Shown here: one piece after another, positions 1-64,000 of the stretch | Position numbering within the stretch: position 1 is the stretch's first letter | Layout: the number at the start of each line of letters is the position of its first letter | NCBI RefSeq assembly: GCF_030913705.1 | Contig: NZ_CP133190.1 | Span: 4,675,501 to 4,739,500, forward strand | Direction: 5' to 3' | DNA from: Anaerocolumna sp. MB42-C2 | GTDB taxonomy: Bacteria > Bacillota > Clostridia > Lachnospirales > Lachnospiraceae | DNA length: 64,000 nt | Made by a program: the position numbers and the translations under genes | Notes under the pieces: model-generated | Databases searched by the model: none | Told to the model about the DNA's origin: nothing | Seen by the model: the letters and a program-made list of their open reading frames with translations, nothing else

Positions 1-342
1 ACAAAATAATATCTTTTAATTTATTTGAATATATTTAAATTATACATTATTGTAAAAAACAGTCAATATTATTTGCGTATTCTACATTATTTCTGCATAT
101 TCTACATGAATTTAAATCAATTGAGGTGTGTAAGGAGGTTGTGTTATGGGAAATAGCAGGATCTTCTGAAACTTGAAGTATTTCAGTTTCTCTGGCAAGA
201 TATAATCTATAACTGCTGCTTTCTTTCCGTACTCTCCATGATTCTGGACAATTATATACAAATATTCGCACCCTCAGCAATACCTTTTAAAGCTACCAAT
301 GCTTATAATTAGGTTATCATAATATGGGAGGGTGCAGTTACT
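1..342. promoter_or_regulatory. Upstream region of the GH94 gene, with a direct-repeat site
   Basis: AT-rich leader. It holds a 14-bp near-perfect direct repeat, TGCGTATTCTACAT at 74-87 and TGCATATTCTACAT at 94-107, spaced 20 bp (about two helix turns), as an AraC-type or response-regulator site might be. AAGGAGGT at 132-139 followed by ATG at 146 opens a frame of only seven codons (MGNSRIF), either a leader peptide or a gene-start remnant. A TTATAAT -10-like element lies at 302-308. Positions 241-342 are the first copy of a promoter block repeated near 7112-7211. Confidence 0.4.
241..270 (+). repeat. Promoter-block repeat, copy 1
   Basis: These 30 bases are identical to 7112-7141. Similarity continues more loosely to the start codon of the following frame in both copies: a shared CAGCAATACC, a shared TTATAAT and a shared GGAGG ribosome site. 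Copy 1 drives the intact GH94 gene. Confidence 0.9.
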
Positions 343-2742
343 ATGAAATATGGATGTTTTGATAATGAAAAGAGAGAATACCTAATAGAGCGGGTGGATT
401 TACCCACGTCCTGGACTAATTACTTAGGTGTGAAAGATATGTGTGCCGTTATAAATCATACTGCCGGAGGATATCTGTTTTATAAATCACCGGAATATCA
501 CCGGATAACACGTTTTCGCGCCAACAGTATACCAATGGACCGGCCGGGACATTATGTTTATGTAAGGGATGATGAGACGGGAGAGTATTTCAGCATATCC
601 TGGCAGCCGGTGGGTAAACCCTTAGAGGAAGCTAAATATGAATGCCGCCATGGATTGTCCTATTCTAAATATTCTTGTGAATATAAGGGGATTACAGCAG
701 AGCAGACCTTATTTATACCAATAGAGGATACCGTAGAGCTTTGGGATGTAAAAATTAAAAATAATGAATCAAAACCTAGAGAGTTAAGTGTATTTTCCTA
801 TTGTGAGTTTTCCTACCACCATATTGATATGGATAACCGGAACTTTCAGATGAGTAATTATGCTGCCGGTTCTTCCTATGAAAACGGTGTGATTGAACAT
901 GATTTGTTTTACGAAGAGTTTGGATATCAGTATTTTACGTCCAATTTTGAACCGGACAGTTTTGATTGTCTCAGGGATAAATTTATAGGTTTATACCGTA
1001 CGGAAAGCAATCCCATTGCCGTGGAAAAAGGCAGCTGCGGCGGCAGTTTTGAAAAAGGGAATAATCACTGCGGTTCTCTGCATAAGAAGATTTCTTTAAA
1101 ACCGGGGGAAGAAATAAGGCTGGTATTTATGTTAGGAGAGGGCAACCGGGAAACTGGTTATGGGATACGTGATAAATATTCGGATCTAAAGAATGTGGAT
1201 GAAGCTTTCAAACAATTAGCTTTATTTTGGGATAGAAAATTAAATAAATTACAGATACAGACTCCAAACGAGGGAATGAATACCTTAATTAATATCTGGA
1301 ATCTGTATCAGTCAGAGATTAATATTATGTTTTCCCGCTTTGCTTCCTTTATCGAGGTTGGAGGAAGAACCGGGTTAGGTTATAGGGATACGGCTCAGGA
1401 TGCTATGACCATTCCCCACTCCAACCCTGAGAAATGCCGCCAGAGGCTGGTTGAACTTCTGCGTGGTCTGGTATCGACCGGTTACGGACTCCATTTGTTC
1501 CAGCCGGAATGGTTTGATCCTGACACGGAAGTAAAACCTTTTAAATCTCCAACAGTAATTCCCACACCTAATAAAGAGGATATGATACATGGGATAAAAG
1601 ATGCCTGCTCCGACGATGCGCTATGGTTGGTAAGTTCTATTGTTGAATATGTAAAAGAAACCGGAGAGTTTACTTTTTTAACAGAAGAACTCACCTATGC
1701 GGATAAAGGAAAAGGAACCGTTTATGAGCATATGATGAAAATACTTGACTTTTCTTATGAACAGGTAGGAAAAAGCGGAATCTGCAAAGGTCTTCGGGCG
1801 GACTGGAATGACTGCCTGAATCTTGGAGGAGGAGAAAGTGCACTGGTAACCTTTTTGCATTACTGGGCATTAGGTAATTTCTTAGAGGTTGCGGAGTATT
1901 TAGGTAAGACAGAGGATATAAAGAAGTACACAGCTATGAGAGGGAAAGTAAAAGAAGTATGTGACAGGGAATTATGGGATAAGGAATGGTATATCCGGGG
2001 AGTTACGAAAAACGGCAGGAAAATCGGAACCAGCGAAGACAAAGAGGGTAAGATCCATTTGGAATCCAATGCCTGGGCAGTATTATCCGGTGCGGCACCC
2101 TATGAAAAAGGTGTTAAAGCCATGGACAGTATTGACAAATACCTTTATACCCCTTATGGCATTATGTTAAACGGACCGTCTTATACGGTACCCGATGAGG
2201 ATATTGGTTTCGTAACCAGAGTATATCCCGGATTAAAGGAAAATGGTGCAATCTTCAGTCATCCCAATCCCTGGGCCTGGGTTGCGGAATGTATGTTAGG
2301 ACGTGGTGATCGGGCAATGAAATTTTATAATGCCTTATGCCCTTATAATCAGAATGATCAGATTGAAATCCGGGAAGCGGAGCCGTATTCCTACTGCCAG
2401 TTCATTATGGGCAGAGACCATACGGGGTTTGGCAGGGCAAGACATCCCTTTATGACGGGAACCGGCGGCTGGGCTTATTTTGCAGTTACCAGATACATAT
2501 TGGGAATACAGCCGGGATTTGATACCCTGATCATTGACCCCTGCATACCATCTGAATGGAAAGAATTTCATGTCACCAGAGAATGGAGAGGTGTAAAATA
2601 CGATATCACCGTTCTCAATCCGGAGGGAGTTATGAAAGGAGCCAAATCCATCACCTTAAACGGAGAAGAAGTGAAGGAAATTAAATTTAGTAATCAATCA
2701 GAAATAAATAAAATTATCGTCACCATGGGAAGTGTGAAATAG
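343..2742 (+). CDS. chbP: GH94 phosphorylase, N,N'-diacetylchitobiose phosphorylase-like
   Basis: Cytosolic family GH94 inverting phosphorylase, 799 aa with no signal peptide. It would split a beta-linked disaccharide with phosphate to give sugar-1-phosphate and free sugar. The N-terminus (FDNEKREYLI, WTNYLG, HTAGGYLFYKSPEY), HCGSLHKK, the stretch SRFASFIEVGGRTGLGYRDT and the end (GGWAYFAVTRYILGIQPGF) follow, as I recall them, the Vibrio chitobiose phosphorylase along the whole length. Asp490 in RADWNDCLNLGG is the expected general acid. GGAGGG precedes the ATG at 343. A phosphohexomutase lies downstream (7271), which suits conversion of GlcNAc-1-P or Glc-1-P. Family is near certain; GlcNAc2 rather than cellobiose or another substrate is inferred from overall similarity. 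Confidence 0.87.
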   Translation: MKYGCFDNEKREYLIERVDLPTSWTNYLGVKDMCAVINHTAGGYLFYKSPEYHRITRFRANSIPMDRPGHYVYVRDDETGEYFSISWQPVGKPLEEAKYECRHGLSYSKYSCEYKGITAEQTLFIPIEDTVELWDVKIKNNESKPRELSVFSYCEFSYHHIDMDNRNFQMSNYAAGSSYENGVIEHDLFYEEFGYQYFTSNFEPDSFDCLRDKFIGLYRTESNPIAVEKGSCGGSFEKGNNHCGSLHKKISLKPGEEIRLVFMLGEGNRETGYGIRDKYSDLKNVDEAFKQLALFWDRKLNKLQIQTPNEGMNTLINIWNLYQSEINIMFSRFASFIEVGGRTGLGYRDTAQDAMTIPHSNPEKCRQRLVELLRGLVSTGYGLHLFQPEWFDPDTEVKPFKSPTVIPTPNKEDMIHGIKDACSDDALWLVSSIVEYVKETGEFTFLTEELTYADKGKGTVYEHMMKILDFSYEQVGKSGICKGLRADWNDCLNLGGGESALVTFLHYWALGNFLEVAEYLGKTEDIKKYTAMRGKVKEVCDRELWDKEWYIRGVTKNGRKIGTSEDKEGKIHLESNAWAVLSGAAPYEKGVKAMDSIDKYLYTPYGIMLNGPSYTVPDEDIGFVTRVYPGLKENGAIFSHPNPWAWVAECMLGRGDRAMKFYNALCPYNQNDQIEIREAEPYSYCQFIMGRDHTGFGRARHPFMTGTGGWAYFAVTRYILGIQPGFDTLIIDPCIPSEWKEFHVTREWRGVKYDITVLNPEGVMKGAKSITLNGEEVKEIKFSNQSEINKIIVTMGSVK

Positions 2743-2770
2743 AATTTTGAAAAGACCAAAATTCTATCGA

Positions 2771-2812
2771 AGAACTCCAAAATGAGCACGGAGGGTGCTC
2801 ATTTTGAACTTC
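2771..2812. terminator. Hairpin after the GH94 gene
   Basis: CAAAATGAGCAC and GTGCTCATTTTG form a perfect stem around GGAGG, extended outward by AGAA/TTCT. No strong T-run follows, so termination is probable but not certain. Confidence 0.6.
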
Positions 2813-2828
2813 TTCATCCATTATTTGA

Positions 2829-2847
2829 GATGCCGCATTGCGGCATC
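2829..2847. repeat. Short perfect palindrome GATGCCGC-ATT-GCGGCATC
   Basis: Eight-base perfect stem with a three-base loop, GC-rich in an AT-rich gap, just before the repeated GH94 stop region. Confidence 0.6.
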
Positions 2848-3378
2848 ATGACGGTAAGTGTGAAATAGAAATATCCTAACATATTATAAGTGATAAACGG
2901 AATAGGATTTGAGTGGTATGTATTCATTGAAAACAATAAAATGATTATATGTTACTCAAATCCTGAATAGTTAGTTAAATATTCTTGAATTAATTTATTA
3001 TTGCTAAGTTTAGTATTACATGGAGAGTTTGTCCTAATTCGAATGGGCGCCACATTATCCGATGCCTTAAATCACTGTTACAAAAATGAATCTGGTGTTA
3101 TACGCTTTATGTTGCCGTTCTAATTCTGTATTTTCTGTTATTTATTCTTATCTTTTCTGCATAACAAATCAGCATACAACCGCAGTTTGTATAACCAGGT
3201 TGTCTCATATAATTTCACTAAAATAGTGCATAAAATATAGTAAAATAGTATATTTCATAAACTGTAATAGAAAGTTATAATAAAAATGGAAATAAATTGT
3301 AAATTTAAGTTAATTTAAAGAAGCAAAGTGAATAGAAAATTACATATAAAATCGGATATTAGAGTTTTGGAGAATATA

Positions 3379-5169
3379 ATGCGAAAGATCAGTATTAGGA
3401 ATAAAAAATATACATATTGCCATTCCGTTAAAATTACATTTATAAGTTCACCTAAATTAGCAGGTATTTATCTGCTGCTTACAATTATTGCTGCGATACT
3501 GCCTACGCTTCAGGTTATTGTAAATGCCGATTTTTTGGATAGTGCGCTTGATTTATTAAATGGAAGTGCAACGAAAAGCCATGTATATCAGCTTTTAGGG
3601 CTTGTTATCTTATTTGTAAGCTATTTATGGATTATGGAACCAATTATGACAGCGATGTCTAAGAGTATGGAACAGGATCTCCGATTGCATTTTAGAAATG
3701 CTGTTATGGAAAAAAGGGCAAAACTTAAATTCTGTTATATAGAAGATCAGGAAAGTCTTGATCTGATTGAACGTGTTACAGATAATGCTGAAACTAAAAT
3801 GATACAAGGATATACGAATCTGCTGGAGCTGGTTTCTCTTGTGATTAATACCACCGGTTTGTTAGTGATATTGATTGCAGAGGTTGCCTGGGTAGCCTTG
3901 TTTATAATTATTGTTGCGATTCCATTGTTTTATCTGGCATTTTTAAGTGGGAAGTCTACTTATGAGGCCAATAAAGACATAACCAAATATCAAAGGAAAT
4001 ATAAATATTTGACTAAGATTATGACAGAACGTGATGCCATCGAAGAAAGAACTCTGTTTGGATATAACAATGAATTAAATAGAGTCTGGAACGATCAATA
4101 TGAAATCGCAAGAAAGAAAGAATTAAAGACACGTTCAAAATGGTTTATTAAATTAAAAACAGGAAGTGTAATCACAGCATTTATCAGTATATTCATATCG
4201 GCTGTATTAGTAAAACCGGCAGTTACAGGAGCAATTACAATCGGTATGTTATTTTCATTAATAAATGCGGCACTTAATTTAGTACATACTATGTCATGGC
4301 AAATGACAAGGTGCATTGATTCGGTTGCGTCTCATAATGAATATCTTAAAGAATTAACAAGGTTTTCCTGGATGGAAGAAGAAGAGGGGGCGGATGCTCT
4401 GCCTGGAGAAATACCGGAATTCGATAGTCTAAAATTTATAAATGTTCGATTTAAATATCCCGGAACGGATAGATATATATTAAATGGGATTAATCTGGAG
4501 CTTGAAAAAGGAAAACATTATGCATTTGTGGGTGTTAACGGTGCAGGAAAAACAACCATAGCCAAGCTTCTTACGGGTTTGTATTCTGACTATGAGGGAC
4601 AGATACTAATCAATGGCAAAGAACTTAGAACCTATACTAAGAATAAGTTAAAAGCTTTTTTTTCAGTTGTATATCAGGATTTTGCAAAGTATTTTATATC
4701 TGTGTTTGATAATATTGCCTTAGGAAATGTGCTAAACCAGGATGAAGAAAGTATAAAGAAAGCAATAAAATCATTAAAACTGGAACAGGTCATTGATGCA
4801 TTGCCATCGGGAGTGGATTCTATTTTAGGTAAGATCAAGGAAGAGGGTAAGGATATTTCCGGAGGAGAATGGCAGAGAATTGCTTTAGCCCGTGCTTTTG
4901 TGAGCAATGCTCCAATCAGGATATTAGACGAACCTACTGCGGCTTTAGATCCCATTGCAGAAAGTAATTTATATGAAGAATTCGCCCAATTATGTGAAGG
5001 AAAAACAACGATTTTCTTCAGCCATCGTTTGGGTTCAATAAAACTGTCTGATTATATTTATGTGATTAATGGCGGTTATGTTTATGAAAAAGGAACACAT
5101 AAAGAATTAATGCGGTTAAATGGTATTTATCAGACAATGTATGAAAGCCAGAGAGGATGGTATCAATGA
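3379..5169 (+). CDS. ABC exporter, fused permease-ATPase, first half of a heterodimer
   Basis: Type IV ABC exporter half-transporter, 596 aa. An N-terminal membrane domain of about 320 residues with several hydrophobic segments precedes a nucleotide-binding domain: Walker A GVNGAGKTT from Gly385, signature SGGEWQ from Ser494, Walker B ILDEP at 515-519, and the H-loop SHR near 552. I start at ATG 3379 because TTGGAGA lies six bases before it; the frame could begin at GTG 3328 with a poor ribosome site. The stop overlaps the next gene by ATGA, so the two are co-translated and probably pair. Neither sequence has a C39 peptidase domain. Substrate unknown. Confidence 0.88.
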   Translation: MRKISIRNKKYTYCHSVKITFISSPKLAGIYLLLTIIAAILPTLQVIVNADFLDSALDLLNGSATKSHVYQLLGLVILFVSYLWIMEPIMTAMSKSMEQDLRLHFRNAVMEKRAKLKFCYIEDQESLDLIERVTDNAETKMIQGYTNLLELVSLVINTTGLLVILIAEVAWVALFIIIVAIPLFYLAFLSGKSTYEANKDITKYQRKYKYLTKIMTERDAIEERTLFGYNNELNRVWNDQYEIARKKELKTRSKWFIKLKTGSVITAFISIFISAVLVKPAVTGAITIGMLFSLINAALNLVHTMSWQMTRCIDSVASHNEYLKELTRFSWMEEEEGADALPGEIPEFDSLKFINVRFKYPGTDRYILNGINLELEKGKHYAFVGVNGAGKTTIAKLLTGLYSDYEGQILINGKELRTYTKNKLKAFFSVVYQDFAKYFISVFDNIALGNVLNQDEESIKKAIKSLKLEQVIDALPSGVDSILGKIKEEGKDISGGEWQRIALARAFVSNAPIRILDEPTAALDPIAESNLYEEFAQLCEGKTTIFFSHRLGSIKLSDYIYVINGGYVYEKGTHKELMRLNGIYQTMYESQRGWYQ

Positions 5170-6977
5170 GAGGAAAGAAAAAGAAAGTTGATGTCTTTCA
5201 GATGCTAAAAACCGTACTGCCCATGATTTATAAGTCAGCTCCGGGTTTTTTTATAATATTTATTATGATTGCCATCCTGCATGGATTGTCCTGGGCAGTT
5301 AAGGTGTTTTTTATGCAGCGGTTTTATGATACGGCAAGTACGGTTATAACAACAGGCGGTTCAATCAAGGACATTTATTTATCTTTATTGATCTACGGAA
5401 TCATAGTAATTTCTGCGGAAATTGTAAATGGTCTGCATAGTTTTGTATATATGCCTTTTAATCAGAAATGTATTGGTTATATGATGCAGAAAATACATTT
5501 AAAAGTTGCCAGAATAAGGCCTATAGAATATGAGAATGCTGAAATTCTTAATGATATTAATAAATCAGAGCAGGGTATCAACAATATTTTCAATATGGTA
5601 TTTTCATTCATTATGGTATTAACTTTTTTCGTTCCTTACATATTATTTATGAGCTTTTGGCTTTTATCCATAAAGCCGATTCTCGTTATTTCCATGTTAA
5701 TATCAATGCTTCCGTTTATGGTGACTAAAATGCTGCAAACAGGTATGTTTGCACGGTTGGAAGATGAGATCGCTCCGGTAAGGAGATCATTTAATTATTA
5801 TGAGCAGTGTATTTGTTCTAAAGAATATTTTAAAGAAACAAGAATACTTGGAGCAGTTTTGTATTTTAAAAAATTATATAAGGAGACTTTGATTCTGCTG
5901 AATGCAAAGAGTCTGAAAGTGATTAAAAGAGCATGTTTTATGGATTTGTGCGGTAAGTTGATTGGGTTAATCGGATACTTGGCAGTTCTTTATCTTTTCG
6001 TCAATGCGTTATTGGATGGAAGTATAACCGCCGGGACTTTTGCGGCTATATTTACTGCAATAGCTAAGATACAGGAGATGGTCGGAGGTCTGATTGGTGC
6101 GGCAGGTTCCATAGGGCAAAACAGCGGTTCCATTAATAATTTATTAAAATTTTTAAATATGCCGGAGGTTGATGGCGAGGATGAGGTCGTTGACCGAAAG
6201 GGTGAAATTGAATTAAATAATGTTTTTTTTACCTATCCGGGTATGGATACAATGGCGGTTAGTAATCTTAATTTAAAAATTAATTACGGTGAAACAGTTG
6301 CAATAGTCGGTCAAAACGGTGCCGGAAAATCAACGTTAGTAAAGTTACTGACAGGTATTTATACTCCCTCTCAAGGCCAGGTTTTGATTTCCGGTAAAGA
6401 TACTAAGAATATATCCCGGAAAGCAATGTTTAAAGGAGTATCAGGTGTATTTCAAAATTATCAGAAATATCAGATGACATTGCGGGAAAATATTTCTATT
6501 AGTGATATTGAAAACAGAAAAACAGATGACCAGATTATTAATATCTTGAAAAAAGCGGATGTTTCTGTTGATTCAGTTGTTTTCCCACAAGGGTTGGATA
6601 CGATGCTGTCAAGAGAATTTGACGGTGTTGATTTATCAGGCGGTCAATGGCAGAGGGTGGCAATAGGAAGAGGCCTTAACCGTGTAAATGACTTTATTGT
6701 ATTGGATGAACCTACAGCGGCTATAGATCCAATCGAGGAGACAAATATATATAAGAAATTTTCGGAAGTGTCCAGAGGGATTACAGCGATCTTGGTAACA
6801 CACCGGCTTGGAAGTGCACGTATTGCAGATAGGATTGTTGTTATGGATCACGGACAAATTGCGGAAGTTGGAAATCATGAGACATTAATGGCAAAACACA
6901 GCCTATATTATGAAATGTTTACTGCCCAGGCAAAGTGGTATGAACAGACTCCCCTGCAAAAAGCAGCAGTTACGTGA
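5166..6977 (+). CDS. ABC exporter, fused permease-ATPase, second half of a heterodimer
   Basis: Second half-transporter, 603 aa: transmembrane domain, then an ATPase domain with Walker A GQNGAGKST, signature LSGGQWQR, Walker B FIVLDEP and H-loop THRLG. The start at 5166 is chosen over ATG 5157 because the GAGAGG at 5151-5156 is correctly spaced only for 5166, giving a four-base ATGA overlap with the upstream partner. No precursor peptide, immunity gene or adjacent regulator is visible, so export of a drug, lipid or peptide cannot be told apart. The pair lies between remnants of a duplicated GH94 gene. Confidence 0.88.
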   Translation: MRGKKKKVDVFQMLKTVLPMIYKSAPGFFIIFIMIAILHGLSWAVKVFFMQRFYDTASTVITTGGSIKDIYLSLLIYGIIVISAEIVNGLHSFVYMPFNQKCIGYMMQKIHLKVARIRPIEYENAEILNDINKSEQGINNIFNMVFSFIMVLTFFVPYILFMSFWLLSIKPILVISMLISMLPFMVTKMLQTGMFARLEDEIAPVRRSFNYYEQCICSKEYFKETRILGAVLYFKKLYKETLILLNAKSLKVIKRACFMDLCGKLIGLIGYLAVLYLFVNALLDGSITAGTFAAIFTAIAKIQEMVGGLIGAAGSIGQNSGSINNLLKFLNMPEVDGEDEVVDRKGEIELNNVFFTYPGMDTMAVSNLNLKINYGETVAIVGQNGAGKSTLVKLLTGIYTPSQGQVLISGKDTKNISRKAMFKGVSGVFQNYQKYQMTLRENISISDIENRKTDDQIINILKKADVSVDSVVFPQGLDTMLSREFDGVDLSGGQWQRVAIGRGLNRVNDFIVLDEPTAAIDPIEETNIYKKFSEVSRGITAILVTHRLGSARIADRIVVMDHGQIAEVGNHETLMAKHSLYYEMFTAQAKWYEQTPLQKAAVT

Positions 6978-7111
6978 ACAATAACAGACTTCGCGATGCA
7001 CACAAAACGAGAAGAAAGCGTTCCTGGCTGCAATTCTCCGGTTCTCTGTGACAATACACTCACAAAAAACACGTCGCGTTGTCGCCTGTGAAATCCTGTG
7101 AGGATAGTAAT

Positions 7112-7141
7112 ATTCTGGACAATTATATACAAATATTCGCA
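7112..7141 (+). repeat. Promoter-block repeat, copy 2
   Basis: Identical over 30 bases to 241-270. Downstream similarity continues through the TTATAAT near 7175 and GGAGG at 7198-7202 into the ATG at 7212, where the encoded peptide also resembles the GH94 N-terminus. Copy 2 now lies upstream of the phosphohexomutase. Confidence 0.9.
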
Positions 7142-7211
7142 CTGCCAGCAATACCCTTTTCTATACTATGTGTTTATAATAAGGGTATCTTGATATAGGA
7201 GGATTTATTTT

Positions 7212-7274
7212 ATGAAATGCGATTATTTTAATTATAATAGACGGGAATATACAATTAAGGAGGCTGCAAGATGA
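7212..7274 (+). pseudogene. 20-codon GH94 N-terminal remnant, now a leader ORF for the mutase
   Basis: ATG at 7212 after a GGAGG site encodes MKCDYFNYNRREYTIKEAAR and stops at 7274. It aligns with the first residues of the intact GH94 protein (MKYGCFDNEKREYLIERVD), sharing MK, F, REY and I. Its AAGGAGG at 7257-7263 is the ribosome site of the phosphohexomutase, and its TGA overlaps that gene's ATG at 7271, so translation is probably coupled. Confidence 0.8.
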
Positions 7275-8731
7275 TAAAGTTTGGTACAGGCGGCTGGAGA
7301 GCGATAATAGGAGAAGATTTTACTAAATCAAACATACAAACACTATCAAAAGCCCTGGCTGTAAAAATGATAAATGAGGGCGTCACGGATAACGGCATTG
7401 TTATCGGATATGACAGAAGATTTCTATCCAAGGAAGCCATGAGATGGGCGGGAGAGATATTTGCCGCGGAGGGAATTACAGCTTATTTAATAAACCGTTC
7501 CTCACCGACACCATTAATCATGTATTATGTTATGAAACAAAAACTACATTACGGAATGATGATTACAGCCAGCCATAATCCGGCTATTTATAACGGAATC
7601 AAAGTATTTACCTATGGAGGCCGGGATGCGGATGAAATCCAGACCAAAGATATTGAGAATTATATCATGGATGTGAAAGAGGAAGAAGTTCAGGGAATGG
7701 AATATGAGAAAGCGGTGGAAGCCCAGTTAATCATAGAGATTAATCCTCTGAATGAATATCTGGATAACATTATAAATGCTATTGATATGCAGGCAATTAA
7801 GAACAGAGGGTTACGAATCGCCTTAGATCCTATGTACGGAGTAAGCGAAACTTCTTTAAAAACCATACTGTTAACAGCCAGATGTGAAGTAAACACCATA
7901 CATGACAGGCATGATACATTATTTGGAGGAAAGCTGCCCTCCCCGTCTGCCCAGACCTTAAAAAGTCTTAAGAATTATGTAGTGGATCATAATATGGATA
8001 TCGGTATCGCAACGGATGGAGATGCGGACCGTATCGGTGTTATTGATGACACGGGTAGATTCTTACATCCCAACGATTTACTGGTTGTATTATATTATTA
8101 TCTGGTTAAGTATAAAGGCTGGCATGGAGCAGTGGTAAGAAACATTGCAACCACCCACATGCTTGATAAAGTGGCAGAAAGTTTTGGAGAGAAGTGTTAT
8201 GAGGTCCCGGTAGGATTTAAATATATCTCTGCTAAAATGCAGGAGACCAATGCCATTATCGGTGGGGAATCTTCCGGGGGATTAACCGTCAGAGGCCACA
8301 TAAACGGGAAAGACGGCATCTATGCGGCCGCTCTCTTAATCGAGATGATAGCCATTACGGGAAAGAATTTATCACAGATTATCCGTGAAATAGAAGAGGA
8401 GAACGGAGCTATCTATATGGAGGAAAGAGATTATAAATTTAATCAGGAGAAAAAAGAAGAAATCTTTACAACCCTCCTTGTGGATAAAAGCTTACCGGAT
8501 TTACCCTTTGAGGTGGATAAAATTTCATATTTGGATGGCTGTAAAATATATTTTAAAAACGGCGGTTGGATTATAGCCCGTTTTTCCGGTACCGAACCGC
8601 TTCTTCGCATCTTCTGTGAGATGCCGGAGTCAGAGGATGCCATTAAGCTTTGTGAAATATATGAAGATTTTTTAGATTTGAATAATAAAAAAACATTAGG
8701 ACAAAAAGAATTGGTATTGAATAATAAATAA
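7271..8731 (+). CDS. Alpha-D-phosphohexomutase (phosphoglucomutase/phospho-GlcNAc mutase type)
   Basis: Soluble 486-aa enzyme of the phosphohexomutase family, moving phosphate between C1 and C6 of a hexose phosphate. Landmarks in order: the substrate and active-site loop TASHNPAIYNG with the phosphoserine at Ser101, the magnesium loop DGDADR at 249-254, the sugar loop GGESSGG, and the phosphate-binding RFSGTEPLLRIF near the C-terminus. The strong AAGGAGG lies inside the upstream 20-codon leader. Placement behind a GH94 promoter copy suggests it feeds the sugar-1-phosphate made by GH94 into glycolysis or amino-sugar metabolism. Whether it prefers Glc-1-P or GlcNAc-1-P cannot be read from the sequence. 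Confidence 0.88.
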   Translation: MIKFGTGGWRAIIGEDFTKSNIQTLSKALAVKMINEGVTDNGIVIGYDRRFLSKEAMRWAGEIFAAEGITAYLINRSSPTPLIMYYVMKQKLHYGMMITASHNPAIYNGIKVFTYGGRDADEIQTKDIENYIMDVKEEEVQGMEYEKAVEAQLIIEINPLNEYLDNIINAIDMQAIKNRGLRIALDPMYGVSETSLKTILLTARCEVNTIHDRHDTLFGGKLPSPSAQTLKSLKNYVVDHNMDIGIATDGDADRIGVIDDTGRFLHPNDLLVVLYYYLVKYKGWHGAVVRNIATTHMLDKVAESFGEKCYEVPVGFKYISAKMQETNAIIGGESSGGLTVRGHINGKDGIYAAALLIEMIAITGKNLSQIIREIEEENGAIYMEERDYKFNQEKKEEIFTTLLVDKSLPDLPFEVDKISYLDGCKIYFKNGGWIIARFSGTEPLLRIFCEMPESEDAIKLCEIYEDFLDLNNKKTLGQKELVLNNK

Positions 8732-8776
8732 AAATAAAAGAGTTATATAACAAAATAAGTAATTATATTCCTTAGT

Positions 8777-8813
8777 AAGGCTGCTTTCATTTTAGATGGA
8801 AGACAGCCTTTTT
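8777..8813 (+). terminator. Intrinsic terminator after the phosphohexomutase
   Basis: Stem AAGGCTG-CTTTCAT / ATGGAAG-ACAGCCTT with a five-base loop, followed by TTT. Confidence 0.8.
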
Positions 8814-8845
8814 CACTTGGAAGTTATCAATTTAAATATATAAAA

Positions 8846-8885
8846 GTTTCTAAAAAGAAACCATGTACATCTGAATTGTGTATAG
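8846..8885 (+). promoter_or_regulatory. Candidate ECF-type autoregulated promoter
   Basis: AGAAACC at 8856-8862 and TGTATAG at 8879-8885 resemble ECF -35 (GAAAC) and -10 elements with a slightly long spacer. The -35 lies in the palindrome GTTTCT-AAAA-AGAAAC. Weak evidence, but upstream of a sigma-factor gene. Confidence 0.3.
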
Positions 8886-8948
8886 TATTATGAATATATT
8901 CAGATTAATCAATCGCGATAAACAGATAATTAAGGAAAGGGGTGGAAT

Positions 8949-9533
8949 ATGTTTCATAAACAAGAGGATGACTTGAAATTAATTCATGGTTTGAAAGAAC
9001 GGGATGAAAATGCTTTAAATAGATGTATTAACCGATACCATTCTTATGTTTCCTATATAGTTGGTAATATTATTGGTAAATCTTTACCGCAGGAGGATAA
9101 AGAAGAGATTATTATGGATGTCTTTCTGGCTATTTGGAACCATGCTGATTCCATTGATCCGGATATGTATCCAAGTCTTAAACCATATATTGGAGCGATT
9201 GCACGGAATAAATCAAAAAATAAACTAAGATCCCTGTCTAAATATAATACGATTTTACTTGATGATGAAATTCTAATTGTTAGCAATGATTTTACGGAAA
9301 GTATTATAAAAAGCGAAATAAAAGAAATCTTACTTGAAGCAATCAATATGTTAAGTAAGGAAGAACGTGTTTGCTTTTTAAAATATTACTATTACCAAAA
9401 ACCAATCCGTATCATTGCAGAAGAAACTAACCTAAAGGAATCTACGATAAAGTCAAAGCTTTCAAGAGGCAGAAAAAAACTAAAAGAATTATTAGATCGA
9501 AAGGGGTATAATTATGAAGATTTTAATATCTGA
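8949..9533 (+). CDS. RNA polymerase sigma-70 family factor, ECF type
   Basis: 194-aa sigma factor with region 2 (EEIIMDVFLAIWNHAD, about residues 52-67) and region 4 near the C-terminus, where the helix-turn-helix reads IAEETNLKESTIKSKLSRGR. There is no region 1.1 or 3, as in ECF factors. It starts at ATG 8949 after AAAGGGGTGG. The last 20 bases overlap the next gene, a membrane protein placed where anti-sigma factors usually lie. Probably senses an envelope or extracellular signal and drives its own operon; targets are unknown. Confidence 0.9.
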   Translation: MFHKQEDDLKLIHGLKERDENALNRCINRYHSYVSYIVGNIIGKSLPQEDKEEIIMDVFLAIWNHADSIDPDMYPSLKPYIGAIARNKSKNKLRSLSKYNTILLDDEILIVSNDFTESIIKSEIKEILLEAINMLSKEERVCFLKYYYYQKPIRIIAEETNLKESTIKSKLSRGRKKLKELLDRKGYNYEDFNI

Positions 9534-10308
9534 TGTGCTTCAGGAATTAGATGAAAATCTTATTGAAGATTTGATCTGGGATAAACGGGACAGGGTAAAA
9601 GCCTCCAAATTTAAGTTAAAATGGAGACTCAGGAAGAAAATAAATAAAAGAATATTCTGGTATAAGCTAAGTTTAGATATGATATGTCTCGTGCTATTGA
9701 TATCTATCCTGCCTATTACAGCAAAGGCTGCAATTAATTTTATCTTAACTCATTCTGCTATAGTTAATGATACTAACAGAAATTTAATTGGTACGGAAAT
9801 TACTGATAAAAATTATATCGTATATAGTAACGGTACTTATAAAAATTCTAATGGAGAAGTCATTGACTTTGATAAACTTGCGAAGGGACAGGATAAGATA
9901 CCAGATAACAGGATAATTAAAGAGATACGGCCGGATGATCTCTCTCCATCTTCTATTGTCGAAATAATAACGAATAAGATAAATAAGAAAGCATATTCTT
10001 CCCCAGAGATTATGTTAGTTAATAATTCAGCCAGTATATTGACGAAAGAAGACGGAGCCGGCTTTCATTTAAAAAAAGGAGATACAATAGAGTATAACTT
10101 TGAAAAATACAAGTCTAAAGTAGTAGAACAACAAACTTTGATTATCGGTTATGTAAAAGATGGCATAATGTATCAGGGGGAAAGCTATAATGATTTAACG
10201 GATTCCTACATTTTAAAAGCACAGGATGACGGTGAGTATTTCATATACCTTCTCAGTGCAAGTTCGGATTACCTTACCTTAAAAAAAGGTAAATTAATTC
10301 AGAACTAA
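9514..10308 (+). CDS. Membrane protein, probable anti-sigma factor
   Basis: 264 aa. A basic cytoplasmic N-terminal part of about 50 residues is followed by one transmembrane helix at about 50-74 (LDMICLVLLISILPITAKAAI) and an external part of about 190 residues. It begins inside the sigma gene (20-base overlap, ribosome site AAAGGGG), so the two are translationally coupled. That order and topology, not a recognised domain, is the basis for the anti-sigma call. No zinc-finger motif (HxxxCxxC) is seen. The outer part resembles no family I can name. Confidence 0.7.
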   Translation: MKILISDVLQELDENLIEDLIWDKRDRVKASKFKLKWRLRKKINKRIFWYKLSLDMICLVLLISILPITAKAAINFILTHSAIVNDTNRNLIGTEITDKNYIVYSNGTYKNSNGEVIDFDKLAKGQDKIPDNRIIKEIRPDDLSPSSIVEIITNKINKKAYSSPEIMLVNNSASILTKEDGAGFHLKKGDTIEYNFEKYKSKVVEQQTLIIGYVKDGIMYQGESYNDLTDSYILKAQDDGEYFIYLLSASSDYLTLKKGKLIQN

Positions 10309-10660
10309 AATTAATGTTTTGTAATGAAAGTAAAATCAGTGTTGGAAATTAAAGTTCATCTGTGGAAGATATTACTAAAACATGATATAATGAAAGCGTA
10401 GTACTTTCGGACATTGCAAGCTTGCTTGAAATTCCGATTCGAGTAACAAGAACGAAACAAGTTTTATGTTCCTGATATAATAAGAGAGGAATTTAAAAGA
10501 TTGTAATAAGTATAATACGAGGACGTAACGATGGGCTGTTCTATTGGATAGCCCATCTCTTATATTTCTTATATAATGGTCTCTGTCATTTTGGAGCAGA
10601 TGCAAAAGTTTTATAATAATTCAAAATACTCTATTATTGATTTTGGGAGGTAACTTAAGA
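10309..10660. other. Intergenic region between the sigma operon and the kinase
   Basis: 352 bases without a convincing gene. It holds a terminator-like hairpin at 10530-10557 and a GGGAGG ribosome site at 10645-10650 serving the kinase. I see no clear promoter match. Confidence 0.5.
10530..10570 (+). terminator. Intrinsic terminator candidate upstream of the kinase
   Basis: GATGGGCT and AGCCCATC form an eight-base perfect stem around 12 bases, then a T-rich run TCTTATATTTCTT. It probably ends the sigma/anti-sigma transcript, 220 bases downstream of the last stop. Confidence 0.65.
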
Positions 10661-12529
10661 ATGTTATTTAGTAAAAGCAATCTAATACATAGCGGTAATC
10701 TGTTAAAAAAACCCGTATCTCTACGAAGAAGACTCTTATTTTTAGTAGTGATCTGCTGGATTGTACCTGTTTTAATATTGTTCTTATTTATGAGCCTGTA
10801 TTACCGGAAAAGTATTATGGATAAAACCGAGACCTTGATGGAAGAAAGTCTGAAAAACTTTACTACATTTCATTCTCAAAAGGTAGATGAAGCAATTATC
10901 ATATCCAAGAAAACATCCTATGAATTGATAATTGAAAAAGCCTGGAAACGGTTGAAAGCCGGAGATATTTCCGACGCAGAATTTTACAGAGTGGTTATCG
11001 GTAATTTAAAAAGTAAATATTATAATGATAACCGATTTATCATATCTGTTTTTTATCTGTCCGATTATCCGGACCGGCTCTATTATACCTCAAGAAAACC
11101 AACCGGTTACATCAATACATATAAGGAAGAAGTAAAGGAGGAAGCGAATAAAATTACGGCTGAGGATACTTCCGATGCCCATATAAAAATCATTAACGGG
11201 AAAATCTATATTATCCGGAATCTATATACCACAACAAATTATACTAAATTCGGTACTCTGGTAGTGGAATTAAATACAGGTAAATTATTTGAGGGTATTT
11301 CTTTAAATAAAGATTATGGATTTGGGTTTTTTATTAATGATACGGATTCCATGGTTCTTTATGATAAAAAATCTGAAAATGAAATGATTGCGCCCATTTT
11401 AAAGAAATTAGAACAAAAGTATTCGAAACATAAAAATCGTAAAATGGATAAGGTAGAGGATAGTATATATACTGCTTTGATATATCAGCAGAAGTTTGAT
11501 GACTACCATCTGGGTGCTGTTTTAATTGCTAATAAAAACACGATTTATTCCGAGCTGATTGCATTAAGTTATATCATGATTCTTATTTTTCTCATAATAA
11601 TTCCGGTATTTATCTATATGTTATATTTTATAGCCAGACATATTACTGCCCCTATGGGACGTATGATTGAAGCCTCCAAAGAGATGGAACAAGGCAAGAT
11701 CGGTATGCAGATTGAGGGAGAGCCCATGCCCAATGCAGAATTTGCTTACCTTTCGGATTCCTTTAACCGAATGTCCAGTGAAGTAAAGTATTTATTTGAC
11801 TACGCTTATAATGAAAAGTTAGCCAGAAAGGAAGCCAAAATTATTGCACTGCAATCCCAGATAAACCCCCACTTTCTTAATAATACGCTGGAAATGATGA
11901 ATTGGCAGGCAAGGATGGCAGGGGACGCAGCCGTATCAAAAATGATTGAAGCATTGGGTACCTTACTGGATTACAGTATGGACCGTTCCAATAAAAGGCT
12001 GATAAATCTTGCAGAAGAATTAAGATGTGCTGATGCTTACTTTTATATAATATCCATGCGGTTCGGACAAAGGCTTCGGGTTGAGAAGGAAGTAGACCAG
12101 ACACTTTTACAGCTTCCGGTGCCTCAGTTAATTCTTCAGCCTATTCTGGAAAACGCTGTGGTTCACGGAATAGAGGCAGTAAAATCCGGAACCATTAAAT
12201 TAAAAGTATATAAGGAAAACGGGAATGTCATACTACAAGTTATTAATTCCGGTAAGAGGATGAGCAATGAGGATGTGGATAGGGTAAAAGAAATTCTTGA
12301 GGGAAAGACAGGCAGTATTCCGAATGGTAAAGGAAAGCATATTTCTCTTGGTATCCGTAATGTGAATGAAAGAATAAAACTGATTTACGGTGATGAATAT
12401 GGACTTACTATACTTCCCTTTGATGAGTCGTATACGGTTTCAACCATAATCATTCCTTTCGAGATGCCTCTGGATTCCGAAAAGGGAAAATTACTGAACA
12501 ATATACTGAATAACCCCAATTATAAATAG
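10661..12529 (+). CDS. YesM-type sensor histidine kinase
   Basis: 622-aa membrane kinase: helix at about 24-47, an extracellular sensor of roughly 250 residues, a second helix around 290-315, a HAMP segment, then the His_kinase motif SQINPHFLNNTLEMMNWQ with His404 and an ATPase N-box ILQPILENAVVHG. ATG 10661 is preferred over TTG 10637 because GGGAGG sits ten bases before it. The usual Tyr in HFLYNTL is Asn here. The neighbouring genes are a sugar importer and, beyond it, an AraC-type response regulator (16378), which is its likely partner although the two are 3.8 kb apart. Confidence 0.9.
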   Translation: MLFSKSNLIHSGNLLKKPVSLRRRLLFLVVICWIVPVLILFLFMSLYYRKSIMDKTETLMEESLKNFTTFHSQKVDEAIIISKKTSYELIIEKAWKRLKAGDISDAEFYRVVIGNLKSKYYNDNRFIISVFYLSDYPDRLYYTSRKPTGYINTYKEEVKEEANKITAEDTSDAHIKIINGKIYIIRNLYTTTNYTKFGTLVVELNTGKLFEGISLNKDYGFGFFINDTDSMVLYDKKSENEMIAPILKKLEQKYSKHKNRKMDKVEDSIYTALIYQQKFDDYHLGAVLIANKNTIYSELIALSYIMILIFLIIIPVFIYMLYFIARHITAPMGRMIEASKEMEQGKIGMQIEGEPMPNAEFAYLSDSFNRMSSEVKYLFDYAYNEKLARKEAKIIALQSQINPHFLNNTLEMMNWQARMAGDAAVSKMIEALGTLLDYSMDRSNKRLINLAEELRCADAYFYIISMRFGQRLRVEKEVDQTLLQLPVPQLILQPILENAVVHGIEAVKSGTIKLKVYKENGNVILQVINSGKRMSNEDVDRVKEILEGKTGSIPNGKGKHISLGIRNVNERIKLIYGDEYGLTILPFDESYTVSTIIIPFEMPLDSEKGKLLNNILNNPNYK

Positions 12530-12873
12530 CGTAAATGATTTGTTTGACATAACCCAGTTTTATCTTATGCTTGAATAAGAGCTTATATATACATAAAATT
12601 TAATTTAAGGATTTTGTCGGTCAAATCATAAAATCATTTAGTTTCGTTTATTCCGGTTTACATGCAGAAAATGTGGAAAAATGTATGTTTTGAAAGCTTA
12701 AATTATACTAAAATAAGCAGTTTTGCAAATTCTGTTAAATATAGCAAGAATGAACAAATAATGTCAAGATGAACAAATGTATTTTGTGGGAATTGTTAGT
12801 ATAATACAGTTATACCAATGAGAGTTACTCTCATCGTTGTAGAAATTATAATTTCATATCGGGAGGAATATTT
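12530..12873 (+). promoter_or_regulatory. Promoter region of the first sugar-importer operon
   Basis: Direct repeat ATGAACAAAT at 12750-12759 and 12769-12778 (19-bp spacing), each preceded by CAAG, as expected for a two-site AraC-type response regulator. TATAAT follows about 20 bases later, near 12800, with a poor -35, the usual form of an activated promoter. A perfect hairpin ATGAGAGT-T-ACTCTCAT (12818-12834) lies in the leader, then GGGAGG before the ATG at 12874. Confidence 0.55.
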
Positions 12874-14250
12874 ATGAAGAATGTTAAAAAATACCTATCC
12901 ATTCTTTTGGCAGTTGTATTAATGGCTTCACTTGTGACTGCATGTGGTAAAAAACCGGCAGTAAAAGAGACTGCACAGGAAACGGCACAGGAAACTACAC
13001 AAAGCGCTAAAGAAGATTCTGCGTCAGCAGATACTACTTCAGAACCGGCAGCTACACAAGAACCGGCAGCACAGAATCCAGTAACTTTAACAACAGTATC
13101 CATGTTCGGCGGTACGGATCCCAATGCTGGTAATTATCAGGCAATTAACGATCAGTTTCTGAAAGATTTTTCTTACATAACCTTAGAAGATGATTCCCAA
13201 TCATCTGACCAGGACTGGAAGACAAAAATAGCAGCTGATTTTGCTGTAGGTAATGAACCGGATGTGATTCAATATTTTACAGATGCCAATGCTAGTGACG
13301 TATTAGCTGCCGATAAATTTGTTACCATTGAAGAAATTAAAGCAGAATATCCTGATTATGCAAAGGATACTCTGGATACGGCTCTTAAAGCCGCAGCTAA
13401 TCCGGACGGAGTACAAAGAGCAGTACCAACTACAGGTTATTGGGAGGGATTATTCTGTAATAAAGATTTATTTGACAAATATAGTCTTGAACTTCCAACT
13501 GATTGGGATAAGATGACAAAAGCAATCGAAACTTTTAAAGCAAATGACATTGTACCGATTGCTGTATCCTTAAATAATGTACCTCATTACTGGGTAGAGT
13601 TCCTAATGCTGTCAGCAGCCGGTCCGGAAGGTTATACTACAGTTCCTACGGAAGCTCCTGAAGATTGGGTAAAAGGTCTTTCCATGTTTAAAACTTTAAG
13701 AGATATGGGAGCTTTTCCTGAAGATACCGATACCATTGATAATGACTTAGCAGGTGAGTTATTTAAAAATAAACAGGCAGCAATGCAGTTAGATGGTTCC
13801 TGGTATGCAGGCGGTATACCGGATCAGGATAATACCGTCGTAGTAGCATTTCCTACAATACCCGGAGGCAAAGCGGTGTCCGGTGCTATGGTAGGCGGTA
13901 TTTCCTCCGGTTTCTATATTACGAAAAAAGCCTGGGAAGATCCGGATAAGAAAGATGCTGCGGTTAAATTTGTTATGGCACACACCAATAAAGAATCCGT
14001 AACAAAATACTGGGGCGGTAATGGCCAGGCCGCTTGTGCGGTTGAACCGATTGATAATATGACCCCACTTGGAATTTCAGGCCTTGATTACAGCAGTGCA
14101 GCTACCAGCATCAGTGCACCCACTGATTCAAGGATTTCCCAGGAAGCTTATAATACATTAATATCCGGTATTGTTGGAGTATCCACAGGAGATGTTGATC
14201 CGGCCGATCTATTAAAGGAAGTTCTGTCTGTAAATTCAAGTAAAAAATAA
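12874..14250 (+). CDS. Sugar ABC transporter substrate-binding lipoprotein (family 1)
   Basis: 458-aa extracellular binding protein. Signal peptide with lipobox LVTACGKKP (acylated Cys about residue 24), a Thr/Glu/Ala-rich tether to about residue 70, then the solute-binding fold of family 1 (MalE/UgpB-like; features such as GNEPDVIQYFTDAN, GYWEGLFCNKDLF and AMQLDGSWYAGGI). It lies first in an operon with two permeases at 14499 and 15393 and is followed by a 248-base gap, which often lowers permease output relative to binding protein. No ATPase gene is present nearby. The ligand is probably an oligosaccharide. Confidence 0.92.
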   Translation: MKNVKKYLSILLAVVLMASLVTACGKKPAVKETAQETAQETTQSAKEDSASADTTSEPAATQEPAAQNPVTLTTVSMFGGTDPNAGNYQAINDQFLKDFSYITLEDDSQSSDQDWKTKIAADFAVGNEPDVIQYFTDANASDVLAADKFVTIEEIKAEYPDYAKDTLDTALKAAANPDGVQRAVPTTGYWEGLFCNKDLFDKYSLELPTDWDKMTKAIETFKANDIVPIAVSLNNVPHYWVEFLMLSAAGPEGYTTVPTEAPEDWVKGLSMFKTLRDMGAFPEDTDTIDNDLAGELFKNKQAAMQLDGSWYAGGIPDQDNTVVVAFPTIPGGKAVSGAMVGGISSGFYITKKAWEDPDKKDAAVKFVMAHTNKESVTKYWGGNGQAACAVEPIDNMTPLGISGLDYSSAATSISAPTDSRISQEAYNTLISGIVGVSTGDVDPADLLKEVLSVNSSKK

Positions 14251-14286
14251 GTGAAACGGCTGTTACAAATTCTTTGAAGTATAAAC

Positions 14287-14485
14287 TTGCAAATAGATAT
14301 GCGGATGCGTATACGAATGGGGAATACGTATGCGAAGAGGAACCGCAAACGAATAAGAAAGCATGCAAATAGACAGGCGAGTAACTTTTGGGATTTTGTA
14401 GCAGCCTCTTTTAAGATTTTTACAAATAGAAATTGCGAAACATTCTGTTGCATTCACATAACATTATTTGCAATAGACAGACGAA
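14287..14485 (+). repeat. Degenerate repeats between binding protein and permease
   Basis: Four loosely related units built on CAAATAGA...GCGA: TGCAAATAGATATGCGG (14288), ATGCAAATAGACAGGCGA (14363), ACAAATAGAAATTGCGAA (14422) and TTGCAATAGACAGACGAA (14468). The last one runs into the ribosome site of the permease. An imperfect inverted pair around ATACG lies at 14308-14336. Function unknown; possibly an RNA element setting the ratio of the two products. Confidence 0.4.
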
Positions 14486-14498
14486 AGGCAGGTTATTA

Positions 14499-15380
14499 AT
14501 GCTATATAAGAAGAAATTACCCCTACTTGTTTTTTTATTACCTGGATTTATTTTAATGTTGATATTTCTGTATGAACCCTTTATAGAAAATATAATTAAC
14601 AGCTTTTATGATATGACCACGTTTGTAAGGATGCCGGGCCAGGAATGGAAATTCCTTGGGCTGGATAATTTTAAAAAGCTGTTTACTGATCCGAAGATCA
14701 GGATAGCAATTATTAATTCCTTTAAAATGATGGGACTGACCATAATATTTCAGGTAGGCATCGCATTTATACTTGCTGTTCTTGTAAGTAACATAAAACG
14801 CGGACAACAATTTTTCAGAACCGTTTACTTTTTTCCTATTGTAATTTCTGCAACAGCAATCGGACTTATATTTAAATTATTTTATGCATACAACGGCGGT
14901 ATGCTAAACCAATTATTAAAAGCACTGGATTTAAAACCTATTAACTGGCTGGCTCCAAGTATTGCTTTTATTATGGTTTCCATACCTACTTTATGGAGTT
15001 ATGTAGGTTTTTATTTTGTAATTATGCTGACCGGACTCAGTGATATTTCCGATGATGTGTATGAAGCGGCGGCCATTGACGGCTGCACTAAATTTAAACA
15101 GGTATTTTACATTACCATCCCTCTTCTTCGGGGAGTAATCTGTACCTGTATCACTTTAGGCGTAACAGGTGCCTTAAAAGTATTTGATTTACCATGGGTT
15201 ATTGTACCGAAAGGTGCTCCTCAGGGTGTAACTCATTTTCTGGGTACCTATATGTATGAACAGACCTTTACTATAAGCAATATTGATTACGGCTCAACCA
15301 TAGCACTGGTAATTGTAGTATTTGGGCTTATTGTAGCGCAGATAACATCAAAAATATTAAAACCGGATGCAAATCTGTAA
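14499..15380 (+). CDS. Sugar ABC transporter permease (MalF type)
   Basis: 293-aa inner-membrane permease with six hydrophobic segments and the cytoplasmic ATPase-contact loop EAAAIDGCTKFKQVFYITIP (EAA motif). ATG 14499 is preferred over the longer frame from 14433, because AAAGGCAGG lies just upstream and the protein then begins MLYKKKLPLLVFLLPG, typical of the family. It pairs with the permease at 15393 (12 bases downstream). The importer needs an ATPase, none of which is encoded here. Confidence 0.92.
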   Translation: MLYKKKLPLLVFLLPGFILMLIFLYEPFIENIINSFYDMTTFVRMPGQEWKFLGLDNFKKLFTDPKIRIAIINSFKMMGLTIIFQVGIAFILAVLVSNIKRGQQFFRTVYFFPIVISATAIGLIFKLFYAYNGGMLNQLLKALDLKPINWLAPSIAFIMVSIPTLWSYVGFYFVIMLTGLSDISDDVYEAAAIDGCTKFKQVFYITIPLLRGVICTCITLGVTGALKVFDLPWVIVPKGAPQGVTHFLGTYMYEQTFTISNIDYGSTIALVIVVFGLIVAQITSKILKPDANL

Positions 15381-15392
15381 GGAGGGGTACAA

Positions 15393-16244
15393 TTGTCTCA
15401 AATTAAAGCAAAAGGAAAGAAAGAGTTTTCCATAACCCGTGTGCTAATTTATTTTATTTTGATCTTTTGGGCTGTTACAACTGTATTTCCCTTTATATGG
15501 GTTTTAAATAACTCCTTTAAACCCTCTCGAGAGGTTGTAAATAGTACTTTCTCGCTTCCTAAAGAATTCACACTGGATAACTACACCAATGCTTTTAGTA
15601 AGCAAAATATTTTAGTTTCTTATGAAAACAGTTTAATTATTTCCGGTAGTGTTACCATTGCTGTAATGATTTTGTCCACTATGATGGCTTTTGCCATGAC
15701 ACGTTATCATTTTAAGGGGAAAACACTGATTAATTCCTTAATTGTGGGAAGCCTTATGTTTCCGGCTTTCTCTACCATCATTCCGGTATTTAAAATGATG
15801 ACGGGGATGGAACTCTTAAATAAACCTTTAAGTGTTATTCTGCCCCAGGTTGCGGGTAATTTAAGTTTTGCAACTATAGTAATGATGGGATTCTTAAGGG
15901 GACTGCCTCTTGAGATGGAGGAAGCGGCTTATATGGAAGGAGCAGGTGTTGGTAATGTATTTACCAGGATTATCATGCCTTTGTCCAGACCATCTATGGC
16001 TACCGTAGCTATATTTTGCTTTTTGTGGTCCTATAACGATTTATTTACCCAGTTGATTATGATCAGAAAAAGAGCCAAATATCCCATCAGTACCCTGCTA
16101 AATGAAATCAGTTCCAAATACGGGACGGATTACGGTCTTATGGCGGCTTCTGTAACACTTATAGTGATACCGGTTTTAATTGTTTATATATTTTTACAAA
16201 AGAACATCATCAAAGGATTGACAGCCGGCGCAATCAAAGGGTAG
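15393..16244 (+). CDS. Sugar ABC transporter permease (MalG type)
   Basis: 283-aa permease with six transmembrane segments and EAA loop EEAAYMEGAGVGNVFTRIIMPLSRP. The start is TTG at 15393, supported by a strong AAGGAGGGG ending about five bases before it; no good ATG lies nearby. It ends AGAIKG, the usual C-terminus of MalG-like proteins. Second permease of the same importer. Confidence 0.92.
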   Translation: MSQIKAKGKKEFSITRVLIYFILIFWAVTTVFPFIWVLNNSFKPSREVVNSTFSLPKEFTLDNYTNAFSKQNILVSYENSLIISGSVTIAVMILSTMMAFAMTRYHFKGKTLINSLIVGSLMFPAFSTIIPVFKMMTGMELLNKPLSVILPQVAGNLSFATIVMMGFLRGLPLEMEEAAYMEGAGVGNVFTRIIMPLSRPSMATVAIFCFLWSYNDLFTQLIMIRKRAKYPISTLLNEISSKYGTDYGLMAASVTLIVIPVLIVYIFLQKNIIKGLTAGAIKG

Positions 16245-16271
16245 AATCAAGTTGAGAATATCAATTTTGGA

Positions 16272-16348
16272 ATATGTTATTAGGCGTTGTTGAATATTAA
16301 TAATGCATTCCTAAATGCAAAGGGATTAATGTCATTGGAATAACATAT
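16272..16348. promoter_or_regulatory. Nested inverted repeats between permease and response regulator
   Basis: ATATGTTATT (16272-16281) pairs with AATAACATAT (16339-16348), enclosing TGCATT-CCTA-AATGCA (16304-16319). No T-run follows. Perhaps a leaky terminator, attenuator or operator in front of the regulator gene. Confidence 0.4.
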
Positions 16349-16377
16349 GATCACAGCAGTCTCGGAAAAGGGGAAAT

Positions 16378-17151
16378 ATGTATAAAGTTGTTATTATTGA
16401 TGATGAGCCAATTATAGTAGAAGGAATATCCCGAATGATACCCTGGGATAAATTCGGTTGTCAGATTGTTGCCACCGCAAACGACGGTATAGAAGGAGCG
16501 GAAATAATCAGAGAACAGAAACCCAATATTCTATTCTCCGATGTGGCTATGCCGGGATTAGACGGCCTTAGTATGGTAGCGGGCTTAAAGTCAGAATTCC
16601 CTAATACTGAAATCAGTATATTAACCGGTTACCGTGACTTTGATTTTGCACAGAAGGCTATCCGCCTCGGAGTGACAAGATATCTTTTAAAACCTTCCAG
16701 TATGGATGAAATCAATGAAGCTATTGAAGCAATGGTCTTAAATCTAACAGCAAAACATATTATAGCGGAACCTGTGGAAATACAACCGGAGGAAGAAGAG
16801 AAAGAAGATAATAATGCTGCTGGCAGTTTCATCGTAAATAATGCAATTAAATACATAGAACTTAATTATGCTCATAAACTCACTCTCTCCGAAGTGGCTG
16901 AGAAAACTTATATCAGTCAATGGCATTTAAGTAAATTGCTTAATCGTCATATGGGGCAGAATTTTTCAGAGATATTAAACCATATTAGAATAAAGGAAGC
17001 GAAAGAATTATTAAAAGACCCTTCGCTGCGCATCGGGGATATTGCAGAGATGGTGGGATTTGTAGATATGGCTCATTTCTCAAGGGTATTTAAGAAGATA
17101 TTGGGTACTTCCGCGAACGAATACAGAAATAATGTTATTTCCAAGGAATAA
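16378..17151 (+). CDS. Response regulator with AraC-type DNA-binding domain
   Basis: 257 aa: receiver domain (acidic pair at Asp8-Asp9, phosphoacceptor Asp55 in FSDVAMPGLDGL, Lys in YLLKPSS), a short Glu-rich linker at about 130-145, then an AraC helix-turn-helix domain (EKTYISQWHLSKLLNRHMGQNF ... IAEMVGFVDMAHFSRVFKKILG). About half the length of a typical YesN because the middle domain is missing. ATG 16378 follows AAAAGGGG. Likely partner of the kinase at 10661 and activator of the importer promoter before 12874. Confidence 0.9.
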   Translation: MYKVVIIDDEPIIVEGISRMIPWDKFGCQIVATANDGIEGAEIIREQKPNILFSDVAMPGLDGLSMVAGLKSEFPNTEISILTGYRDFDFAQKAIRLGVTRYLLKPSSMDEINEAIEAMVLNLTAKHIIAEPVEIQPEEEEKEDNNAAGSFIVNNAIKYIELNYAHKLTLSEVAEKTYISQWHLSKLLNRHMGQNFSEILNHIRIKEAKELLKDPSLRIGDIAEMVGFVDMAHFSRVFKKILGTSANEYRNNVISKE

Positions 17152-17544
17152 AAGAATGAAAAATGAATATATATGCATATAGTTAATATGCGACACAATA
17201 TACTTAAAAATTAAAAAATCGGACAATAAATGAATTTATTTTGTTTAATGTCCGGTTTTTTGATGGTTTATATAAGGTGAAACAATAATAGTATACACAA
17301 AAATTTAAAATTATATAAGTATTACAAATACTCAGAAGAATACATTGTATAATGATACAAAATTATTGAAGTATACTATAATAATTGGCATTAAGTGAAA
17401 AATTGTTTAAAAATTGAATAAAAATTTAGAAAATTATATTGTATTTTCATGTAGAATATTGTAGAATTTTCTTATGCAGAAAAATGAATATAACTGAATT
17501 ATTAATAAAATTCAGTAGTATTATTGCATAAGGGAGGTTGTTTT
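17152..17544. other. Intergenic region upstream of the chemoreceptor
   Basis: 393 AT-rich bases. Apart from the terminator at 17213-17262 and the GGGAGG ribosome site of the chemoreceptor at 17532-17537, I see nothing definite and no clear sigma-28 (SigD) promoter. Confidence 0.5.
17213..17262 (+). terminator. Intrinsic terminator after the response regulator
   Basis: AAAAAATCGGACA pairs with TGTCCGGTTTTTT, giving a long stem whose 3' side ends in a T-run. Typical rho-independent terminator, about 60 bases after the stop. Confidence 0.85.
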
Positions 17545-19329
17545 ATGAGATTAAATAATTTAAAGGTTAGGACAAAAGTTTTATTTTTAGCTGTATTTTT
17601 GTTAATGGTTTCCGTTCTAATGGGTGTTATTGCAATTATTGACCAGCAAAAATCAATTCAGATCAATATGGAGTCACTGGATGAGACCATCAGACAGGAT
17701 TATGATAACAACATCAAAAATCAGGTGGAAAATGTTATTTCGTTATTGAATGGTATATATGCTAAGTACGAAGCAGGAGACTATACTTTAGAGGAAGCAA
17801 AAACGACAGCAGCAGATCTAATAAGAGGATTGAAATACGGAAATGGCGGTTATTTTTGGGCAGATACCTATGAGGGGGACAATATCGTCATGTTGGGAAA
17901 AGATACAGAGGGTACGAACCGTATGGATTTAGTGGATAAAAAAGGAAATTCATACATAAAAGATATCATAACAAACGGAAGAAAAGAGGGAGGCGGATTT
18001 TCAGAATATTGGTTTCCAAAAGAGGGAGAAACAGAAGCTTCACCGAAACGAAGTTACAGCATTGCCTATGAACCTTTTGAATGGGTAATCGGAACCGGTA
18101 ATTATATAGATTACATAGATAAACTGGTAAATGATACAGCTAAGGCAGAACGAGCTAAAATCTATGGTAATATTATGCGGTTTGTAATGATATTTATCAT
18201 ATCCATGATATTAGCCATTCTTTTTGCTCTTTATATGTCCAGGAATTTAAATAAATCATTTACTGCTATTAGAAAGTACCTAGAGATTTTAGCAAAAGGC
18301 AATTTTAAGGAAGAGATACCGGATATTTTTAAAAACAGGAAAGATGATTTTGGTATCTTAGCGGAAGATTTAGTGACAATGAAAGAGTCTGTTGCCGGGT
18401 TAATAGGAAGTACAAAAATGGAAGCGGACCAGATTATTCATGTAGTCGGGAACGTAAATGAAAACATGAAAGAATTAAACAGTAACATCGAGGATGTCTC
18501 TGCAACAACAGAAGAATTAGCAGCCAGTATGGAGGAAACTGCGGCATCAGCTCAGGAAATGACCTCCTCATCCATGGAAATAGAAGAAGCGACTAGAAAT
18601 ATAGCCGAAAAAGCGAATGAGGGAGCTGAACAGGCAGTTAAAATCAGCAAACGCGCGGAGGACACAAGATGCGAGGTTAGAAACTCTCAGGAATTAATAA
18701 AAAAAGTCCGCAAAGAAATACAGGGTAAACTAGAAGAAGCACTAAAACAATCTCAGGTAGTTACGCAGATTAATGTATTATCCGAAGCTATAATGGGCAT
18801 TACTTCCCAGACTAACCTGCTTGCATTAAATGCAGCAATCGAAGCGGCCAGAGCAGGAGAAGCCGGTAAAGGATTTGCTGTAGTTGCGGAAGAGATACGT
18901 AATTTAGCAGAACAATCGAAAGAAATGGTAGAACAGATTCAAGGGGTTACCGGTGAAGTAACTTTGGCGGTGAATAATTTGTCAGAGAACTCAAACGCCC
19001 TTTTGGATTTTGTCTCTAAGGATATTGAGGAAAGTTTCCAAAAATTTTCAGAGGTAGCAAATGCTTATAGAGAAGATGCAGTTTATGTAGATGACCTTAT
19101 TACTGATTTCAGTGCTGCATCGGAGGAATTATTGGCTTCTATCAGTAACGTTATTCTTTCCGTTCAGGAAGTTGCGAAAGCTGCATCGGAGGGAGCGATC
19201 GGAACAGGTGAAATCGCTGAGAGGGTAGCAAATATAACGGCAATGTCAAGTGAAGTAACCAGTCAGGTGGATATTACACGTGGAAGTTCAGTCAGACTGC
19301 ATAAAGAAATTGCAGGTTTTACTATATAG
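17545..19329 (+). CDS. Methyl-accepting chemotaxis protein with single Cache sensor
   Basis: 594-aa chemoreceptor: helix at about 10-32, an extracellular single-Cache-2-type sensor (about 35-205, with [27 protein letters not shown] and [14 protein letters not shown]), a second helix near 210-235, HAMP, then a long coiled signalling domain with the conserved hairpin tip [43 protein letters not shown] 17545 is chosen for GGGAGG upstream; TTG 17524 is the alternative. It stands alone between two sugar importers, so the ligand may be a small carboxylate or sugar-related molecule. No other chemotaxis genes lie in the window. Confidence 0.93.
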
Positions 19330-19450
19330 GTTTTTAAGGATATGTATGACACACTTATGGAAATTGTCACTTTAGTGCCCATTTTCTATAAGTGCCAGCG
19401 CTAGAGTCTCCGAGCCGGAATCAGAAAATAATTATTATAAATAATCCGGT

Positions 19451-21160
19451 TCAGGCTTGCCTGGGTATACAAATTTCGGCACAGGTATATACACCTACTT
19501 CACTTAAAATATTTACACCATAAGATTCCCCATATATTAGACGGATACGTTCATTTACGTTATTTAATCCATATCCATTTGTGTGCTTATCTAATATGTT
19601 TGAAATGTCTTCCTGAGGAATTCCTACACCATTATCTTTTATTTTGAATACTATTTTGTCGTCTGCACCTATTATACTTATTTCAAGTACTTTATCTTCT
19701 TTCTCACTATTTTTCAGCCCGTGGCTGATTGCATTTTCCACAATCGGCTGTAATATTAAATTAGGCATTTCATAATTTAATACCGTTTCTTCGATATCAT
19801 AGGTTACGGTGAATTTATTATTCCACATAATCATCTGGATAGAAATATAAGATTTGGTATTGATAACCTCATTACCGATAGTTGTTATATCCTTACCGTG
19901 ATTTAAGGAAGTTCGGTAAAACTGGGATAACAATAATGTCATCTGGCTGATATCTTCATTACCACTAGTAATAGCCCGGCTGTTAATCAGAGAAAGGGAA
20001 TTATAAAGAAAATGAGGGTTAATCTGGGCATGCAGAGCCTTTAATTCATAATCTTTTTGTTTTATTTTACTTGTATAGACTTCCTTAATTAAATATTCAA
20101 TCTGATGAATCATTTTATCAAAGCTGCGTATTAATATACCAATCTCATCTTTTTTATTACTTTTTACAGACACGGTAAAAATACCGTTTTCTACGTTACG
20201 GATATTTTTTGTCAAAGCTTCTATCGGAGAAACAATAGCATTTGTAATGAAGTAGATAAGCAGATTCAATAGTATAAAGCAAAGGACCATAATGATTATG
20301 ATGGTAAAAGCAATCTGGTTCGCTGCACCTGAAATTAAGGGAAGCGGCTTATACAGATAGATGGACCAGTCTTTATTCAAAGGAGCCGACAGTATTACGT
20401 AATTATCTGAATATTCATCAATTAATTTCGTGTTTTTATCTTCAATTTCGTGATTTTTGATTATAAAACGAGAATTTTTATTTTTTAATGAATCATAGGA
20501 GAAAACTAACTTTTTATTTTCATCTAATACGGCAACGCCATAATTTTTATTCGCGATATTCTGCAGCGGTTCAAAAAATTTATTATAGTTTAATTTTATA
20601 TAGAGTATATTGGTTTTGGGGCTTTCCCCTTTAAACAATAAATTCCGGGCTAAAAAAAGGGTATCCATACCATCTGAAAACCAATTGGAGTTGTAATTAC
20701 TGATGACGCGGTTATACCATTTATTTCCCACAATATCGGTAAGAGGACCAATGAATTTTTTATATTTTAATAGACCTGAATCAGTATAGATCTGTATTTG
20801 AGATATATCGCTATGTAAGGATAAATATGAATTAATGACCGGTTCCAGATCATTTGTATAGGTAAGATACATTTTATAATATTCATCGGTATAATCCTGA
20901 TTCAAGGTTGTTATGATGTGTTCATTTGTAAAAAAATAATCGGACAGATTATTATATACCTGTACATTGCCATTAATTTGTACTATTGACTGATTCAGAG
21001 ATTTTATCAGGTTTGTTTTTTCATTATTGATAAGGATATCCTTTACCTTATGATAGCTGAATAAATTTAAAGCAATAAGAGGAATGATACTTAGAAGGTA
21101 ATAGGAAAATATAATTTTCTGTCTTAAATTCAGATTATAGATATTTTTAAAAATTCTCAT
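19451..21160 (-). CDS. YesM-type sensor histidine kinase
   Basis: 569-aa membrane kinase with a helix at about 12-35, an extracellular sensor of about 240 residues, a second helix, HAMP (SPIEALTKNIRNVENGIF), phosphoacceptor motif AQINPHFLYNSLSLIN and N-box ILQPIVENAISHG; the C-terminal ATPase domain is complete. It overlaps the end of the upstream response-regulator gene. Two ATGs are possible, 21172 and 21160; GGTGAT six bases before 21160 favours the latter. It forms a pair with the regulator and faces away from the importer starting at 22900, which it probably controls. Confidence 0.92.
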   Translation of the reverse strand: MRIFKNIYNLNLRQKIIFSYYLLSIIPLIALNLFSYHKVKDILINNEKTNLIKSLNQSIVQINGNVQVYNNLSDYFFTNEHIITTLNQDYTDEYYKMYLTYTNDLEPVINSYLSLHSDISQIQIYTDSGLLKYKKFIGPLTDIVGNKWYNRVISNYNSNWFSDGMDTLFLARNLLFKGESPKTNILYIKLNYNKFFEPLQNIANKNYGVAVLDENKKLVFSYDSLKNKNSRFIIKNHEIEDKNTKLIDEYSDNYVILSAPLNKDWSIYLYKPLPLISGAANQIAFTIIIIMVLCFILLNLLIYFITNAIVSPIEALTKNIRNVENGIFTVSVKSNKKDEIGILIRSFDKMIHQIEYLIKEVYTSKIKQKDYELKALHAQINPHFLYNSLSLINSRAITSGNEDISQMTLLLSQFYRTSLNHGKDITTIGNEVINTKSYISIQMIMWNNKFTVTYDIEETVLNYEMPNLILQPIVENAISHGLKNSEKEDKVLEISIIGADDKIVFKIKDNGVGIPQEDISNILDKHTNGYGLNNVNERIRLIYGESYGVNILSEVGVYTCAEICIPRQA

Positions 21161-22679
21161 TGATATCACCATCTTTTTGCCTGTATTTTTCCGGGCTTAT
21201 ACTATAAAATTCGCGAAAACTCTGACAAAAATAAGAAACGTTCCGATAACCAACTTTTTTGCTGATGTCATTTATTTTCATGTGGGTTTTTTCCAGTAAT
21301 CTTTTGGCTTCCGACATTCTGTAGTTTTTAATAAATTTTATCAAGCCATAACCGGTCTCTTTTTTGAAAATCCGGCACAAATAATCCGGATTGATATAAA
21401 CCAGGGAAGCTAATTCATTGAGGCTCAAATCCTGGTCATAGTGGTCATAAATATATTGTTTGACGGTTGCGACTTTATTTTCATATTTATATACTTTGAT
21501 ATCTGAACTTTCAAATTTGTTTACCAAATCTGTTAATATGGTATCAGCCTCATCCAGATTATTGGTAAGATAGATTTTTTCAATCTGACCGTTCAAATCC
21601 AAATAATCTATATCCTGATATAATGTTTTTAAAATATTAGATAAAATATATTTTGCATAAATAAGAGACAGGCCTCTGGAAGATTTTAATTTTTGAATGA
21701 TTAAATTAATGTGAAAACGTAGTCGGCTAAAGTCCCGGAGGATAATATCATTCGTGATTATTTCAAAGAGGTTTGAATCTAATTGTATTTTTTCGTTATA
21801 ATCCTCGTTAAAATTCTCATAAAAAACATGACAGTCTGGTAAAAAAAACTTATTTTCCATTAAATGCTCCAAATTATTATATTCCGAAGCTAAATCATTA
21901 TTTTCAATTTTTTTAGAAACGGCAATGTGGCATGTCACATTATATGTAAGTGAAAAATACTCATAGATTTCCCCGGCAGTTTTAATAACTTCGGAATCGT
22001 TTAATGGACCCGGCTCTTTTTTATAAACAAGGAAAATACTCTGCATGGGATTTAGATTAACATAGTCATAGGAATAAGGTAATACCCTGCTCAATTCTTT
22101 TAAATAGGTAGTATCAGTTTCAAAGAAGAAATTCTTATTAAATTCCAGCAGGAGCATGTTACTGTAATTTTGAATAAATTCCAGAGAGGTAAAACCTTTG
22201 GCCTGTTTTTTTATAATATTCACAGGGACTCCGTTAATCAAATTTAATAAAAGATGTTCCTTTATGAACTGGTTACTAAGCTGTTTCCTTTCTTCCTTTC
22301 TTTTTAAAAGGCCAACTTCATTTATAACTTTTTGCATTATTTCCTGGAATTCAGCAGGATTAACAGGTTTCAATAAATAATCCTTTACACCGATAAGAAT
22401 TGCTTCTTTTGCATACTCAAATTCATTAAAGCCACTGAAAATTATAATTTTAAGATCAGGCTGAAGTAAAACAGCTTTTTTTGATAATTCCAAACCATCC
22501 AAAAAAGGCATCTTAATATCCGTCAGTAAAATGTCAATTTTTTTATTTTCAATATAATTTAACGCTTCCCGGCCGTCACTGGCAGTTATTATTTCTAAAT
22601 CAAAATTATATTTTTTAATTAAATAAATTATACAATCCAGTTCAATATTTTCATCATCTGTTATTAAAATTAGACACAA
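21147..22679 (-). CDS. YesN-type response regulator with AraC DNA-binding domain
   Basis: 510 aa: receiver (Asp8-Asp9, phosphoacceptor Asp54 in LLTDIKMPFLDG, Lys in YLLKPVNP), a middle region of about 270 residues typical of YesN, and a C-terminal AraC domain (LNELASLVYINPDYLCRIFKKETGYGLIKFI ... VGYRNVSYFCQSFREFYSISPEKYR). Transcribed with the kinase, whose start overlaps its stop. The divergent binding-protein gene at 22900 is the obvious target. Confidence 0.93.
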   Translation of the reverse strand: MCLILITDDENIELDCIIYLIKKYNFDLEIITASDGREALNYIENKKIDILLTDIKMPFLDGLELSKKAVLLQPDLKIIIFSGFNEFEYAKEAILIGVKDYLLKPVNPAEFQEIMQKVINEVGLLKRKEERKQLSNQFIKEHLLLNLINGVPVNIIKKQAKGFTSLEFIQNYSNMLLLEFNKNFFFETDTTYLKELSRVLPYSYDYVNLNPMQSIFLVYKKEPGPLNDSEVIKTAGEIYEYFSLTYNVTCHIAVSKKIENNDLASEYNNLEHLMENKFFLPDCHVFYENFNEDYNEKIQLDSNLFEIITNDIILRDFSRLRFHINLIIQKLKSSRGLSLIYAKYILSNILKTLYQDIDYLDLNGQIEKIYLTNNLDEADTILTDLVNKFESSDIKVYKYENKVATVKQYIYDHYDQDLSLNELASLVYINPDYLCRIFKKETGYGLIKFIKNYRMSEAKRLLEKTHMKINDISKKVGYRNVSYFCQSFREFYSISPEKYRQKDGDINENF

Positions 22680-22828
22680 ATCACAATCACACCTTATAGT
22701 TTAAATAAATAATTATAAAAAAAAACACATGAGAATCGTTATATACACAATTATTAGTGATAATATACAATAAATTCATACGAATGTCAATTCTTTGATA
22801 TTTACGGTGAATCCATATCTTGCTAAAA

Positions 22829-22875
22829 TTATTATATAAAATCCAATAGCCGGCGAAGTTGGTTTTATATAATAA
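22829..22875 (+). promoter_or_regulatory. Long hairpin in the divergent promoter, next to the binding-protein gene
   Basis: TTATTATATAAAA-T-CC (22829-22844) pairs with GGTTTTATATAATAA (22861-22875): 15 pairs with one bulged T, around a 16-base loop containing GCCGGC. It also contains a TATAAT at 22867-22872. Could be an operator or a 5' UTR stem just before the GGAAGGATG ribosome site. Confidence 0.5.
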
Positions 22876-22899
22876 GAGAAATTATGGAAGGATGATATT

Positions 22900-24582
22900 A
22901 TGAAAAAAATTAGAAGACTATTTGCCCTGCTACTGTCATTTCTGCTGGTAACAGGTTTGTTGGTTGGTTGCAAAAGTACTTCCACAAAGGAGCCTGAAAA
23001 ACAATCCGGTGAAACGGAGTCCATACCGGTTATGACACAAAACCTGGATCCATACGGAGCATTAGCTGAGAAGACTGAATTACATATTGGGAGAAGCGAA
23101 GATGCAAATGTAAAATATGAGGAGGGAGAAAATTCAGAAAATAATTATATAACGAAATACCTGGAAGAAAAATTAAATGTTGATTATATATATGATTTTT
23201 CAGTTTCAAATCAGACGTATGATACTAAAGTTGCAATGGCAATAACATCCGGTGAACTTCCTGATGTTATGACCGTATCGGAATCCCAGCTGCGGCAGCT
23301 GGTGAAAGCCGATGCGGTGGCAGATATGACAGATGCTTATAATAAGTTTGCCTCCGATAATCTGAAAAGTGCCTATGAATCAACAAACGGAATCAGTTTT
23401 GGAAGTGTTACATTTGATGGTAAAATCTTAGCGATGCCCAATGTATCTCCCGGAGCCGACGGTATTCCCCTTTTATATATTAGAGGTGACTGGATGGACC
23501 AATTAGGCTTAAAAGAGCCAAAATCCATGGACGATGTTGTAAACATTATCCGTACTTTCATGGAGAAAAACCCTGGAGGCAAGGTAAATAATGGATTGGT
23601 GGTAGCTCAGAAAATTGTGGCTACAGGGGGTAATACCTACGGAATTGATGCTTTATTTGCACTTTATAATTCTTATCCTAAATTCTGGATAACAGATGAC
23701 AGCGGTAAGTTAACTTATGGTTCCATTACGCCTGAGACAAAAGAAGCATTAACCAATATAAGAAAATTAGTTACAGAGGGTATCATTGATCCGTCATTTA
23801 TAGTAAGGGATTCCGATCAGTGCCAGGAGCTGGTAACAAGCGGTCAGGCCGGTGTGTTTTTCGGAGCATGGTGGAATATGGCTTCACCTTTAAAAGATAT
23901 GTCAGCGAATGATGATTCTGTTTATTGGAACTGTTATACGGCGCCATTAACGGAGGATGGCAAATATAATACACATATGATGTCACCTACCACGAGCTAT
24001 TTAGTTGTAAATAAGGATGCATCGGAATCGGTTAAGGAAGCCGTAATAAAAACCATGAATTATCAATTTGACATAGACCAGGATCAGGGTGTCAGCCTAA
24101 AGCCAAGACCGGAAGCCGGTTACAGCTGGACAATGATGCCGCTTAGCGTATTACTCTCAAGATTTGACGATAAGGAGGCAAAAGCCCAGGCCGTTATGGA
24201 TGTGGTAAATGGAGTAAAACAGGAATCTGATTTGGTAGGAGAAGAAAAGATATGGTATCAGGATTATAAGCTGGTGGATACTGAGGGAATGTCAAAGGCA
24301 ATTGCTGGGAATGGCGGCTCCGGTTGTTCCTTTACCAAGGGTGCATATGCAATATCCAGTAATGTTAAAATAATTAATAAGGTTTATGGCGCTACTTATG
24401 CCCATACAGATACTATGGATAAGAAATGGGCAACCCTGGAAAAAATAGAAGATGAAAAATTTTTACAAATATTAGTAGGGGATGCTGATGTCAGTGAATT
24501 TGATAATTTCGTAAGCCAGTGGAAATCCCTCGGCGGTGATGAGATAACTACTGAGTTGGAAGGACTATTAAAGCAACAATAA
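22900..24582 (+). CDS. Oligosaccharide ABC transporter substrate-binding lipoprotein (LplA-like)
   Basis: 560-aa binding protein of the long LplA/YtcQ-like group. Signal peptide and lipobox LLVGCKS with the lipid Cys at about 24, then a Ser/Thr/Glu tether. The body carries features common to the group (NYITKYLEEKLNVDY, GELPDVMTVSESQLRQLV, WMDQLGLKEPKSMDD, WWNMASPLKDM). Ribosome site GGAAGGATG. It is first in an operon with two permeases (about 24869 and 25805), under probable control of the divergent YesMN pair. No ATPase subunit is present. A GH43-like remnant after the permeases hints at an arabinan or xylan ligand, as an inference only. Confidence 0.92.
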   Translation: MKKIRRLFALLLSFLLVTGLLVGCKSTSTKEPEKQSGETESIPVMTQNLDPYGALAEKTELHIGRSEDANVKYEEGENSENNYITKYLEEKLNVDYIYDFSVSNQTYDTKVAMAITSGELPDVMTVSESQLRQLVKADAVADMTDAYNKFASDNLKSAYESTNGISFGSVTFDGKILAMPNVSPGADGIPLLYIRGDWMDQLGLKEPKSMDDVVNIIRTFMEKNPGGKVNNGLVVAQKIVATGGNTYGIDALFALYNSYPKFWITDDSGKLTYGSITPETKEALTNIRKLVTEGIIDPSFIVRDSDQCQELVTSGQAGVFFGAWWNMASPLKDMSANDDSVYWNCYTAPLTEDGKYNTHMMSPTTSYLVVNKDASESVKEAVIKTMNYQFDIDQDQGVSLKPRPEAGYSWTMMPLSVLLSRFDDKEAKAQAVMDVVNGVKQESDLVGEEKIWYQDYKLVDTEGMSKAIAGNGGSGCSFTKGAYAISSNVKIINKVYGATYAHTDTMDKKWATLEKIEDEKFLQILVGDADVSEFDNFVSQWKSLGGDEITTELEGLLKQQ

Positions 24583-24591
24583 AGAACATGT

Positions 24592-24657
24592 CTTTCCATA
24601 TCACAAAAGTGTGGTGTCAGGAAAGTTAAAACCATGGGTTTTAAGCGATATGGAAAG
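24592..24657 (+). promoter_or_regulatory. Branched hairpin downstream of the binding-protein gene
   Basis: CTTTCCATATC (24592-24602) pairs perfectly with GATATGGAAAG (24647-24657) and encloses a second perfect hairpin TTAAAACC-ATG-GGTTTTAA (24627-24645). No T-run. Likely an RNA 3' stabiliser or partial terminator giving more binding protein than permease. Confidence 0.5.
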
Positions 24658-24660
24658 GCC

Positions 24661-24890
24661 AGTTTCAATCCTGACTTAGGTGGGCGCGCAGCGCAGACAT
24701 TTCACACTTCTTATCTGGGCAGTATCGCAAGCCTGACTGCGGTATGCATGGGTGTTAGGTTGAAAGAAAATATAATATAGGAAAGCGATGCCACATTTTG
24801 TTTCTTTCAACCTTTTAATCGTGGCAGTAACACTTCTACCACAGATGTGTTATGCAATGGGTGTTAAGATGAGAAAATATAAAATTATAA
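24661..24890 (+). repeat. Imperfect tandem duplication before the permease gene
   Basis: Blocks recur in the same order about 110-145 bases apart: TTTCAATCCT / TTTCAACCTT, GTGG...CAG, ACACTTCT (24704 and 24830), TATGCATGGGTGTTAGG / TATGCAATGGGTGTTAAG, and GAAAATATAA. The second copy runs into the permease start, so the first copy may be a decayed earlier gene start. Confidence 0.5.
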
Positions 24891-25792
24891 AATTCAGCAG
24901 CAGAATAACAAGGACAATTCCATATCATCTGATGCTTTTACCCGGTATTATCCTGTTAATTATTTATTCAGTTATACCATTATTGGGAAATATAATAGCC
25001 TTTCAGGATTTTCAGCCCATTTTAGGTTTTTTTAAATCGGAATGGGTTGGGCTTGACAATTTTAAATATATGTTCCAGCTTCCCGATACATTTCTGATTT
25101 TCAGGAACACTCTTGTAATAGCTGTCGGAAAAATTGTATTTAATATTATTCTATCCGTATTTTTTGCCGTACTACTAAGTGAAGCATATAGTACGGCATT
25201 TAAGAAAACCGTTCAAACGATATGTTTTCTTCCCCATTTTTTATCATGGGTCATATTAGCCACTATATTTAAAGATCTATTAGATGGAACAGGTCTGATT
25301 AATACTATATTGATTAATTTGAATGTTATTGAAAAGCCGATAGTTTTTTTAGGTAGCAACCACTTATTTCAATCTATTATGGTCGGTACGGATGTGTGGA
25401 AGGAATTCGGATACAGTGCAATTATCTTTATAGCAGCACTGGCAGGAATTAACCCGGAGCTTTATGAGGCAGCTGAAATGGATGGTGCCAGCAGGCTGAA
25501 GAAAATCTGGCATGTTACCTTTCCCTCCATAAGGGTGACCATTGTTTTAGTCGTTACACTTAATATTGCTAATATTTTAAATGCCGGTTTTGATCAGGTA
25601 TTTAATATGTATAATCCGGTCGTTTACAGGTCCGGAGATGTTATTGATACCTATGTATACAGGATGAGTTTCCAGAATGCACAGTATTCGTTTGCGACGG
25701 CTGTGGGTTTACTGAAATCGGTAATCAGTTTTATTTTAATTATTACATCCTATAAGCTTGCAGACAAGTTTGCTAATTACCGGATATTTTAA
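24869..25792 (+). CDS. Oligosaccharide ABC transporter permease (LplB type)
   Basis: 307-aa permease with six transmembrane helices and EAA loop YEAAEMDGASRLKKIWHVTFPSI. I place the start at ATG 24869 because the protein then begins MRKYKIIKFSSRITRTIPYHLMLLPG as in the family. ATG 24788 gives 27 more residues and has its own AGGAAAG, so it cannot be excluded. It ends 12 bases before the partner permease. Confidence 0.88.
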   Translation: MRKYKIIKFSSRITRTIPYHLMLLPGIILLIIYSVIPLLGNIIAFQDFQPILGFFKSEWVGLDNFKYMFQLPDTFLIFRNTLVIAVGKIVFNIILSVFFAVLLSEAYSTAFKKTVQTICFLPHFLSWVILATIFKDLLDGTGLINTILINLNVIEKPIVFLGSNHLFQSIMVGTDVWKEFGYSAIIFIAALAGINPELYEAAEMDGASRLKKIWHVTFPSIRVTIVLVVTLNIANILNAGFDQVFNMYNPVVYRSGDVIDTYVYRMSFQNAQYSFATAVGLLKSVISFILIITSYKLADKFANYRIF

Positions 25793-25804
25793 AAGGAGGA
25801 AGAA

Positions 25805-26686
25805 ATGGTTAAATATAAATCCCTGTATAATCGTGTTTTTGACACGGTAGTAATCGTACTTCTTGTATTTTTAACTCTTATTTGTTTACTTCCTCTGCTG
25901 AATGTTCTGGCATTATCCTTAAGTGATAAAAATGCCGCTATTGCCGGTAAAGTAACTTTTATTCCGGTGGATTTTACTTTAGCGGCATATAATTATCTTC
26001 TTGATGATACCAAATTTTTTACTTCTTTTTTTGTTTCATTTAAACGTGTCATTCTGGGAGGAAGTATAAATCTGGTTATTACATTGCTTATGGCTTACCC
26101 GTTATCGCTGGAAACAGATGAATTTCCAAGCAGAAACCGTTACATGTGGTTTGTCCTGTTTACCATGTTGTTCAGCGCAGGTATTGTTCCCTGGTATTTT
26201 GTAATAAAAGGCACTGGGCTTTTGGATAGTATTTGGGCATTGGTAATCCCTTCGGCAGTACCAATATATAACGTAATTTTATTAATGAATTTTTTCAGAA
26301 ACCAGCCAAAAGCAATCAAAGAATCAGCTAAAATCGATGGGGTCAGTTCGCTGCAGATGCTTACAAATATATGTATCCCACTAGCCAAACCTGCTATTGC
26401 TACCGTTACCCTCTTTAGTATTGTTGGGCACTGGAATAATTTTTTTGATGGTATGTTATTAATTAATTCACCGGAAAAGATACCATTACAGACTTATATC
26501 CAGCAGCTTGTCGTTAAAGTAGTTGATTCCACGACACTTTCTTCTGACCAGTTGATAGCACAGATGTCACAGAGAACATTTAATGCTGCAAAGATAGTAA
26601 TATCAACTATACCAATCTTAGTTGTATACCCATTTATGCAGAAGTATTTTGTAAAAGGAATCACATTAGGCTCTGTAAAAGAATAA
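25805..26686 (+). CDS. Oligosaccharide ABC transporter permease (LplC type)
   Basis: 293-aa permease, six helices, EAA-like loop KESAKIDGVSSLQMLTNICIPLAKP and the family C-terminus KYFVKGITLGSVKE. Strong AAAAGGAGG before ATG 25805. Partner of the preceding permease. Confidence 0.93.
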   Translation: MVKYKSLYNRVFDTVVIVLLVFLTLICLLPLLNVLALSLSDKNAAIAGKVTFIPVDFTLAAYNYLLDDTKFFTSFFVSFKRVILGGSINLVITLLMAYPLSLETDEFPSRNRYMWFVLFTMLFSAGIVPWYFVIKGTGLLDSIWALVIPSAVPIYNVILLMNFFRNQPKAIKESAKIDGVSSLQMLTNICIPLAKPAIATVTLFSIVGHWNNFFDGMLLINSPEKIPLQTYIQQLVVKVVDSTTLSSDQLIAQMSQRTFNAAKIVISTIPILVVYPFMQKYFVKGITLGSVKE

Positions 26687-26799
26687 TCACGGTTTTCTGA
26701 ATAATAGAATACGTTTATATCTGTTATATGTAAAGGAAATCAATTATGTATAAAAAAGTTAACTGTATTTTAAAATTGGATAATTCGAAAAGTATAAAA

Positions 26800-27030
26800 A
26801 AGGAGGTAAATATTATTTCATTATACTATTTTGGAAAAAAGGCCTGAGAAATTCATATTAGGGACAGGTTATCATTCTAAATACAGGATAAATATATATT
26901 TGCTTATCATCGCTTCGGAACACCATTCGATAAATATCTCTTTGGAAAAGGATATCACAGAGAGGTATATCTTGATCTTATTACTTTTAATAACTTGTCA
27001 TATATAGAAAAAATTGAACCGACACAATAA
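26800..27030 (+). pseudogene. Decayed gene end, GH43-like
   Basis: A strong AAAAAGGAGGT at about 26800 is followed by no good start codon. The frame ending at 27030 carries stops at 26845 and 26878 but then reads IQDKYIFAYHRFGTPFDKYL and YHREVYLDLITFNNLSY, which resembles the C-terminal YHRH ... HREV.ID.L.FN pattern of GH43 arabinofuranosidases/xylosidases as I recall it. A related stretch (EKFILGTGYHSKYR) sits in another frame near 26834-26875, so frameshifts are likely. Location after an importer is where a GH43 gene would be expected. Family call is tentative. Confidence 0.5.
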
Positions 27031-27042
27031 CTGCATGTAAGT

Positions 27043-27083
27043 CAAAGGGACCGTTGTAAAAGTATATAACAACGGTCCCTTTG
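27043..27083. terminator. Strong hairpin between convergent genes
   Basis: CAAAGGGACCGTTGT pairs perfectly with ACAACGGTCCCTTTG (15 bp) around an 11-base loop. It lies between the importer operon and the minus-strand gene ending at 27143 and may serve both directions. No clear T-run. Confidence 0.7.
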
Positions 27084-27142
27084 AATATAGGAGATTTTAT
27101 TTAGCAGCGAAAGTAAGTTTTTACATGATATAATCAGTTACC

Positions 27143-27493
27143 TTATACGGCATTATGAACAAAAGCGACAATTTTTTCAATAGGAATATCCGTTACAGAA
27201 CCAACATTATAGCAGTGGCGGCGACGATCATAGTTCTGACCATAATTCTGGCCGTCATAGCCAGTTTCGCATTCATCATATGGCGGGTCGATCGGAGTGG
27301 CAGGAGCGGATCCCTGGTCGGTTACCAGACGAACGAAATCACAGTTAACAGCTAAGATAACACCGGTGAAACCGGAACCGGATTCTCCGCCGCTTGCGGT
27401 AAATATTGTTACAGTTTCTCCAATAAAACGTGAGATATGCCTGATGAAACTTTCGTTATTATTAATACCATTAAAACCATTATTGAATGACAT
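27143..27493 (-). CDS. Small protein of unknown function, tandem paralogue 1
   Basis: 116 aa. An Asn-rich start is followed by HISRFIGETVTIFTASGGESGSGFTGVILAVNCDFVRLV, which looks like a small beta-barrel with a conserved SGGxSGxGFTGV core, then a variable Tyr/Asp/Gln-rich insert (GYDGQNYGQNYDRRRHCYNV) and the end DIPIEKIVAFVHNAV. Strong TAAGGAGG ribosome site. Its neighbour at 27511 is clearly homologous. The composition suggests a spore or envelope coat component, but I do not recognise a named family. Confidence 0.75.
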   Translation of the reverse strand: MSFNNGFNGINNNESFIRHISRFIGETVTIFTASGGESGSGFTGVILAVNCDFVRLVTDQGSAPATPIDPPYDECETGYDGQNYGQNYDRRRHCYNVGSVTDIPIEKIVAFVHNAV

Positions 27494-27510
27494 CGTTAAA
27501 TCCTCCTTAT

Positions 27511-27825
27511 TTAAATAGCGTTATGAACAAAGGATGCAATCCGATCAATCGGAATATCTACTACGGCACCTACACGATAGCAGCAGTCTTTATCATATCT
27601 TCTGTCGTCATAGCATCCTTTATTATAGTTTGTGTTTAACGGGTTAGTAGGAGCTGAACCCTGTTGTATTACTAAGCGAACGAAATCGCAATTAACTGCT
27701 AAAACAACTCCGGTAAATCCGCTTCCGGATAATCCACCACTGGTAGTAAAAATTGTTACAGTCTGGCCTATAAACTTACGAATATGATTAATAAAAAATT
27801 CATTTCCACCAAATCCATTATACAT
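27511..27825 (-). CDS. Small protein of unknown function, tandem paralogue 2
   Basis: 104 aa, same architecture as the downstream paralogue: HIRKFIGQTVTIFTTSGGLSGSGFTGVVLAVNCDFVRLV, a variable Asn/Tyr/Asp middle (NYNKGCYDDRRYDKDCCYRV) and DIPIDRIASFVHNAI. The conserved ends and variable insert suggest duplication and divergence of the insert. Ribosome site TAAGGAGG. Upstream on its strand lies a short perfect hairpin CCTTG-AAAA-CAAGG near 27865; no sporulation promoter could be fixed. Confidence 0.75.
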   Translation of the reverse strand: MYNGFGGNEFFINHIRKFIGQTVTIFTTSGGLSGSGFTGVVLAVNCDFVRLVIQQGSAPTNPLNTNYNKGCYDDRRYDKDCCYRVGAVVDIPIDRIASFVHNAI

Positions 27826-28067
27826 ATTAAATCCTCCTTAAAGATTTTAAAGGTTTCCTTAACCTTGTTTTCAAGGTATCGTTAACTCTACAATATATTA
27901 TGACATTAAATATACTATTGTGACAATTTACAACATAATATTATAATTTTTTTACTGTTAAAAAAGTTTAAAAAGAAGCAGAATATTGTGACTCCATCAC
28001 AGATAATAATTTTTAAATGATTATAATAAAATTATAGAATCAATAAAAAGAAAGAGGAGATAAGATT

Positions 28068-28385
28068 ATGGGTGTATTAAAAATAACAAAACATAATTTT
28101 GAAAAAGAAGTGTTACATTCAGATAAACCTGTATTATTAGATTTTTGGGCTTCCTGGTGCGGTCCGTGTAAGATGGTAGCTCCTATTATTGACGAAGTTG
28201 CAGAAGAAACGAAAGAGGCTGTAAAGGTAGGTAAGATTAATATTGACGAAGAAGGAGAGTTAGCAGAAGCATTCCGTATTATGAGTATACCTACATTAGT
28301 AGTAGTGAAAGATGGCAAAGTAGTAGAAAGTTCGGTAGGAGTAAAACCCAAGAAAGCAATTCTTTCTTTAATCACAGAGGGATAA
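28068..28385 (+). CDS. trxA: Thioredoxin
   Basis: 105-aa cytosolic thioredoxin with the WCGPC active site (Cys31, Cys34), the preceding DFWAS, the cis-proline loop MSIPTL and a C-terminal GVKPKKAILSLI. Length is normal. Starts at ATG 28068 after AGAGGAG. It stands alone, ended by the terminator at 28442; reductase is not adjacent. Confidence 0.95.
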   Translation: MGVLKITKHNFEKEVLHSDKPVLLDFWASWCGPCKMVAPIIDEVAEETKEAVKVGKINIDEEGELAEAFRIMSIPTLVVVKDGKVVESSVGVKPKKAILSLITEG

Positions 28386-28441
28386 TATAATGAGTTAAGA
28401 CGACTATCTAATGTACAAATAAAATATTATAATATTATCAG

Positions 28442-28473
28442 CAGGCCGGAAATTTCTTCCGGTCTGTTTTTTT
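28442..28473 (+). terminator. Intrinsic terminator after trxA
   Basis: CAGGCCGGAA-ATTTC-TTCCGGTCTG (one G-T pair) followed directly by TTTTTTT. Confidence 0.9.
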
Positions 28474-28510
28474 AATTACTAGGAAAGTTCTCTGAACTTC
28501 CCTAGTAATT
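28474..28510. promoter_or_regulatory. Large palindrome upstream of the hydrogenase operon
   Basis: AATTACTAGGAAAGTTC and GAACTTCCCTAGTAATT pair over 17 bases with one mismatch and a three-base loop, directly after the trxA terminator. It could be a second terminator arm or an operator for the hydrogenase genes that begin 130 bases later. Confidence 0.5.
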
Positions 28511-28638
28511 AAAAAGCTCTACCGGGCAGGATATCATTGTTTGTATTTTGAAGAAATAAAAGAAAACAGTATATTATACAACCTGTACTAATATAAATGA
28601 ATAAAGACGTATCCCAATCACCGGAAAGGGTAGTGCTT

Positions 28639-29511
28639 ATGGAACAAGCAGAATGTCCGTTAACAGAGGAGAAATTAATAACTGCCAGGAGAATAGCAGA
28701 ACATGTTTTAAATCAAGTAAAGGCACAGAGTATAAGCAGAATGAAGGCCATATGGCTGGAAGTGACCGGATGCTCCGGAAATATAATATCATTTATGGAT
28801 AGTGATACACCCAACCTATATGAAATTCTAACTGGAATTATAGATTTGCGATATAGCAACATCTTAATGGGTGCGGAGGGTGAATATGCCTTCGAAAGAT
28901 TCTTAGAAACCCTGGATACGGAATTTATACTATTAGTGGATGGGGCTGTTTCTACTAATAGTAACGGTATGTATAACATTATTGCCAATTATCAAGGCAG
29001 AAGGATAACGGCAATGGAAGCAGTAAACATGGCTGGGGAGAAAGCCAAATACATAGTATCGGTTGGTACTTGTGCTTCCTATGGAGGAATTTCTGCAGCC
29101 AGGCCCAATCCATCCGGTTCGTTAAGTGTTCCTGATTTCTTAAACCGGCCTGTAATACGGCTGCCCGGCTGCTCCAGCCATCCTGATTGGGTATTGGGAA
29201 CATTGGCTCATTTAATAGGGTATGGTGTACCGCTGCTGGATGAAGATAGCAGGCCTGTTTTGTTTTATGGCAGCACTGTACATGATAATTGTACAAGACG
29301 TGGATTCTTTGATAATGGAATTTATGCCAGAAATTTCGGCGAGGAGGGGTGTATGTTTGAGATTGGATGCAGAGGCCCGGTAACAAGAGCTGATTGTCCC
29401 AGGCGTAAATGGAATGGTTATGTTAACTGGCCGGTTGGAGATAATTCCTGCTGCATCGGATGTACGCAGCGTTATTTTCCGGATGGTATGGAGCCATTTG
29501 TAAGATATTAA
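28639..29511 (+). CDS. [NiFe] hydrogenase small subunit, cytosolic
   Basis: 290-aa electron-transfer subunit holding three Fe-S clusters. No Tat signal or C-terminal anchor, so cytosolic. Cluster residues seen: Cys45 in LEVTGCSGN, Cys145 (VGTCASYGG) and Cys178 (LPGCSSHPDW) for the proximal cluster; His215 and Cys218 (VHDNCTRRGFF), Cys238 and Cys244 (EEGCMFEIGCRGP) for the distal; Cys253, Cys271/272 and Cys275 (CCIGCTQRYFPD) for the medial. The first Cys of the usual proximal CxxC is Val42. As I recall, cyanobacterial-type (group 2a) HupS also reads xxxCSGN there. ATG 28639 follows GGAAAGGG; ATG 28597 has no ribosome site. Followed by the large subunit. Confidence 0.92.
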   Translation: MEQAECPLTEEKLITARRIAEHVLNQVKAQSISRMKAIWLEVTGCSGNIISFMDSDTPNLYEILTGIIDLRYSNILMGAEGEYAFERFLETLDTEFILLVDGAVSTNSNGMYNIIANYQGRRITAMEAVNMAGEKAKYIVSVGTCASYGGISAARPNPSGSLSVPDFLNRPVIRLPGCSSHPDWVLGTLAHLIGYGVPLLDEDSRPVLFYGSTVHDNCTRRGFFDNGIYARNFGEEGCMFEIGCRGPVTRADCPRRKWNGYVNWPVGDNSCCIGCTQRYFPDGMEPFVRY

Positions 29512-29601
29512 TTATTTAATCATGTGAGTCTCACCAAATAGATATCAAAGATATGATAGTGATTAGCTAATTATAAGCAAGAAAATGGAAAGGAGGTATC
29601 T

Positions 29602-30990
29602 ATGGGAGAAATTATTACAATAGATCCGATTACCAGAATAAGCGGATTTATGGAGATTCAGGCTGAAGTGGAGAATAATGTAATTGTAAACGTCAATTCG
29701 GTTGGTCTGTTGTACCGGGGGTTTGAGCAGATGCTGAAAGGAAGATCCCCTATGGATGCAATCTATTTTACCCAAAGGATCTGCGGAATCTGTTCTTCTG
29801 CCCATGCCACTGCATCTGCGCTGGCACTGGAGAATGCCATGAAGCTGAACATCAGCTTAAATGATAGTTATCTCAGAGATATTATACATGGAATGGAATT
29901 TGTACAGAACCACATCAGGCACTTTTATCAGCTGGCCATTCCCAGTTTTGCCCGTATTAAAAGTCTTAAGCTGGTGGATGATCAGGGTTATAGTGATTTC
30001 AGATTACCGGAGGAAATAAACAGCCAGATCGAAATGCATTATGCCCAGAGTATAGAACTCAGCAGACTGGCCCATGAAGCTTTAGCGGTATTGGGAGGCA
30101 AAGCACCACATAATCATGGCATATTTCTCGGAGGGGTTACCACAATTATAGACAGCTATAATTTATCTAAGATTAAAACAATCATTGACAGGATATTATC
30201 TTTTGTATCAAATGTAATGCTGGAGGATATGGGTATCATCGCAGATTATTACTCGGATTATTTTCATAAAGGTATCTCCTATCCTAATTTTATGAGTTAC
30301 GGTATTTACAACAAATATGAAGATCAGGAAATTACATTTGTAAATGCGGGAGTAATGATAGAGGGAGTGTTATATCCTTTTGATCAGCAGAATATAACAG
30401 AGCAAATTAAATATGCATGGTATCAGAGGAATCAGGACTACGATTCCGTCGATCTTACAAAAGAAGATGCCTATTCCTTTATAAAAGCACCCCGTTACAA
30501 TAGTAATCCTATGGAGGTAGGGCCGTTGGCACGACTTATTATATCAGGAGATTATACGACAGGCCACTCCTGTATGGATCGTTACATAGCAAGAGTTATT
30601 GAAACAGATATATTACTCAAAATAATGAAAAAAATAGCTGATAGAATTGAACTGCTTCCCAATAACCAACAGCCCTATGTAATGCCTGACGAAGCCTATG
30701 GTATCGGACTTACGGATACAACCAGAGGTGCTTTGGGGCATTGGTTACAGATTAAAAATCAGGTGATTGAACACTACAATATTATTACACCATCGGTCTG
30801 GAATCTATCACCAAGGGATGCTTTTGGAGTACTTGGAGTAGTTGAAAATGCTTTAATCGGTACAGAAATTAATAACATAAAGGAACCTGTAGAAATCGGA
30901 CGAATTGTTCGTTCCTATGATCCCTGTGTTTCCTGTGCTACTCATCTGATTGGCGATACAGGCGGAAAGATTATTGAGGTAATTGTTTGA
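29602..30990 (+). CDS. [NiFe] hydrogenase large (catalytic) subunit
   Basis: 462-aa catalytic subunit. The nickel-iron site is bound by Cys61 and Cys64 (RICGICSSAH) and by Cys442 and Cys445 (DPCVSCATH). The sequence runs 14 residues past His448, the C-terminal tail expected to be removed by the maturation protease encoded next. Strong GGAAAGGAGG before ATG 29602. Length is somewhat short but full for a cytosolic group 1/2-type enzyme. It forms the heterodimer with the upstream small subunit. No accessory hypBCDEF genes lie in the window, so these must be elsewhere if the enzyme is made active. Confidence 0.95.
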   Translation: MGEIITIDPITRISGFMEIQAEVENNVIVNVNSVGLLYRGFEQMLKGRSPMDAIYFTQRICGICSSAHATASALALENAMKLNISLNDSYLRDIIHGMEFVQNHIRHFYQLAIPSFARIKSLKLVDDQGYSDFRLPEEINSQIEMHYAQSIELSRLAHEALAVLGGKAPHNHGIFLGGVTTIIDSYNLSKIKTIIDRILSFVSNVMLEDMGIIADYYSDYFHKGISYPNFMSYGIYNKYEDQEITFVNAGVMIEGVLYPFDQQNITEQIKYAWYQRNQDYDSVDLTKEDAYSFIKAPRYNSNPMEVGPLARLIISGDYTTGHSCMDRYIARVIETDILLKIMKKIADRIELLPNNQQPYVMPDEAYGIGLTDTTRGALGHWLQIKNQVIEHYNIITPSVWNLSPRDAFGVLGVVENALIGTEINNIKEPVEIGRIVRSYDPCVSCATHLIGDTGGKIIEVIV

Positions 30991-31002
30991 AGGAGAAGTA
31001 GG

Positions 31003-31470
31003 ATGCTAAAATTGATCGCAATGGGAAATGTACTGATGAAAGATGACGGGATTGGTATATTTGCTGCAAAAGCAATGGAGGAAGAACTGAAAGCAAAAGG
31101 TGTAGAAGTTATATTCGGTGAGACAGATTTTGGATATTGTATTACCAAAGTAAATGATTTTGATACGGTAATCATACTCGATGCTGCAAGTTATGGAAAA
31201 AGTCCGGGTGAAATATCCGTAATACCTCTTAATCAATATACCTGTGATTACGATGGTTATACCCAGCACAGTTATAATTTGCTGGATATCTTAAAACTAT
31301 ATTATCCTAATCTGGAAGGTGATATTCTGGCTATTGAAGTAAAAGAAATAACCTTTGGCTTTGGTTTAACACAGGAATTACAAAAGAAGAAAAAAGATAT
31401 TATCAAAAAAATCCAGTCTTATCTGGATTTATTGCTGGAAGAAAGAAGGGTGCAGGTTGAAAGAAAATAA
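31003..31470 (+). CDS. Hydrogenase maturation endopeptidase (HyaD/HupD family)
   Basis: 155-aa nickel-dependent protease that trims the C-terminus of the large subunit. Family signature GNVLMKDDGIG with Asp15 at the position of the usual Glu, Asp60 in ILDAAS, and His89 in TQHSYNL: the three expected nickel-sensing residues. It starts 12 bases after the large subunit with GGAGAAG upstream. Its end overlaps the TTG start of the next gene by 14 bases, tying that gene to the operon. Confidence 0.92.
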   Translation: MLKLIAMGNVLMKDDGIGIFAAKAMEEELKAKGVEVIFGETDFGYCITKVNDFDTVIILDAASYGKSPGEISVIPLNQYTCDYDGYTQHSYNLLDILKLYYPNLEGDILAIEVKEITFGFGLTQELQKKKKDIIKKIQSYLDLLLEERRVQVERK

Positions 31471-32038
31471 AAGATTCGATCGGATGAAAGATGAGTATGA
31501 TTTAAAAGATATGATTAATCAATTTGCAAAGGAAATCAGTTATTACAGCCAGATGGAAGCACTTGGAGTAACTCCCTATGAAAAAAATTATCACCAGAAC
31601 CTGATAAAAGAGCGCACAGAAGAATTAATTATACAAATGGAACGTTATGTGTCTAAAGCAGGGAATCCTGTTATGCAGCAATTTCCAGAGAATGTACCTG
31701 AATCGGTTCCGGAGCTGCCGCCTTTAGTTGCACCACCTCCACTAGACGTACCGGAACAGGCACCGGAGACAGCCCCGCCGGCTAAGGTACCCCCTGTGGA
31801 ACAAAAAGCTTTTACCTTGGAGGAATTAAAATACTATAACGGGGAGAACGGCCGCGCTGCTTATGTAGCCGTTAACGGTGTTGTGTATGATGTAAGCCGG
31901 AGAATAGGCTGGGCAGGAGGCACCCATTTTGGATTATTCTCCGGAAATGATTTATCCCAACAGTTTATGGCATGCCACAGGGGATTAACAGCTATCTTAG
32001 ATCAGCTGCCGGTGGTTGGAATATTAGTATCGGAATAA
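31457..32038 (+). CDS. Cytochrome b5-like heme-binding domain protein in the hydrogenase operon
   Basis: 193 aa, no signal or membrane helix. N-terminal charged helical part (1-70), a Pro-rich linker (about 75-115), then a b5-like heme/steroid-binding domain at about 118-190: FTLEELKYYNGENGRAAYVAVNGVVYDVSRR, with His157 (AGGTHFGLFSGNDL) and His174 (ACHRG) at the places expected for the two heme ligands. TTG 31457 is supported by AGAAGGG and by the 14-base overlap with the protease gene; the first ATG (31484) has no ribosome site. It may carry electrons to or from the hydrogenase. Heme binding is inferred from the two histidines. Confidence 0.82.
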   Translation: MKENKRFDRMKDEYDLKDMINQFAKEISYYSQMEALGVTPYEKNYHQNLIKERTEELIIQMERYVSKAGNPVMQQFPENVPESVPELPPLVAPPPLDVPEQAPETAPPAKVPPVEQKAFTLEELKYYNGENGRAAYVAVNGVVYDVSRRIGWAGGTHFGLFSGNDLSQQFMACHRGLTAILDQLPVVGILVSE

Positions 32039-32105
32039 TTGTGATTAAGAGATGACAAGCCGGTCGGAATTAGGAAAAACAGGCGAAAATAAGGAGGGTA
32101 ATTAG

Positions 32106-32366
32106 ATGCATGATACTATTTTGTTAAACAAAATTACAGAGGAAGTAGAACTTTTAAGTAAAACAAATCATTTCAATAAGGTTAATAAGTTATTAATCTG
32201 TTTAAATCCGAACAGTCATGTTAATGAGGATAATTTATATGATTATCTTCATAATGCAAATAAAAAACTATTTGGCTTATGGACAAAAATCAGCATAGAA
32301 AGGGATGATATACCGGACCAGGTTGCCATATTAAAAAGTATAGAAGGAGAAAAATCTTCAAAATAA
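32106..32366 (+). CDS. HypA-like protein without the zinc domain
   Basis: 86 aa starting MHDTILLNKITEEVELLSK, then KVNKLLICLNPNSHVNEDNLYDYL and FGLWTKISIERDDIPDQ. This matches the nickel-binding N-terminal half of HypA/HybF (MHE...I.E.V ... L.IG.LS.V.PE.L.F.F ... L.IE..P): the His2 nickel ligand is kept, while Glu3 is Asp. Normal HypA is about 115 aa with a CxxC...CxxC zinc ribbon in the second half; no Cys pair is present here. AAGGAGGG precedes ATG 32106, 67 bases after the b5-like gene. Probably a nickel-delivery or assembly partner. HypA kinship is by pattern only. Confidence 0.65.
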   Translation: MHDTILLNKITEEVELLSKTNHFNKVNKLLICLNPNSHVNEDNLYDYLHNANKKLFGLWTKISIERDDIPDQVAILKSIEGEKSSK

Positions 32367-32419
32367 CTTTATTACATAATTTAGAAATAAGAACATATTA
32401 ATTAAATAATAACAGGCAT

Positions 32420-34141
32420 GTGGCGGCGGTAGTAAGAATGAGCCCTGAAGATAGATATAAAATAAACAGTAATGCTTTTGCTGACTTCGTGATGGATAAT
32501 TACGATAGGATAAATGCAGTACGTAATAATCCCTATTATTCAGTTCAGCTAATTGAAAATAAATATGCGATTGTTTATTTACCCCTGGAAAATATGACTG
32601 TAAATAGTATCCGGCAATTTGGGTATTTGAATATTCCTAAACTTTATGGGTTATTGTCTTATGTCAGCCTGGATGCTTCGGGTATCAATCAGATTCGCAG
32701 CGATGAAAACTATAACTTTAAGGGTCAGGGGGTGTTAATGGGATTTATAGATACCGGAATCGATTACATTAATGCAGCTTTCCGAAATACTGATAAAACC
32801 ACCAGAATTATATCTATATGGGATCAGTCCATAGACAGTGACAAATATCCCGAAAATTTTTATTATGGTACAGAATATAACAGAGACCAAATTAATTCAG
32901 CTCTTCAAAGTACAGACCCAATGTCAATTGTACCCAGTACGGATACAATTGGTCATGGGACGATGATGGCGGGAGTTGCGGCAGGGACCGCTTCAGAAGA
33001 AAATGGTTTCAGCGGAGTAGTTCCGGATACAGAATTAATTATTGTTAAACTAAAAGCTGCGAAATCTTATTTAAAAGAGTTTTTTTGTGTTCCCGAGAAT
33101 GCTGTCTGCTATCAGGAAAATGATATTATGCTGGGGGTAAACTATGTGATAGAGGTAGCAAGACAATTACAAAGACCTCTGGTAATATGTTTGGGAATCG
33201 GTACAAACCAGGGTTCCCACGAAGGAAAATGCATCTTGTGCAGATACCTTCAGGACATTTGTAACAGAGTCGGAACATCAGTTGTAACGGCAGCCGGGAA
33301 TGAAGGAAACCGGGGACATCACTACTATGGAGAAGTAAATCCGTCAAAAACCCAGGAGACCATTGGCCTTAACGTGGGTGAAAATGAAACCGGTTTTGCA
33401 GTTGAACTATGGGGATATGTCCCTAACGTAGTTGAAATGGATATTTATTCACCTGATTTTACGTTAGTTGCACATATTCCGGAGAGTCTAAGTCCTCAGG
33501 AAACAAAGGTAATAACTTATCAGGACACCACAATACTTGTGGATAATCAAGTCAGTGAAACTTCAACCGGTAACCAGCTTATATTAGTACGTTTCCAAAA
33601 ACCAAAAAGCGGTATATGGAGGTTCATCGTTAAGGGGACAGGAGATTTAAATTCAAGGTATCATATCTGGTTACCAATGTACAATTTTATAACAGAGAAT
33701 ACCTTTTTCTTTAATTCGGATACCAATACAACAATTACTTCCATTGGCAATACGGTTAATGTTATAACAGCTAGCGCATATAATCCGGTTAATGACAGTT
33801 TGTATTATTATTCCAGCAGAGGATTTACCAAAGATAACGGACTGAAACCGGACATAGCGGCGCCGGGAGTTAATATTAAATCACCAGCAATGGGTAATAC
33901 CTATATTCGGGTGACAGGAACCGGTGCGGCTGCGGCACATGCTGCCGGAGTATCCGCCATGTTATTGGAATGGGGAATAATTAGGGGGAACCTGCCTTCT
34001 ATGACAAATGTGATAATCAGAAGAATGTTAGTCAGCGGTGCAAGAAGATTTAATAATATACCTTATCCCAATCAAGACTGGGGATTCGGTATACTGGATA
34101 TATACAGAACCCTTTTATTATTTATGAGCGAAGGGGTCTAG
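32420..34141 (+). CDS. Subtilase-family (S8) protein with Gly at the catalytic Ser position
   Basis: 573 aa. S8 fold with Asp111 (GFIDTGIDY), His179 (DTIGHGTMMAG) and the oxyanion Asn in TAAGNEGN. The block that normally reads GTSMAxPH reads GTGAAAAH, so residue 502 (GGT at 33923) is Gly, not Ser. Overall it resembles clostridial Csp-like germination subtilases, which include pseudoproteases. A long insert at about 325-440 separates the two halves of the domain, as in Csp proteins. No signal peptide. Start uncertain: GTG 32420, or ATG 32438 without a clear ribosome site. Followed by a terminator. Confidence 0.82.
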   Translation: MAAVVRMSPEDRYKINSNAFADFVMDNYDRINAVRNNPYYSVQLIENKYAIVYLPLENMTVNSIRQFGYLNIPKLYGLLSYVSLDASGINQIRSDENYNFKGQGVLMGFIDTGIDYINAAFRNTDKTTRIISIWDQSIDSDKYPENFYYGTEYNRDQINSALQSTDPMSIVPSTDTIGHGTMMAGVAAGTASEENGFSGVVPDTELIIVKLKAAKSYLKEFFCVPENAVCYQENDIMLGVNYVIEVARQLQRPLVICLGIGTNQGSHEGKCILCRYLQDICNRVGTSVVTAAGNEGNRGHHYYGEVNPSKTQETIGLNVGENETGFAVELWGYVPNVVEMDIYSPDFTLVAHIPESLSPQETKVITYQDTTILVDNQVSETSTGNQLILVRFQKPKSGIWRFIVKGTGDLNSRYHIWLPMYNFITENTFFFNSDTNTTITSIGNTVNVITASAYNPVNDSLYYYSSRGFTKDNGLKPDIAAPGVNIKSPAMGNTYIRVTGTGAAAAHAAGVSAMLLEWGIIRGNLPSMTNVIIRRMLVSGARRFNNIPYPNQDWGFGILDIYRTLLLFMSEGV

Positions 34142-34166
34142 CTTATTATGAAATTAATATATTCTT

Positions 34167-34197
34167 AAGGGAAGTCAGTTACAGGCTTCCTTTTTAT
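34167..34197 (+). terminator. Intrinsic terminator after the subtilase
   Basis: AAGGGAAGTC / GGCTTCCTTT with a short loop and a following TTTTTATTTT. It overlaps the end of the convergent Fur-family gene. Confidence 0.65.
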
Positions 34198-34616
34198 TTT
34201 GTATTGGCCTTTTTGGCCGCACATTTCGGACATATTCCGAAGAATTCCAGATTGTGTCCGGTAATAACATAACCGGTTTCAGAGGCCAGATAATTCTCAA
34301 GACTTTCAAGGGGACAGGCATTAATAGGTATACTTTCATTACACAATGTACATATAAGGGAATGCCTGTGGGTGTGATTATTTATTTCATAATAAGTTTT
34401 ACCATCCTGGTGCAGCGCCTTAATAATTACATTCTTATCTGCTAAAGCATTTAAAGCGCGGTATATGGTAGATATACTCATCTTCATATCTTTTGAAGTC
34501 AATTCAGCGATTTCTTCTGCTGTCAGAGCATTAGATGCAGCTTCTAATACAGATAATATAAGAATACGCTTTTTGGTTTGCTTAAGGTCTGCAGATTTTA
34601 ATGTATTATTATCCAA
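34194..34616 (-). CDS. zur: Fur-family metal regulator, probably zinc-sensing (Zur)
   Basis: 140-aa repressor: winged helix with recognition part KMSISTIYRALNALADK (about 45-61), a His-rich metal site HTHRH (81-85), His121, and structural zinc pairs Cys89/Cys92 (CTLC) and Cys129/Cys132 (CPKC). It is divergent from znuA, and the znuA promoter carries a 7-1-7 palindrome of Fur-family form, which favours Zur over Fur or PerR. A possible self-operator ATTATT-AACA-AATAAT lies near 34667-34682. The assignment to zinc rests on neighbours. Confidence 0.85.
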   Translation of the reverse strand: MDNNTLKSADLKQTKKRILILSVLEAASNALTAEEIAELTSKDMKMSISTIYRALNALADKNVIIKALHQDGKTYYEINNHTHRHSLICTLCNESIPINACPLESLENYLASETGYVITGHNLEFFGICPKCAAKKANTK

Positions 34617-34830
34617 GGTAGTTCACTCCTTTAAACCTGACATAGGATACTTTGTGTAAAGTATTCATTATTAACAAATAATAGTCTTAGTTAATAATCT
34701 ATGTTTATTCTCTTAAAATCATAGAATACAGTTTGGCAATTGTCAAGAAGAAATAATTTATCGTATTTTAAACAAACCCGGTAAAATCAACTTTAACTAT
34801 TCTAATTATTTTAGCCAATAAATTTCATCC

Positions 34831-34880
34831 TTGACAGTTTGAAAATATCGTAGTATATTAAATGCAAATGATTTGCATTT
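34831..34880 (+). promoter_or_regulatory. znu promoter with Zur-type box
   Basis: TTGACA (34831-34836), a 17-base spacer and TATATT (34854-34859) make a near-consensus vegetative promoter. Directly after the -10, 34860-34880 is a perfect palindrome with core TGCAAAT-G-ATTTGCA, the 7-1-7 layout of Fur/Zur boxes, placed to block initiation when zinc is ample. Confidence 0.85.
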
Positions 34881-34972
34881 GCGTTTGTTTCTAAAAGCAT
34901 ATCATCTCATGGATGATAGTTCAAAAATTTATGAAAATTATAGCTTTATAAAGAAAGATACGGTGATTTAAA

Positions 34973-35950
34973 ATGAAAAAAATTTTTAAGATATTAGTTG
35001 TTCTGACACTGATTTTATCCTTTACAGCCTGCAGTAAGCAGTCAAAGGTAAATTCCATAAAAAGTACGGAAGTTGTAACTGAAAACCTGAATAAGAAAAA
35101 TGATTCAAAGAATAAGAAACTTGAGGTATATACCAGTTTTTATCCCTTATATGATTTTGCTGTGAAAGTCGGCGGGGATAAAGTTCATGTAACAAATCTT
35201 GTTCCGGCAGGTACCGAACCGCATGACTGGGAACCTGCTACAACAGATATTTTGAGTCTTGAGAAAGGGGATATACTGATATATAATGGTGTCGGTATGG
35301 AACACTGGATTGATCAGGTTACCTCTTCTCTTGAAAATGAAAGTCTCATATTAGTAGAAGCCTCCAAAGGACTTACTCTGTTAGAGGGAAAAGCAGAAGA
35401 TGGAGAGAAGGAAAACAGTGAAGAAATTACAGCGGATCCCCATGTCTGGTTAAGTATCAGGAATGCAAAAAAGGAAATGGAAACGATTAAGGATACCTTT
35501 GTGAAAGCAGATCCGGATAACGCTGCTTATTATGAAGATAATTTTAATAAAAATGCTGCTGATTTTGAGACTTTGGATACCAAATTTAAGGATGAATTAT
35601 CAGCATTAACCAACAAAGATATTGTTGTAGCTCATCAGGCGTTTGCTTATTTATGTGCAGATTATGGATTAAACCAGATAGCGATAGAAGGACTTGCGGC
35701 AGATTCTGAACCGGATGCAAAAAGAATGGCAGAAATTATTGACTTTGCAAGAAGCAAAAAGATTAAAACAATATTTTTCGAAGAATTAGTAAGCCCTAAG
35801 GTGGCAGAGGCTATCGCATCGGAAATTGGTGCTAAAACCGAGGTTTTAAATCCGTTGGAAGGCCTGACTCAGGAGCAGATAAATGCAGGTGAGGATTATT
35901 TATCTATAATGGACAAAAATCTGGAAGTTCTAGTGAGTGCACTGAAATAA
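34973..35950 (+). CDS. znuA: Zinc ABC transporter substrate-binding lipoprotein
   Basis: 325 aa cluster-9 binding protein. Lipobox FTAC with lipid Cys20. Metal ligands expected at His84 (GTEPHDWEP), His157 (DPHVWL) and His221 (VVAHQAFAYL), with an acidic residue near the C-terminus. Between the first two His lies an acidic loop (EDGEKENSEE, about 142-151) in place of the His-rich loop of many ZnuA proteins. Begins at ATG 34973 with GGTGA upstream; first gene of a three-gene operon with ATPase and permease. Confidence 0.93.
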   Translation: MKKIFKILVVLTLILSFTACSKQSKVNSIKSTEVVTENLNKKNDSKNKKLEVYTSFYPLYDFAVKVGGDKVHVTNLVPAGTEPHDWEPATTDILSLEKGDILIYNGVGMEHWIDQVTSSLENESLILVEASKGLTLLEGKAEDGEKENSEEITADPHVWLSIRNAKKEMETIKDTFVKADPDNAAYYEDNFNKNAADFETLDTKFKDELSALTNKDIVVAHQAFAYLCADYGLNQIAIEGLAADSEPDAKRMAEIIDFARSKKIKTIFFEELVSPKVAEAIASEIGAKTEVLNPLEGLTQEQINAGEDYLSIMDKNLEVLVSALK

Positions 35951-35974
35951 TAAAACAAGGGGCAGGAGGCAGTC

Positions 35975-36631
35975 ATGGATAGTATTGAAATGAAAAACCT
36001 TAGTTTTGGTTATGAGGATGGATTAATTCTGAAGGATATTAATTTAAAGATTGAAAAAGGGGATTACTTAGGAATAATTGGTTCTAACGGAACCGGGAAA
36101 AGTACCCTGATTAAATTAATGTTAGGCTTACTGCAAACCAAAAACGGTACTATAAACAAGTCTGCCAAAAATATAGGTTATGTCCCGCAAGTCGGCTTAT
36201 CGGTGAAGGGGGATTTTCCCGCAACAGTAATGGAAGTTGTGATGCTTAATTTATATAGCAGTGTCGGTATTTTTAAGAGGCCGAAAAAAAAGCACTATGA
36301 TATGGCAGATAAGGCTTTAGGACTTGTCGGTATGTCGGAATATAAAGACAGATTAATCAGTAAATTGTCCGGAGGGCAGCAGCAAAGGGTCTTAATAGCT
36401 AAAGCCCTGGTAAATAATCCTGAATTATTGATTTTGGATGAGCCCATAGCCGGAATTGATTCGGAAAATGAGAAAAATATTTACCAATTGCTATCCCAAT
36501 TAAATAAGGACAACGGAATCACCATAGTTATGGTAACTCATAGTATTCAGGGTGTCAAAAATAATATGAATAAGATTTATGAAATCAAAGATAAGAAATT
36601 ACATTTAATACAGGCAGAAAGTAATCAGTAA
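35975..36631 (+). CDS. znuC: Zinc ABC transporter ATP-binding protein
   Basis: 218-aa ATPase: Walker A GSNGTGKST, signature LSGGQQQR, Walker B LLILDEP and H-loop THS. Starts 24 bases after znuA with GGGGCAGGAGG upstream and is followed 16 bases later by the permease. Energises zinc import. Confidence 0.94.
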   Translation: MDSIEMKNLSFGYEDGLILKDINLKIEKGDYLGIIGSNGTGKSTLIKLMLGLLQTKNGTINKSAKNIGYVPQVGLSVKGDFPATVMEVVMLNLYSSVGIFKRPKKKHYDMADKALGLVGMSEYKDRLISKLSGGQQQRVLIAKALVNNPELLILDEPIAGIDSENEKNIYQLLSQLNKDNGITIVMVTHSIQGVKNNMNKIYEIKDKKLHLIQAESNQ

Positions 36632-36647
36632 GGGGGGACGATTTATT

Positions 36648-37451
36648 ATGGATATGTTACTGCAGTATGACTTTATGCGAAAAGCATTTATCGTAGGTAT
36701 TCTCCTGGCTGTTATTGTACCCTGTATTGGTATTATTGTAGTATTAAGGCGGTTATCCATGACAGGAGATGCTCTAAGTCATACGTCTTTAGCAGGTGTG
36801 GCCTTGGGACTCATTATGGGTGTGAATCCGGTATTAGGTGCATCCATAGCCTGTATCCTTGCTGCCTTTGGCATAGAGTTTATCCGCAAAAGGTTCCCTA
36901 AATATTCGGAAATATCCATTGCAGTGGTATTGTCCGCAGGTGTAGGATTAGCAGGTGTACTTTCCGGATTTGTAAGCAATACCTCAAATTTTAATAGTTT
37001 TTTATTCGGCAGTATTGTTGCTATTACTGATTTTGAATTGTGGCTGGTTATCGGAATCAGTTTACTTGTTATTATTGTTTTTCTTATGCTGTATAAAGAA
37101 CTTCTCTATATGGCTTTTGATGAATCGGCTGCCCAGTTGTCCGGAGTACCTGTCAGAACCATTAATATCGTATTTACCATATTAACCGCCCTGACCGTAT
37201 CCATAGCCTCCAGAACAGTAGGTGCACTTATTATTTCATCCTTAATGGTTATCCCTGTTACCTGCGGAATGCAGTTCGGTAAAAGTTTTAAACAGACCTT
37301 GTTATACTCTATTATGTTTGCCGTTATCTTTACCATAGCAGGTTTAACCTTATCCTATTACAAAGGGTTAAAACCGGGTGCTACTATAGTATTAACCGGA
37401 GTTGTTTTTCTTCTGTTAACATTTTTGTTAAAAGGTAAGAAAAGTAATTAA
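36648..37451 (+). CDS. znuB: Zinc ABC transporter permease
   Basis: 267-aa integral membrane protein of the ABC-3 family with about eight to nine hydrophobic segments; family stretches RRLSMTGDALSHTSLAGVALG and GALIISSLMVIPVTCGM. AAGGGGGG lies before ATG 36648. Last gene of the znuACB operon. Confidence 0.94.
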   Translation: MDMLLQYDFMRKAFIVGILLAVIVPCIGIIVVLRRLSMTGDALSHTSLAGVALGLIMGVNPVLGASIACILAAFGIEFIRKRFPKYSEISIAVVLSAGVGLAGVLSGFVSNTSNFNSFLFGSIVAITDFELWLVIGISLLVIIVFLMLYKELLYMAFDESAAQLSGVPVRTINIVFTILTALTVSIASRTVGALIISSLMVIPVTCGMQFGKSFKQTLLYSIMFAVIFTIAGLTLSYYKGLKPGATIVLTGVVFLLLTFLLKGKKSN

Positions 37452-37592
37452 ATCATAATTTAATAAATGCATTTTAATGCATGATGATATGATAACAGCA
37501 TTAGCAGCAGTTCAAGAGTTTCTCTTGGATGAAATAACTTAATGAATAGTTAATGTTATCGTTATAAAAAATATAATAGAATAGTAAAAATT

Positions 37593-37620
37593 TTGACATC
37601 ATATTGTCACAGGATAATGT
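37593..37620 (+). promoter_or_regulatory. Promoter with inverted repeat before the WYL regulator
   Basis: TTGACA at 37593-37598 and TAATGT at 37615-37620 with a 16-base spacer. TGACA-N6-TGTCA (37594-37609) overlaps the -35, so self-regulation is plausible. Confidence 0.5.
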
Positions 37621-37642
37621 TTCAATGTGTTTGGGTGATAAT

Positions 37643-38542
37643 ATGCAGGTAAATCGATTATTTGAAATCGTATATATTCTATTAAATAAAAATTATATAA
37701 CGGCCAAAGAACTGGCAGAACATTTTGAAGTATCCGTACGCACCATCTATAGGGATATTGACGTATTATGTCAATCAGGTATTCCTATTTACACCAGTAA
37801 AGGTAAGGGTGGCGGTATTGGATTACTGGATAATTTTGTGCTGAATAAATCTGTATTATCAAAAGTGGAGCAGGAGGATATCCTGTCTGCACTTCAGGGA
37901 TTAAGTGCTACTAATTATCCGGATTTAGATAAGGTGCTGAATAAGTTAAGCAATCTATTCGGAACCAAACAAAATAATTGGATTGAAGTTGATTATTCCG
38001 ACTGGAGTGACAATCAAAAGGAAAAATTTAATCAAATTAAAACTGCTGTATTACAAAAAAAAGTACTCCAGTTTGATTATTACAGTACCTATGGGGAGAG
38101 AACCAGACGAGAGACAGAGCCTCTTCAATTATGGTTTAAAAATAGAACATGGTATTTAAAAGCTTATTGCAGAGCCAAATCTGATATAAGAACTTTTAAG
38201 CTTAATCGGATGAAAAATCTGAATGTTCTAAATGACACATTTACAAGAGAAATGCCATTGGATCAGTCTGGCATGCTTAATGTGACGTCTGTTACCAATA
38301 TGGTGACCATTAAAATGAAGATTTCAGCGACTCAGGCTTATCGTGTTTATGATGAATTTGATGAAAATCAAATTCATAAAGAGAAGAAGGACAGTTTTAT
38401 TGTAACTTTTTCATTTCCGGAAGACGAATGGGTATATGGATATATTCTATCTTTTGGTAACTATGCGGAAGTATTGGAGCCTGTCCGTATCCGTGAGATC
38501 ATAAAAAACAGATTACAGGAGACTTTATCTATATATAAATGA
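37643..38542 (+). CDS. YafY-type transcriptional regulator (HTH and WYL domain)
   Basis: 299 aa. N-terminal DeoR/HTH-11 domain (ITAKELAEHFEVSVRTIYRDIDVL, followed by GIPIYTSKGKGGGIGLL), then a WYL ligand-sensing domain (QFDYYSTYGERTRRETEPLQLWFKNRTWYLKAYC). ATG 37643 after GGGTGATA is preferred over TTG 37604. It lies downstream of znu but has its own promoter. Signal and target unknown. Confidence 0.9.
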   Translation: MQVNRLFEIVYILLNKNYITAKELAEHFEVSVRTIYRDIDVLCQSGIPIYTSKGKGGGIGLLDNFVLNKSVLSKVEQEDILSALQGLSATNYPDLDKVLNKLSNLFGTKQNNWIEVDYSDWSDNQKEKFNQIKTAVLQKKVLQFDYYSTYGERTRRETEPLQLWFKNRTWYLKAYCRAKSDIRTFKLNRMKNLNVLNDTFTREMPLDQSGMLNVTSVTNMVTIKMKISATQAYRVYDEFDENQIHKEKKDSFIVTFSFPEDEWVYGYILSFGNYAEVLEPVRIREIIKNRLQETLSIYK

Positions 38543-38582
38543 TATAGCAAACCATATCATAAATAACAACAGGATTTCTTTA

Positions 38583-38656
38583 AAGTAAGTCCCACGCTTT
38601 TTAGCTGAGCGTTAAGGACTTACTTATTTTCAGTCGGAGTGTATCTCCGACTGAAA
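38583..38656. terminator. Two hairpins between convergent operons
   Basis: First, AAGTAAGTCC (38583) with GGACTTACTT (38616-38625) followed by ATTTT. Second, TTTCAGTCGGAG-TGTAT-CTCCGACTGAAA (38628-38656), a perfect 12-bp stem. They separate the WYL regulator from the minus-strand sugar-acid operon and can act in both directions. Confidence 0.75.
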
Positions 38657-38730
38657 TGCCTGTGTCGCAGGGATAAGGTAGAGCCGCAGCACGGCGGACC
38701 TAATAATATCGCTTTGATTATAGAATGATT

Positions 38731-40107
38731 TTATAACAATCCAGGCAGAACGCCTTGGAAAATTGATAATATACAAACAAAAATGAGACATGTCACCCCG
38801 GCAATAAATCCTCCGATACTCCAGGAGCGAATCGTATCCGGTACAGAGATTTTATAAAATCTGTTAATAGCCCAGAATCCGGAATCATTGGGCAGTGAAA
38901 GACCGATACCGCCGGCACAGATTGCAATACCGCAAAGCACCGGAGATATACCGCTGGCCACTATGGTAGAAGATAACATAGAGGAAGTGGTAATAAGGGC
39001 AACACCTGTGGAGCCTTGTGCACATCGTAAAACTTGAGAGATAATAAAGCAGAGCACCAATACAGGTACATGGAATCCCAGAAGGGTCTGTGACAAATAG
39101 TCTGCGATACCGGTAGTCTGTAGAACTTTTCCGAATGTACCGCCTGAACCGGTGATAAGTAATACCAGTCCTACTTGGGCTGCAGAGTCGCTCATAACAG
39201 TTTCTACGGATTTTTTCAAATATGGTTTTGATATCAGAGCCGCATAAATAACACCAATTAGCATAGCAATATTTTTATTTCCAATGAAACTGATAATAGT
39301 AAGAGCAATTCCACCTTTGATAAGCAGAGTTCCGAAACTTCCTATGAGAATCAGTAAAATAGGGAGAATTAAAATGGAGATTGCCTTACCAAATGTGATT
39401 CTGTTACTGTTTTTAGCATCCTCCAGCATTTTTTCGTCTTCTTCCAGGTCCTTAAAGTCGTAAACATACTTTACTTTTCTATCACGTTTTTCTACCCATC
39501 CACCATACAGGACACCTCCGACCAGAGATCCGACAAAACCAGTAATTAATGCATACAGAAAAAACACTCCCACGTCCAATTGCAGTTGTTCTGCTACTGC
39601 CATTGGATTCGGTGTCGGAATAACCATGGCTCCCGTACATACGGTGGATACTGTCATGGCTGTTACCAGTGACATGATTGGTACGGAAGTTTTATAAGAA
39701 ATCAATCTCACCATAGGTGCATACATAATATGTACAATATCTCCAAAAACAGGAATACCGGTCAAAAACCCTGATATGGATACGGCTAGCCTGGAGCGTT
39801 TACTTCCAAATTTACGCAGAAACGTATCGGCCATAACATCCGTTCCGCCCGATTCAAATAAAAACCTTCCGAGCATAACGCCCAGACCAATGATGACCCC
39901 GATACTCCCCAGAGTACTGCCGAATCCGTTTGTAATTGATGAAGTAATATCCTCAATGGGCATTCTGACCATTAAACCGGTAGCTATGGTTGTAGTCAGT
40001 AATGCGATAAATGCATTTAAGTGAAATTTTATAATTAATATCAGTAAGAGTGCAATTGCAATTAAAAAAGCTGCCATAAGTCCCCAACCTTCTAACATTT
40101 TTAACAT
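38731..40107 (-). CDS. GntP-family sugar-acid permease
   Basis: 458-aa membrane protein with about 12 hydrophobic segments, of the gluconate:H+ symporter family; SGFLTGIPVFGDIVHIMYAPM and ASGISPVLCGIAICAGGIGLSLPNDSGFWAINRF are typical. AAAGGAGGA before the ATG. Last gene of the operon with IclR regulator, dehydratase and aldolase, so it probably imports the aldonate they use. Start is 14 bases after the aldolase stop. Confidence 0.92.
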   Translation of the reverse strand: MLKMLEGWGLMAAFLIAIALLLILIIKFHLNAFIALLTTTIATGLMVRMPIEDITSSITNGFGSTLGSIGVIIGLGVMLGRFLFESGGTDVMADTFLRKFGSKRSRLAVSISGFLTGIPVFGDIVHIMYAPMVRLISYKTSVPIMSLVTAMTVSTVCTGAMVIPTPNPMAVAEQLQLDVGVFFLYALITGFVGSLVGGVLYGGWVEKRDRKVKYVYDFKDLEEDEKMLEDAKNSNRITFGKAISILILPILLILIGSFGTLLIKGGIALTIISFIGNKNIAMLIGVIYAALISKPYLKKSVETVMSDSAAQVGLVLLITGSGGTFGKVLQTTGIADYLSQTLLGFHVPVLVLCFIISQVLRCAQGSTGVALITTSSMLSSTIVASGISPVLCGIAICAGGIGLSLPNDSGFWAINRFYKISVPDTIRSWSIGGFIAGVTCLIFVCILSIFQGVLPGLL

Positions 40108-40121
40108 CCTCCTTTTGGTAT

Positions 40122-41021
40122 CTAAACCAATCCTAAATTTTTCATACCTTTTATTATTATTTCTGTTTCTCCATCTGTCAGATCTCTGAATGGAAATCTG
40201 GCCCGTCCCATACGAAAACCATAAAGCTCCAATGCTTTCTTATGAGCCATGACAGGCATTACCGAACGGAATAGTTCCCGCATGGACATAATCTTATTTT
40301 GGGCTATTCTTGCGGCGGGCATATCATTTTCCATGAATTTTTCATATATTTTAGAGGCTTCACCCGGGCAGACGCCTGCCGCAGCGATAATTCCTCCGGA
40401 TGCTCCTGCCTGTAAAGCGGCCAAAACCTGTGCGTCATTTCCTGTAATAATCTCAAAATCTTTTTTATCCACCACGTTTTGGTATTCTAAAATAGTCATA
40501 AAGTCCATGCTGCTGTCTTTAATTCCTTTTATATTATTACAACTCTCTAATAATGTTTTTAATATTACTGCTGTAATGGGGTTTTGTGTCATTCCGCTCA
40601 TGTTGTAAAGATACAGCGGCATATCACCGGTATGCTCCGATACAGTCTTAAAATACTCTGTCAGGGTATTGGTATCATATTTGTGATAATATGGTGCGGT
40701 TACCGAAACACTGTCAGCTTTCCGGCTTTTTGCATACTCAATTAAGCGGTCCAGATCCCGCAGGTTCATAGCAGTAATGTTAAACATAACACTTGTTCCC
40801 TCAGCTGCCCCTTCTTTGGCTGCAATGAGCAATTCTTCTCTTTCTTCCAATGTCAGGTTGATAAATTCACCGGAGGTTCCACAGACAAATATGCTGTGTA
40901 CTCCATTTGTTGTTATATATCTGATTAATTTTTCATATTCCTTATAATTGACACCGCCATTATCACAAAAAGGGGTCAACACCGGAGCTGAAATCCCAGA
41001 AAATTTATTTGTACTCCTCAA
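40122..41021 (-). CDS. DapA/NanA-family aldolase (2-keto-3-deoxy sugar acid type)
   Basis: 299-aa class I aldolase barrel. Schiff-base Lys168 in NIKGIKDSS, catalytic Tyr139 in LYLYNMSG, and GTSGEFINLT near 48-57. Next to an IlvD/Edd dehydratase and a GntP permease, which fits cleavage of a 2-keto-3-deoxy acid to pyruvate plus an aldehyde, rather than lysine synthesis. Start at 41021 after AGGAGA; the gap of 149 bases from the dehydratase holds no gene. Exact substrate not readable. Confidence 0.88.
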   Translation of the reverse strand: MRSTNKFSGISAPVLTPFCDNGGVNYKEYEKLIRYITTNGVHSIFVCGTSGEFINLTLEEREELLIAAKEGAAEGTSVMFNITAMNLRDLDRLIEYAKSRKADSVSVTAPYYHKYDTNTLTEYFKTVSEHTGDMPLYLYNMSGMTQNPITAVILKTLLESCNNIKGIKDSSMDFMTILEYQNVVDKKDFEIITGNDAQVLAALQAGASGGIIAAAGVCPGEASKIYEKFMENDMPAARIAQNKIMSMRELFRSVMPVMAHKKALELYGFRMGRARFPFRDLTDGETEIIIKGMKNLGLV

Positions 41022-41170
41022 ATTTAATCGTCTCCTATGGTTTTACCCCGAATTTAACATCTCAAATCTTGTATTATTTTAGATTTTCTTCTATAATAAA
41101 GATGAGAATGCCTCTTTGAAATCTGTTTGTTAACCGGCCAGTCAACATGTACTTATTTCAGGGGTATTCT

Positions 41171-42859
41171 TTATTTTAAAATTGCTCCTTCATCCGCAGA
41201 AGAAACACTGTTTGCGTATCGGTATAAATAACCATCTTTCACTTTAGGAGTGAATGGTGGAAGTTTCTCAAGCCGTTCTTTTATTTCCTCATCGGATAGA
41301 GCGACCTGAATTAACCTTTTATCAATATTAACTGTTATCATGTCACCATCTTTAAGAGCAGCGATGGGACCTCTCTGTGCGGTTTCGGGTGATATATGTC
41401 CGATACATGGTCCTCTGGTTGCTCCGGAAAATCTGCCATCCGTTATAAGCGCAACCGTTTCTGAATATCCCATACCTACTAACGCAGCGGTTGCAGTAAG
41501 CATTTCACGCATTCCAGGGCCACCTTTTGGGCCTTCATTCCGTATGACAATCACATCTCCATGTTCTATTTTTTGATCATAAATTGCTGCCGTTGCTTCT
41601 TCTTCACTTTCAAAGCACCGCGCGGGTCCGGTATGGACTCTCATGTTTTTTACAACAGCAGCCTGCTTTACCACACAGCCTCCGGGTGATAAATTACCGC
41701 GCAAAACTGCAATAGACCCTTCTTTCGCATAAGCATCTGCGACCGGATGGATTACCTCATGGTCAAGCTCAACAATATCCCGGAGATTTTCACGCAGGGT
41801 CTTTCCATTTACGGTCATCCGATCCAGGTTCTCTGTATCTGCAAATTCCCTAATAACGCCATATACACCTCCGGCCTTATAAAGATCCAGCATTGTATGA
41901 TGCCCGGACGGTTTAATTTTAGCTAAATATGGTGTGTTACTTGAAATTTTTTCAATTTCATTCAGGGTCATATTTAACTTTGCCTCATGTGCAATAGCGG
42001 GCAGATGCAAGGTTATGTTGGTGGAGCCTCCTGCACTTAAGCAGATTTTTGCAGCAAATTCCAGCATCTCCTGATTTACAATATCCCTTGGACGGATATT
42101 CTCTTCCACAAGACGGACAATCTCTATACCGCTTTCTTTTGCGATCCGGTTCTTTTTCCCGCTTACTGCGTGTGCGCAGGCGCTGCCGGGAAGCGTCAGC
42201 CCCATGGCTTCGGCTGCCACGGACATGCTGTTCGCTGTACCCATCATAGCGCAGGAACCCGGCCCCGGGGACATCAACCCCTCCATATGGTCATATTCTT
42301 TTCTGGAAATATCACCTTTCATCAATTTTCCAGCCATTTCTTTTAATTCATAAGTGGCATAAGTTTTTCCCTTATATTCGGCCGGAAGCATAGGACCTCC
42401 GGTTACCAGAATTGCAGGAATATTGATTCGGAGCATTGCCATGAGCATAGCTGGGACAATCTTATCACATCCTCCAATTAATACAATTCCATCCAATTGA
42501 TGTGCATTGACGTAAACCTCAATGGAATCCGTTATTACTTCTCTGCTTGGGAGAACACTGCACATTCCTACATGACCCTGTGTAAATCCATCGCAAATAG
42601 ATATGGTATTTACTTCAAAAGGAATACCACCGGCAGTTCTTACCCCATCCTTTACCAATTCTCCGATTCGTTTTAAATGGATATGACCCGGATGCATTTC
42701 GTTAAAGGTATTAATTACTCCAATAAACGGGCGCCTTAATTCATCGTCATTAAATCCCATTCCGCGAAAATGGGCTCTGGGTCCAGCCATGTTTAATCCA
42801 TTTACGACTTTAGCACTCCGATATTTATTATCTTTGTAATCGAAATCCATACCCTCCAT
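41171..42859 (-). CDS. IlvD/Edd-family dehydratase, probably of a sugar acid
   Basis: 562-aa Fe-S dehydratase. Cluster or active-site stretches: SICDGFTQGH (Cys89), GGCDKIVPAM (Cys131), SPGPGSCAMMGTANSM (Cys near 201), and the C-terminal TDGRFSGATRGPCIGHISPE. The position that is Cys in PCNIHL of two-iron IlvD proteins is Gly in HPGHIHL, a form I recall from clostridial and archaeal members. Next to an aldolase and a GntP permease, so aldonate to 2-keto-3-deoxyaldonate is more likely than valine synthesis. Ribosome site AAAAGGAGG. Lies 40 bases after the IclR gene, in one operon. Confidence 0.85.
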   Translation of the reverse strand: MEGMDFDYKDNKYRSAKVVNGLNMAGPRAHFRGMGFNDDELRRPFIGVINTFNEMHPGHIHLKRIGELVKDGVRTAGGIPFEVNTISICDGFTQGHVGMCSVLPSREVITDSIEVYVNAHQLDGIVLIGGCDKIVPAMLMAMLRINIPAILVTGGPMLPAEYKGKTYATYELKEMAGKLMKGDISRKEYDHMEGLMSPGPGSCAMMGTANSMSVAAEAMGLTLPGSACAHAVSGKKNRIAKESGIEIVRLVEENIRPRDIVNQEMLEFAAKICLSAGGSTNITLHLPAIAHEAKLNMTLNEIEKISSNTPYLAKIKPSGHHTMLDLYKAGGVYGVIREFADTENLDRMTVNGKTLRENLRDIVELDHEVIHPVADAYAKEGSIAVLRGNLSPGGCVVKQAAVVKNMRVHTGPARCFESEEEATAAIYDQKIEHGDVIVIRNEGPKGGPGMREMLTATAALVGMGYSETVALITDGRFSGATRGPCIGHISPETAQRGPIAALKDGDMITVNIDKRLIQVALSDEEIKERLEKLPPFTPKVKDGYLYRYANSVSSADEGAILK

Positions 42860-42899
42860 ATTTTTTAAACCTCCTTTTATAAAATCTATGCTACAAGCA

Positions 42900-43673
42900 T
42901 CACAAAAGCTTATTTGTGATGCTTTGTGCCGCTTTCATTACATCATCCAGATAGGATAATGCTTTTTCTTCCGTAAATCGGTAGTCCGGTGCCGCGATTC
43001 CAATTGTTCCGACACATTTACGGTCATGAGAAAATATAGGCGCTGCCAGACATATAATATCCTGGTTATGTTCTTTTATATCCATGGCATATCCCTGTAT
43101 CTTGATTTTTTTTAGTTCTATCTCCAATGTACGGCGGTCGGTAACGGTATTCTTAGTAAACTGGTTTAAAGTTATGTTTTTAAAATATCCGTCCAGCCAG
43201 CTTTCATTCTGGCAGGATAAAAGAACTTTACCACTGCTTGTACAGTATAGAGGTATTCGCCAGCCCACTTTTGACTTTAACGCTATCTGGTTTTTTGCCT
43301 CCATTTTGGCTATATAAACACCCTCATAACCGTTTAAGGTTACCAAATTCACTGTTTCACCGGATAAGTTGTTTAAATAAGCCATTTCTTCTCTGGAAAT
43401 GTCTGCCAGGTAATCCGTAACCTGTATTTTCATGGATAAAGCAACTGATTCAAAACCTAATTTAAATTTCTTTTGTTTCTCGTCTTTTACCACGAAACCG
43501 CATTCCATTAATTCGTTTAAAATTCTATGAATCGTACTGGCGCTTAACCCGGTAATCTTACTTAATTCAACAATGCTTGTATAATCTTCCGCTGATGAAA
43601 TAGCAATAATGATCTGCATTGACTTAAGTGAACTGCATTGAAGCATTTTTTTCTGTAATTCTTCTTGTTTCAT
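42900..43673 (-). CDS. IclR-family transcriptional regulator
   Basis: 257 aa. N-terminal winged helix (ELSKITGLSASTIHRILNELMECGFV) and C-terminal effector domain (GEVNLVTLNGYEGVYIAKME-like region, YCTSSGKVLLS, CLAAPIFSHDRKCVGTIGIAAP). The start is placed at 43673 because AGAGGGGGG precedes it; the frame could extend to 43718, but that part would lie in the palindromic operator. First gene of the sugar-acid operon, probably self-regulating. Confidence 0.92.
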   Translation of the reverse strand: MKQEELQKKMLQCSSLKSMQIIIAISSAEDYTSIVELSKITGLSASTIHRILNELMECGFVVKDEKQKKFKLGFESVALSMKIQVTDYLADISREEMAYLNNLSGETVNLVTLNGYEGVYIAKMEAKNQIALKSKVGWRIPLYCTSSGKVLLSCQNESWLDGYFKNITLNQFTKNTVTDRRTLEIELKKIKIQGYAMDIKEHNQDIICLAAPIFSHDRKCVGTIGIAAPDYRFTEEKALSYLDDVMKAAQSITNKLL

Positions 43674-43688
43674 CTTATACCCCCCTCT

Positions 43689-43735
43689 TATATTCCATAT
43701 ATGGAATATAAATTCCATATATGACTTATATGGTA
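43689..43735 (-). promoter_or_regulatory. IclR operator candidate
   Basis: A 22-bp perfect palindrome at 43689-43710 (half-site TATATTCCATA) and an adjacent second imperfect copy beginning TTCCATATAT (43713) with CCATAT-N7-ATATGG. It lies just upstream of the IclR ribosome site, so it would control the entire minus-strand operon. Confidence 0.75.
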
Positions 43736-43964
43736 TATATTACTATACAAATAAACAGTAGTCAATCACAATTTATAAAAAGTAACCAATTTTTTTTCTT
43801 TTTTGTAATCGTTTTTATAAATAAGGTTATAACTGCAAAATAATTAGGGGAAATATCAATGAATCAATAATTTTGATATATGACATACAGATGACATATT
43901 ATATTTGTTAATATATAATAGGAATAATAAGATAATAATTTGAAATTTGATAGGGGGAGGAGTT

Positions 43965-44858
43965 ATGCAATACATTCCTGCTAAAACAATCATAACCAAG
44001 ACAAAAAATACTTCCTGGTTTGGAACGGATTACAATATGAATATCTATAAAGGATGCTGCCATGGCTGTATATATTGTGACAGCAGAAGTGACTGCTACC
44101 GGGTTGATCAGTTTGATACAGTCAGGGCAAAAGATAATGCCCTGGAAATTATTCGGGATGAACTCAGGCGTAAGGTTAAGACAGGAGTCATTGGTACAGG
44201 GGCAATGAGTGATCCATATAATCCCTTTGAGAAAGAGCTTAGTTTAACCAGGCATGCACTGGAATTAGCGGATGCTTTTCATTTCGGTATTGCTGTTGCC
44301 ACAAAAGGTACTTTGATAACCCGGGATATCGATATCCTGCAGTCTATAAAAGAGCACTCTCCGGTTATCTGTAAAATAACAATAACGAATACGGACGATG
44401 CCATATCCGGATTAATAGAACCGAATACGGCTCCATCCTCCCAGAGGTTTGAGGCAGTCCGCAAACTATCTGAGGCCGGAATTTTTATCGGAATTTTGTT
44501 TATGCCGGTACTGCCTTTTATCAGTGATAACAAAGAGAATATTGTAAGTATGGTGTCCCTCGCCAAGAAAAACGGAGCGAAGTTTATCTATCCGGCATTC
44601 GGTGTAACACTTCGTAATAACCAGCGGGAATATTTTTATGAGAAACTGGACGAAGTTTTCCCAGATTTAAAAATGAAGTATATCAGTCGTTATGGCGACA
44701 GATACCAATGCACCAGTCCTAATGCAAGGGAATTGTATCGTCTGTTTGCCCATGAGTGCGAGGAAAATCATATATTATATAATATGAAAGATATTATTGC
44801 CGGTTATAAATCAGGATACGAATATAATCAGTTATCTCTATTTGATAATATATTTTAA
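43965..44858 (+). CDS. SPL-like radical SAM protein
   Basis: 297-aa radical SAM enzyme. The cluster motif Cys31-x3-Cys35-x2-Cys38 lies in GCCHGCIYCDSRSDCY. Later GTGAMSDPYNPFEKE, VATKGTLITRDIDIL and AGIFIGILFMPVLPF match the spore-photoproduct-lyase-like group often annotated as SPL family. It is not proven to repair DNA; many members have unknown substrates. GGGGGAGGAG is placed correctly for ATG 43965 (TTG 43947 is the alternative). Convergent with the ClC gene, 13 bases apart. Confidence 0.88.
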   Translation: MQYIPAKTIITKTKNTSWFGTDYNMNIYKGCCHGCIYCDSRSDCYRVDQFDTVRAKDNALEIIRDELRRKVKTGVIGTGAMSDPYNPFEKELSLTRHALELADAFHFGIAVATKGTLITRDIDILQSIKEHSPVICKITITNTDDAISGLIEPNTAPSSQRFEAVRKLSEAGIFIGILFMPVLPFISDNKENIVSMVSLAKKNGAKFIYPAFGVTLRNNQREYFYEKLDEVFPDLKMKYISRYGDRYQCTSPNARELYRLFAHECEENHILYNMKDIIAGYKSGYEYNQLSLFDNIF

Positions 44859-44871
44859 ATAATTTGTTGAA

Positions 44872-46443
44872 TTAAGTAGTGACAACTTCGGTGAGCCTTA
44901 TTCTTAAGTCTGCTTCGGAGTTAGTATCTGTAAGTAAAACCAGGTAATCTCCTGCTAAAATTTTGGTATTCCCTTTTGGGATAAACTCGTGCTGGTTTCG
45001 TTTCAAAGCAATAAGCAGACAGTTATGAGGGAGATCAAGCTCTTTGACTAATTTATTTTCGGCCAGAGAACCATGATGAACGATTGTTTCTATCGTAATT
45101 TTTTTATCAGAACCTAAGGGATCCGTATGGATTCCTTTTTCTTTTAATTGATTATCCAATAAGGAATCATAGACAGGTGGACTTTTTAGTAAATCTGCAA
45201 CTACATAGGACAATATGGATACGATTGTTAACGGCAGCAAATGAGAAAAGGATCCTGTCATTTCAATCAGTAAGATTACACCGGTAATGGGTGCTCTTAC
45301 AATGGAAGTAAAAAAACCCACCATGGATAGAATTACAAAATTATAAAACAGATTTTCATTATATCCAAGTAAGTTAACAGCGATATTTCCGCAGATTGCT
45401 CCAATAGAAGCTCCCATAATGAGAAGAGGAAAAAAGATACCGCCGGGTGCACCGGAGCCGAAGCTGATCATAGAAAAAATGAATTTTATGATCAATACCA
45501 GAAGTAAAAATGAAATCGGCTGGGATAAGTTGATTTCTCCAATTATTTCATGACCTCCTCCTAAAACGATTGGAAACACCAGGCCTAGTATTCCGGCAAG
45601 AAGAAAAGGAAAGATTATTCTGGTTTTGGTATTTAACCAGCCGCATTTTTTATATAACGATTGTGATAAGAGAAGAATACGGTTATAGAAAGCACCTGCA
45701 ACACCAAGAATTGCCCCGAGGAGTATTAAAAGCCAGTACCCATCTAGAGGAATACTGTCACTTAATGTAAATTGAAATACCGGATTCATACCAAAAACTA
45801 ATTTGGATACATAATCTGCCCCAACGGCAGAAATCATGGTAGATAATAAGATAACAGGAGAAAAATACTTAAATATCTCTTCCATTGCAAACATTGCTCC
45901 GGCTAATGGCGCATTAAATGCAGCAGCAAGACCTGCACTGGCACCGCTGGCAATCAGTATTTTCTTTTCCTGTCTGGTAGACGCAATTTTATTTCCAAGT
46001 CCTTCTGCGATACCGGCGCCAATCTGAATGGAGGGGCCTTCCCGGCCCAGAGAAAGTCCTGCCACAATGGATAAGGTGCCGCCTAAGAATTTACCGGTTA
46101 AAGTTCCAATCCAGTTATTTTTAAAATATCCCATTATAATCCCTTTCACCTGGGGAATACCGCTTCCGCTTATCATTTTGAATTTATTTACAAGCAGTCC
46201 GGTAATATAACCTAACAAAGCGAGCAATAAAAACAATACCGGAAGTAAAGAAAGGTGTACTTTAAAATAAGCATATAACTGAAAACTGATTTCTTCTGCT
46301 TTACCCAGGATTAATCTGTAAAGTGTCGTTACCGAACCTGCCAGCAATCCTACCAGTACACTTTTAAATATAATATGTATTCGATTTGCATCTGAGTTTA
46401 TAACGGATTTGTAATTATTTTTGAATTTCATTTTAGTATCCAT
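44872..46443 (-). CDS. clcA: ClC-family chloride/proton antiporter with RCK_C domain
   Basis: 523 aa. ClC membrane domain with GSGIPQVKG, the gating Glu in GREGPSIQIGA, the internal proton Glu in AGAMFAMEEIF, and GSGAPGGIFFPLL; then a C-terminal TrkA-C (RCK_C) domain of about 75 residues. Both glutamates point to an antiporter rather than a channel. The common GSGIPE reads GSGIPQ. The start at 46443 is supported by AGGTGG; GTG 46455 is the alternative. Stands alone. Confidence 0.92.
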   Translation of the reverse strand: MDTKMKFKNNYKSVINSDANRIHIIFKSVLVGLLAGSVTTLYRLILGKAEEISFQLYAYFKVHLSLLPVLFLLLALLGYITGLLVNKFKMISGSGIPQVKGIIMGYFKNNWIGTLTGKFLGGTLSIVAGLSLGREGPSIQIGAGIAEGLGNKIASTRQEKKILIASGASAGLAAAFNAPLAGAMFAMEEIFKYFSPVILLSTMISAVGADYVSKLVFGMNPVFQFTLSDSIPLDGYWLLILLGAILGVAGAFYNRILLLSQSLYKKCGWLNTKTRIIFPFLLAGILGLVFPIVLGGGHEIIGEINLSQPISFLLLVLIIKFIFSMISFGSGAPGGIFFPLLIMGASIGAICGNIAVNLLGYNENLFYNFVILSMVGFFTSIVRAPITGVILLIEMTGSFSHLLPLTIVSILSYVVADLLKSPPVYDSLLDNQLKEKGIHTDPLGSDKKITIETIVHHGSLAENKLVKELDLPHNCLLIALKRNQHEFIPKGNTKILAGDYLVLLTDTNSEADLRIRLTEVVTT

Positions 46444-46766
46444 AACACTGTCCACCTGCGTTGTCTAATTATTTTCTCTTGATAAACAGAGGTTATATTT
46501 CTCTGTTTTTATACACAAGACTAAATTATAGACCTTTGCTAAGGTGGTTTCAAGTAATTTTTTTTAAAATAATCGCTTATTAGTTTCGCAAAATTATATG
46601 GAAGTATAAAGCAGGGGTTATTGCAATATAATAATTATGATTAAGATCATATAATTATTATTTTGCAATAACCCCTAATGTTGGATAATTGAGAAAATTA
46701 TGAAGGTATATAGTTATAAAATATATCAAATATTAACACGGACCTACTTGTCCAACTGTTATAATA
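46444..46766. other. Intergenic gap between ClC and VOC genes
   Basis: 323 bases with no gene seen. Its main content is the large inverted repeat at 46613-46676, listed separately. The rest is AT-rich and carries the ClC gene's upstream region. Confidence 0.5.
46613..46676. repeat. Large near-perfect inverted repeat
   Basis: Arms of 29 and 31 bases around a TAAG loop. The outer part AGGGGTTATTGCAA and inner part ATAATAATTAT pair, with one mismatch and a two-base bulge. It is downstream of the VOC gene. Neither side ends in a good T-run, so a plain terminator is not certain. Confidence 0.75.
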
Positions 46767-47129
46767 CTACAGATCTTCAGCAAATTGTATCTTTAATCCG
46801 TTAGGATCCAGCACATAGATAAATTTTACATGAGGGTTAGGGCTGAATGGACCGCTATGAATGGAAATATTATTTTCTTTTAAGAAAGTCATCATTTCAT
46901 CCACTGACTTAACTTCAAATCCAAGAGAAATGTCAGCACCTATAGTAACCGATGAATTATTTTTATTATGAATTAATTCAATTTTTGTTTCACCTTCGCC
47001 CAGAAAAGTGATTTCAGTATCCGGACCGGCCTGAAAGCTGCGGTCAATTTTAAGCCCTACGATATCCCGATAAAACTTTACAGACTCTTCCATGTTATTA
47101 ACCTGAATGGTACACCAATTAAATTTCAT
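46767..47129 (-). CDS. VOC (glyoxalase/bleomycin-resistance) superfamily protein
   Basis: 120 aa, one VOC fold: FNWCTIQVNNMEESVKFYRDIVGLKI at the start, ETKIELIH in the middle, and HVKFIYVLDPNGLKIQF at the end. Possible metal ligands are Glu (IELI) and Glu/His elsewhere, but the first-strand His is not present (WCTIQV). Substrate unknown. Ribosome site AAAGGAT. Single gene. Confidence 0.88.
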   Translation of the reverse strand: MKFNWCTIQVNNMEESVKFYRDIVGLKIDRSFQAGPDTEITFLGEGETKIELIHNKNNSSVTIGADISLGFEVKSVDEMMTFLKENNISIHSGPFSPNPHVKFIYVLDPNGLKIQFAEDL

Positions 47130-47285
47130 TTTAACATCTATCCTTTCTTTTCCAATCTATTATAATTAAATATATCATATTATTTGTGCCAATACAAGAA
47201 AGGATCACCTTGCTTTATTTTATTCTCAGAAAGTAGAATGGCTGTTAGAGATCAATGTCAAATCGACCTGGGATTCTTAATAGGG

Positions 47286-48305
47286 TTAATAGTTGATTTT
47301 GTGTTGATTTCTATACTGTTTCGGTGAACAATCAAATTCTTCTTTAAACTTTTTATAAAAATAAGTAGTATTCTCATAACCGGTTTGAAATGCGATTTCT
47401 TCTACAGAAAGTTTTGTATTGCGCAGAAGATTCGTTATTGTTCGAAAACGCTGTTTTTGTATTAATTCTTTGAAGGAATAACCGGTATCTCTCTTTAAGA
47501 TCGTAGTTAAGTAATTGGGGTTCATATTAAAGAAGGCGGCAGTACTCTTTAAATCACAGCTTTTGTAATTGGATTCTATATACTTAAGAATAGGTACAAT
47601 CGTGGATTTATTAAGCTGCATCTGCTGCAATGCTTTATCTGCTTCAAAAACACTGATTAACTCCAAAAATAATAAACTAATCAGACTGTTAATCATATCC
47701 TGTGAATTCATGGAAGGACTAATATGCTCACACATGAGCTCTAAAAAGAACATCGTTACACGACGGTTTTTTTCCGAATTAAATATAATATAATTATCAT
47801 GAGACGTCTGTTTTGAAATAGCATTAACGAGAAAACGTGACAGAACACTTTCTTCTGAAAAGTGATTAAAAAAAGAGTCTGTGAAATAAGGTTTACTCAT
47901 AATCATTGTAATTAATATATCATTTTCGCCCAGATTCTCAACGGAATGAGGAGCTTCGGAATCTAATATAAAGACCTGTCCCTTTTTCAACGTATGGGAA
48001 GTATTAAAGATAGTATGATCACAACTGCCGGAATACATATACCCTAACTCAATCCAGGGATGAACATGAGGATATACATTAATAAAACGATTGGTCTTTC
48101 GCATCATAATGGAGGGATGAGGTGCATGGGAAAAAGGCGGTACGATATCAGCGGCCATAACGTATACCGGTGTGTTGCCCGAGAGTATGTAGGGAAGGTC
48201 AGACAAATCTGGTTCGGCATGGTGGGCTTTATATAGTTCTTCTTCGGGTTCTAATTGATGTAAAATATTATCTAATGTTTTATAAGGAAGCATAGGAAAC
48301 ACCAC
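47286..48305 (-). CDS. AraC-family regulator with cupin sensor
   Basis: 339 aa. N-terminal cupin-like sensor (YPHVHPWIELGYMYSGSCDH ... LKKGQVFILDSEAPHSVEN) and C-terminal AraC domain (DLKSTAAFFNMNPNYLTTILKRDTGYSFKELIQK ... IAFQTGYENTTYFYKKFKEEFDCSPKQYR). Possible starts are the GTGs at 48305 and 48302, or ATG 48293, with AGGATG upstream. First of two AraC genes beside the rhamnosidase genes. Confidence 0.9.
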   Translation of the reverse strand: MVFPMLPYKTLDNILHQLEPEEELYKAHHAEPDLSDLPYILSGNTPVYVMAADIVPPFSHAPHPSIMMRKTNRFINVYPHVHPWIELGYMYSGSCDHTIFNTSHTLKKGQVFILDSEAPHSVENLGENDILITMIMSKPYFTDSFFNHFSEESVLSRFLVNAISKQTSHDNYIIFNSEKNRRVTMFFLELMCEHISPSMNSQDMINSLISLLFLELISVFEADKALQQMQLNKSTIVPILKYIESNYKSCDLKSTAAFFNMNPNYLTTILKRDTGYSFKELIQKQRFRTITNLLRNTKLSVEEIAFQTGYENTTYFYKKFKEEFDCSPKQYRNQHKINY

Positions 48306-48346
48306 TTTTCATCCTGATTTTGAGTTTATTATATTTGACTGCAATA

Positions 48347-48387
48347 GGAATTGTAAATAGAAACTGAAGATTTGATGTGAATTTACT
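48347..48387. repeat. Flanking direct repeat, left copy
   Basis: GGAATTGTA, AACTGAAG, TTTGATGT and AATTTACT occur in this order here and at 51930-51969, roughly 34 of 41 positions shared. Looser similarity continues for about 20 bases. The two copies flank the AraC (48394) and GH78 (about 49432-51924) genes. Confidence 0.7.
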
Positions 48388-48393
48388 AATCTT

Positions 48394-49263
48394 TTAACGC
48401 TGTTTGCAACATATAATTTTTCGATACATTGTGGGAGTTGTTCCCATAATTTTTTTGAATATTGAATTAAAGTGTTTCATATCTGTATAACCGCATTCAT
48501 AAGCGATGATTATTACTTTTTCGCTTGTATTGCTTAATAGTCTGCATGCTTGTTCAATTCGTTTCATTTGAATGTAATGGGAATATGTATAACCTGTTTG
48601 TTTTTTAAACTTTTTACTTAAGCTGCTTATGCTGGTACTATATTTGTCAGAAAATTCCTGTAAGGTCAGAGGGTTTAAATAGTTTTTATTGATATCTGCA
48701 ATTATTTCAGATATTTCTTTTTCAGAGTGAGTAAGATAAATCCGCTGGGTTATTTCCACTTTTCTCATAGTCAGGATAATGACTTCTGTCAGTATGGAAC
48801 GCATGATCTGTATGCATCCTGTAGATTGTGCTTCGTATTCCGCCAATATTTTTTTTAAAAGGGTAAGGACTACATCATCCGTATCGTTAAAGACATTGTA
48901 AATAAATTGATGCTGGCTGATTTCAAATCCGATATTGATAAGGTAATGACTAATTAATTGTGCAAGGCTTTTTGAATAAGCAAGGGAATTATCAATGAGC
49001 CTCGGTTTAAAAAGGCAATTAAATATAACCAGATTTTTACTTATATTTTCATAGCTGTGTTTTGCACCATAATCTATGATAATATAAGTGTTTTTTTTAA
49101 GCTCTATTTTTTTACCATTAATGATATGAGTTGCCGAACCGTTAATAATATAAGCTAATTCTAAAAAGTCATGTGAATGAGGAATTACTTTTGATACTTC
49201 ATTACATTCTACATATAAATCATCTGAAATATATAATTTTTTGTTATCAAAAAAGTTAATCAT
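48394..49263 (-). CDS. AraC-family regulator with cupin sensor
   Basis: 289 aa. Cupin part (VIPHSHDFLELAYIINGSATHIING, LKKNTYIIIDYGAKHSYEN) and AraC DNA-binding domain (LTLQEFSDKYSTSISSLSKKFKKQTGYTYSHYIQMKRIEQA ... IAYECGYTDMKHFNSIFKKIMGTTPTMYR). Divergent from the GH78 gene at about 49432 over about 150 bases, so it probably regulates it in response to a rhamnoside or rhamnose. Confidence 0.9.
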   Translation of the reverse strand: MINFFDNKKLYISDDLYVECNEVSKVIPHSHDFLELAYIINGSATHIINGKKIELKKNTYIIIDYGAKHSYENISKNLVIFNCLFKPRLIDNSLAYSKSLAQLISHYLINIGFEISQHQFIYNVFNDTDDVVLTLLKKILAEYEAQSTGCIQIMRSILTEVIILTMRKVEITQRIYLTHSEKEISEIIADINKNYLNPLTLQEFSDKYSTSISSLSKKFKKQTGYTYSHYIQMKRIEQACRLLSNTSEKVIIIAYECGYTDMKHFNSIFKKIMGTTPTMYRKIICCKQR

Positions 49264-49431
49264 GAATGAAAAATACCCCCCTATAAATTAAAAAATCACC
49301 TATATATTTTATCTTAGCAGAGCCTTAAGATTAATTCAAGGAAACAATTAAGAACCAAGGTCAAAATGATAACAAGTTTATAAGAGTAATCGTAATGGAA
49401 TCATAGATTAGGAAAGGTGTCACAAATAAGA

Positions 49432-51924
49432 ATGAAAAAGATTAAAAAATATATAGGAAAAAGTTATGAACCAAACTGTGTTTTAAGAGCAACTTCTGAT
49501 TTAAAGATACCACCTGGCGTTAAGATCGGCAGTACGTCACTTATAACCGAACCGTATAATTATGTTTCAGGAGGAAGTTTTTCAGGCAAAGAACAACCCT
49601 ATTCACCAGATCCTTTTGTTAACTATCGGTGGGATAATCCAAAAGCCTCTGATTTACTCCAAATATTCCTATGCTACCCGATAGGAGTAAGGACTGAAAA
49701 TATCGGAAGTTTTATTGGTGTTGAAACACTGATAACAGATCATCAGGAAGTGGAAGTTTTGGGAACCGGTATGATTTTACTAGATTTTGGTGTTGAAATG
49801 GCCGGTTGGCTGGAGATTGACAGCCCGGATTTAAATGGAGCCATTTCATTGGGTATCAGCGAATATAATGAACCGGCTATCGTGAATACAGGACCCAGGT
49901 CTCCATCTAAAATAGCTGTACCGGTGAAATATGGAAATACATATCGTCTGGAACTTAACAACGAACTTTATGAGGGAGTGCGTTTTGGTTTTATCAATGT
50001 AACAGAATTTGATAAAACTTTCCACATTAACGGTGTCAGGCTCATCTGCCAAATAAAACCGGTAAATTATCAGGGCAGTTTTAACAGCAATATAGAGATG
50101 CTGAATCGAATATGGTACACTGCGGCCTATGACGTACGTGTAAACCTGAAAGAAGACCATTTTGCAGCTATTTTGATGGATCGGGGGGACCGTCATTCCT
50201 GGACCGGAGATGCGTATCCGGCCCAAGCCGCCGCACTGATAGCATTTGGAAACTATGATTTTGTCCTCCAAAACCTTCGTTATACTGCCGTACATACCAA
50301 TGGAATTGAGAGCTTTGAGTTATATTGGATTTTTAGTCTGATTGATTATTATAAATACACAGGTGACCGCAAAGGTGTAAGTGCTTTAATGCCTCAGGCA
50401 ATGTTACGGCTTCAACATGCATATGAGATATACGCTAAAAACCCTGCACTCGGATTTTTTGGGTGGGATGAACGTCTTGGCGCCGGTTTTGAAAATCCGG
50501 ATATAAAAACAAACCAGATTTCCTATCAATTACTGGCGCTTGAAGCTTGGAGTCAATTTTCCATAGTTTCCCGTGATATCGGACGGGGTGATCTTGCTGA
50601 TACTTATGAAGGCTATGTTAAAGAAAAATTAAGTGATCTGCTTAAAGATGCTGACTGGTATTCCAGCTACGGATTACATACCTCTGCTGATGCAATTAAT
50701 GCTGGAATTGTTACTGCTGATATTATGGAATTCCTTTACCATAAAAACTTCACAGACCGGGTAAACCGGCTTTCTTACTCACCCTTTAATCAGTATTTTA
50801 TCTTAAAGGCAATGGGAAAATCTGGTCATTACGACCATGGAATATCTTCCATACTTGATATGTGGGGAGGGCAGATTGAATATGGCGGGACTACATTTTT
50901 TGAAACTTATCGGCCCGGCTGGAATGATGTAATCAATGAAAATGACCCAGTACCAAATAATCAGGCCGGCTACACCAGTTTGGCACATCCCTGGGGTGCC
51001 GGTGTCCTGCCCTGGCTCAGTGAAGAGGTATTAGGTATTAAAGCCACGTCCCCAGGATTTAGGACATTTGATATTAAACCGCATTTGGGCCGTCAGGTCA
51101 CCAGAGTATCGGGCAGCACGCCAACCCCCCACGGAATGATTGAAGCCTCGTTTAATACTGCCACCGGAGAATGCAAAGTGATTATTCCGGAAGGAACCAC
51201 TGCTAAAATTGGTATTCCGAAGGCGGAAAAAGTCATTACTGATATATGTATGAACGGCAGAGAAGCTGCTGTTTTGGGGGAGGATTTTGAATTTTTATAT
51301 TTAGCTGAACTGAAATCAGGGACTTATATATTTCAAGTTGATTACGAAGGACAAACCCCTGCATATAGAGAGAGAGAATACACTTATGCGGCAGAATTTG
51401 TACGGGAAGATTCAGAAACGAAAGGGAACTGGAGCGGCGTTTATGGAACGGAAGGGTATGATTTCTTTTCTTATAATAGGCAAGGTAAAGATTTAGAGAA
51501 CTTTCCGGACTATGTAGCTAATATCCGGTACAACAAGGCTAATACAATCCAATGGGTCAGTAAAACCGATGAGGAACGTGCATTGGCAAGGAATACTCGA
51601 AATAATGGAAACAGGAAGCTGGGTGCACTTTATACAAATGATCCAATTGCCTGTCAGCAAACATTTACCCTTGATATTTTTCTGAAAACTGACAGGATGT
51701 ATACCATTGCACTCTATTTTGCAGACTGGGATAATACTGAACGAAGACTTGCGGTTGAAATGTTTGATAAAGATACTTTAAATATGGTGGCACCTATAAA
51801 AATTGTAGATAATTATTCAAATGGTAAATATCTTGTTTACCGGTATGACAAGTCAGTAAGATTCAGAATTAATCAAGTTCGGGGAGCTAATGCCACATTA
51901 AGTGCTGTTTTTTTCGGGATATGA
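49432..51924 (+). CDS. GH78-type alpha-L-rhamnosidase with C-terminal accessory domain
   Basis: 830 aa, no signal peptide. N-terminal beta-rich region, then an (alpha/alpha)6 barrel with AILMDRGDRHSWTGDAYPAQAAAL, the GH78 catalytic block (normally DCPxRxExxxWxGD; Asp at about 250 and Asp260 kept, but CPQ altered). After the barrel come a short beta domain (to about 650) and an extra C-terminal beta domain of about 180 residues (from NWSGVYGTEGYDFFSYN), perhaps sugar-binding. Start at ATG 49432, or GTG 49417. The cytosolic location suits hydrolysis of imported rhamno-oligosaccharides. Controlled by the divergent AraC. Confidence 0.85.
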   Translation: MKKIKKYIGKSYEPNCVLRATSDLKIPPGVKIGSTSLITEPYNYVSGGSFSGKEQPYSPDPFVNYRWDNPKASDLLQIFLCYPIGVRTENIGSFIGVETLITDHQEVEVLGTGMILLDFGVEMAGWLEIDSPDLNGAISLGISEYNEPAIVNTGPRSPSKIAVPVKYGNTYRLELNNELYEGVRFGFINVTEFDKTFHINGVRLICQIKPVNYQGSFNSNIEMLNRIWYTAAYDVRVNLKEDHFAAILMDRGDRHSWTGDAYPAQAAALIAFGNYDFVLQNLRYTAVHTNGIESFELYWIFSLIDYYKYTGDRKGVSALMPQAMLRLQHAYEIYAKNPALGFFGWDERLGAGFENPDIKTNQISYQLLALEAWSQFSIVSRDIGRGDLADTYEGYVKEKLSDLLKDADWYSSYGLHTSADAINAGIVTADIMEFLYHKNFTDRVNRLSYSPFNQYFILKAMGKSGHYDHGISSILDMWGGQIEYGGTTFFETYRPGWNDVINENDPVPNNQAGYTSLAHPWGAGVLPWLSEEVLGIKATSPGFRTFDIKPHLGRQVTRVSGSTPTPHGMIEASFNTATGECKVIIPEGTTAKIGIPKAEKVITDICMNGREAAVLGEDFEFLYLAELKSGTYIFQVDYEGQTPAYREREYTYAAEFVREDSETKGNWSGVYGTEGYDFFSYNRQGKDLENFPDYVANIRYNKANTIQWVSKTDEERALARNTRNNGNRKLGALYTNDPIACQQTFTLDIFLKTDRMYTIALYFADWDNTERRLAVEMFDKDTLNMVAPIKIVDNYSNGKYLVYRYDKSVRFRINQVRGANATLSAVFFGI

Positions 51925-51929
51925 TTTTT

Positions 51930-51969
51930 GGAATTGTAGTGATAACTGAAGTTTTGATGTAAATTTACT
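51930..51969. repeat. Flanking direct repeat, right copy
   Basis: Matches 48347-48387 (same orientation) just after the GH78 stop. Looser similarity continues to about 51990 (CTTTTTATGTTGTTACGC against CTTTTAACGCTGTTTGC), which in the left copy is the 3' end of the AraC gene. Confidence 0.7.
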
Positions 51970-52144
51970 GTGCTTTTTATGTTGTTACGCTTAACGGTAT
52001 TTATTAATATTGTATATATAAAAGATGTATCGCTTTGTTATTTAGGTAATGTACCACAATAAATAGGTGATTTACAACTGGTTTTTAATTACATACCGGT
52101 ATTCAAAAATACTGAAGAAAGGTATTTAAACATACAGAAAATAC

Positions 52145-52197
52145 GATTTAAGAAATATGAAAAAAGAAAGGGATTAAGAAATATGAAAAAAGAAAGG
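52145..52197 (+). repeat. Tandem duplication of the permease start
   Basis: Two copies of a 26/27-base unit (containing AAGAAATATGAAAAAAGAAA) lie end to end. The first ATG (52157) opens MKKERD and stops; the second ATG (52183) begins the permease. The AGAAAGGG of the first unit serves as ribosome site of the second. Confidence 0.9.
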
Positions 52198-53142
52198 TAT
52201 TTGTATAAGCAGCAAAAGTTTAATACGATGGAGGAACAACGCTCACTGAAATATCGAATGAGGAAGTATAAGTCGCTGTTTCCCATCCTTATTATAGCTA
52301 TATTATATTATTTTGTTTTTTTATATATCCCAATTATATGGGGGTTTCTTATTTCACTTAAAAATATGAAGGTGGGGAGCACTATTATGGGAGCACCCTG
52401 GGTAGGTCTTGATAACTATCGTTACATATTCTCCGAAGGAGAAATGCTTAAATTAATTCGCAATACCTTGACTATTAGTATTGCACGTCTGATTTTCACT
52501 TTTTTTCCACCGATAATTTTGACTATTGCTATGTTCGATCTTAGAAGTACAAGATTTAAAAAGATAAATCAAACCTTGGTATACATACCTCACTTCTTTT
52601 CCTGGGTAATTATATATGGTATCGTAATGGCTTTCTTTTCCGGCGATGGATTCATAAATGCCGTAATAACAACGGTTACTGGTAAGAGTGTTGACTTTAT
52701 GACATCCCCGAAAGCTTTTGTACCTTTGATAGTGGGATCTCAGATATGGAAAGAAGCTGGTTGGGGAACAATTCTTTATTTTGCGGCATTGACAGGAGTA
52801 AATCCTGAACTCTACGAAGCGGCCAAAATTGATGGTGCCGGACCGATACAGCGCATTAAGGCAGTAACTCTTCCGGCTATGCTTCCGGTTATTACATTTT
52901 CACTTATTATGGCAATCGGTAACATTTTGAATAATGATTTTGAGCAGATTTTGCTTTTTTATAACGTAGCTGTGTATGATGTCGGTGATATCATCGATAC
53001 TTGGGTATACCGTGTTGGCTTAGGTAAAATGCAATATGGAATAGGATCTGCAGTAAGTATGTTAAAAGCTTCCATAAGTCTGGTACTCATACTAATTTCG
53101 AATTCCGTTGCAAAGAAGATTTCCGGAAGAGGTTTATTTTAA
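52183..53142 (+). CDS. Oligosaccharide ABC transporter permease (LplB type)
   Basis: 319-aa permease with a basic N-terminus and six helices. EAA loop LYEAAKIDGAGPIQRIKAVTLPAMLP, and end VAKKISGRGLF as usual for LplB proteins. It starts at the second of two duplicated ATGs. First gene of an importer operon between rhamnosidase genes; order is permease, permease, binding protein. Confidence 0.92.
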   Translation: MKKERYLYKQQKFNTMEEQRSLKYRMRKYKSLFPILIIAILYYFVFLYIPIIWGFLISLKNMKVGSTIMGAPWVGLDNYRYIFSEGEMLKLIRNTLTISIARLIFTFFPPIILTIAMFDLRSTRFKKINQTLVYIPHFFSWVIIYGIVMAFFSGDGFINAVITTVTGKSVDFMTSPKAFVPLIVGSQIWKEAGWGTILYFAALTGVNPELYEAAKIDGAGPIQRIKAVTLPAMLPVITFSLIMAIGNILNNDFEQILLFYNVAVYDVGDIIDTWVYRVGLGKMQYGIGSAVSMLKASISLVLILISNSVAKKISGRGLF

Positions 53143-53207
53143 TCTCTCAAAGAGCAGGCAGCAATCTAGGAGTGCGAATGTCCGTTTTGTCGAAAGGAAA
53201 AGAAAAG

Positions 53208-54104
53208 ATGAAAAAACAATCTTCAAACAAGATAAAAATGTCAAGGTCAGAACTTATATATCAAATCAGTATCGGAGTATTAATGACTATAGTGATGATA
53301 GTTTGTATTATCCCTCTGCTTTATGTAGTGGGTATGTCATTAACTTCGGAAGGGGAAATGATTGCTCGGAACTATTTTGTTATATTTCCAAGAAAACCGA
53401 TTTTTAGTGCATATGAGTATATTATTACGGGAACCAACTTTTTTAACGGTATGAAAATTTCAGTATTAAGAACTATATTAGGTGTTGCAGCTGCACTGGT
53501 TCTAACGGTTCCGGTTGGATATATAGTTGCGAAAAAAGATTTGCCTTTTAGAAGTGGAATAATGTTGTTTTTTATTATAACTATGATTTTAAACGGAGGA
53601 CTTATACCGAATTATTTGCTGATGAATAAGCTTCATTTATTAAATTCCTTCTGGGTTTACATTGTTCCGGGATTGGCTAATACCTATGGTATTTTAGTTA
53701 TTAAATTATTTGTAGAGGGTATTCCCAACGACATTATGGATTCTGCCGATTTAGATGGGGCTTGTGAACTTCAAAAACTTCGTTATATAGCGATACCTCT
53801 ATTAAAACCCAGTATATTAGCATTAGGCTTGTTTGCGGCTGTCATACATTGGAATGATTGGTTTGGAGCTATGGTTTATGTAAGGGATTCTAACTTGTAC
53901 CCGATTCAATATATTATTCGAAATCTATTAAATCAGAATACTTCCGGCGATATGATGAGTAATGTAAACACATATGCGAAGATGACAACGCAATCCATGA
54001 AAATGGCCAGCGTCGTTATAGCGGTATTACCAATCCTATGTATCTATCCATTCTTGCAGAAATATTTTATACATGGTATGTATACAGGTTCTGTAAAGGA
54101 ATAG
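53208..54104 (+). CDS. Oligosaccharide ABC transporter permease (LplC type)
   Basis: 298-aa permease, six helices, EAA-like loop MDSADLDGACELQKLRYIAIPLLKP, ending YFIHGMYTGSVKE. ATG 53208 has AAAGGAAAAG upstream; the frame may start at 53172. Partner of the preceding permease. Confidence 0.9.
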   Translation: MKKQSSNKIKMSRSELIYQISIGVLMTIVMIVCIIPLLYVVGMSLTSEGEMIARNYFVIFPRKPIFSAYEYIITGTNFFNGMKISVLRTILGVAAALVLTVPVGYIVAKKDLPFRSGIMLFFIITMILNGGLIPNYLLMNKLHLLNSFWVYIVPGLANTYGILVIKLFVEGIPNDIMDSADLDGACELQKLRYIAIPLLKPSILALGLFAAVIHWNDWFGAMVYVRDSNLYPIQYIIRNLLNQNTSGDMMSNVNTYAKMTTQSMKMASVVIAVLPILCIYPFLQKYFIHGMYTGSVKE

Positions 54105-54170
54105 TTTATGACTTGACAAGCATCAGCTCAGCTTGTGTGAAATATTTATATGGCCTTTATCTGCTGCAAG

Positions 54171-54203
54171 ATGACATTTTTATAATATCAGGCCAAATGT
54201 CAT
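54171..54203 (+). promoter_or_regulatory. Hairpin between permease and binding-protein genes
   Basis: ATGACATTT / AAATGTCAT, a nine-base perfect stem with a 15-base loop, ahead of the binding-protein ribosome site. Possibly mRNA processing or attenuation. Confidence 0.45.
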
Positions 54204-54255
54204 TAGAGGCAGGTTATGGCGGTAAAACGCTGATATAATTAAAAAGGAGAGAAAA

Positions 54256-55992
54256 ATGAAAAAAATTTCAAAGATTTTAGGATTATCCCTGTCAATTGTT
54301 ATGGTGTTTTCATTGGTCGGATGTGCTTCAACCCAAAAAAATGATCCTGTTACCTCTACAGGTACAACAGGTACATCAGAAGATTCCTCTGCTGTCAGCA
54401 TAGGATCACCTAATTCGGTTCCGGATTTTAAGGATATTGTATTTCCTGATACAATGCCTAAAAATCCAACTCTTGCAGAAGCTGGATATTATGATTATGA
54501 TGACATGAGTGTGCATTATGATTTAGAGTTTTATACCTATAATTACGGTACAGAACCACCGAAAGATGACCCGATTAAAGCATGGTTAGAAAAGACTTAT
54601 AATGTTACATTAAAATTTACCACTTCTTCGGGTTCGGATATGGAAACAATACTTTCAACAAGATTTTCCTCAGATGATGTCCCGGATTTAACCATATTAC
54701 CCAACTCAAATTATGGATTTTCGTTAGGTTCTCAGGGATTATTAACAGATGCTTCTGAAATCTATCCATATCTACCGCAAACCTGTAAGTTTGTTACGAA
54801 CACGATTCTCAAATGGAGTACCATGGAGGATGGAACGATTCCATTCATATCAAAGTATGCAATTCAGGATGGGGACATATGGGGGCTTTCTATTCGTCAA
54901 GACTGGCTTACTGCATTAGGAATGAATATGCCGGCAACAATGGAGGACATAGCAGAGTATGCGAAAGCAAGTACTTTTAATGATCCGGATGGCAATGGTA
55001 AGGCTGACACCTATTTTATGACAGGTGCCGGTTCAGGGAAAGGTTTTGGTATGCTGGAGGGTCTTAAACCTTTATTTGGTAATCCTTCCGAACATGCAGA
55101 GAATGGTACTTTGGTATCACCAATGCTGGATGGCAGTACAAAAGGCTACATAGAATTCTTAAACAAATTATATCAAATGAATGTATTAGCACCCGACTGG
55201 TTTACAATTGATTGGGAAACAGCGAAATCCTTTACACTAAAAGATAAAATCGGAATGGTAAATTATCCGTCAGGCGCTCTTTATCAGGAGTATGTAAATG
55301 CTAACAACAATGATTATTCCTTAGCTCAGAATTGGAGCTACCTGGATCAGCTTCCTGAGGGTACGAAAGGAACCGCCGGCGGTAATGCAGGTGAATGTTT
55401 TGCTATTCCTAAAAGTGCTGTGAAAGATGATGCAGGAAAGCTAAAAAGAATCTGTCACATTTTAGATGCTATGGCTTATGGCGGTGAAGCTTACTTTGCA
55501 ACCGTACAAGGTGGTGGCAAGGAGGTTCATGAAGGCTATACTGCCGATGTAAGACAATATAATGATGATGGGTCCAGTTATTGCTATGTGGACAAAACCC
55601 ATCCAGGATTTACCAAATATGGTACCGATAATCTGGCACTGGCACCTTGGCAGATTTTTGGTTATACACTCAAATGGCAGAAAGAGTATTGCGCGGATGA
55701 TGCAGATGCTGATTATAAAGCTTATGTTGATAAGATTAATGAAGGCAATACCAGAATGGCAGGTTATGATCGCTGGCCAAATGATTCTATGTTATCCACC
55801 ATATCAGGAGATATTGCGCCGAATATAAATGAGTATGTACTTGCTCAGGAATATAAGTTCATTACCGGTGAAAGAAACTTAAACGAATGGGATGATTTTG
55901 TTCAGGAATATCTGGACAAGGGCGGCTTGGATGTACTTACTGCGAAAGCAGAAAAGTTGGGCTGCGACTTACCGGCGGAGCTTAAAAAATAA
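54256..55992 (+). CDS. Oligosaccharide ABC transporter substrate-binding lipoprotein (LplA-like)
   Basis: 578 aa. Signal peptide with lipobox SLVGCAS (lipid Cys about 23), a Thr/Gly/Ser tether, then a long LplA-type fold (DPIKAWLEKTYNVTLKF, DVPDLTILPN, GDIWGLSIRQDWLTALGMNMPATMED, DPDGNGKADTYFMTG). The last has the Ca-loop-like DPDGNGKAD seen in this group. AAAAGGAGAG before ATG 54256; ended by a terminator. The ligand is probably a rhamnose-containing oligosaccharide, judged by neighbours. Confidence 0.92.
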   Translation: MKKISKILGLSLSIVMVFSLVGCASTQKNDPVTSTGTTGTSEDSSAVSIGSPNSVPDFKDIVFPDTMPKNPTLAEAGYYDYDDMSVHYDLEFYTYNYGTEPPKDDPIKAWLEKTYNVTLKFTTSSGSDMETILSTRFSSDDVPDLTILPNSNYGFSLGSQGLLTDASEIYPYLPQTCKFVTNTILKWSTMEDGTIPFISKYAIQDGDIWGLSIRQDWLTALGMNMPATMEDIAEYAKASTFNDPDGNGKADTYFMTGAGSGKGFGMLEGLKPLFGNPSEHAENGTLVSPMLDGSTKGYIEFLNKLYQMNVLAPDWFTIDWETAKSFTLKDKIGMVNYPSGALYQEYVNANNNDYSLAQNWSYLDQLPEGTKGTAGGNAGECFAIPKSAVKDDAGKLKRICHILDAMAYGGEAYFATVQGGGKEVHEGYTADVRQYNDDGSSYCYVDKTHPGFTKYGTDNLALAPWQIFGYTLKWQKEYCADDADADYKAYVDKINEGNTRMAGYDRWPNDSMLSTISGDIAPNINEYVLAQEYKFITGERNLNEWDDFVQEYLDKGGLDVLTAKAEKLGCDLPAELKK

Positions 55993-55998
55993 CGGTAG

Positions 55999-56029
55999 AA
56001 CGGGCATCCGGTTTGGCTGCCCGTTTTCT
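55999..56029 (+). terminator. Intrinsic terminator after the binding-protein gene
   Basis: AACGGGCA / TGCCCGTT with an 11-base loop and TTCTC after it. It separates the importer from the enzyme operon, which has TATAAT at 56063-56068 as a likely -10. Confidence 0.8.
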
Positions 56030-56102
56030 CAATAATCGGAAGATAACGGTAAAATTTAGTGATATAATATAGAGATAATATTAATAAAAACAGGAGGTAT
56101 TT

Positions 56103-59100
56103 ATGTCAGTTAATTATCTGAATGAATTTAAAAATCCGTCCTCTATGTTTCGGGGAGCCCCTTTTTGGGCGTGGAACTGCAAATTGGACAAAGATCTGAT
56201 ATTAAAACAGATCGATTATTTTCATGAAATGGGTATGGGCGGTTTTACCATGCACTGCCGCACCGGCTTGGATACACAGTATATGAGCGAAGAATTTATC
56301 GATATTGTAAAAGCTTGTGTCCAAAAGGCGAAGCAGCTGGATATGAAAGCCTATCTTTATGATGAAGACCGTTGGCCCTCCGGATTTGGCGGAGGAGAAG
56401 TGACAAAGGATACGGTATACCGCAGCCGGTACCTCGTATTTTCACCTTTTAGCCAGGAGGAGCTAAAGAATATGGCCGGTGAATTTGTGGACAGCTCGGC
56501 AAGAGGGAATGCTACAGGTAGCGGAACCTTTCTGGCAAGGTATGATGTAATTTTGGAGAAGGGATGTCTGAAAGAATACCGCAAGCTTAATGAGGGTGAG
56601 ACCGGCAATAATATCTGGTATGCCTATATGGAAATCAGTGCCTCCAGTACCTGGAACAATAACCAGGCTTATGTAAATACTCTGGATAAGAAAGCCATAG
56701 AACGGTTTATTGAAACTACCCACGAAAAATACCACAATGCTCTGGGAGAGGAATTTGGCAGTACAATTCCCTCCATATTCACCGATGAACCCCAGTTCGT
56801 ACATAAAACGGCTCTGGACCGGGGAGAGGAAAAGAGAGCAGTAATTATACCCTATACGGATGAATTTGAAGAGAGATATCAAAAAGAGTACGGGGAGAGC
56901 TTCTTTGACTACCTGCCGGAAGTTTTCTGGGAGCTGCCGGAGGAAAAGGTATCCGTAACAAGGTACCGCTATCACGACCTGGTTGCGGAGATATTTGCGG
57001 AAGCTTTTTCGGATACCCTTGGGGAGTGGTGCGATAAGCACAATATTTATCTGACGGGCCATATGATGGAAGAGCCGACGCTGCATTCCCAGACGGCTGC
57101 CCTGGGTGAAGCCATGCGCCATTACCGGGGTTTTCAGATTCCGGGTATTGATATGCTTTGCGACTGGAGAGAGTACACAACGGCGAAGCAGGCCCAGAGT
57201 GCTGCCCATCAGATGGGAGGAAATCAGGTTACCAGCGAACTCTACGGTGTGACAAACTGGGATTTTGATTTCCGCGGACATAAGCTCCAGGGTGACTGGC
57301 AGGCTGCCCTTGGCGTTACCCACAGGGTACATCATTTATCCTGGGTTTCCATGGCAGGAGAAGCCAAGAGAGATTACCCGGCTTCTATCTTCTACCAGTC
57401 GCCCTGGTATAAGAAGTACAACCGGATCGAAACTTATTTCGGAAGAGTGAATACGGCATTGAGAAGCGGCAAGCCCCTGGTACGCATCGGGGTGATCCAC
57501 CCGGTGGAAAGTTACTGGTTGTATTACGGCCCTCATGACCAGACCAGTTATAAAAGAGAGAAACTGGAGAAGCAGTTTAGGCAGGTTACGGAGTGGCTGT
57601 TATTTGGATTGCTGGATTTTGATTTTATATCGGAGTCTTTAATGAATACCCTTAAACAGCAGGAGTCCTGTGACGGATTTTCAGTAGGTGAAATGAGTTA
57701 TGATACGGTAATCATTCCCGGATGTGTTACCTTGCGCTCATCCACCCTCAACCGCTTAAGTGAATTCATAAAATCCGGCGGCAAAGTCATTGTTATGGGA
57801 GAACTGCCTAAGTATACCGATGGGCTGGAAAATGAAAAGCTTGATATACTTTTGGAAAATGCAGTACGGATCCCTTTTGAATACACAAATCTCATGGAAT
57901 TGTTAAAAGAGCAGCGGGAGGTTGATATTTATAATGAACAGGGCCTTCGCAGCAATCATTTATTATATCAGATGAGGGAAGTCGGGGAAAATAAAGTATT
58001 ATTCATCGCAAATGGGAAAGAAGTGAATAATCACGACATTCCGGCCGGCTGCAATTACAGGGTCATTGTAAAAGGAACTTACAGGGTGACAGTTCTGGAT
58101 GCCATGACAGGGGATAGGAAACCATATGCCGTAAGTTACCGGGAGGGTAATACGGAACTGGAATATGAATTATTTCCGGAAGATAGTCTGCTGCTTTATC
58201 TGGAACCGGGGATGGGTAAAGAGGTGTTGCCCGATGAATCGAATCCGCAGTATAAGCTGTCTTGTATCCTCACCGGCAGACACGGGTATCAAAACGAGGA
58301 ACCCAATGTCTTAATGCTGGATCAATGCGAGTATTCTCTGGATGGGGAAGCGTATCAGACTAAGGAGGAAATTCTGCGCATTGATAATATCCTACGGAAG
58401 AAGCTGGGATATCCCCTTAAAAATGCTGCGGTGGCACAGCCCTGGACGCAAGCAGACTTAGAAACAGATACCCATGTGTTAAAGCTGCGTTATACCTTTG
58501 AATCGGAACTGGAAGGTGTTATGGTTAATTTAGCCGTGGAACAGGCGGATGACATAAAAATTAGTTTTAACGGTGAAGCCCTGCAGGTTTTGGTAAACGG
58601 TTATTATGTGGATAACAGTATCCGGCTGGTAGGTTTAGATAAAGTGAGAGCCGGTTTAAATGAACTGATTTTAACAATGCCCTATAACCGGAAAGCCAAT
58701 TTGGAATGGTGCTATATACTGGGAGATTTCGGTGTAAAGCTCTCCGGGAATACGGCTGCACTGGTTGCAAAACCGGAACAGATCGGCTTTAGTGATCTAA
58801 CCGGGCAGGCTTTCCCGTTCTACGGTGGAAACATGAATTATATCTGTGACGTGGAAGTTGAAGACGGTGAATATGAGCTGGAAATAACCAAATTCAGAGC
58901 ACCGCTGCTTTCAGTGAAAGTTGACGGAAAAGAAGCCGGGGATATTATGTTTGCACCTTACCGGCTGAAACTGGGGCATTTATCCGGAAAGCATCAGCTT
59001 CAGATCACTTCCTACGGTAACCGCATCAATACTTTCGGGCCGGTGCATTGCTGTGATGAAAGTATGAAATGGATGGGACCGGATGCCTGGAGGACGGAAA

Positions 59101-59177
59101 GTGTGTCGTACAGTTATGAATATCAGCTGAAAAGAACCGGAATATTAGCGGCGCCGAAATTATTTAAAAAGAGTTAG
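56103..59177 (+). CDS. Large GH106-like glycoside hydrolase (putative alpha-L-rhamnosidase)
   Basis: 1024 aa, cytosolic. TIM-barrel start (PFWAWNCKLDKDLILKQIDYFHEMGMGGFTMH, AYLYDEDRWPSGFGGGEVT), then FTDEPQF with Glu229, LTGHMMEEP, and TSELYGVTNWDF with Glu379 as candidate acid residues; a Rossmann-like middle (about 460-640) and beta domains at the C-terminus (jelly-roll-like, about 790-1020). The pattern recurs in the 857-aa protein at 61326. Kinship to GH106 is by layout and recalled motifs and is not secure; other unassigned TIM-barrel families share it. Ribosome site CAGGAGG. First gene of a three-enzyme operon. Confidence 0.7.
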   Translation: MSVNYLNEFKNPSSMFRGAPFWAWNCKLDKDLILKQIDYFHEMGMGGFTMHCRTGLDTQYMSEEFIDIVKACVQKAKQLDMKAYLYDEDRWPSGFGGGEVTKDTVYRSRYLVFSPFSQEELKNMAGEFVDSSARGNATGSGTFLARYDVILEKGCLKEYRKLNEGETGNNIWYAYMEISASSTWNNNQAYVNTLDKKAIERFIETTHEKYHNALGEEFGSTIPSIFTDEPQFVHKTALDRGEEKRAVIIPYTDEFEERYQKEYGESFFDYLPEVFWELPEEKVSVTRYRYHDLVAEIFAEAFSDTLGEWCDKHNIYLTGHMMEEPTLHSQTAALGEAMRHYRGFQIPGIDMLCDWREYTTAKQAQSAAHQMGGNQVTSELYGVTNWDFDFRGHKLQGDWQAALGVTHRVHHLSWVSMAGEAKRDYPASIFYQSPWYKKYNRIETYFGRVNTALRSGKPLVRIGVIHPVESYWLYYGPHDQTSYKREKLEKQFRQVTEWLLFGLLDFDFISESLMNTLKQQESCDGFSVGEMSYDTVIIPGCVTLRSSTLNRLSEFIKSGGKVIVMGELPKYTDGLENEKLDILLENAVRIPFEYTNLMELLKEQREVDIYNEQGLRSNHLLYQMREVGENKVLFIANGKEVNNHDIPAGCNYRVIVKGTYRVTVLDAMTGDRKPYAVSYREGNTELEYELFPEDSLLLYLEPGMGKEVLPDESNPQYKLSCILTGRHGYQNEEPNVLMLDQCEYSLDGEAYQTKEEILRIDNILRKKLGYPLKNAAVAQPWTQADLETDTHVLKLRYTFESELEGVMVNLAVEQADDIKISFNGEALQVLVNGYYVDNSIRLVGLDKVRAGLNELILTMPYNRKANLEWCYILGDFGVKLSGNTAALVAKPEQIGFSDLTGQAFPFYGGNMNYICDVEVEDGEYELEITKFRAPLLSVKVDGKEAGDIMFAPYRLKLGHLSGKHQLQITSYGNRINTFGPVHCCDESMKWMGPDAWRTESVSYSYEYQLKRTGILAAPKLFKKS

Positions 59178-59217
59178 AAATACACCTGCAATAAATGACA
59201 CTTGGAGGCTACTATAC

Positions 59218-61311
59218 ATGAAGGAAGTTAAGCTGGAGGCAGAATGGATCTGGTGTAAAGCCAATACCAGGAAAGATGATAAAGTCATCTTTCGCAAAGC
59301 ATTTGAATTAGAACAGGATGTAAAAGAAGCTGTTACCTATATATCGGTGGATACCAAATACTGGTTATATGTAAATGGAGAGCAGGTCGTTTTTGAAGGC
59401 GGATTGTTCAGGGAAAGTCTGCCGGGCTGCGGTTATGCCGATAAGATAGACATTGGCCCCTATTTAAAAACCGGAAGAAATGTAATTGCTGTGTTATGCT
59501 GGTATTACGGAAATGAAGGCAGGAATAATACGGACAGCAGGGCAGCAGGTATGATTTTGGAATGCAGGGAGCTGGGGATTTACAGCGGTTCCTCCTTTCG
59601 GTGCCGTAGACATCCGGCTTTTTATGAAACACGTAAACCTCTGCCGGCTTATTTATACGGCGGGTACAATTTAGGCTTTGACGGAAACAAGGATATAACA
59701 GATTTTTATTCGGAAGATTTTAATGATTCCTTTTTTGAAACAGCGGTAACCTATTCCAATAGGCAGTGGGGAAAGCTCTATGAAAGACCGGTTCCCCTTA
59801 TCCGAAAGCAGGAACTGACAACCGGTACCGTTATAACCAGGCAGCAAAATCAGTATATTGCTAGCCTGCCTTATGCAATGACCTACTGTCCTTATATTGA
59901 GGTCAATGCAAAAGGCGGTGAAGTGATAAGTATCTTCTCCGACCGCTATACCGTAAGGGGCGGTCCGGGAGATGAGGAAAACCGTTATAACAGCCACAGA
60001 ATAGAGTACATATGCCATCCGGGGCATAACCGGTTTGAAAGTATATTGTATCTCTTCGGCGAGCAGATGATAATACATAGCCAGTCAGAAATCGATCTTT
60101 CTGTGGCAGGTTACCGGGAAACCGGCTATGACTGTGATATAACCGGGGAATTTGAATGTGACTGCGAAGTGACGAATAAACTGGTGAAAAAGGCTGCCAG
60201 GACATTATATGTCTGCATGAGGGATAATTTCATGGATTGCCCCGACCGGGAAAGGGGGCAGTGGATCGGAGATGTGTCCGTCCAGGTTCCCCAGGCCATT
60301 TTTCTGCTCAGTAATTCTGCCTTGATGTTAATCAGAAAAGCCATATCGGATTTCATTCAACTGAGAAGAGGGGATGTATTAGTAGGAAATGTACCGGGAG
60401 CCAATTATTCGGAACTGCCCGCCCAGAGCCTGAATGCCATCAGTGAGATCGGTTTGATTGCGGAATATTACAAGTATACAGGCGATAACAGCGTACTTGC
60501 ACAAGCCTTTGAACCGGCGGTGAATTATCTGAAACTGTGGGAGCTCGGAGAGAACGGGCTTTTGAGCAGCCGGGACGGTAACTGGAGATGGTTTGACCAC
60601 CTTTATAACAGTGATGAAAAAGTGCTTGAAAATGCCTGGTACTACAGCGCGGTCAGGTTTGCCTTAAAAATGGCGGATATTTTAAAAGATGATCGGTTTA
60701 ACGACTGGCTGGATAAGAGAGAAAAAACCATAAAAATCAGTTTTAACAGACACTTCTGGAAAGGAACCTACTATTCCTCCGGCCTTCTTGTGGATGACAG
60801 GGCCAATGCCATAGCGGTATTATCCGGTTTATGTCCGGCTGAAAACTATCCCTATGTAATGAAAATACTGGTAAGCGTCTTTAATGCAACCATCTATATG
60901 GAAAATTACGTTTTGCGGGCCCTTTGCGAGATGGGCTATCTTAATGACGCTTATAAAAGGATGGTGTCCAGGTATTATAATCTGGCGATGAATGAAAACT
61001 CTACCCTGTGGGAGGATTTTTATATCTTAGGTTCCAAAAATCACGCCTGGAGCGGAGCGCCGGCTACCATAGCTTTTAAATATTTTATGGGCATTGAGAC
61101 AACCGATGGGTTTAAAACCGTCTCTGTAAATCCGGACAGAACCTTATTTAAAAAGATGCACGGCAAGTTTTATGCCGGCAATGGTTTTATTACAATTGAT
61201 GTTAACAATGAGACAGGAGAAGTTCGTATTGATAACCGGTCCGATTCCATTTTATTAAAGAGTGACAGGAAAAAATCCTCTTTCATGGATAACGAAGCAG
61301 GAACAGCGTAA
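59218..61311 (+). CDS. GH78 alpha-L-rhamnosidase
   Basis: 697 aa, no signal peptide. Two N-terminal beta domains (start EAEWIWCKANTRKDDKVIFRKAFELE) and an (alpha/alpha)6 barrel with the textbook block MDCPDRERGQWIGD (Asp340, Asp343, Arg344, Trp349, Asp352). A short C-terminal beta domain follows. GGAGGC lies before ATG 59218, 40 bases after the GH106-like gene and 14 bases before the next, so all three are one operon. Confidence 0.9.
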   Translation: MKEVKLEAEWIWCKANTRKDDKVIFRKAFELEQDVKEAVTYISVDTKYWLYVNGEQVVFEGGLFRESLPGCGYADKIDIGPYLKTGRNVIAVLCWYYGNEGRNNTDSRAAGMILECRELGIYSGSSFRCRRHPAFYETRKPLPAYLYGGYNLGFDGNKDITDFYSEDFNDSFFETAVTYSNRQWGKLYERPVPLIRKQELTTGTVITRQQNQYIASLPYAMTYCPYIEVNAKGGEVISIFSDRYTVRGGPGDEENRYNSHRIEYICHPGHNRFESILYLFGEQMIIHSQSEIDLSVAGYRETGYDCDITGEFECDCEVTNKLVKKAARTLYVCMRDNFMDCPDRERGQWIGDVSVQVPQAIFLLSNSALMLIRKAISDFIQLRRGDVLVGNVPGANYSELPAQSLNAISEIGLIAEYYKYTGDNSVLAQAFEPAVNYLKLWELGENGLLSSRDGNWRWFDHLYNSDEKVLENAWYYSAVRFALKMADILKDDRFNDWLDKREKTIKISFNRHFWKGTYYSSGLLVDDRANAIAVLSGLCPAENYPYVMKILVSVFNATIYMENYVLRALCEMGYLNDAYKRMVSRYYNLAMNENSTLWEDFYILGSKNHAWSGAPATIAFKYFMGIETTDGFKTVSVNPDRTLFKKMHGKFYAGNGFITIDVNNETGEVRIDNRSDSILLKSDRKKSSFMDNEAGTA

Positions 61312-61325
61312 AGGAGGAAGCGGCC

Positions 61326-63899
61326 ATGACACAATCCATAACCGCAGTAAAAGGAGAAAATTATCTGAACCCGTTATTTTGGGTTCACGGTGAGGATAAG
61401 GAGGTAATACAAAAGGAGATCAGCCAGCTGCAGGAAAACGGCATTCAGAGTTTTACCGTAGAACCAAGACCCCATCCGGAATACTTAAGAGAAAGGTGGT
61501 GGCAGGATCTTACCGTCATTTTAGAGGAAGCCGGCAAAAGAAAGATGGGAGTGTGGATCTTTGATGACGGAGATTATCCAAGCGGCTGTGCAGGAGGAGA
61601 GATTGTCAGGAAATATCCACAGTATCGTAAAAAATTCCTAAGAAAAGCCTGTATAGACGCTTTAGGTCCTATGGAAGGAAGTTCTTTTCAGATAAATGGC
61701 TGGCTTGAACCTATGGAGGAATTAATCGCAGTGATTGCGGCAAAAAGAGATCCGGAAACGGACTTTGTTTACAGCGATTCCCTGCTGGTGATTACGGAAT
61801 ATATGAAAGACGGTATTTTATATTGGGATTTACCGGAAGGTAACTGGCGGATTTTTATAGTTATAAAAAGTTATACCTGCGGCGAAAAGCATACACAAAA
61901 TCATATTAATCCTCTGGAAAAAGAAGCGGTGAGAGCGTTTATTGAATATACCTATGAACCGGTTTACCGGCATTTTAAAGAGGAATTCGGCTTTACTATA
62001 AAAGGATTTTTTACGGATGAACCCCGGTTTGGTAATTATCCCTCCTATCATGCAAGGCTTGGAACGGTTGACATGCCGCTGCCTTTTTCAGATTCCCTGC
62101 TTAATACATTACAGGAAGAAGCCGGCTTTGATTATATGAAATACCTGCCGCTGTTATGGATGGACGGTGGTGAAATCACAGCAGAGGTACGCTATCTATA
62201 TATGAATACCGTCAGTCGGCTGTTCGGAGAGTGTTTTACTGGCCAGATCGGACAATGGTGTAGTGACCGTGGAATCCGGTTAATCGGACATGTGGTTGAG
62301 GAAAACGGTGCCCATGCCCGTCTGGGATTCGGTGCCGGCCACTATTTCCGGTCTACAGCCGGTCTGCATAATTCCGGTCTGGATATTGTGTATAACATTT
62401 TACCAGGCTATACCTCAGGGACTTTTAATACCCCCATCTTCCCGGTGGAGGTGGGTTTTAATCATTGGGGACTTGCCAAAATGGCAAGCTCCGCCGCTCA
62501 TATCGACCCGAAGAAAGACGGAGTTACGATGTGCGAAGCTTTTGGAGCTTACGGCTGGCAGGAGGGGCTGAAGCTCATGAAATGGATCACTGATCATCTA
62601 TGTGTCAGAGGTGTCAATCTTATCGTACCTCATGCATTTACGTTGAGAGAGTTTCCGGACATGGACTGTCCGCCCCATTTTTATGCGGGAGGGTCTAATC
62701 CACAGTGGAAGGATTTTCATATCTGGTCCGGTTATGCCAACCGGTTATGTCATTTGATTACAGGCGGGCTGCATAAAGCTACGGCTGCCGTTGTTTACCA
62801 CGCCGAAGCGGAATGGGGCGGCGCTTATGAACCCTTTGAGAAAACGGTCAAAGTTCTGGCCGGAGATCAAATCGACTGTGATATTATTCCCATTGACTGT
62901 CTGTTAGACGAGAGCCTTACCAGTATTTGTGAGAGTGAGTTGGTGGTCCATAAAGAATATTATAAAGCACTGGTAGTTCCCTATGCCCGGTATTTACCTC
63001 CCCAATTTACAAAAAAATTACAGCAGTTTATTGACAAAGGGTTACCGGTAGTGTTTATTAAGGCCTATCCGGAAAGAAGTTATTTTGAGAAAGACTTTAA
63101 GTTACAGGGTGCCGGATTATGCGATTATCATAATCTTGTCAGTTGGTTTACCAATCGGGATTTTTATGACATAACTTTAAAAGAAACCTGTGAGTACCTG
63201 CGCTTTTACCATTACAGCAAAGAAGGAAAAGAGATTTATTTCTTTGTAAATGAAAGTAAATTTGAGACCGTTAATACCTGGGTCCGGTTCCGTGAGACAG
63301 CTTGCCCTGTAATTTATGATCCCATGGGTAATAAAAAATATAAACCTGTTCTTAGTGAAGAGGGAATCAGAATCTATCTTGAACCATATGAGTCGGTGTT
63401 CGTGCTGTTTGGGGAAGAACCGGATAAACAGATGAAAGAAAAAAGCATAAAATCTGATTATGGCTTTGCATTTGAAATACCAGGGCCCTGGAAGATCAGT
63501 GTGTCTACTGCAAAAGAATATCCTGCTTTTAAGCCTGTCAAGGAAACTGTTTTGTGCAATATATCAAAACCGGAGCTGCTGCCTGCATTCTCGGGAATCA
63601 TTCGGTATGAAACCCATTTTGATGCAGTAGAATGCAGTGGACAACCGGTATTTCTGGATCTGGGAAAGGCTTATGAAACGGTAAATGTATGGCTGAACGA
63701 TCGGAAAATTGCCTCCTGTATCTGTCCACCTTATGAGTTTGAGATAGAGGCAGATTTGATTCGGGACGGCTGCAATCAATTGGTTATTGAAGTAACCAAT
63801 ACATTAGCCAAACAGATTTATAACATGTTTGACAAATATATGCCACAAGAACCGTCCGGGCTTTTGGGGCCGGTAAGGCTGAGGTGGAAGAAGCTCTAA
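61326..63899 (+). CDS. GH106-like glycoside hydrolase, second copy of the family
   Basis: 857 aa, cytosolic. Same plan as the protein at 56103: NPLFWVHGEDKEVIQKEISQLQENGIQSFTVEPR, WIFDDGDYPSGCAGGE, FFTDEPRF with Glu232, LIGHVVEENGAHA, and MCEAFGAYGWQEGLKLMKW with Glu404; then a middle Rossmann-like part and a C-terminal jelly-roll-like domain. Shorter at the C-terminus than its relative. AAGGAGGAAG before ATG 61326. The low similarity between the two suggests different linkages or substrates. Confidence 0.7.
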   Translation: MTQSITAVKGENYLNPLFWVHGEDKEVIQKEISQLQENGIQSFTVEPRPHPEYLRERWWQDLTVILEEAGKRKMGVWIFDDGDYPSGCAGGEIVRKYPQYRKKFLRKACIDALGPMEGSSFQINGWLEPMEELIAVIAAKRDPETDFVYSDSLLVITEYMKDGILYWDLPEGNWRIFIVIKSYTCGEKHTQNHINPLEKEAVRAFIEYTYEPVYRHFKEEFGFTIKGFFTDEPRFGNYPSYHARLGTVDMPLPFSDSLLNTLQEEAGFDYMKYLPLLWMDGGEITAEVRYLYMNTVSRLFGECFTGQIGQWCSDRGIRLIGHVVEENGAHARLGFGAGHYFRSTAGLHNSGLDIVYNILPGYTSGTFNTPIFPVEVGFNHWGLAKMASSAAHIDPKKDGVTMCEAFGAYGWQEGLKLMKWITDHLCVRGVNLIVPHAFTLREFPDMDCPPHFYAGGSNPQWKDFHIWSGYANRLCHLITGGLHKATAAVVYHAEAEWGGAYEPFEKTVKVLAGDQIDCDIIPIDCLLDESLTSICESELVVHKEYYKALVVPYARYLPPQFTKKLQQFIDKGLPVVFIKAYPERSYFEKDFKLQGAGLCDYHNLVSWFTNRDFYDITLKETCEYLRFYHYSKEGKEIYFFVNESKFETVNTWVRFRETACPVIYDPMGNKKYKPVLSEEGIRIYLEPYESVFVLFGEEPDKQMKEKSIKSDYGFAFEIPGPWKISVSTAKEYPAFKPVKETVLCNISKPELLPAFSGIIRYETHFDAVECSGQPVFLDLGKAYETVNVWLNDRKIASCICPPYEFEIEADLIRDGCNQLVIEVTNTLAKQIYNMFDKYMPQEPSGLLGPVRLRWKKL

Positions 63900-63939
63900 T
63901 GGCCGAATTTAATAAACTGCTCCTCTCTGCGTTTTTACT

Positions 63940-63965
63940 GCCATGCAGGTAAGCGCCTGTGTGGC
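63940..63965 (+). terminator. Hairpin near the window end
   Basis: GCCATGCAGG-TAAGCG-CCTGTGTGGC pairs fully with two G-T pairs, about 40 bases after the enzyme operon. No T-run. Possible terminator. Confidence 0.4.
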
Positions 63966-64000
63966 AAGACTTACCAAGTTTCTAATGGATAAGAAGTTTT

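Follow-up and report, generated by a model that had tools for sequence, protein, structure and literature searches.

Among the described systems close to the one analyzed here are the group 1a [NiFe] hydrogenases without Tat signals which, in the excerpts of PMC9431212 drawn on here, are attributed to eight acetogens. These are two-subunit enzymes (e.g. CAETHG_0861-0862 and CLJU_RS14140), counted as one [NiFe] enzyme per genome. According to the same excerpts, a b5 gene is adjacent only in three species, C. carboxidivorans, C. drakei and C. scatologenes, HypA and HypB occur only in these three and were not found in five of the eight, and a change of the proximal-cluster ligand goes unmentioned. 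In C. beijerinckii four hydrogenase genes are annotated, and expression has linked one of them, Cbei_3013, to H2 uptake (excerpts of PMC5630571); its product is presumably the hydrogenase studied here. Cyanobacterial HupSL and mycobacterial Huc share with this clade a non-Cys ligand of the proximal cluster, which in HupS is Asn (PMC6616624, PMC4070099), while Huc contains three [3Fe-4S] clusters (PMC10017518); a b5-like partner is not mentioned in the excerpted parts of these three accounts.

The window, i.e. the whole stretch of 64,000 nucleotides from Anaerocolumna sp. MB42-C2 that was analyzed, had been described in a first-pass annotation as harboring a compact operon of five genes encoding the small subunit, the large subunit, a protease, a b5-like protein and a minimal HypA-like protein. 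Analysis of open reading frames, Pfam domains and predicted folds recovered all five genes in this order on the + strand, with the first four confirmed by Pfam:

28440..28468, + strand: terminator-like hairpin with T run, in the stretch that separates the thioredoxin gene from the hydrogenase operon (identified by pattern match alone)
28639..29511, + strand: [NiFe] hydrogenase small subunit, 290 aa from ATG 28639 (TIGR00391, Pfam)
29602..30990, + strand: [NiFe] hydrogenase large subunit, 462 aa (motifs, Pfam)
31003..31470, + strand: hydrogenase maturation protease of the HycI/HyaD type, 155 aa (PF01750, TIGR00072)
31457..32038, + strand: b5-like protein, start at TTG 31457 or ATG 31484 (Pfam, fold)
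32106..32366, + strand: short HypA-like protein, 86 aa (predicted fold)

The Pfam scores above the cut-off are 103.7 bits for NiFe_hyd_SSU_C, 352.2 for NiFeSe_Hases, 39.7 for HycI (PF01750, cut-off 23) and 31.9 for Cyt-b5; in addition, the small subunit scores 208.9 bits with TIGR00391 (cut-off 179.5) and the protease 95.5 bits with TIGR00072 (cut-off 47.45). The start of the small subunit at 28639 agrees better with the starts of its relatives than does that of the longest open reading frame (ATG 28597, 304 aa). The 14-base overlap reported between the protease and b5-like genes exists only if the latter begins at TTG 31457, while ATG 31484, which lines up with the start of a relative (L066) in the alignment, leaves a 13-base gap.

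The large subunit exhibits the features of group 1-type [NiFe] hydrogenases, namely the L1 motif RxCGxC (RICGICSSAH), the L2 motif DPCxxC (DPCVSCATH, with Cys and not Sec) and a cleavable-type C-terminal tail. The small subunit contains the motifs GCSGN (proximal, with Asn replacing the usual Cys), NWP (medial) and HDNC (distal), whose residues are assigned as cluster ligands by alignment. Four-Cys ligation of the proximal [4Fe-4S] cluster is typical of group 1-type enzymes but does not strictly define them. None of the 80 small subunits readable in the alignment has the second proximal Cys, 75 of them having Asn there, and the remaining ligand positions are unchanged across the same rows (n = 80 with letters at position 2). 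HupSL and Huc belong to hydrogenase groups other than that of the window enzyme. The Tat-exported small subunit, likewise typical of group 1-type enzymes but not strictly defining, was not found either: a Tat signal or RR motif was sought in the window small subunit and is absent. The earlier proposal of a cytosolic-type module is supported. TatC is present in three of 22 genomes, including that of the window. Kinship to the enzymes so classed in the excerpts of PMC9431212, and only this kinship, suggests that the window enzyme is a member of HydDB group 1a.

The best PDB matches for both subunits are periplasmic [NiFeSe] and [NiFe] structures (5jsu, 1cc1 and 4kl8), from which the window enzyme differs by Cys in place of Sec, by the missing export signal and, in the small subunit, by Asn for the proximal Cys and Pro instead of Cys at the medial position. 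A [NiFeSe] hydrogenase was ruled out, given the DPCVSC motif without Sec and scores of only 393/780 and 245/470 bits with NF045518 and NF045520.

According to the predicted fold, the b5-like protein (numbered after its 193-aa reading) consists of an N-terminal helical hairpin (residues 3-67), a low-confidence linker and a cytb5M-like domain (residues 117-190). By fold and sequence, this domain is closest to two archaeal cytb5M/MAPR-like proteins, 6nzx from Hadesarchaea (TMt 0.88, 43 % identity, with both His positions aligned) and 6vz6 from Methanococcoides (TMt 0.82, 39 % identity). The two histidines that had been noticed at ligand positions, H157 and H174, are indeed invariant in 56 aligned b5 proteins, as are W152, G163, C173 and G188; this alignment does not include the b5 proteins of L071 and L093, which lie outside the operon position. 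The residue preceding the second His is Cys in the operon-linked proteins and Pro in 6nzx and 6vz6, from which many operon-linked proteins also differ by carrying a helical N-terminal part. The Cys-His pair is found in five of ten b5 domains fetched from hydrogenase-less genomes as well, and the b5 protein near the L071 hydrogenase has His-His where others have Cys-His. HPGG is the ligand motif of classical cytochrome b5; the window protein has GGTHFG in its place and matches both 6nzx and 6vz6 better than classical b5, so that this identity was ruled out.

A contig scan with a single sequence returned no relatives, whereas an alignment-based scan did; the comparisons cover 81 loci. A plasmid search gave 52 records, every one below 60 % identity. 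The exact five-gene order recurs in 11 of the 81 loci, and the arrangement b5-small-large-protease is commoner (33/81); an order of nine genes is shared by nine loci. Of the 56 loci that carry b5, 42 have it ahead of the small-subunit gene and 14 behind the protease gene. Given this variation, the limited spread of the exact five-gene order and the dependence of the overlap on the choice of start, the view that the overlap physically locks the b5-like gene to the operon is not supported. When b5 comes first, its stop codon lies -8 to +46 bases from the nearest plausible small-subunit Met in 37 of the 42 loci, and in one genome (G513) b5 and the small subunit form a single open frame of 440 aa. 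No other electron carrier was recognized among the gene clusters present in at least six of the 81 loci, nor any replacement carrier for the b5-less loci within that set. The same set contains a gene cluster of unknown kind, found in six loci.

The co-occurrence of b5 and hydrogenase, whose absence had been named beforehand as a result that would refute the proposed module, was evaluated in a class-wide draw of 391 genomes, 22 with and 369 without the hydrogenase. The link held: b5 is present in 20 of the 22 hydrogenase genomes (within the operon in 17 of the 20) and in 16 of the 369 others (Fisher p = 9e-22). The hydrogenase genomes without b5, G280 and G419, are no clear counter-evidence, because their large subunits are broken or odd and a small subunit, sought beside them, was not found. 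In the window's own family (200 genomes), eight genomes have b5 and three the hydrogenase. In G446, stop codons interrupt the operon copy of b5, whereas the hydrogenase genes remain open. The copies of b5 located elsewhere in the genomes of G446, G267 and G581 need not serve the hydrogenase, because they share their form with that of G366, a genome without a hydrogenase match.

These data bear on the possibility, which we consider very improbable, that b5 is merely a chance or hitch-hiking neighbor. Such a view could draw on the b5 copies of genomes without a hydrogenase match and on the 25 of 81 loci that lack a same-strand b5 gene within 3.5 kb (five of them with short flanks; remnants were matched only in L071, 6.4 kb upstream, and in L093, on the opposite strand). 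It is disfavored, however, by the strength of the co-occurrence, by the occurrence of b5 on either side of the deepest split in the large-subunit tree, and by its having been kept next to the same genes in either of two places.

The short HypA-like protein falls below the Pfam threshold (PF01155, 13.4 bits, cut-off 28.9), but the PDB matches of its predicted fold at ranks 1-14 are all HypA or HypA-complex entries (best E 1.1e-3). It has the MH start and fold of the HypA nickel metallochaperone and differs from it in being only 86 aa long, in its sub-threshold score and in the missing zinc domain, all of which agrees with its initial description as a minimal HypA-like protein. It retains the MHD start and SH38; in 35 aligned rows M1 and H2 are invariant and D3 is kept in at least 90 %. 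CxxC is absent from it and from 42 of 51 HypA homologs in the 81 loci, and HypB is encoded in the same locus for seven of these 42 versus all nine homologs with CxxC, as counted in loci that end at 7 kb or at the contig end and include some incomplete open reading frames. The short protein would presumably deliver nickel, and as such would reveal which part of HypA suffices for this task.

We give roughly even credence to the view that the operon encodes a two-subunit [NiFe] uptake hydrogenase of the cytosol together with accessory proteins of its own, and that the b5-like protein serves it as electron acceptor or docking adaptor. H2 would be split at the NiFe site, and electrons would pass to a proximal cluster in which Asn is the single non-Cys ligand, then to a medial cluster of the [3Fe-4S] type (Pro) and a distal His/Cys cluster, with which the b5-like protein would be in contact, either taking up single electrons as a dedicated acceptor or acting as docking adaptor. 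Completion of the large subunit would fall to the protease and the zinc-less HypA. The uptake direction is a presumption, as is heme as the b5 cofactor, and the b5-like protein is a likely candidate for the acceptor. If it has this role, it would show that a cytosolic hydrogenase can do without flavin, quinone or cytochrome c as partner, and the source of heme in cells without ferrochelatase would become a question. In favor of this reading are the co-occurrence, the close spacing of b5 and small subunit with the fused frame of G513, the invariant b5 residues, the archaeal structure matches, the altered proximal ligand, the lack of another recognized carrier in the common gene clusters and the expression of Cbei_3013. 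Weighing against it are the 25 loci without a same-strand b5 gene, the 12 changes of the b5 label that the tree requires, the broken copy of G446, the b5 genes of genomes without the hydrogenase, among them those that share the Cys-His pair, the His-His of L071, and the ferrochelatase and AhbD results given below. A more far-reaching version, which we regard as rather doubtful, posits a widespread cytosolic uptake lineage of heme-poor anaerobes, with a cytb5M protein (carrying scavenged heme or another cofactor, bound by His and Cys-His) as the sole electron exit, Asn retuning the proximal cluster, and a zinc-less HypA delivering nickel, perhaps without HypB.

Ferrochelatase is the usual enzyme for making heme. 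Because it exceeds the cut-off in none of 24 genomes, heme loading of the b5-like protein is in doubt; AhbD is likewise above the cut-off in 0/24. The protein could then be a factor for the assembly, stability or docking of the small subunit, heme-free in vivo, which would also fit the tight pairing of the b5 and small-subunit genes (fused in one case), the maturation genes held by many of the operons, and an N-terminal hairpin that could act as a protein-protein module. We nevertheless judge it unlikely, as both ligand-position histidines are invariant and the same gene is carried by Lysinibacillus relatives, aerobes that are expected to make heme. Less probable still is a role of b5 in tying the oxidation of H2 to the detoxification of peroxide or oxygen, with electrons flowing from the hydrogenase via b5 to a ferritin-like di-iron protein. 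It is suggested by a b5 domain fused to a rubrerythrin-like domain (L053 of G565; PF02915, 49.7 bits vs 22.8) and by the resemblance of the window hairpin to ferritin-like EncB in a fold search, but the fusion is confined to one locus, the EncB match is weak and not significant (E 0.6), and a rubrerythrin cluster was not recognized among those present in at least six of the 81 loci.

The module had tentatively been called little-described; it is not wholly undescribed, as the excerpts of PMC9431212 include the adjacent b5 gene of three acetogens, while the conserved b5 and the minimal HypA are supported as its components. Two loci of the studied clade, L085 and L088, come from C. ljungdahlii and C. 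ragsdalei and, judging by the species and by the single [NiFe] enzyme that those excerpts count in each genome, are probably the enzymes treated there. Unlike in that account, as far as its excerpts go, both loci have a b5 gene and a zinc-less HypA beside the protease. At least in these two species, candidates for an accessory protein and for HypA adjoin the enzyme.

The hydrogenase operon was confirmed in the order reported by the first-pass annotation, with the genes for the small subunit, large subunit, protease, b5-like protein and short HypA-like protein all on the + strand, and a terminator-like hairpin (a pattern match only) is located 5' of it. The neighbouring genes are:

28068-28385, thioredoxin gene, upstream neighbour of the operon
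32420-34141, + strand, subtilase gene with a GTG start, directly downstream of the operon

The previously assigned small-subunit start at 28639 gives an N-terminus that resembles those of the relatives. The 14-base overlap claimed for the b5 gene is obtained with the TTG at 31457, which has a purine-rich stretch shortly upstream, and becomes a 13-base gap with the ATG at 31484, which matches the related locus L066 start to start.

An alignment scan of genome contigs revealed 427 related stretches, the best 80 of which, i.e. the nearest relatives rather than a random sample and including near-copies (e.g. L106 and L107, with identical large subunits), were compared with the window. Among them are loci from Clostridium beijerinckii, C. 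ljungdahlii, C. ragsdalei and C. magnum, as well as from Geosporobacter, Anaerosacchariphilus, Petroclostridium and Lysinibacillus. Gene orders were counted by gene clusters, the counts being lowered by truncated contigs and by ORFs that were merged or missed: small-large-protease is found in 68 of the 81 loci, b5-small-large-protease in 33, small-large-protease-b5 in 14, and b5-small-large-protease-HypA-HypF-HypC-HypD-HypE in nine. The exact five-gene order is found in 11 of the 81 loci including the window. A b5 gene on the same strand within 3.5 kb is present in 56/81 loci, 5' of the small-subunit gene in 42 and 3' of the protease in 14; where both flanks extend for 1.6 kb or more, it is present in 53 of 73 loci. 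The available text of PMC6163223 describes a comparable cluster of hyp and hydrogenase genes in Vallitalea, interspersed with unnamed genes.

The co-occurrence of the b5-like gene with this hydrogenase, proposed from the window sequence, is supported by the class draw. Of 391 class genomes, 22 gave a match to the large subunit at E <= 1e-40, as did three of 200 family genomes at E <= 1e-30 (own genome included in both). In the class draw b5 is present in 36 genomes, including 20 of the 22 with the hydrogenase (Fisher p 9e-22, a guide only, given the kinship among the genomes, the inclusion of the own genome and a b5 profile derived from proteins encoded in the operons); in the family draw it is present in 8/200 genomes, including all three with the hydrogenase. 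In the two hydrogenase genomes without b5 (G280, G419) the large subunit is broken or unusual, and no small subunit was found next to it. In 17 of the 20 genomes with both, an intact b5 gene lies inside the operon, and in the others (G267, G581, G446) elsewhere in the genome. We did not count such trans copies as proof, because the trans form is also found in G366, a genome without a match to this hydrogenase. On the large-subunit tree (85 rows, deepest forks unstarred) both deep branches include loci with b5, and the b5 label requires 12 changes, a number lower than in all 500 shuffles, some "absent" labels being due to short contigs. The pattern suggests that the association is old and has been lost several times. 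In G446, the operon b5 (L038:6954-7257) carries in-frame stops, the hydrogenase is open and the intact b5 is about 115 kb away. The b5 protein of G366 (L176) has a long Gly/Thr-rich repeat tail.

The b5-like protein scores 31.9 against Pfam (cut-off 23.7), and the nearest PDB entries are 6nzx and 6vz6, which we take to be the type structures of cytb5M, both by sequence (E 4e-13 and 3e-9) and by fold of the predicted model (TMt 0.88 and 0.82; mean pLDDT 83.8), whereas bovine b5 (1cyo) reaches a TMt of only 0.63. The name cytb5M comes from PMC10093951, where the text available to us describes tyrosine-ligated MAPR relatives. Residues L124, G129, W152, H157, G163, C173, H174 and G188 are invariant in a 56-row alignment, which leaves out L071 (b5 6.4 kb from the hydrogenase, His-His replacing Cys-His) and L093 (opposite strand, Cys-His). 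In the class draw, all 20 b5 domains inspected from genomes with the hydrogenase have Cys-His; the 10 retrieved from genomes without this hydrogenase comprise five with Cys-His and five with Pro-His, six further such genomes being left out. In G513 (L041:6396-7718) a single 440-aa open frame comprises b5 and the small subunit, a form absent from the 81 loci, which could be explained by a lost stop codon, and in G565 (L053:10399-11217) a rubrerythrin-like domain is fused to the b5 domain inside the hydrogenase operon.

Ferrochelatase (PF00762) scores over the cut-off neither in 23 genomes (21 with the hydrogenase and two, G024 and G099, in which b5 alone is present) nor in the own genome, whereas a control set of 14 well-known genomes gave eight positives; G565 has a weak match (24.9 bits, cut-off 27). 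AhbD (TIGR04545) is likewise over the cut-off in none of these 24 genomes, with a possible relative in G547 (341 of 500 bits). Thus, heme would have to come from import or from a different biosynthetic route, unless b5 uses another cofactor or none. Few heme-pathway genes in acetogens are likewise noted in the part of PMC9431212 available. Among the texts consulted, which include PMC12727194 and PMC8578096, PMC9431212 alone mentions a b5 gene beside these hydrogenases.

With ligand roles of small-subunit positions assigned after known structures, proximal position 2 is Asn in 75 of 82 rows (Glu 2, Gln 2, Asp 1, gap 2), position 1 is Cys in 80 (gap 2), and the remaining nine Cys/His ligand positions and the medial Pro are invariant (82/82). 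The Tat-type L057, with Cys at position 2, was left out of these rows, and L094 and L112 lack a small subunit. Asn at the same proximal place is already known in HupS, according to the accessible text of PMC6616624 and PMC4070099, and the A. macleodii hydrogenase, in the portion of the report available, retains measurable activity with substitutions resembling those in databases. Since [3Fe-4S] clusters lie about 250 mV higher (PMC10017518, available text), an uptake bias is plausible.

The window's small subunit has no twin-arginine motif. Among the relatives the RR pattern matches L089, L096 and the Tat-type L057; those in L089 and L096 were judged not to be signal peptides. TatC is present in 3/22 genomes (own, G330, and G397, which also carries L057). 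With no Tat signal and TatC in few genomes, a cytosolic location is the most likely one for the enzyme of this clade; in the own genome, which has TatC, it is the missing signal that points to it.

For the 86-aa HypA-like protein (predicted model, mean pLDDT 91), structural matches 1-14 are all HypA or HypA-complex entries (best E 1.1e-3, none below 0.001), and positions invariant in 35 rows (without L113, which has an unread residue) include M1, H2, S37, H38 and G81. The 51 HypA homologs in 50 of the 81 loci comprise 42 without any CxxC and nine with two, accompanied by HypB in the same locus in 7/42 and 9/9 cases, respectively. Three of the 42 (L095, L126, L134) resemble ordinary HypA minus the zinc hairpin, a second kind of zinc-less HypA, so the zinc domain may have been lost more than once. 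A 2025 review (PMC12134894) describes HypA as including the zinc domain, with no exception named in the text available. We found no literature report of either the zinc-less HypA or the clade-wide proximal Asn in a search that left most subscription journals and supplements outside.

Counted by gene clusters, HypA is present in 50 loci, HypF in 49, HypD in 46, HypE in 45, HypC in 39 and HypB in 16. Model matches in one locus (L036) verified HypF, HypC and HypD, while HypE there is our own reading. The window operon may lack hypFCDE because a second operon at 4.22 Mb of the own genome (L064, 4.216-4.2355 Mb) carries full HypA, HypB, HypF, HypC, HypD and HypE. Its hydrogenase, NuoD-like at 329 bits (under the cut-off of 360), with CGIC and DPCISC motifs and an antiporter-like subunit, reads to us as putatively complex-I-like.

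Near the operon, two small proteins encoded next to each other on the - strand (27143-27493, 116 aa; 27511-27825, 104 aa) are similar by eye, the latter giving no Pfam family over the cut-off. The downstream subtilase (32420-34141) shows kinship to the germination proteins CspBA/CspC, with 305.8 and 291.8 bits, both under the cut-offs.
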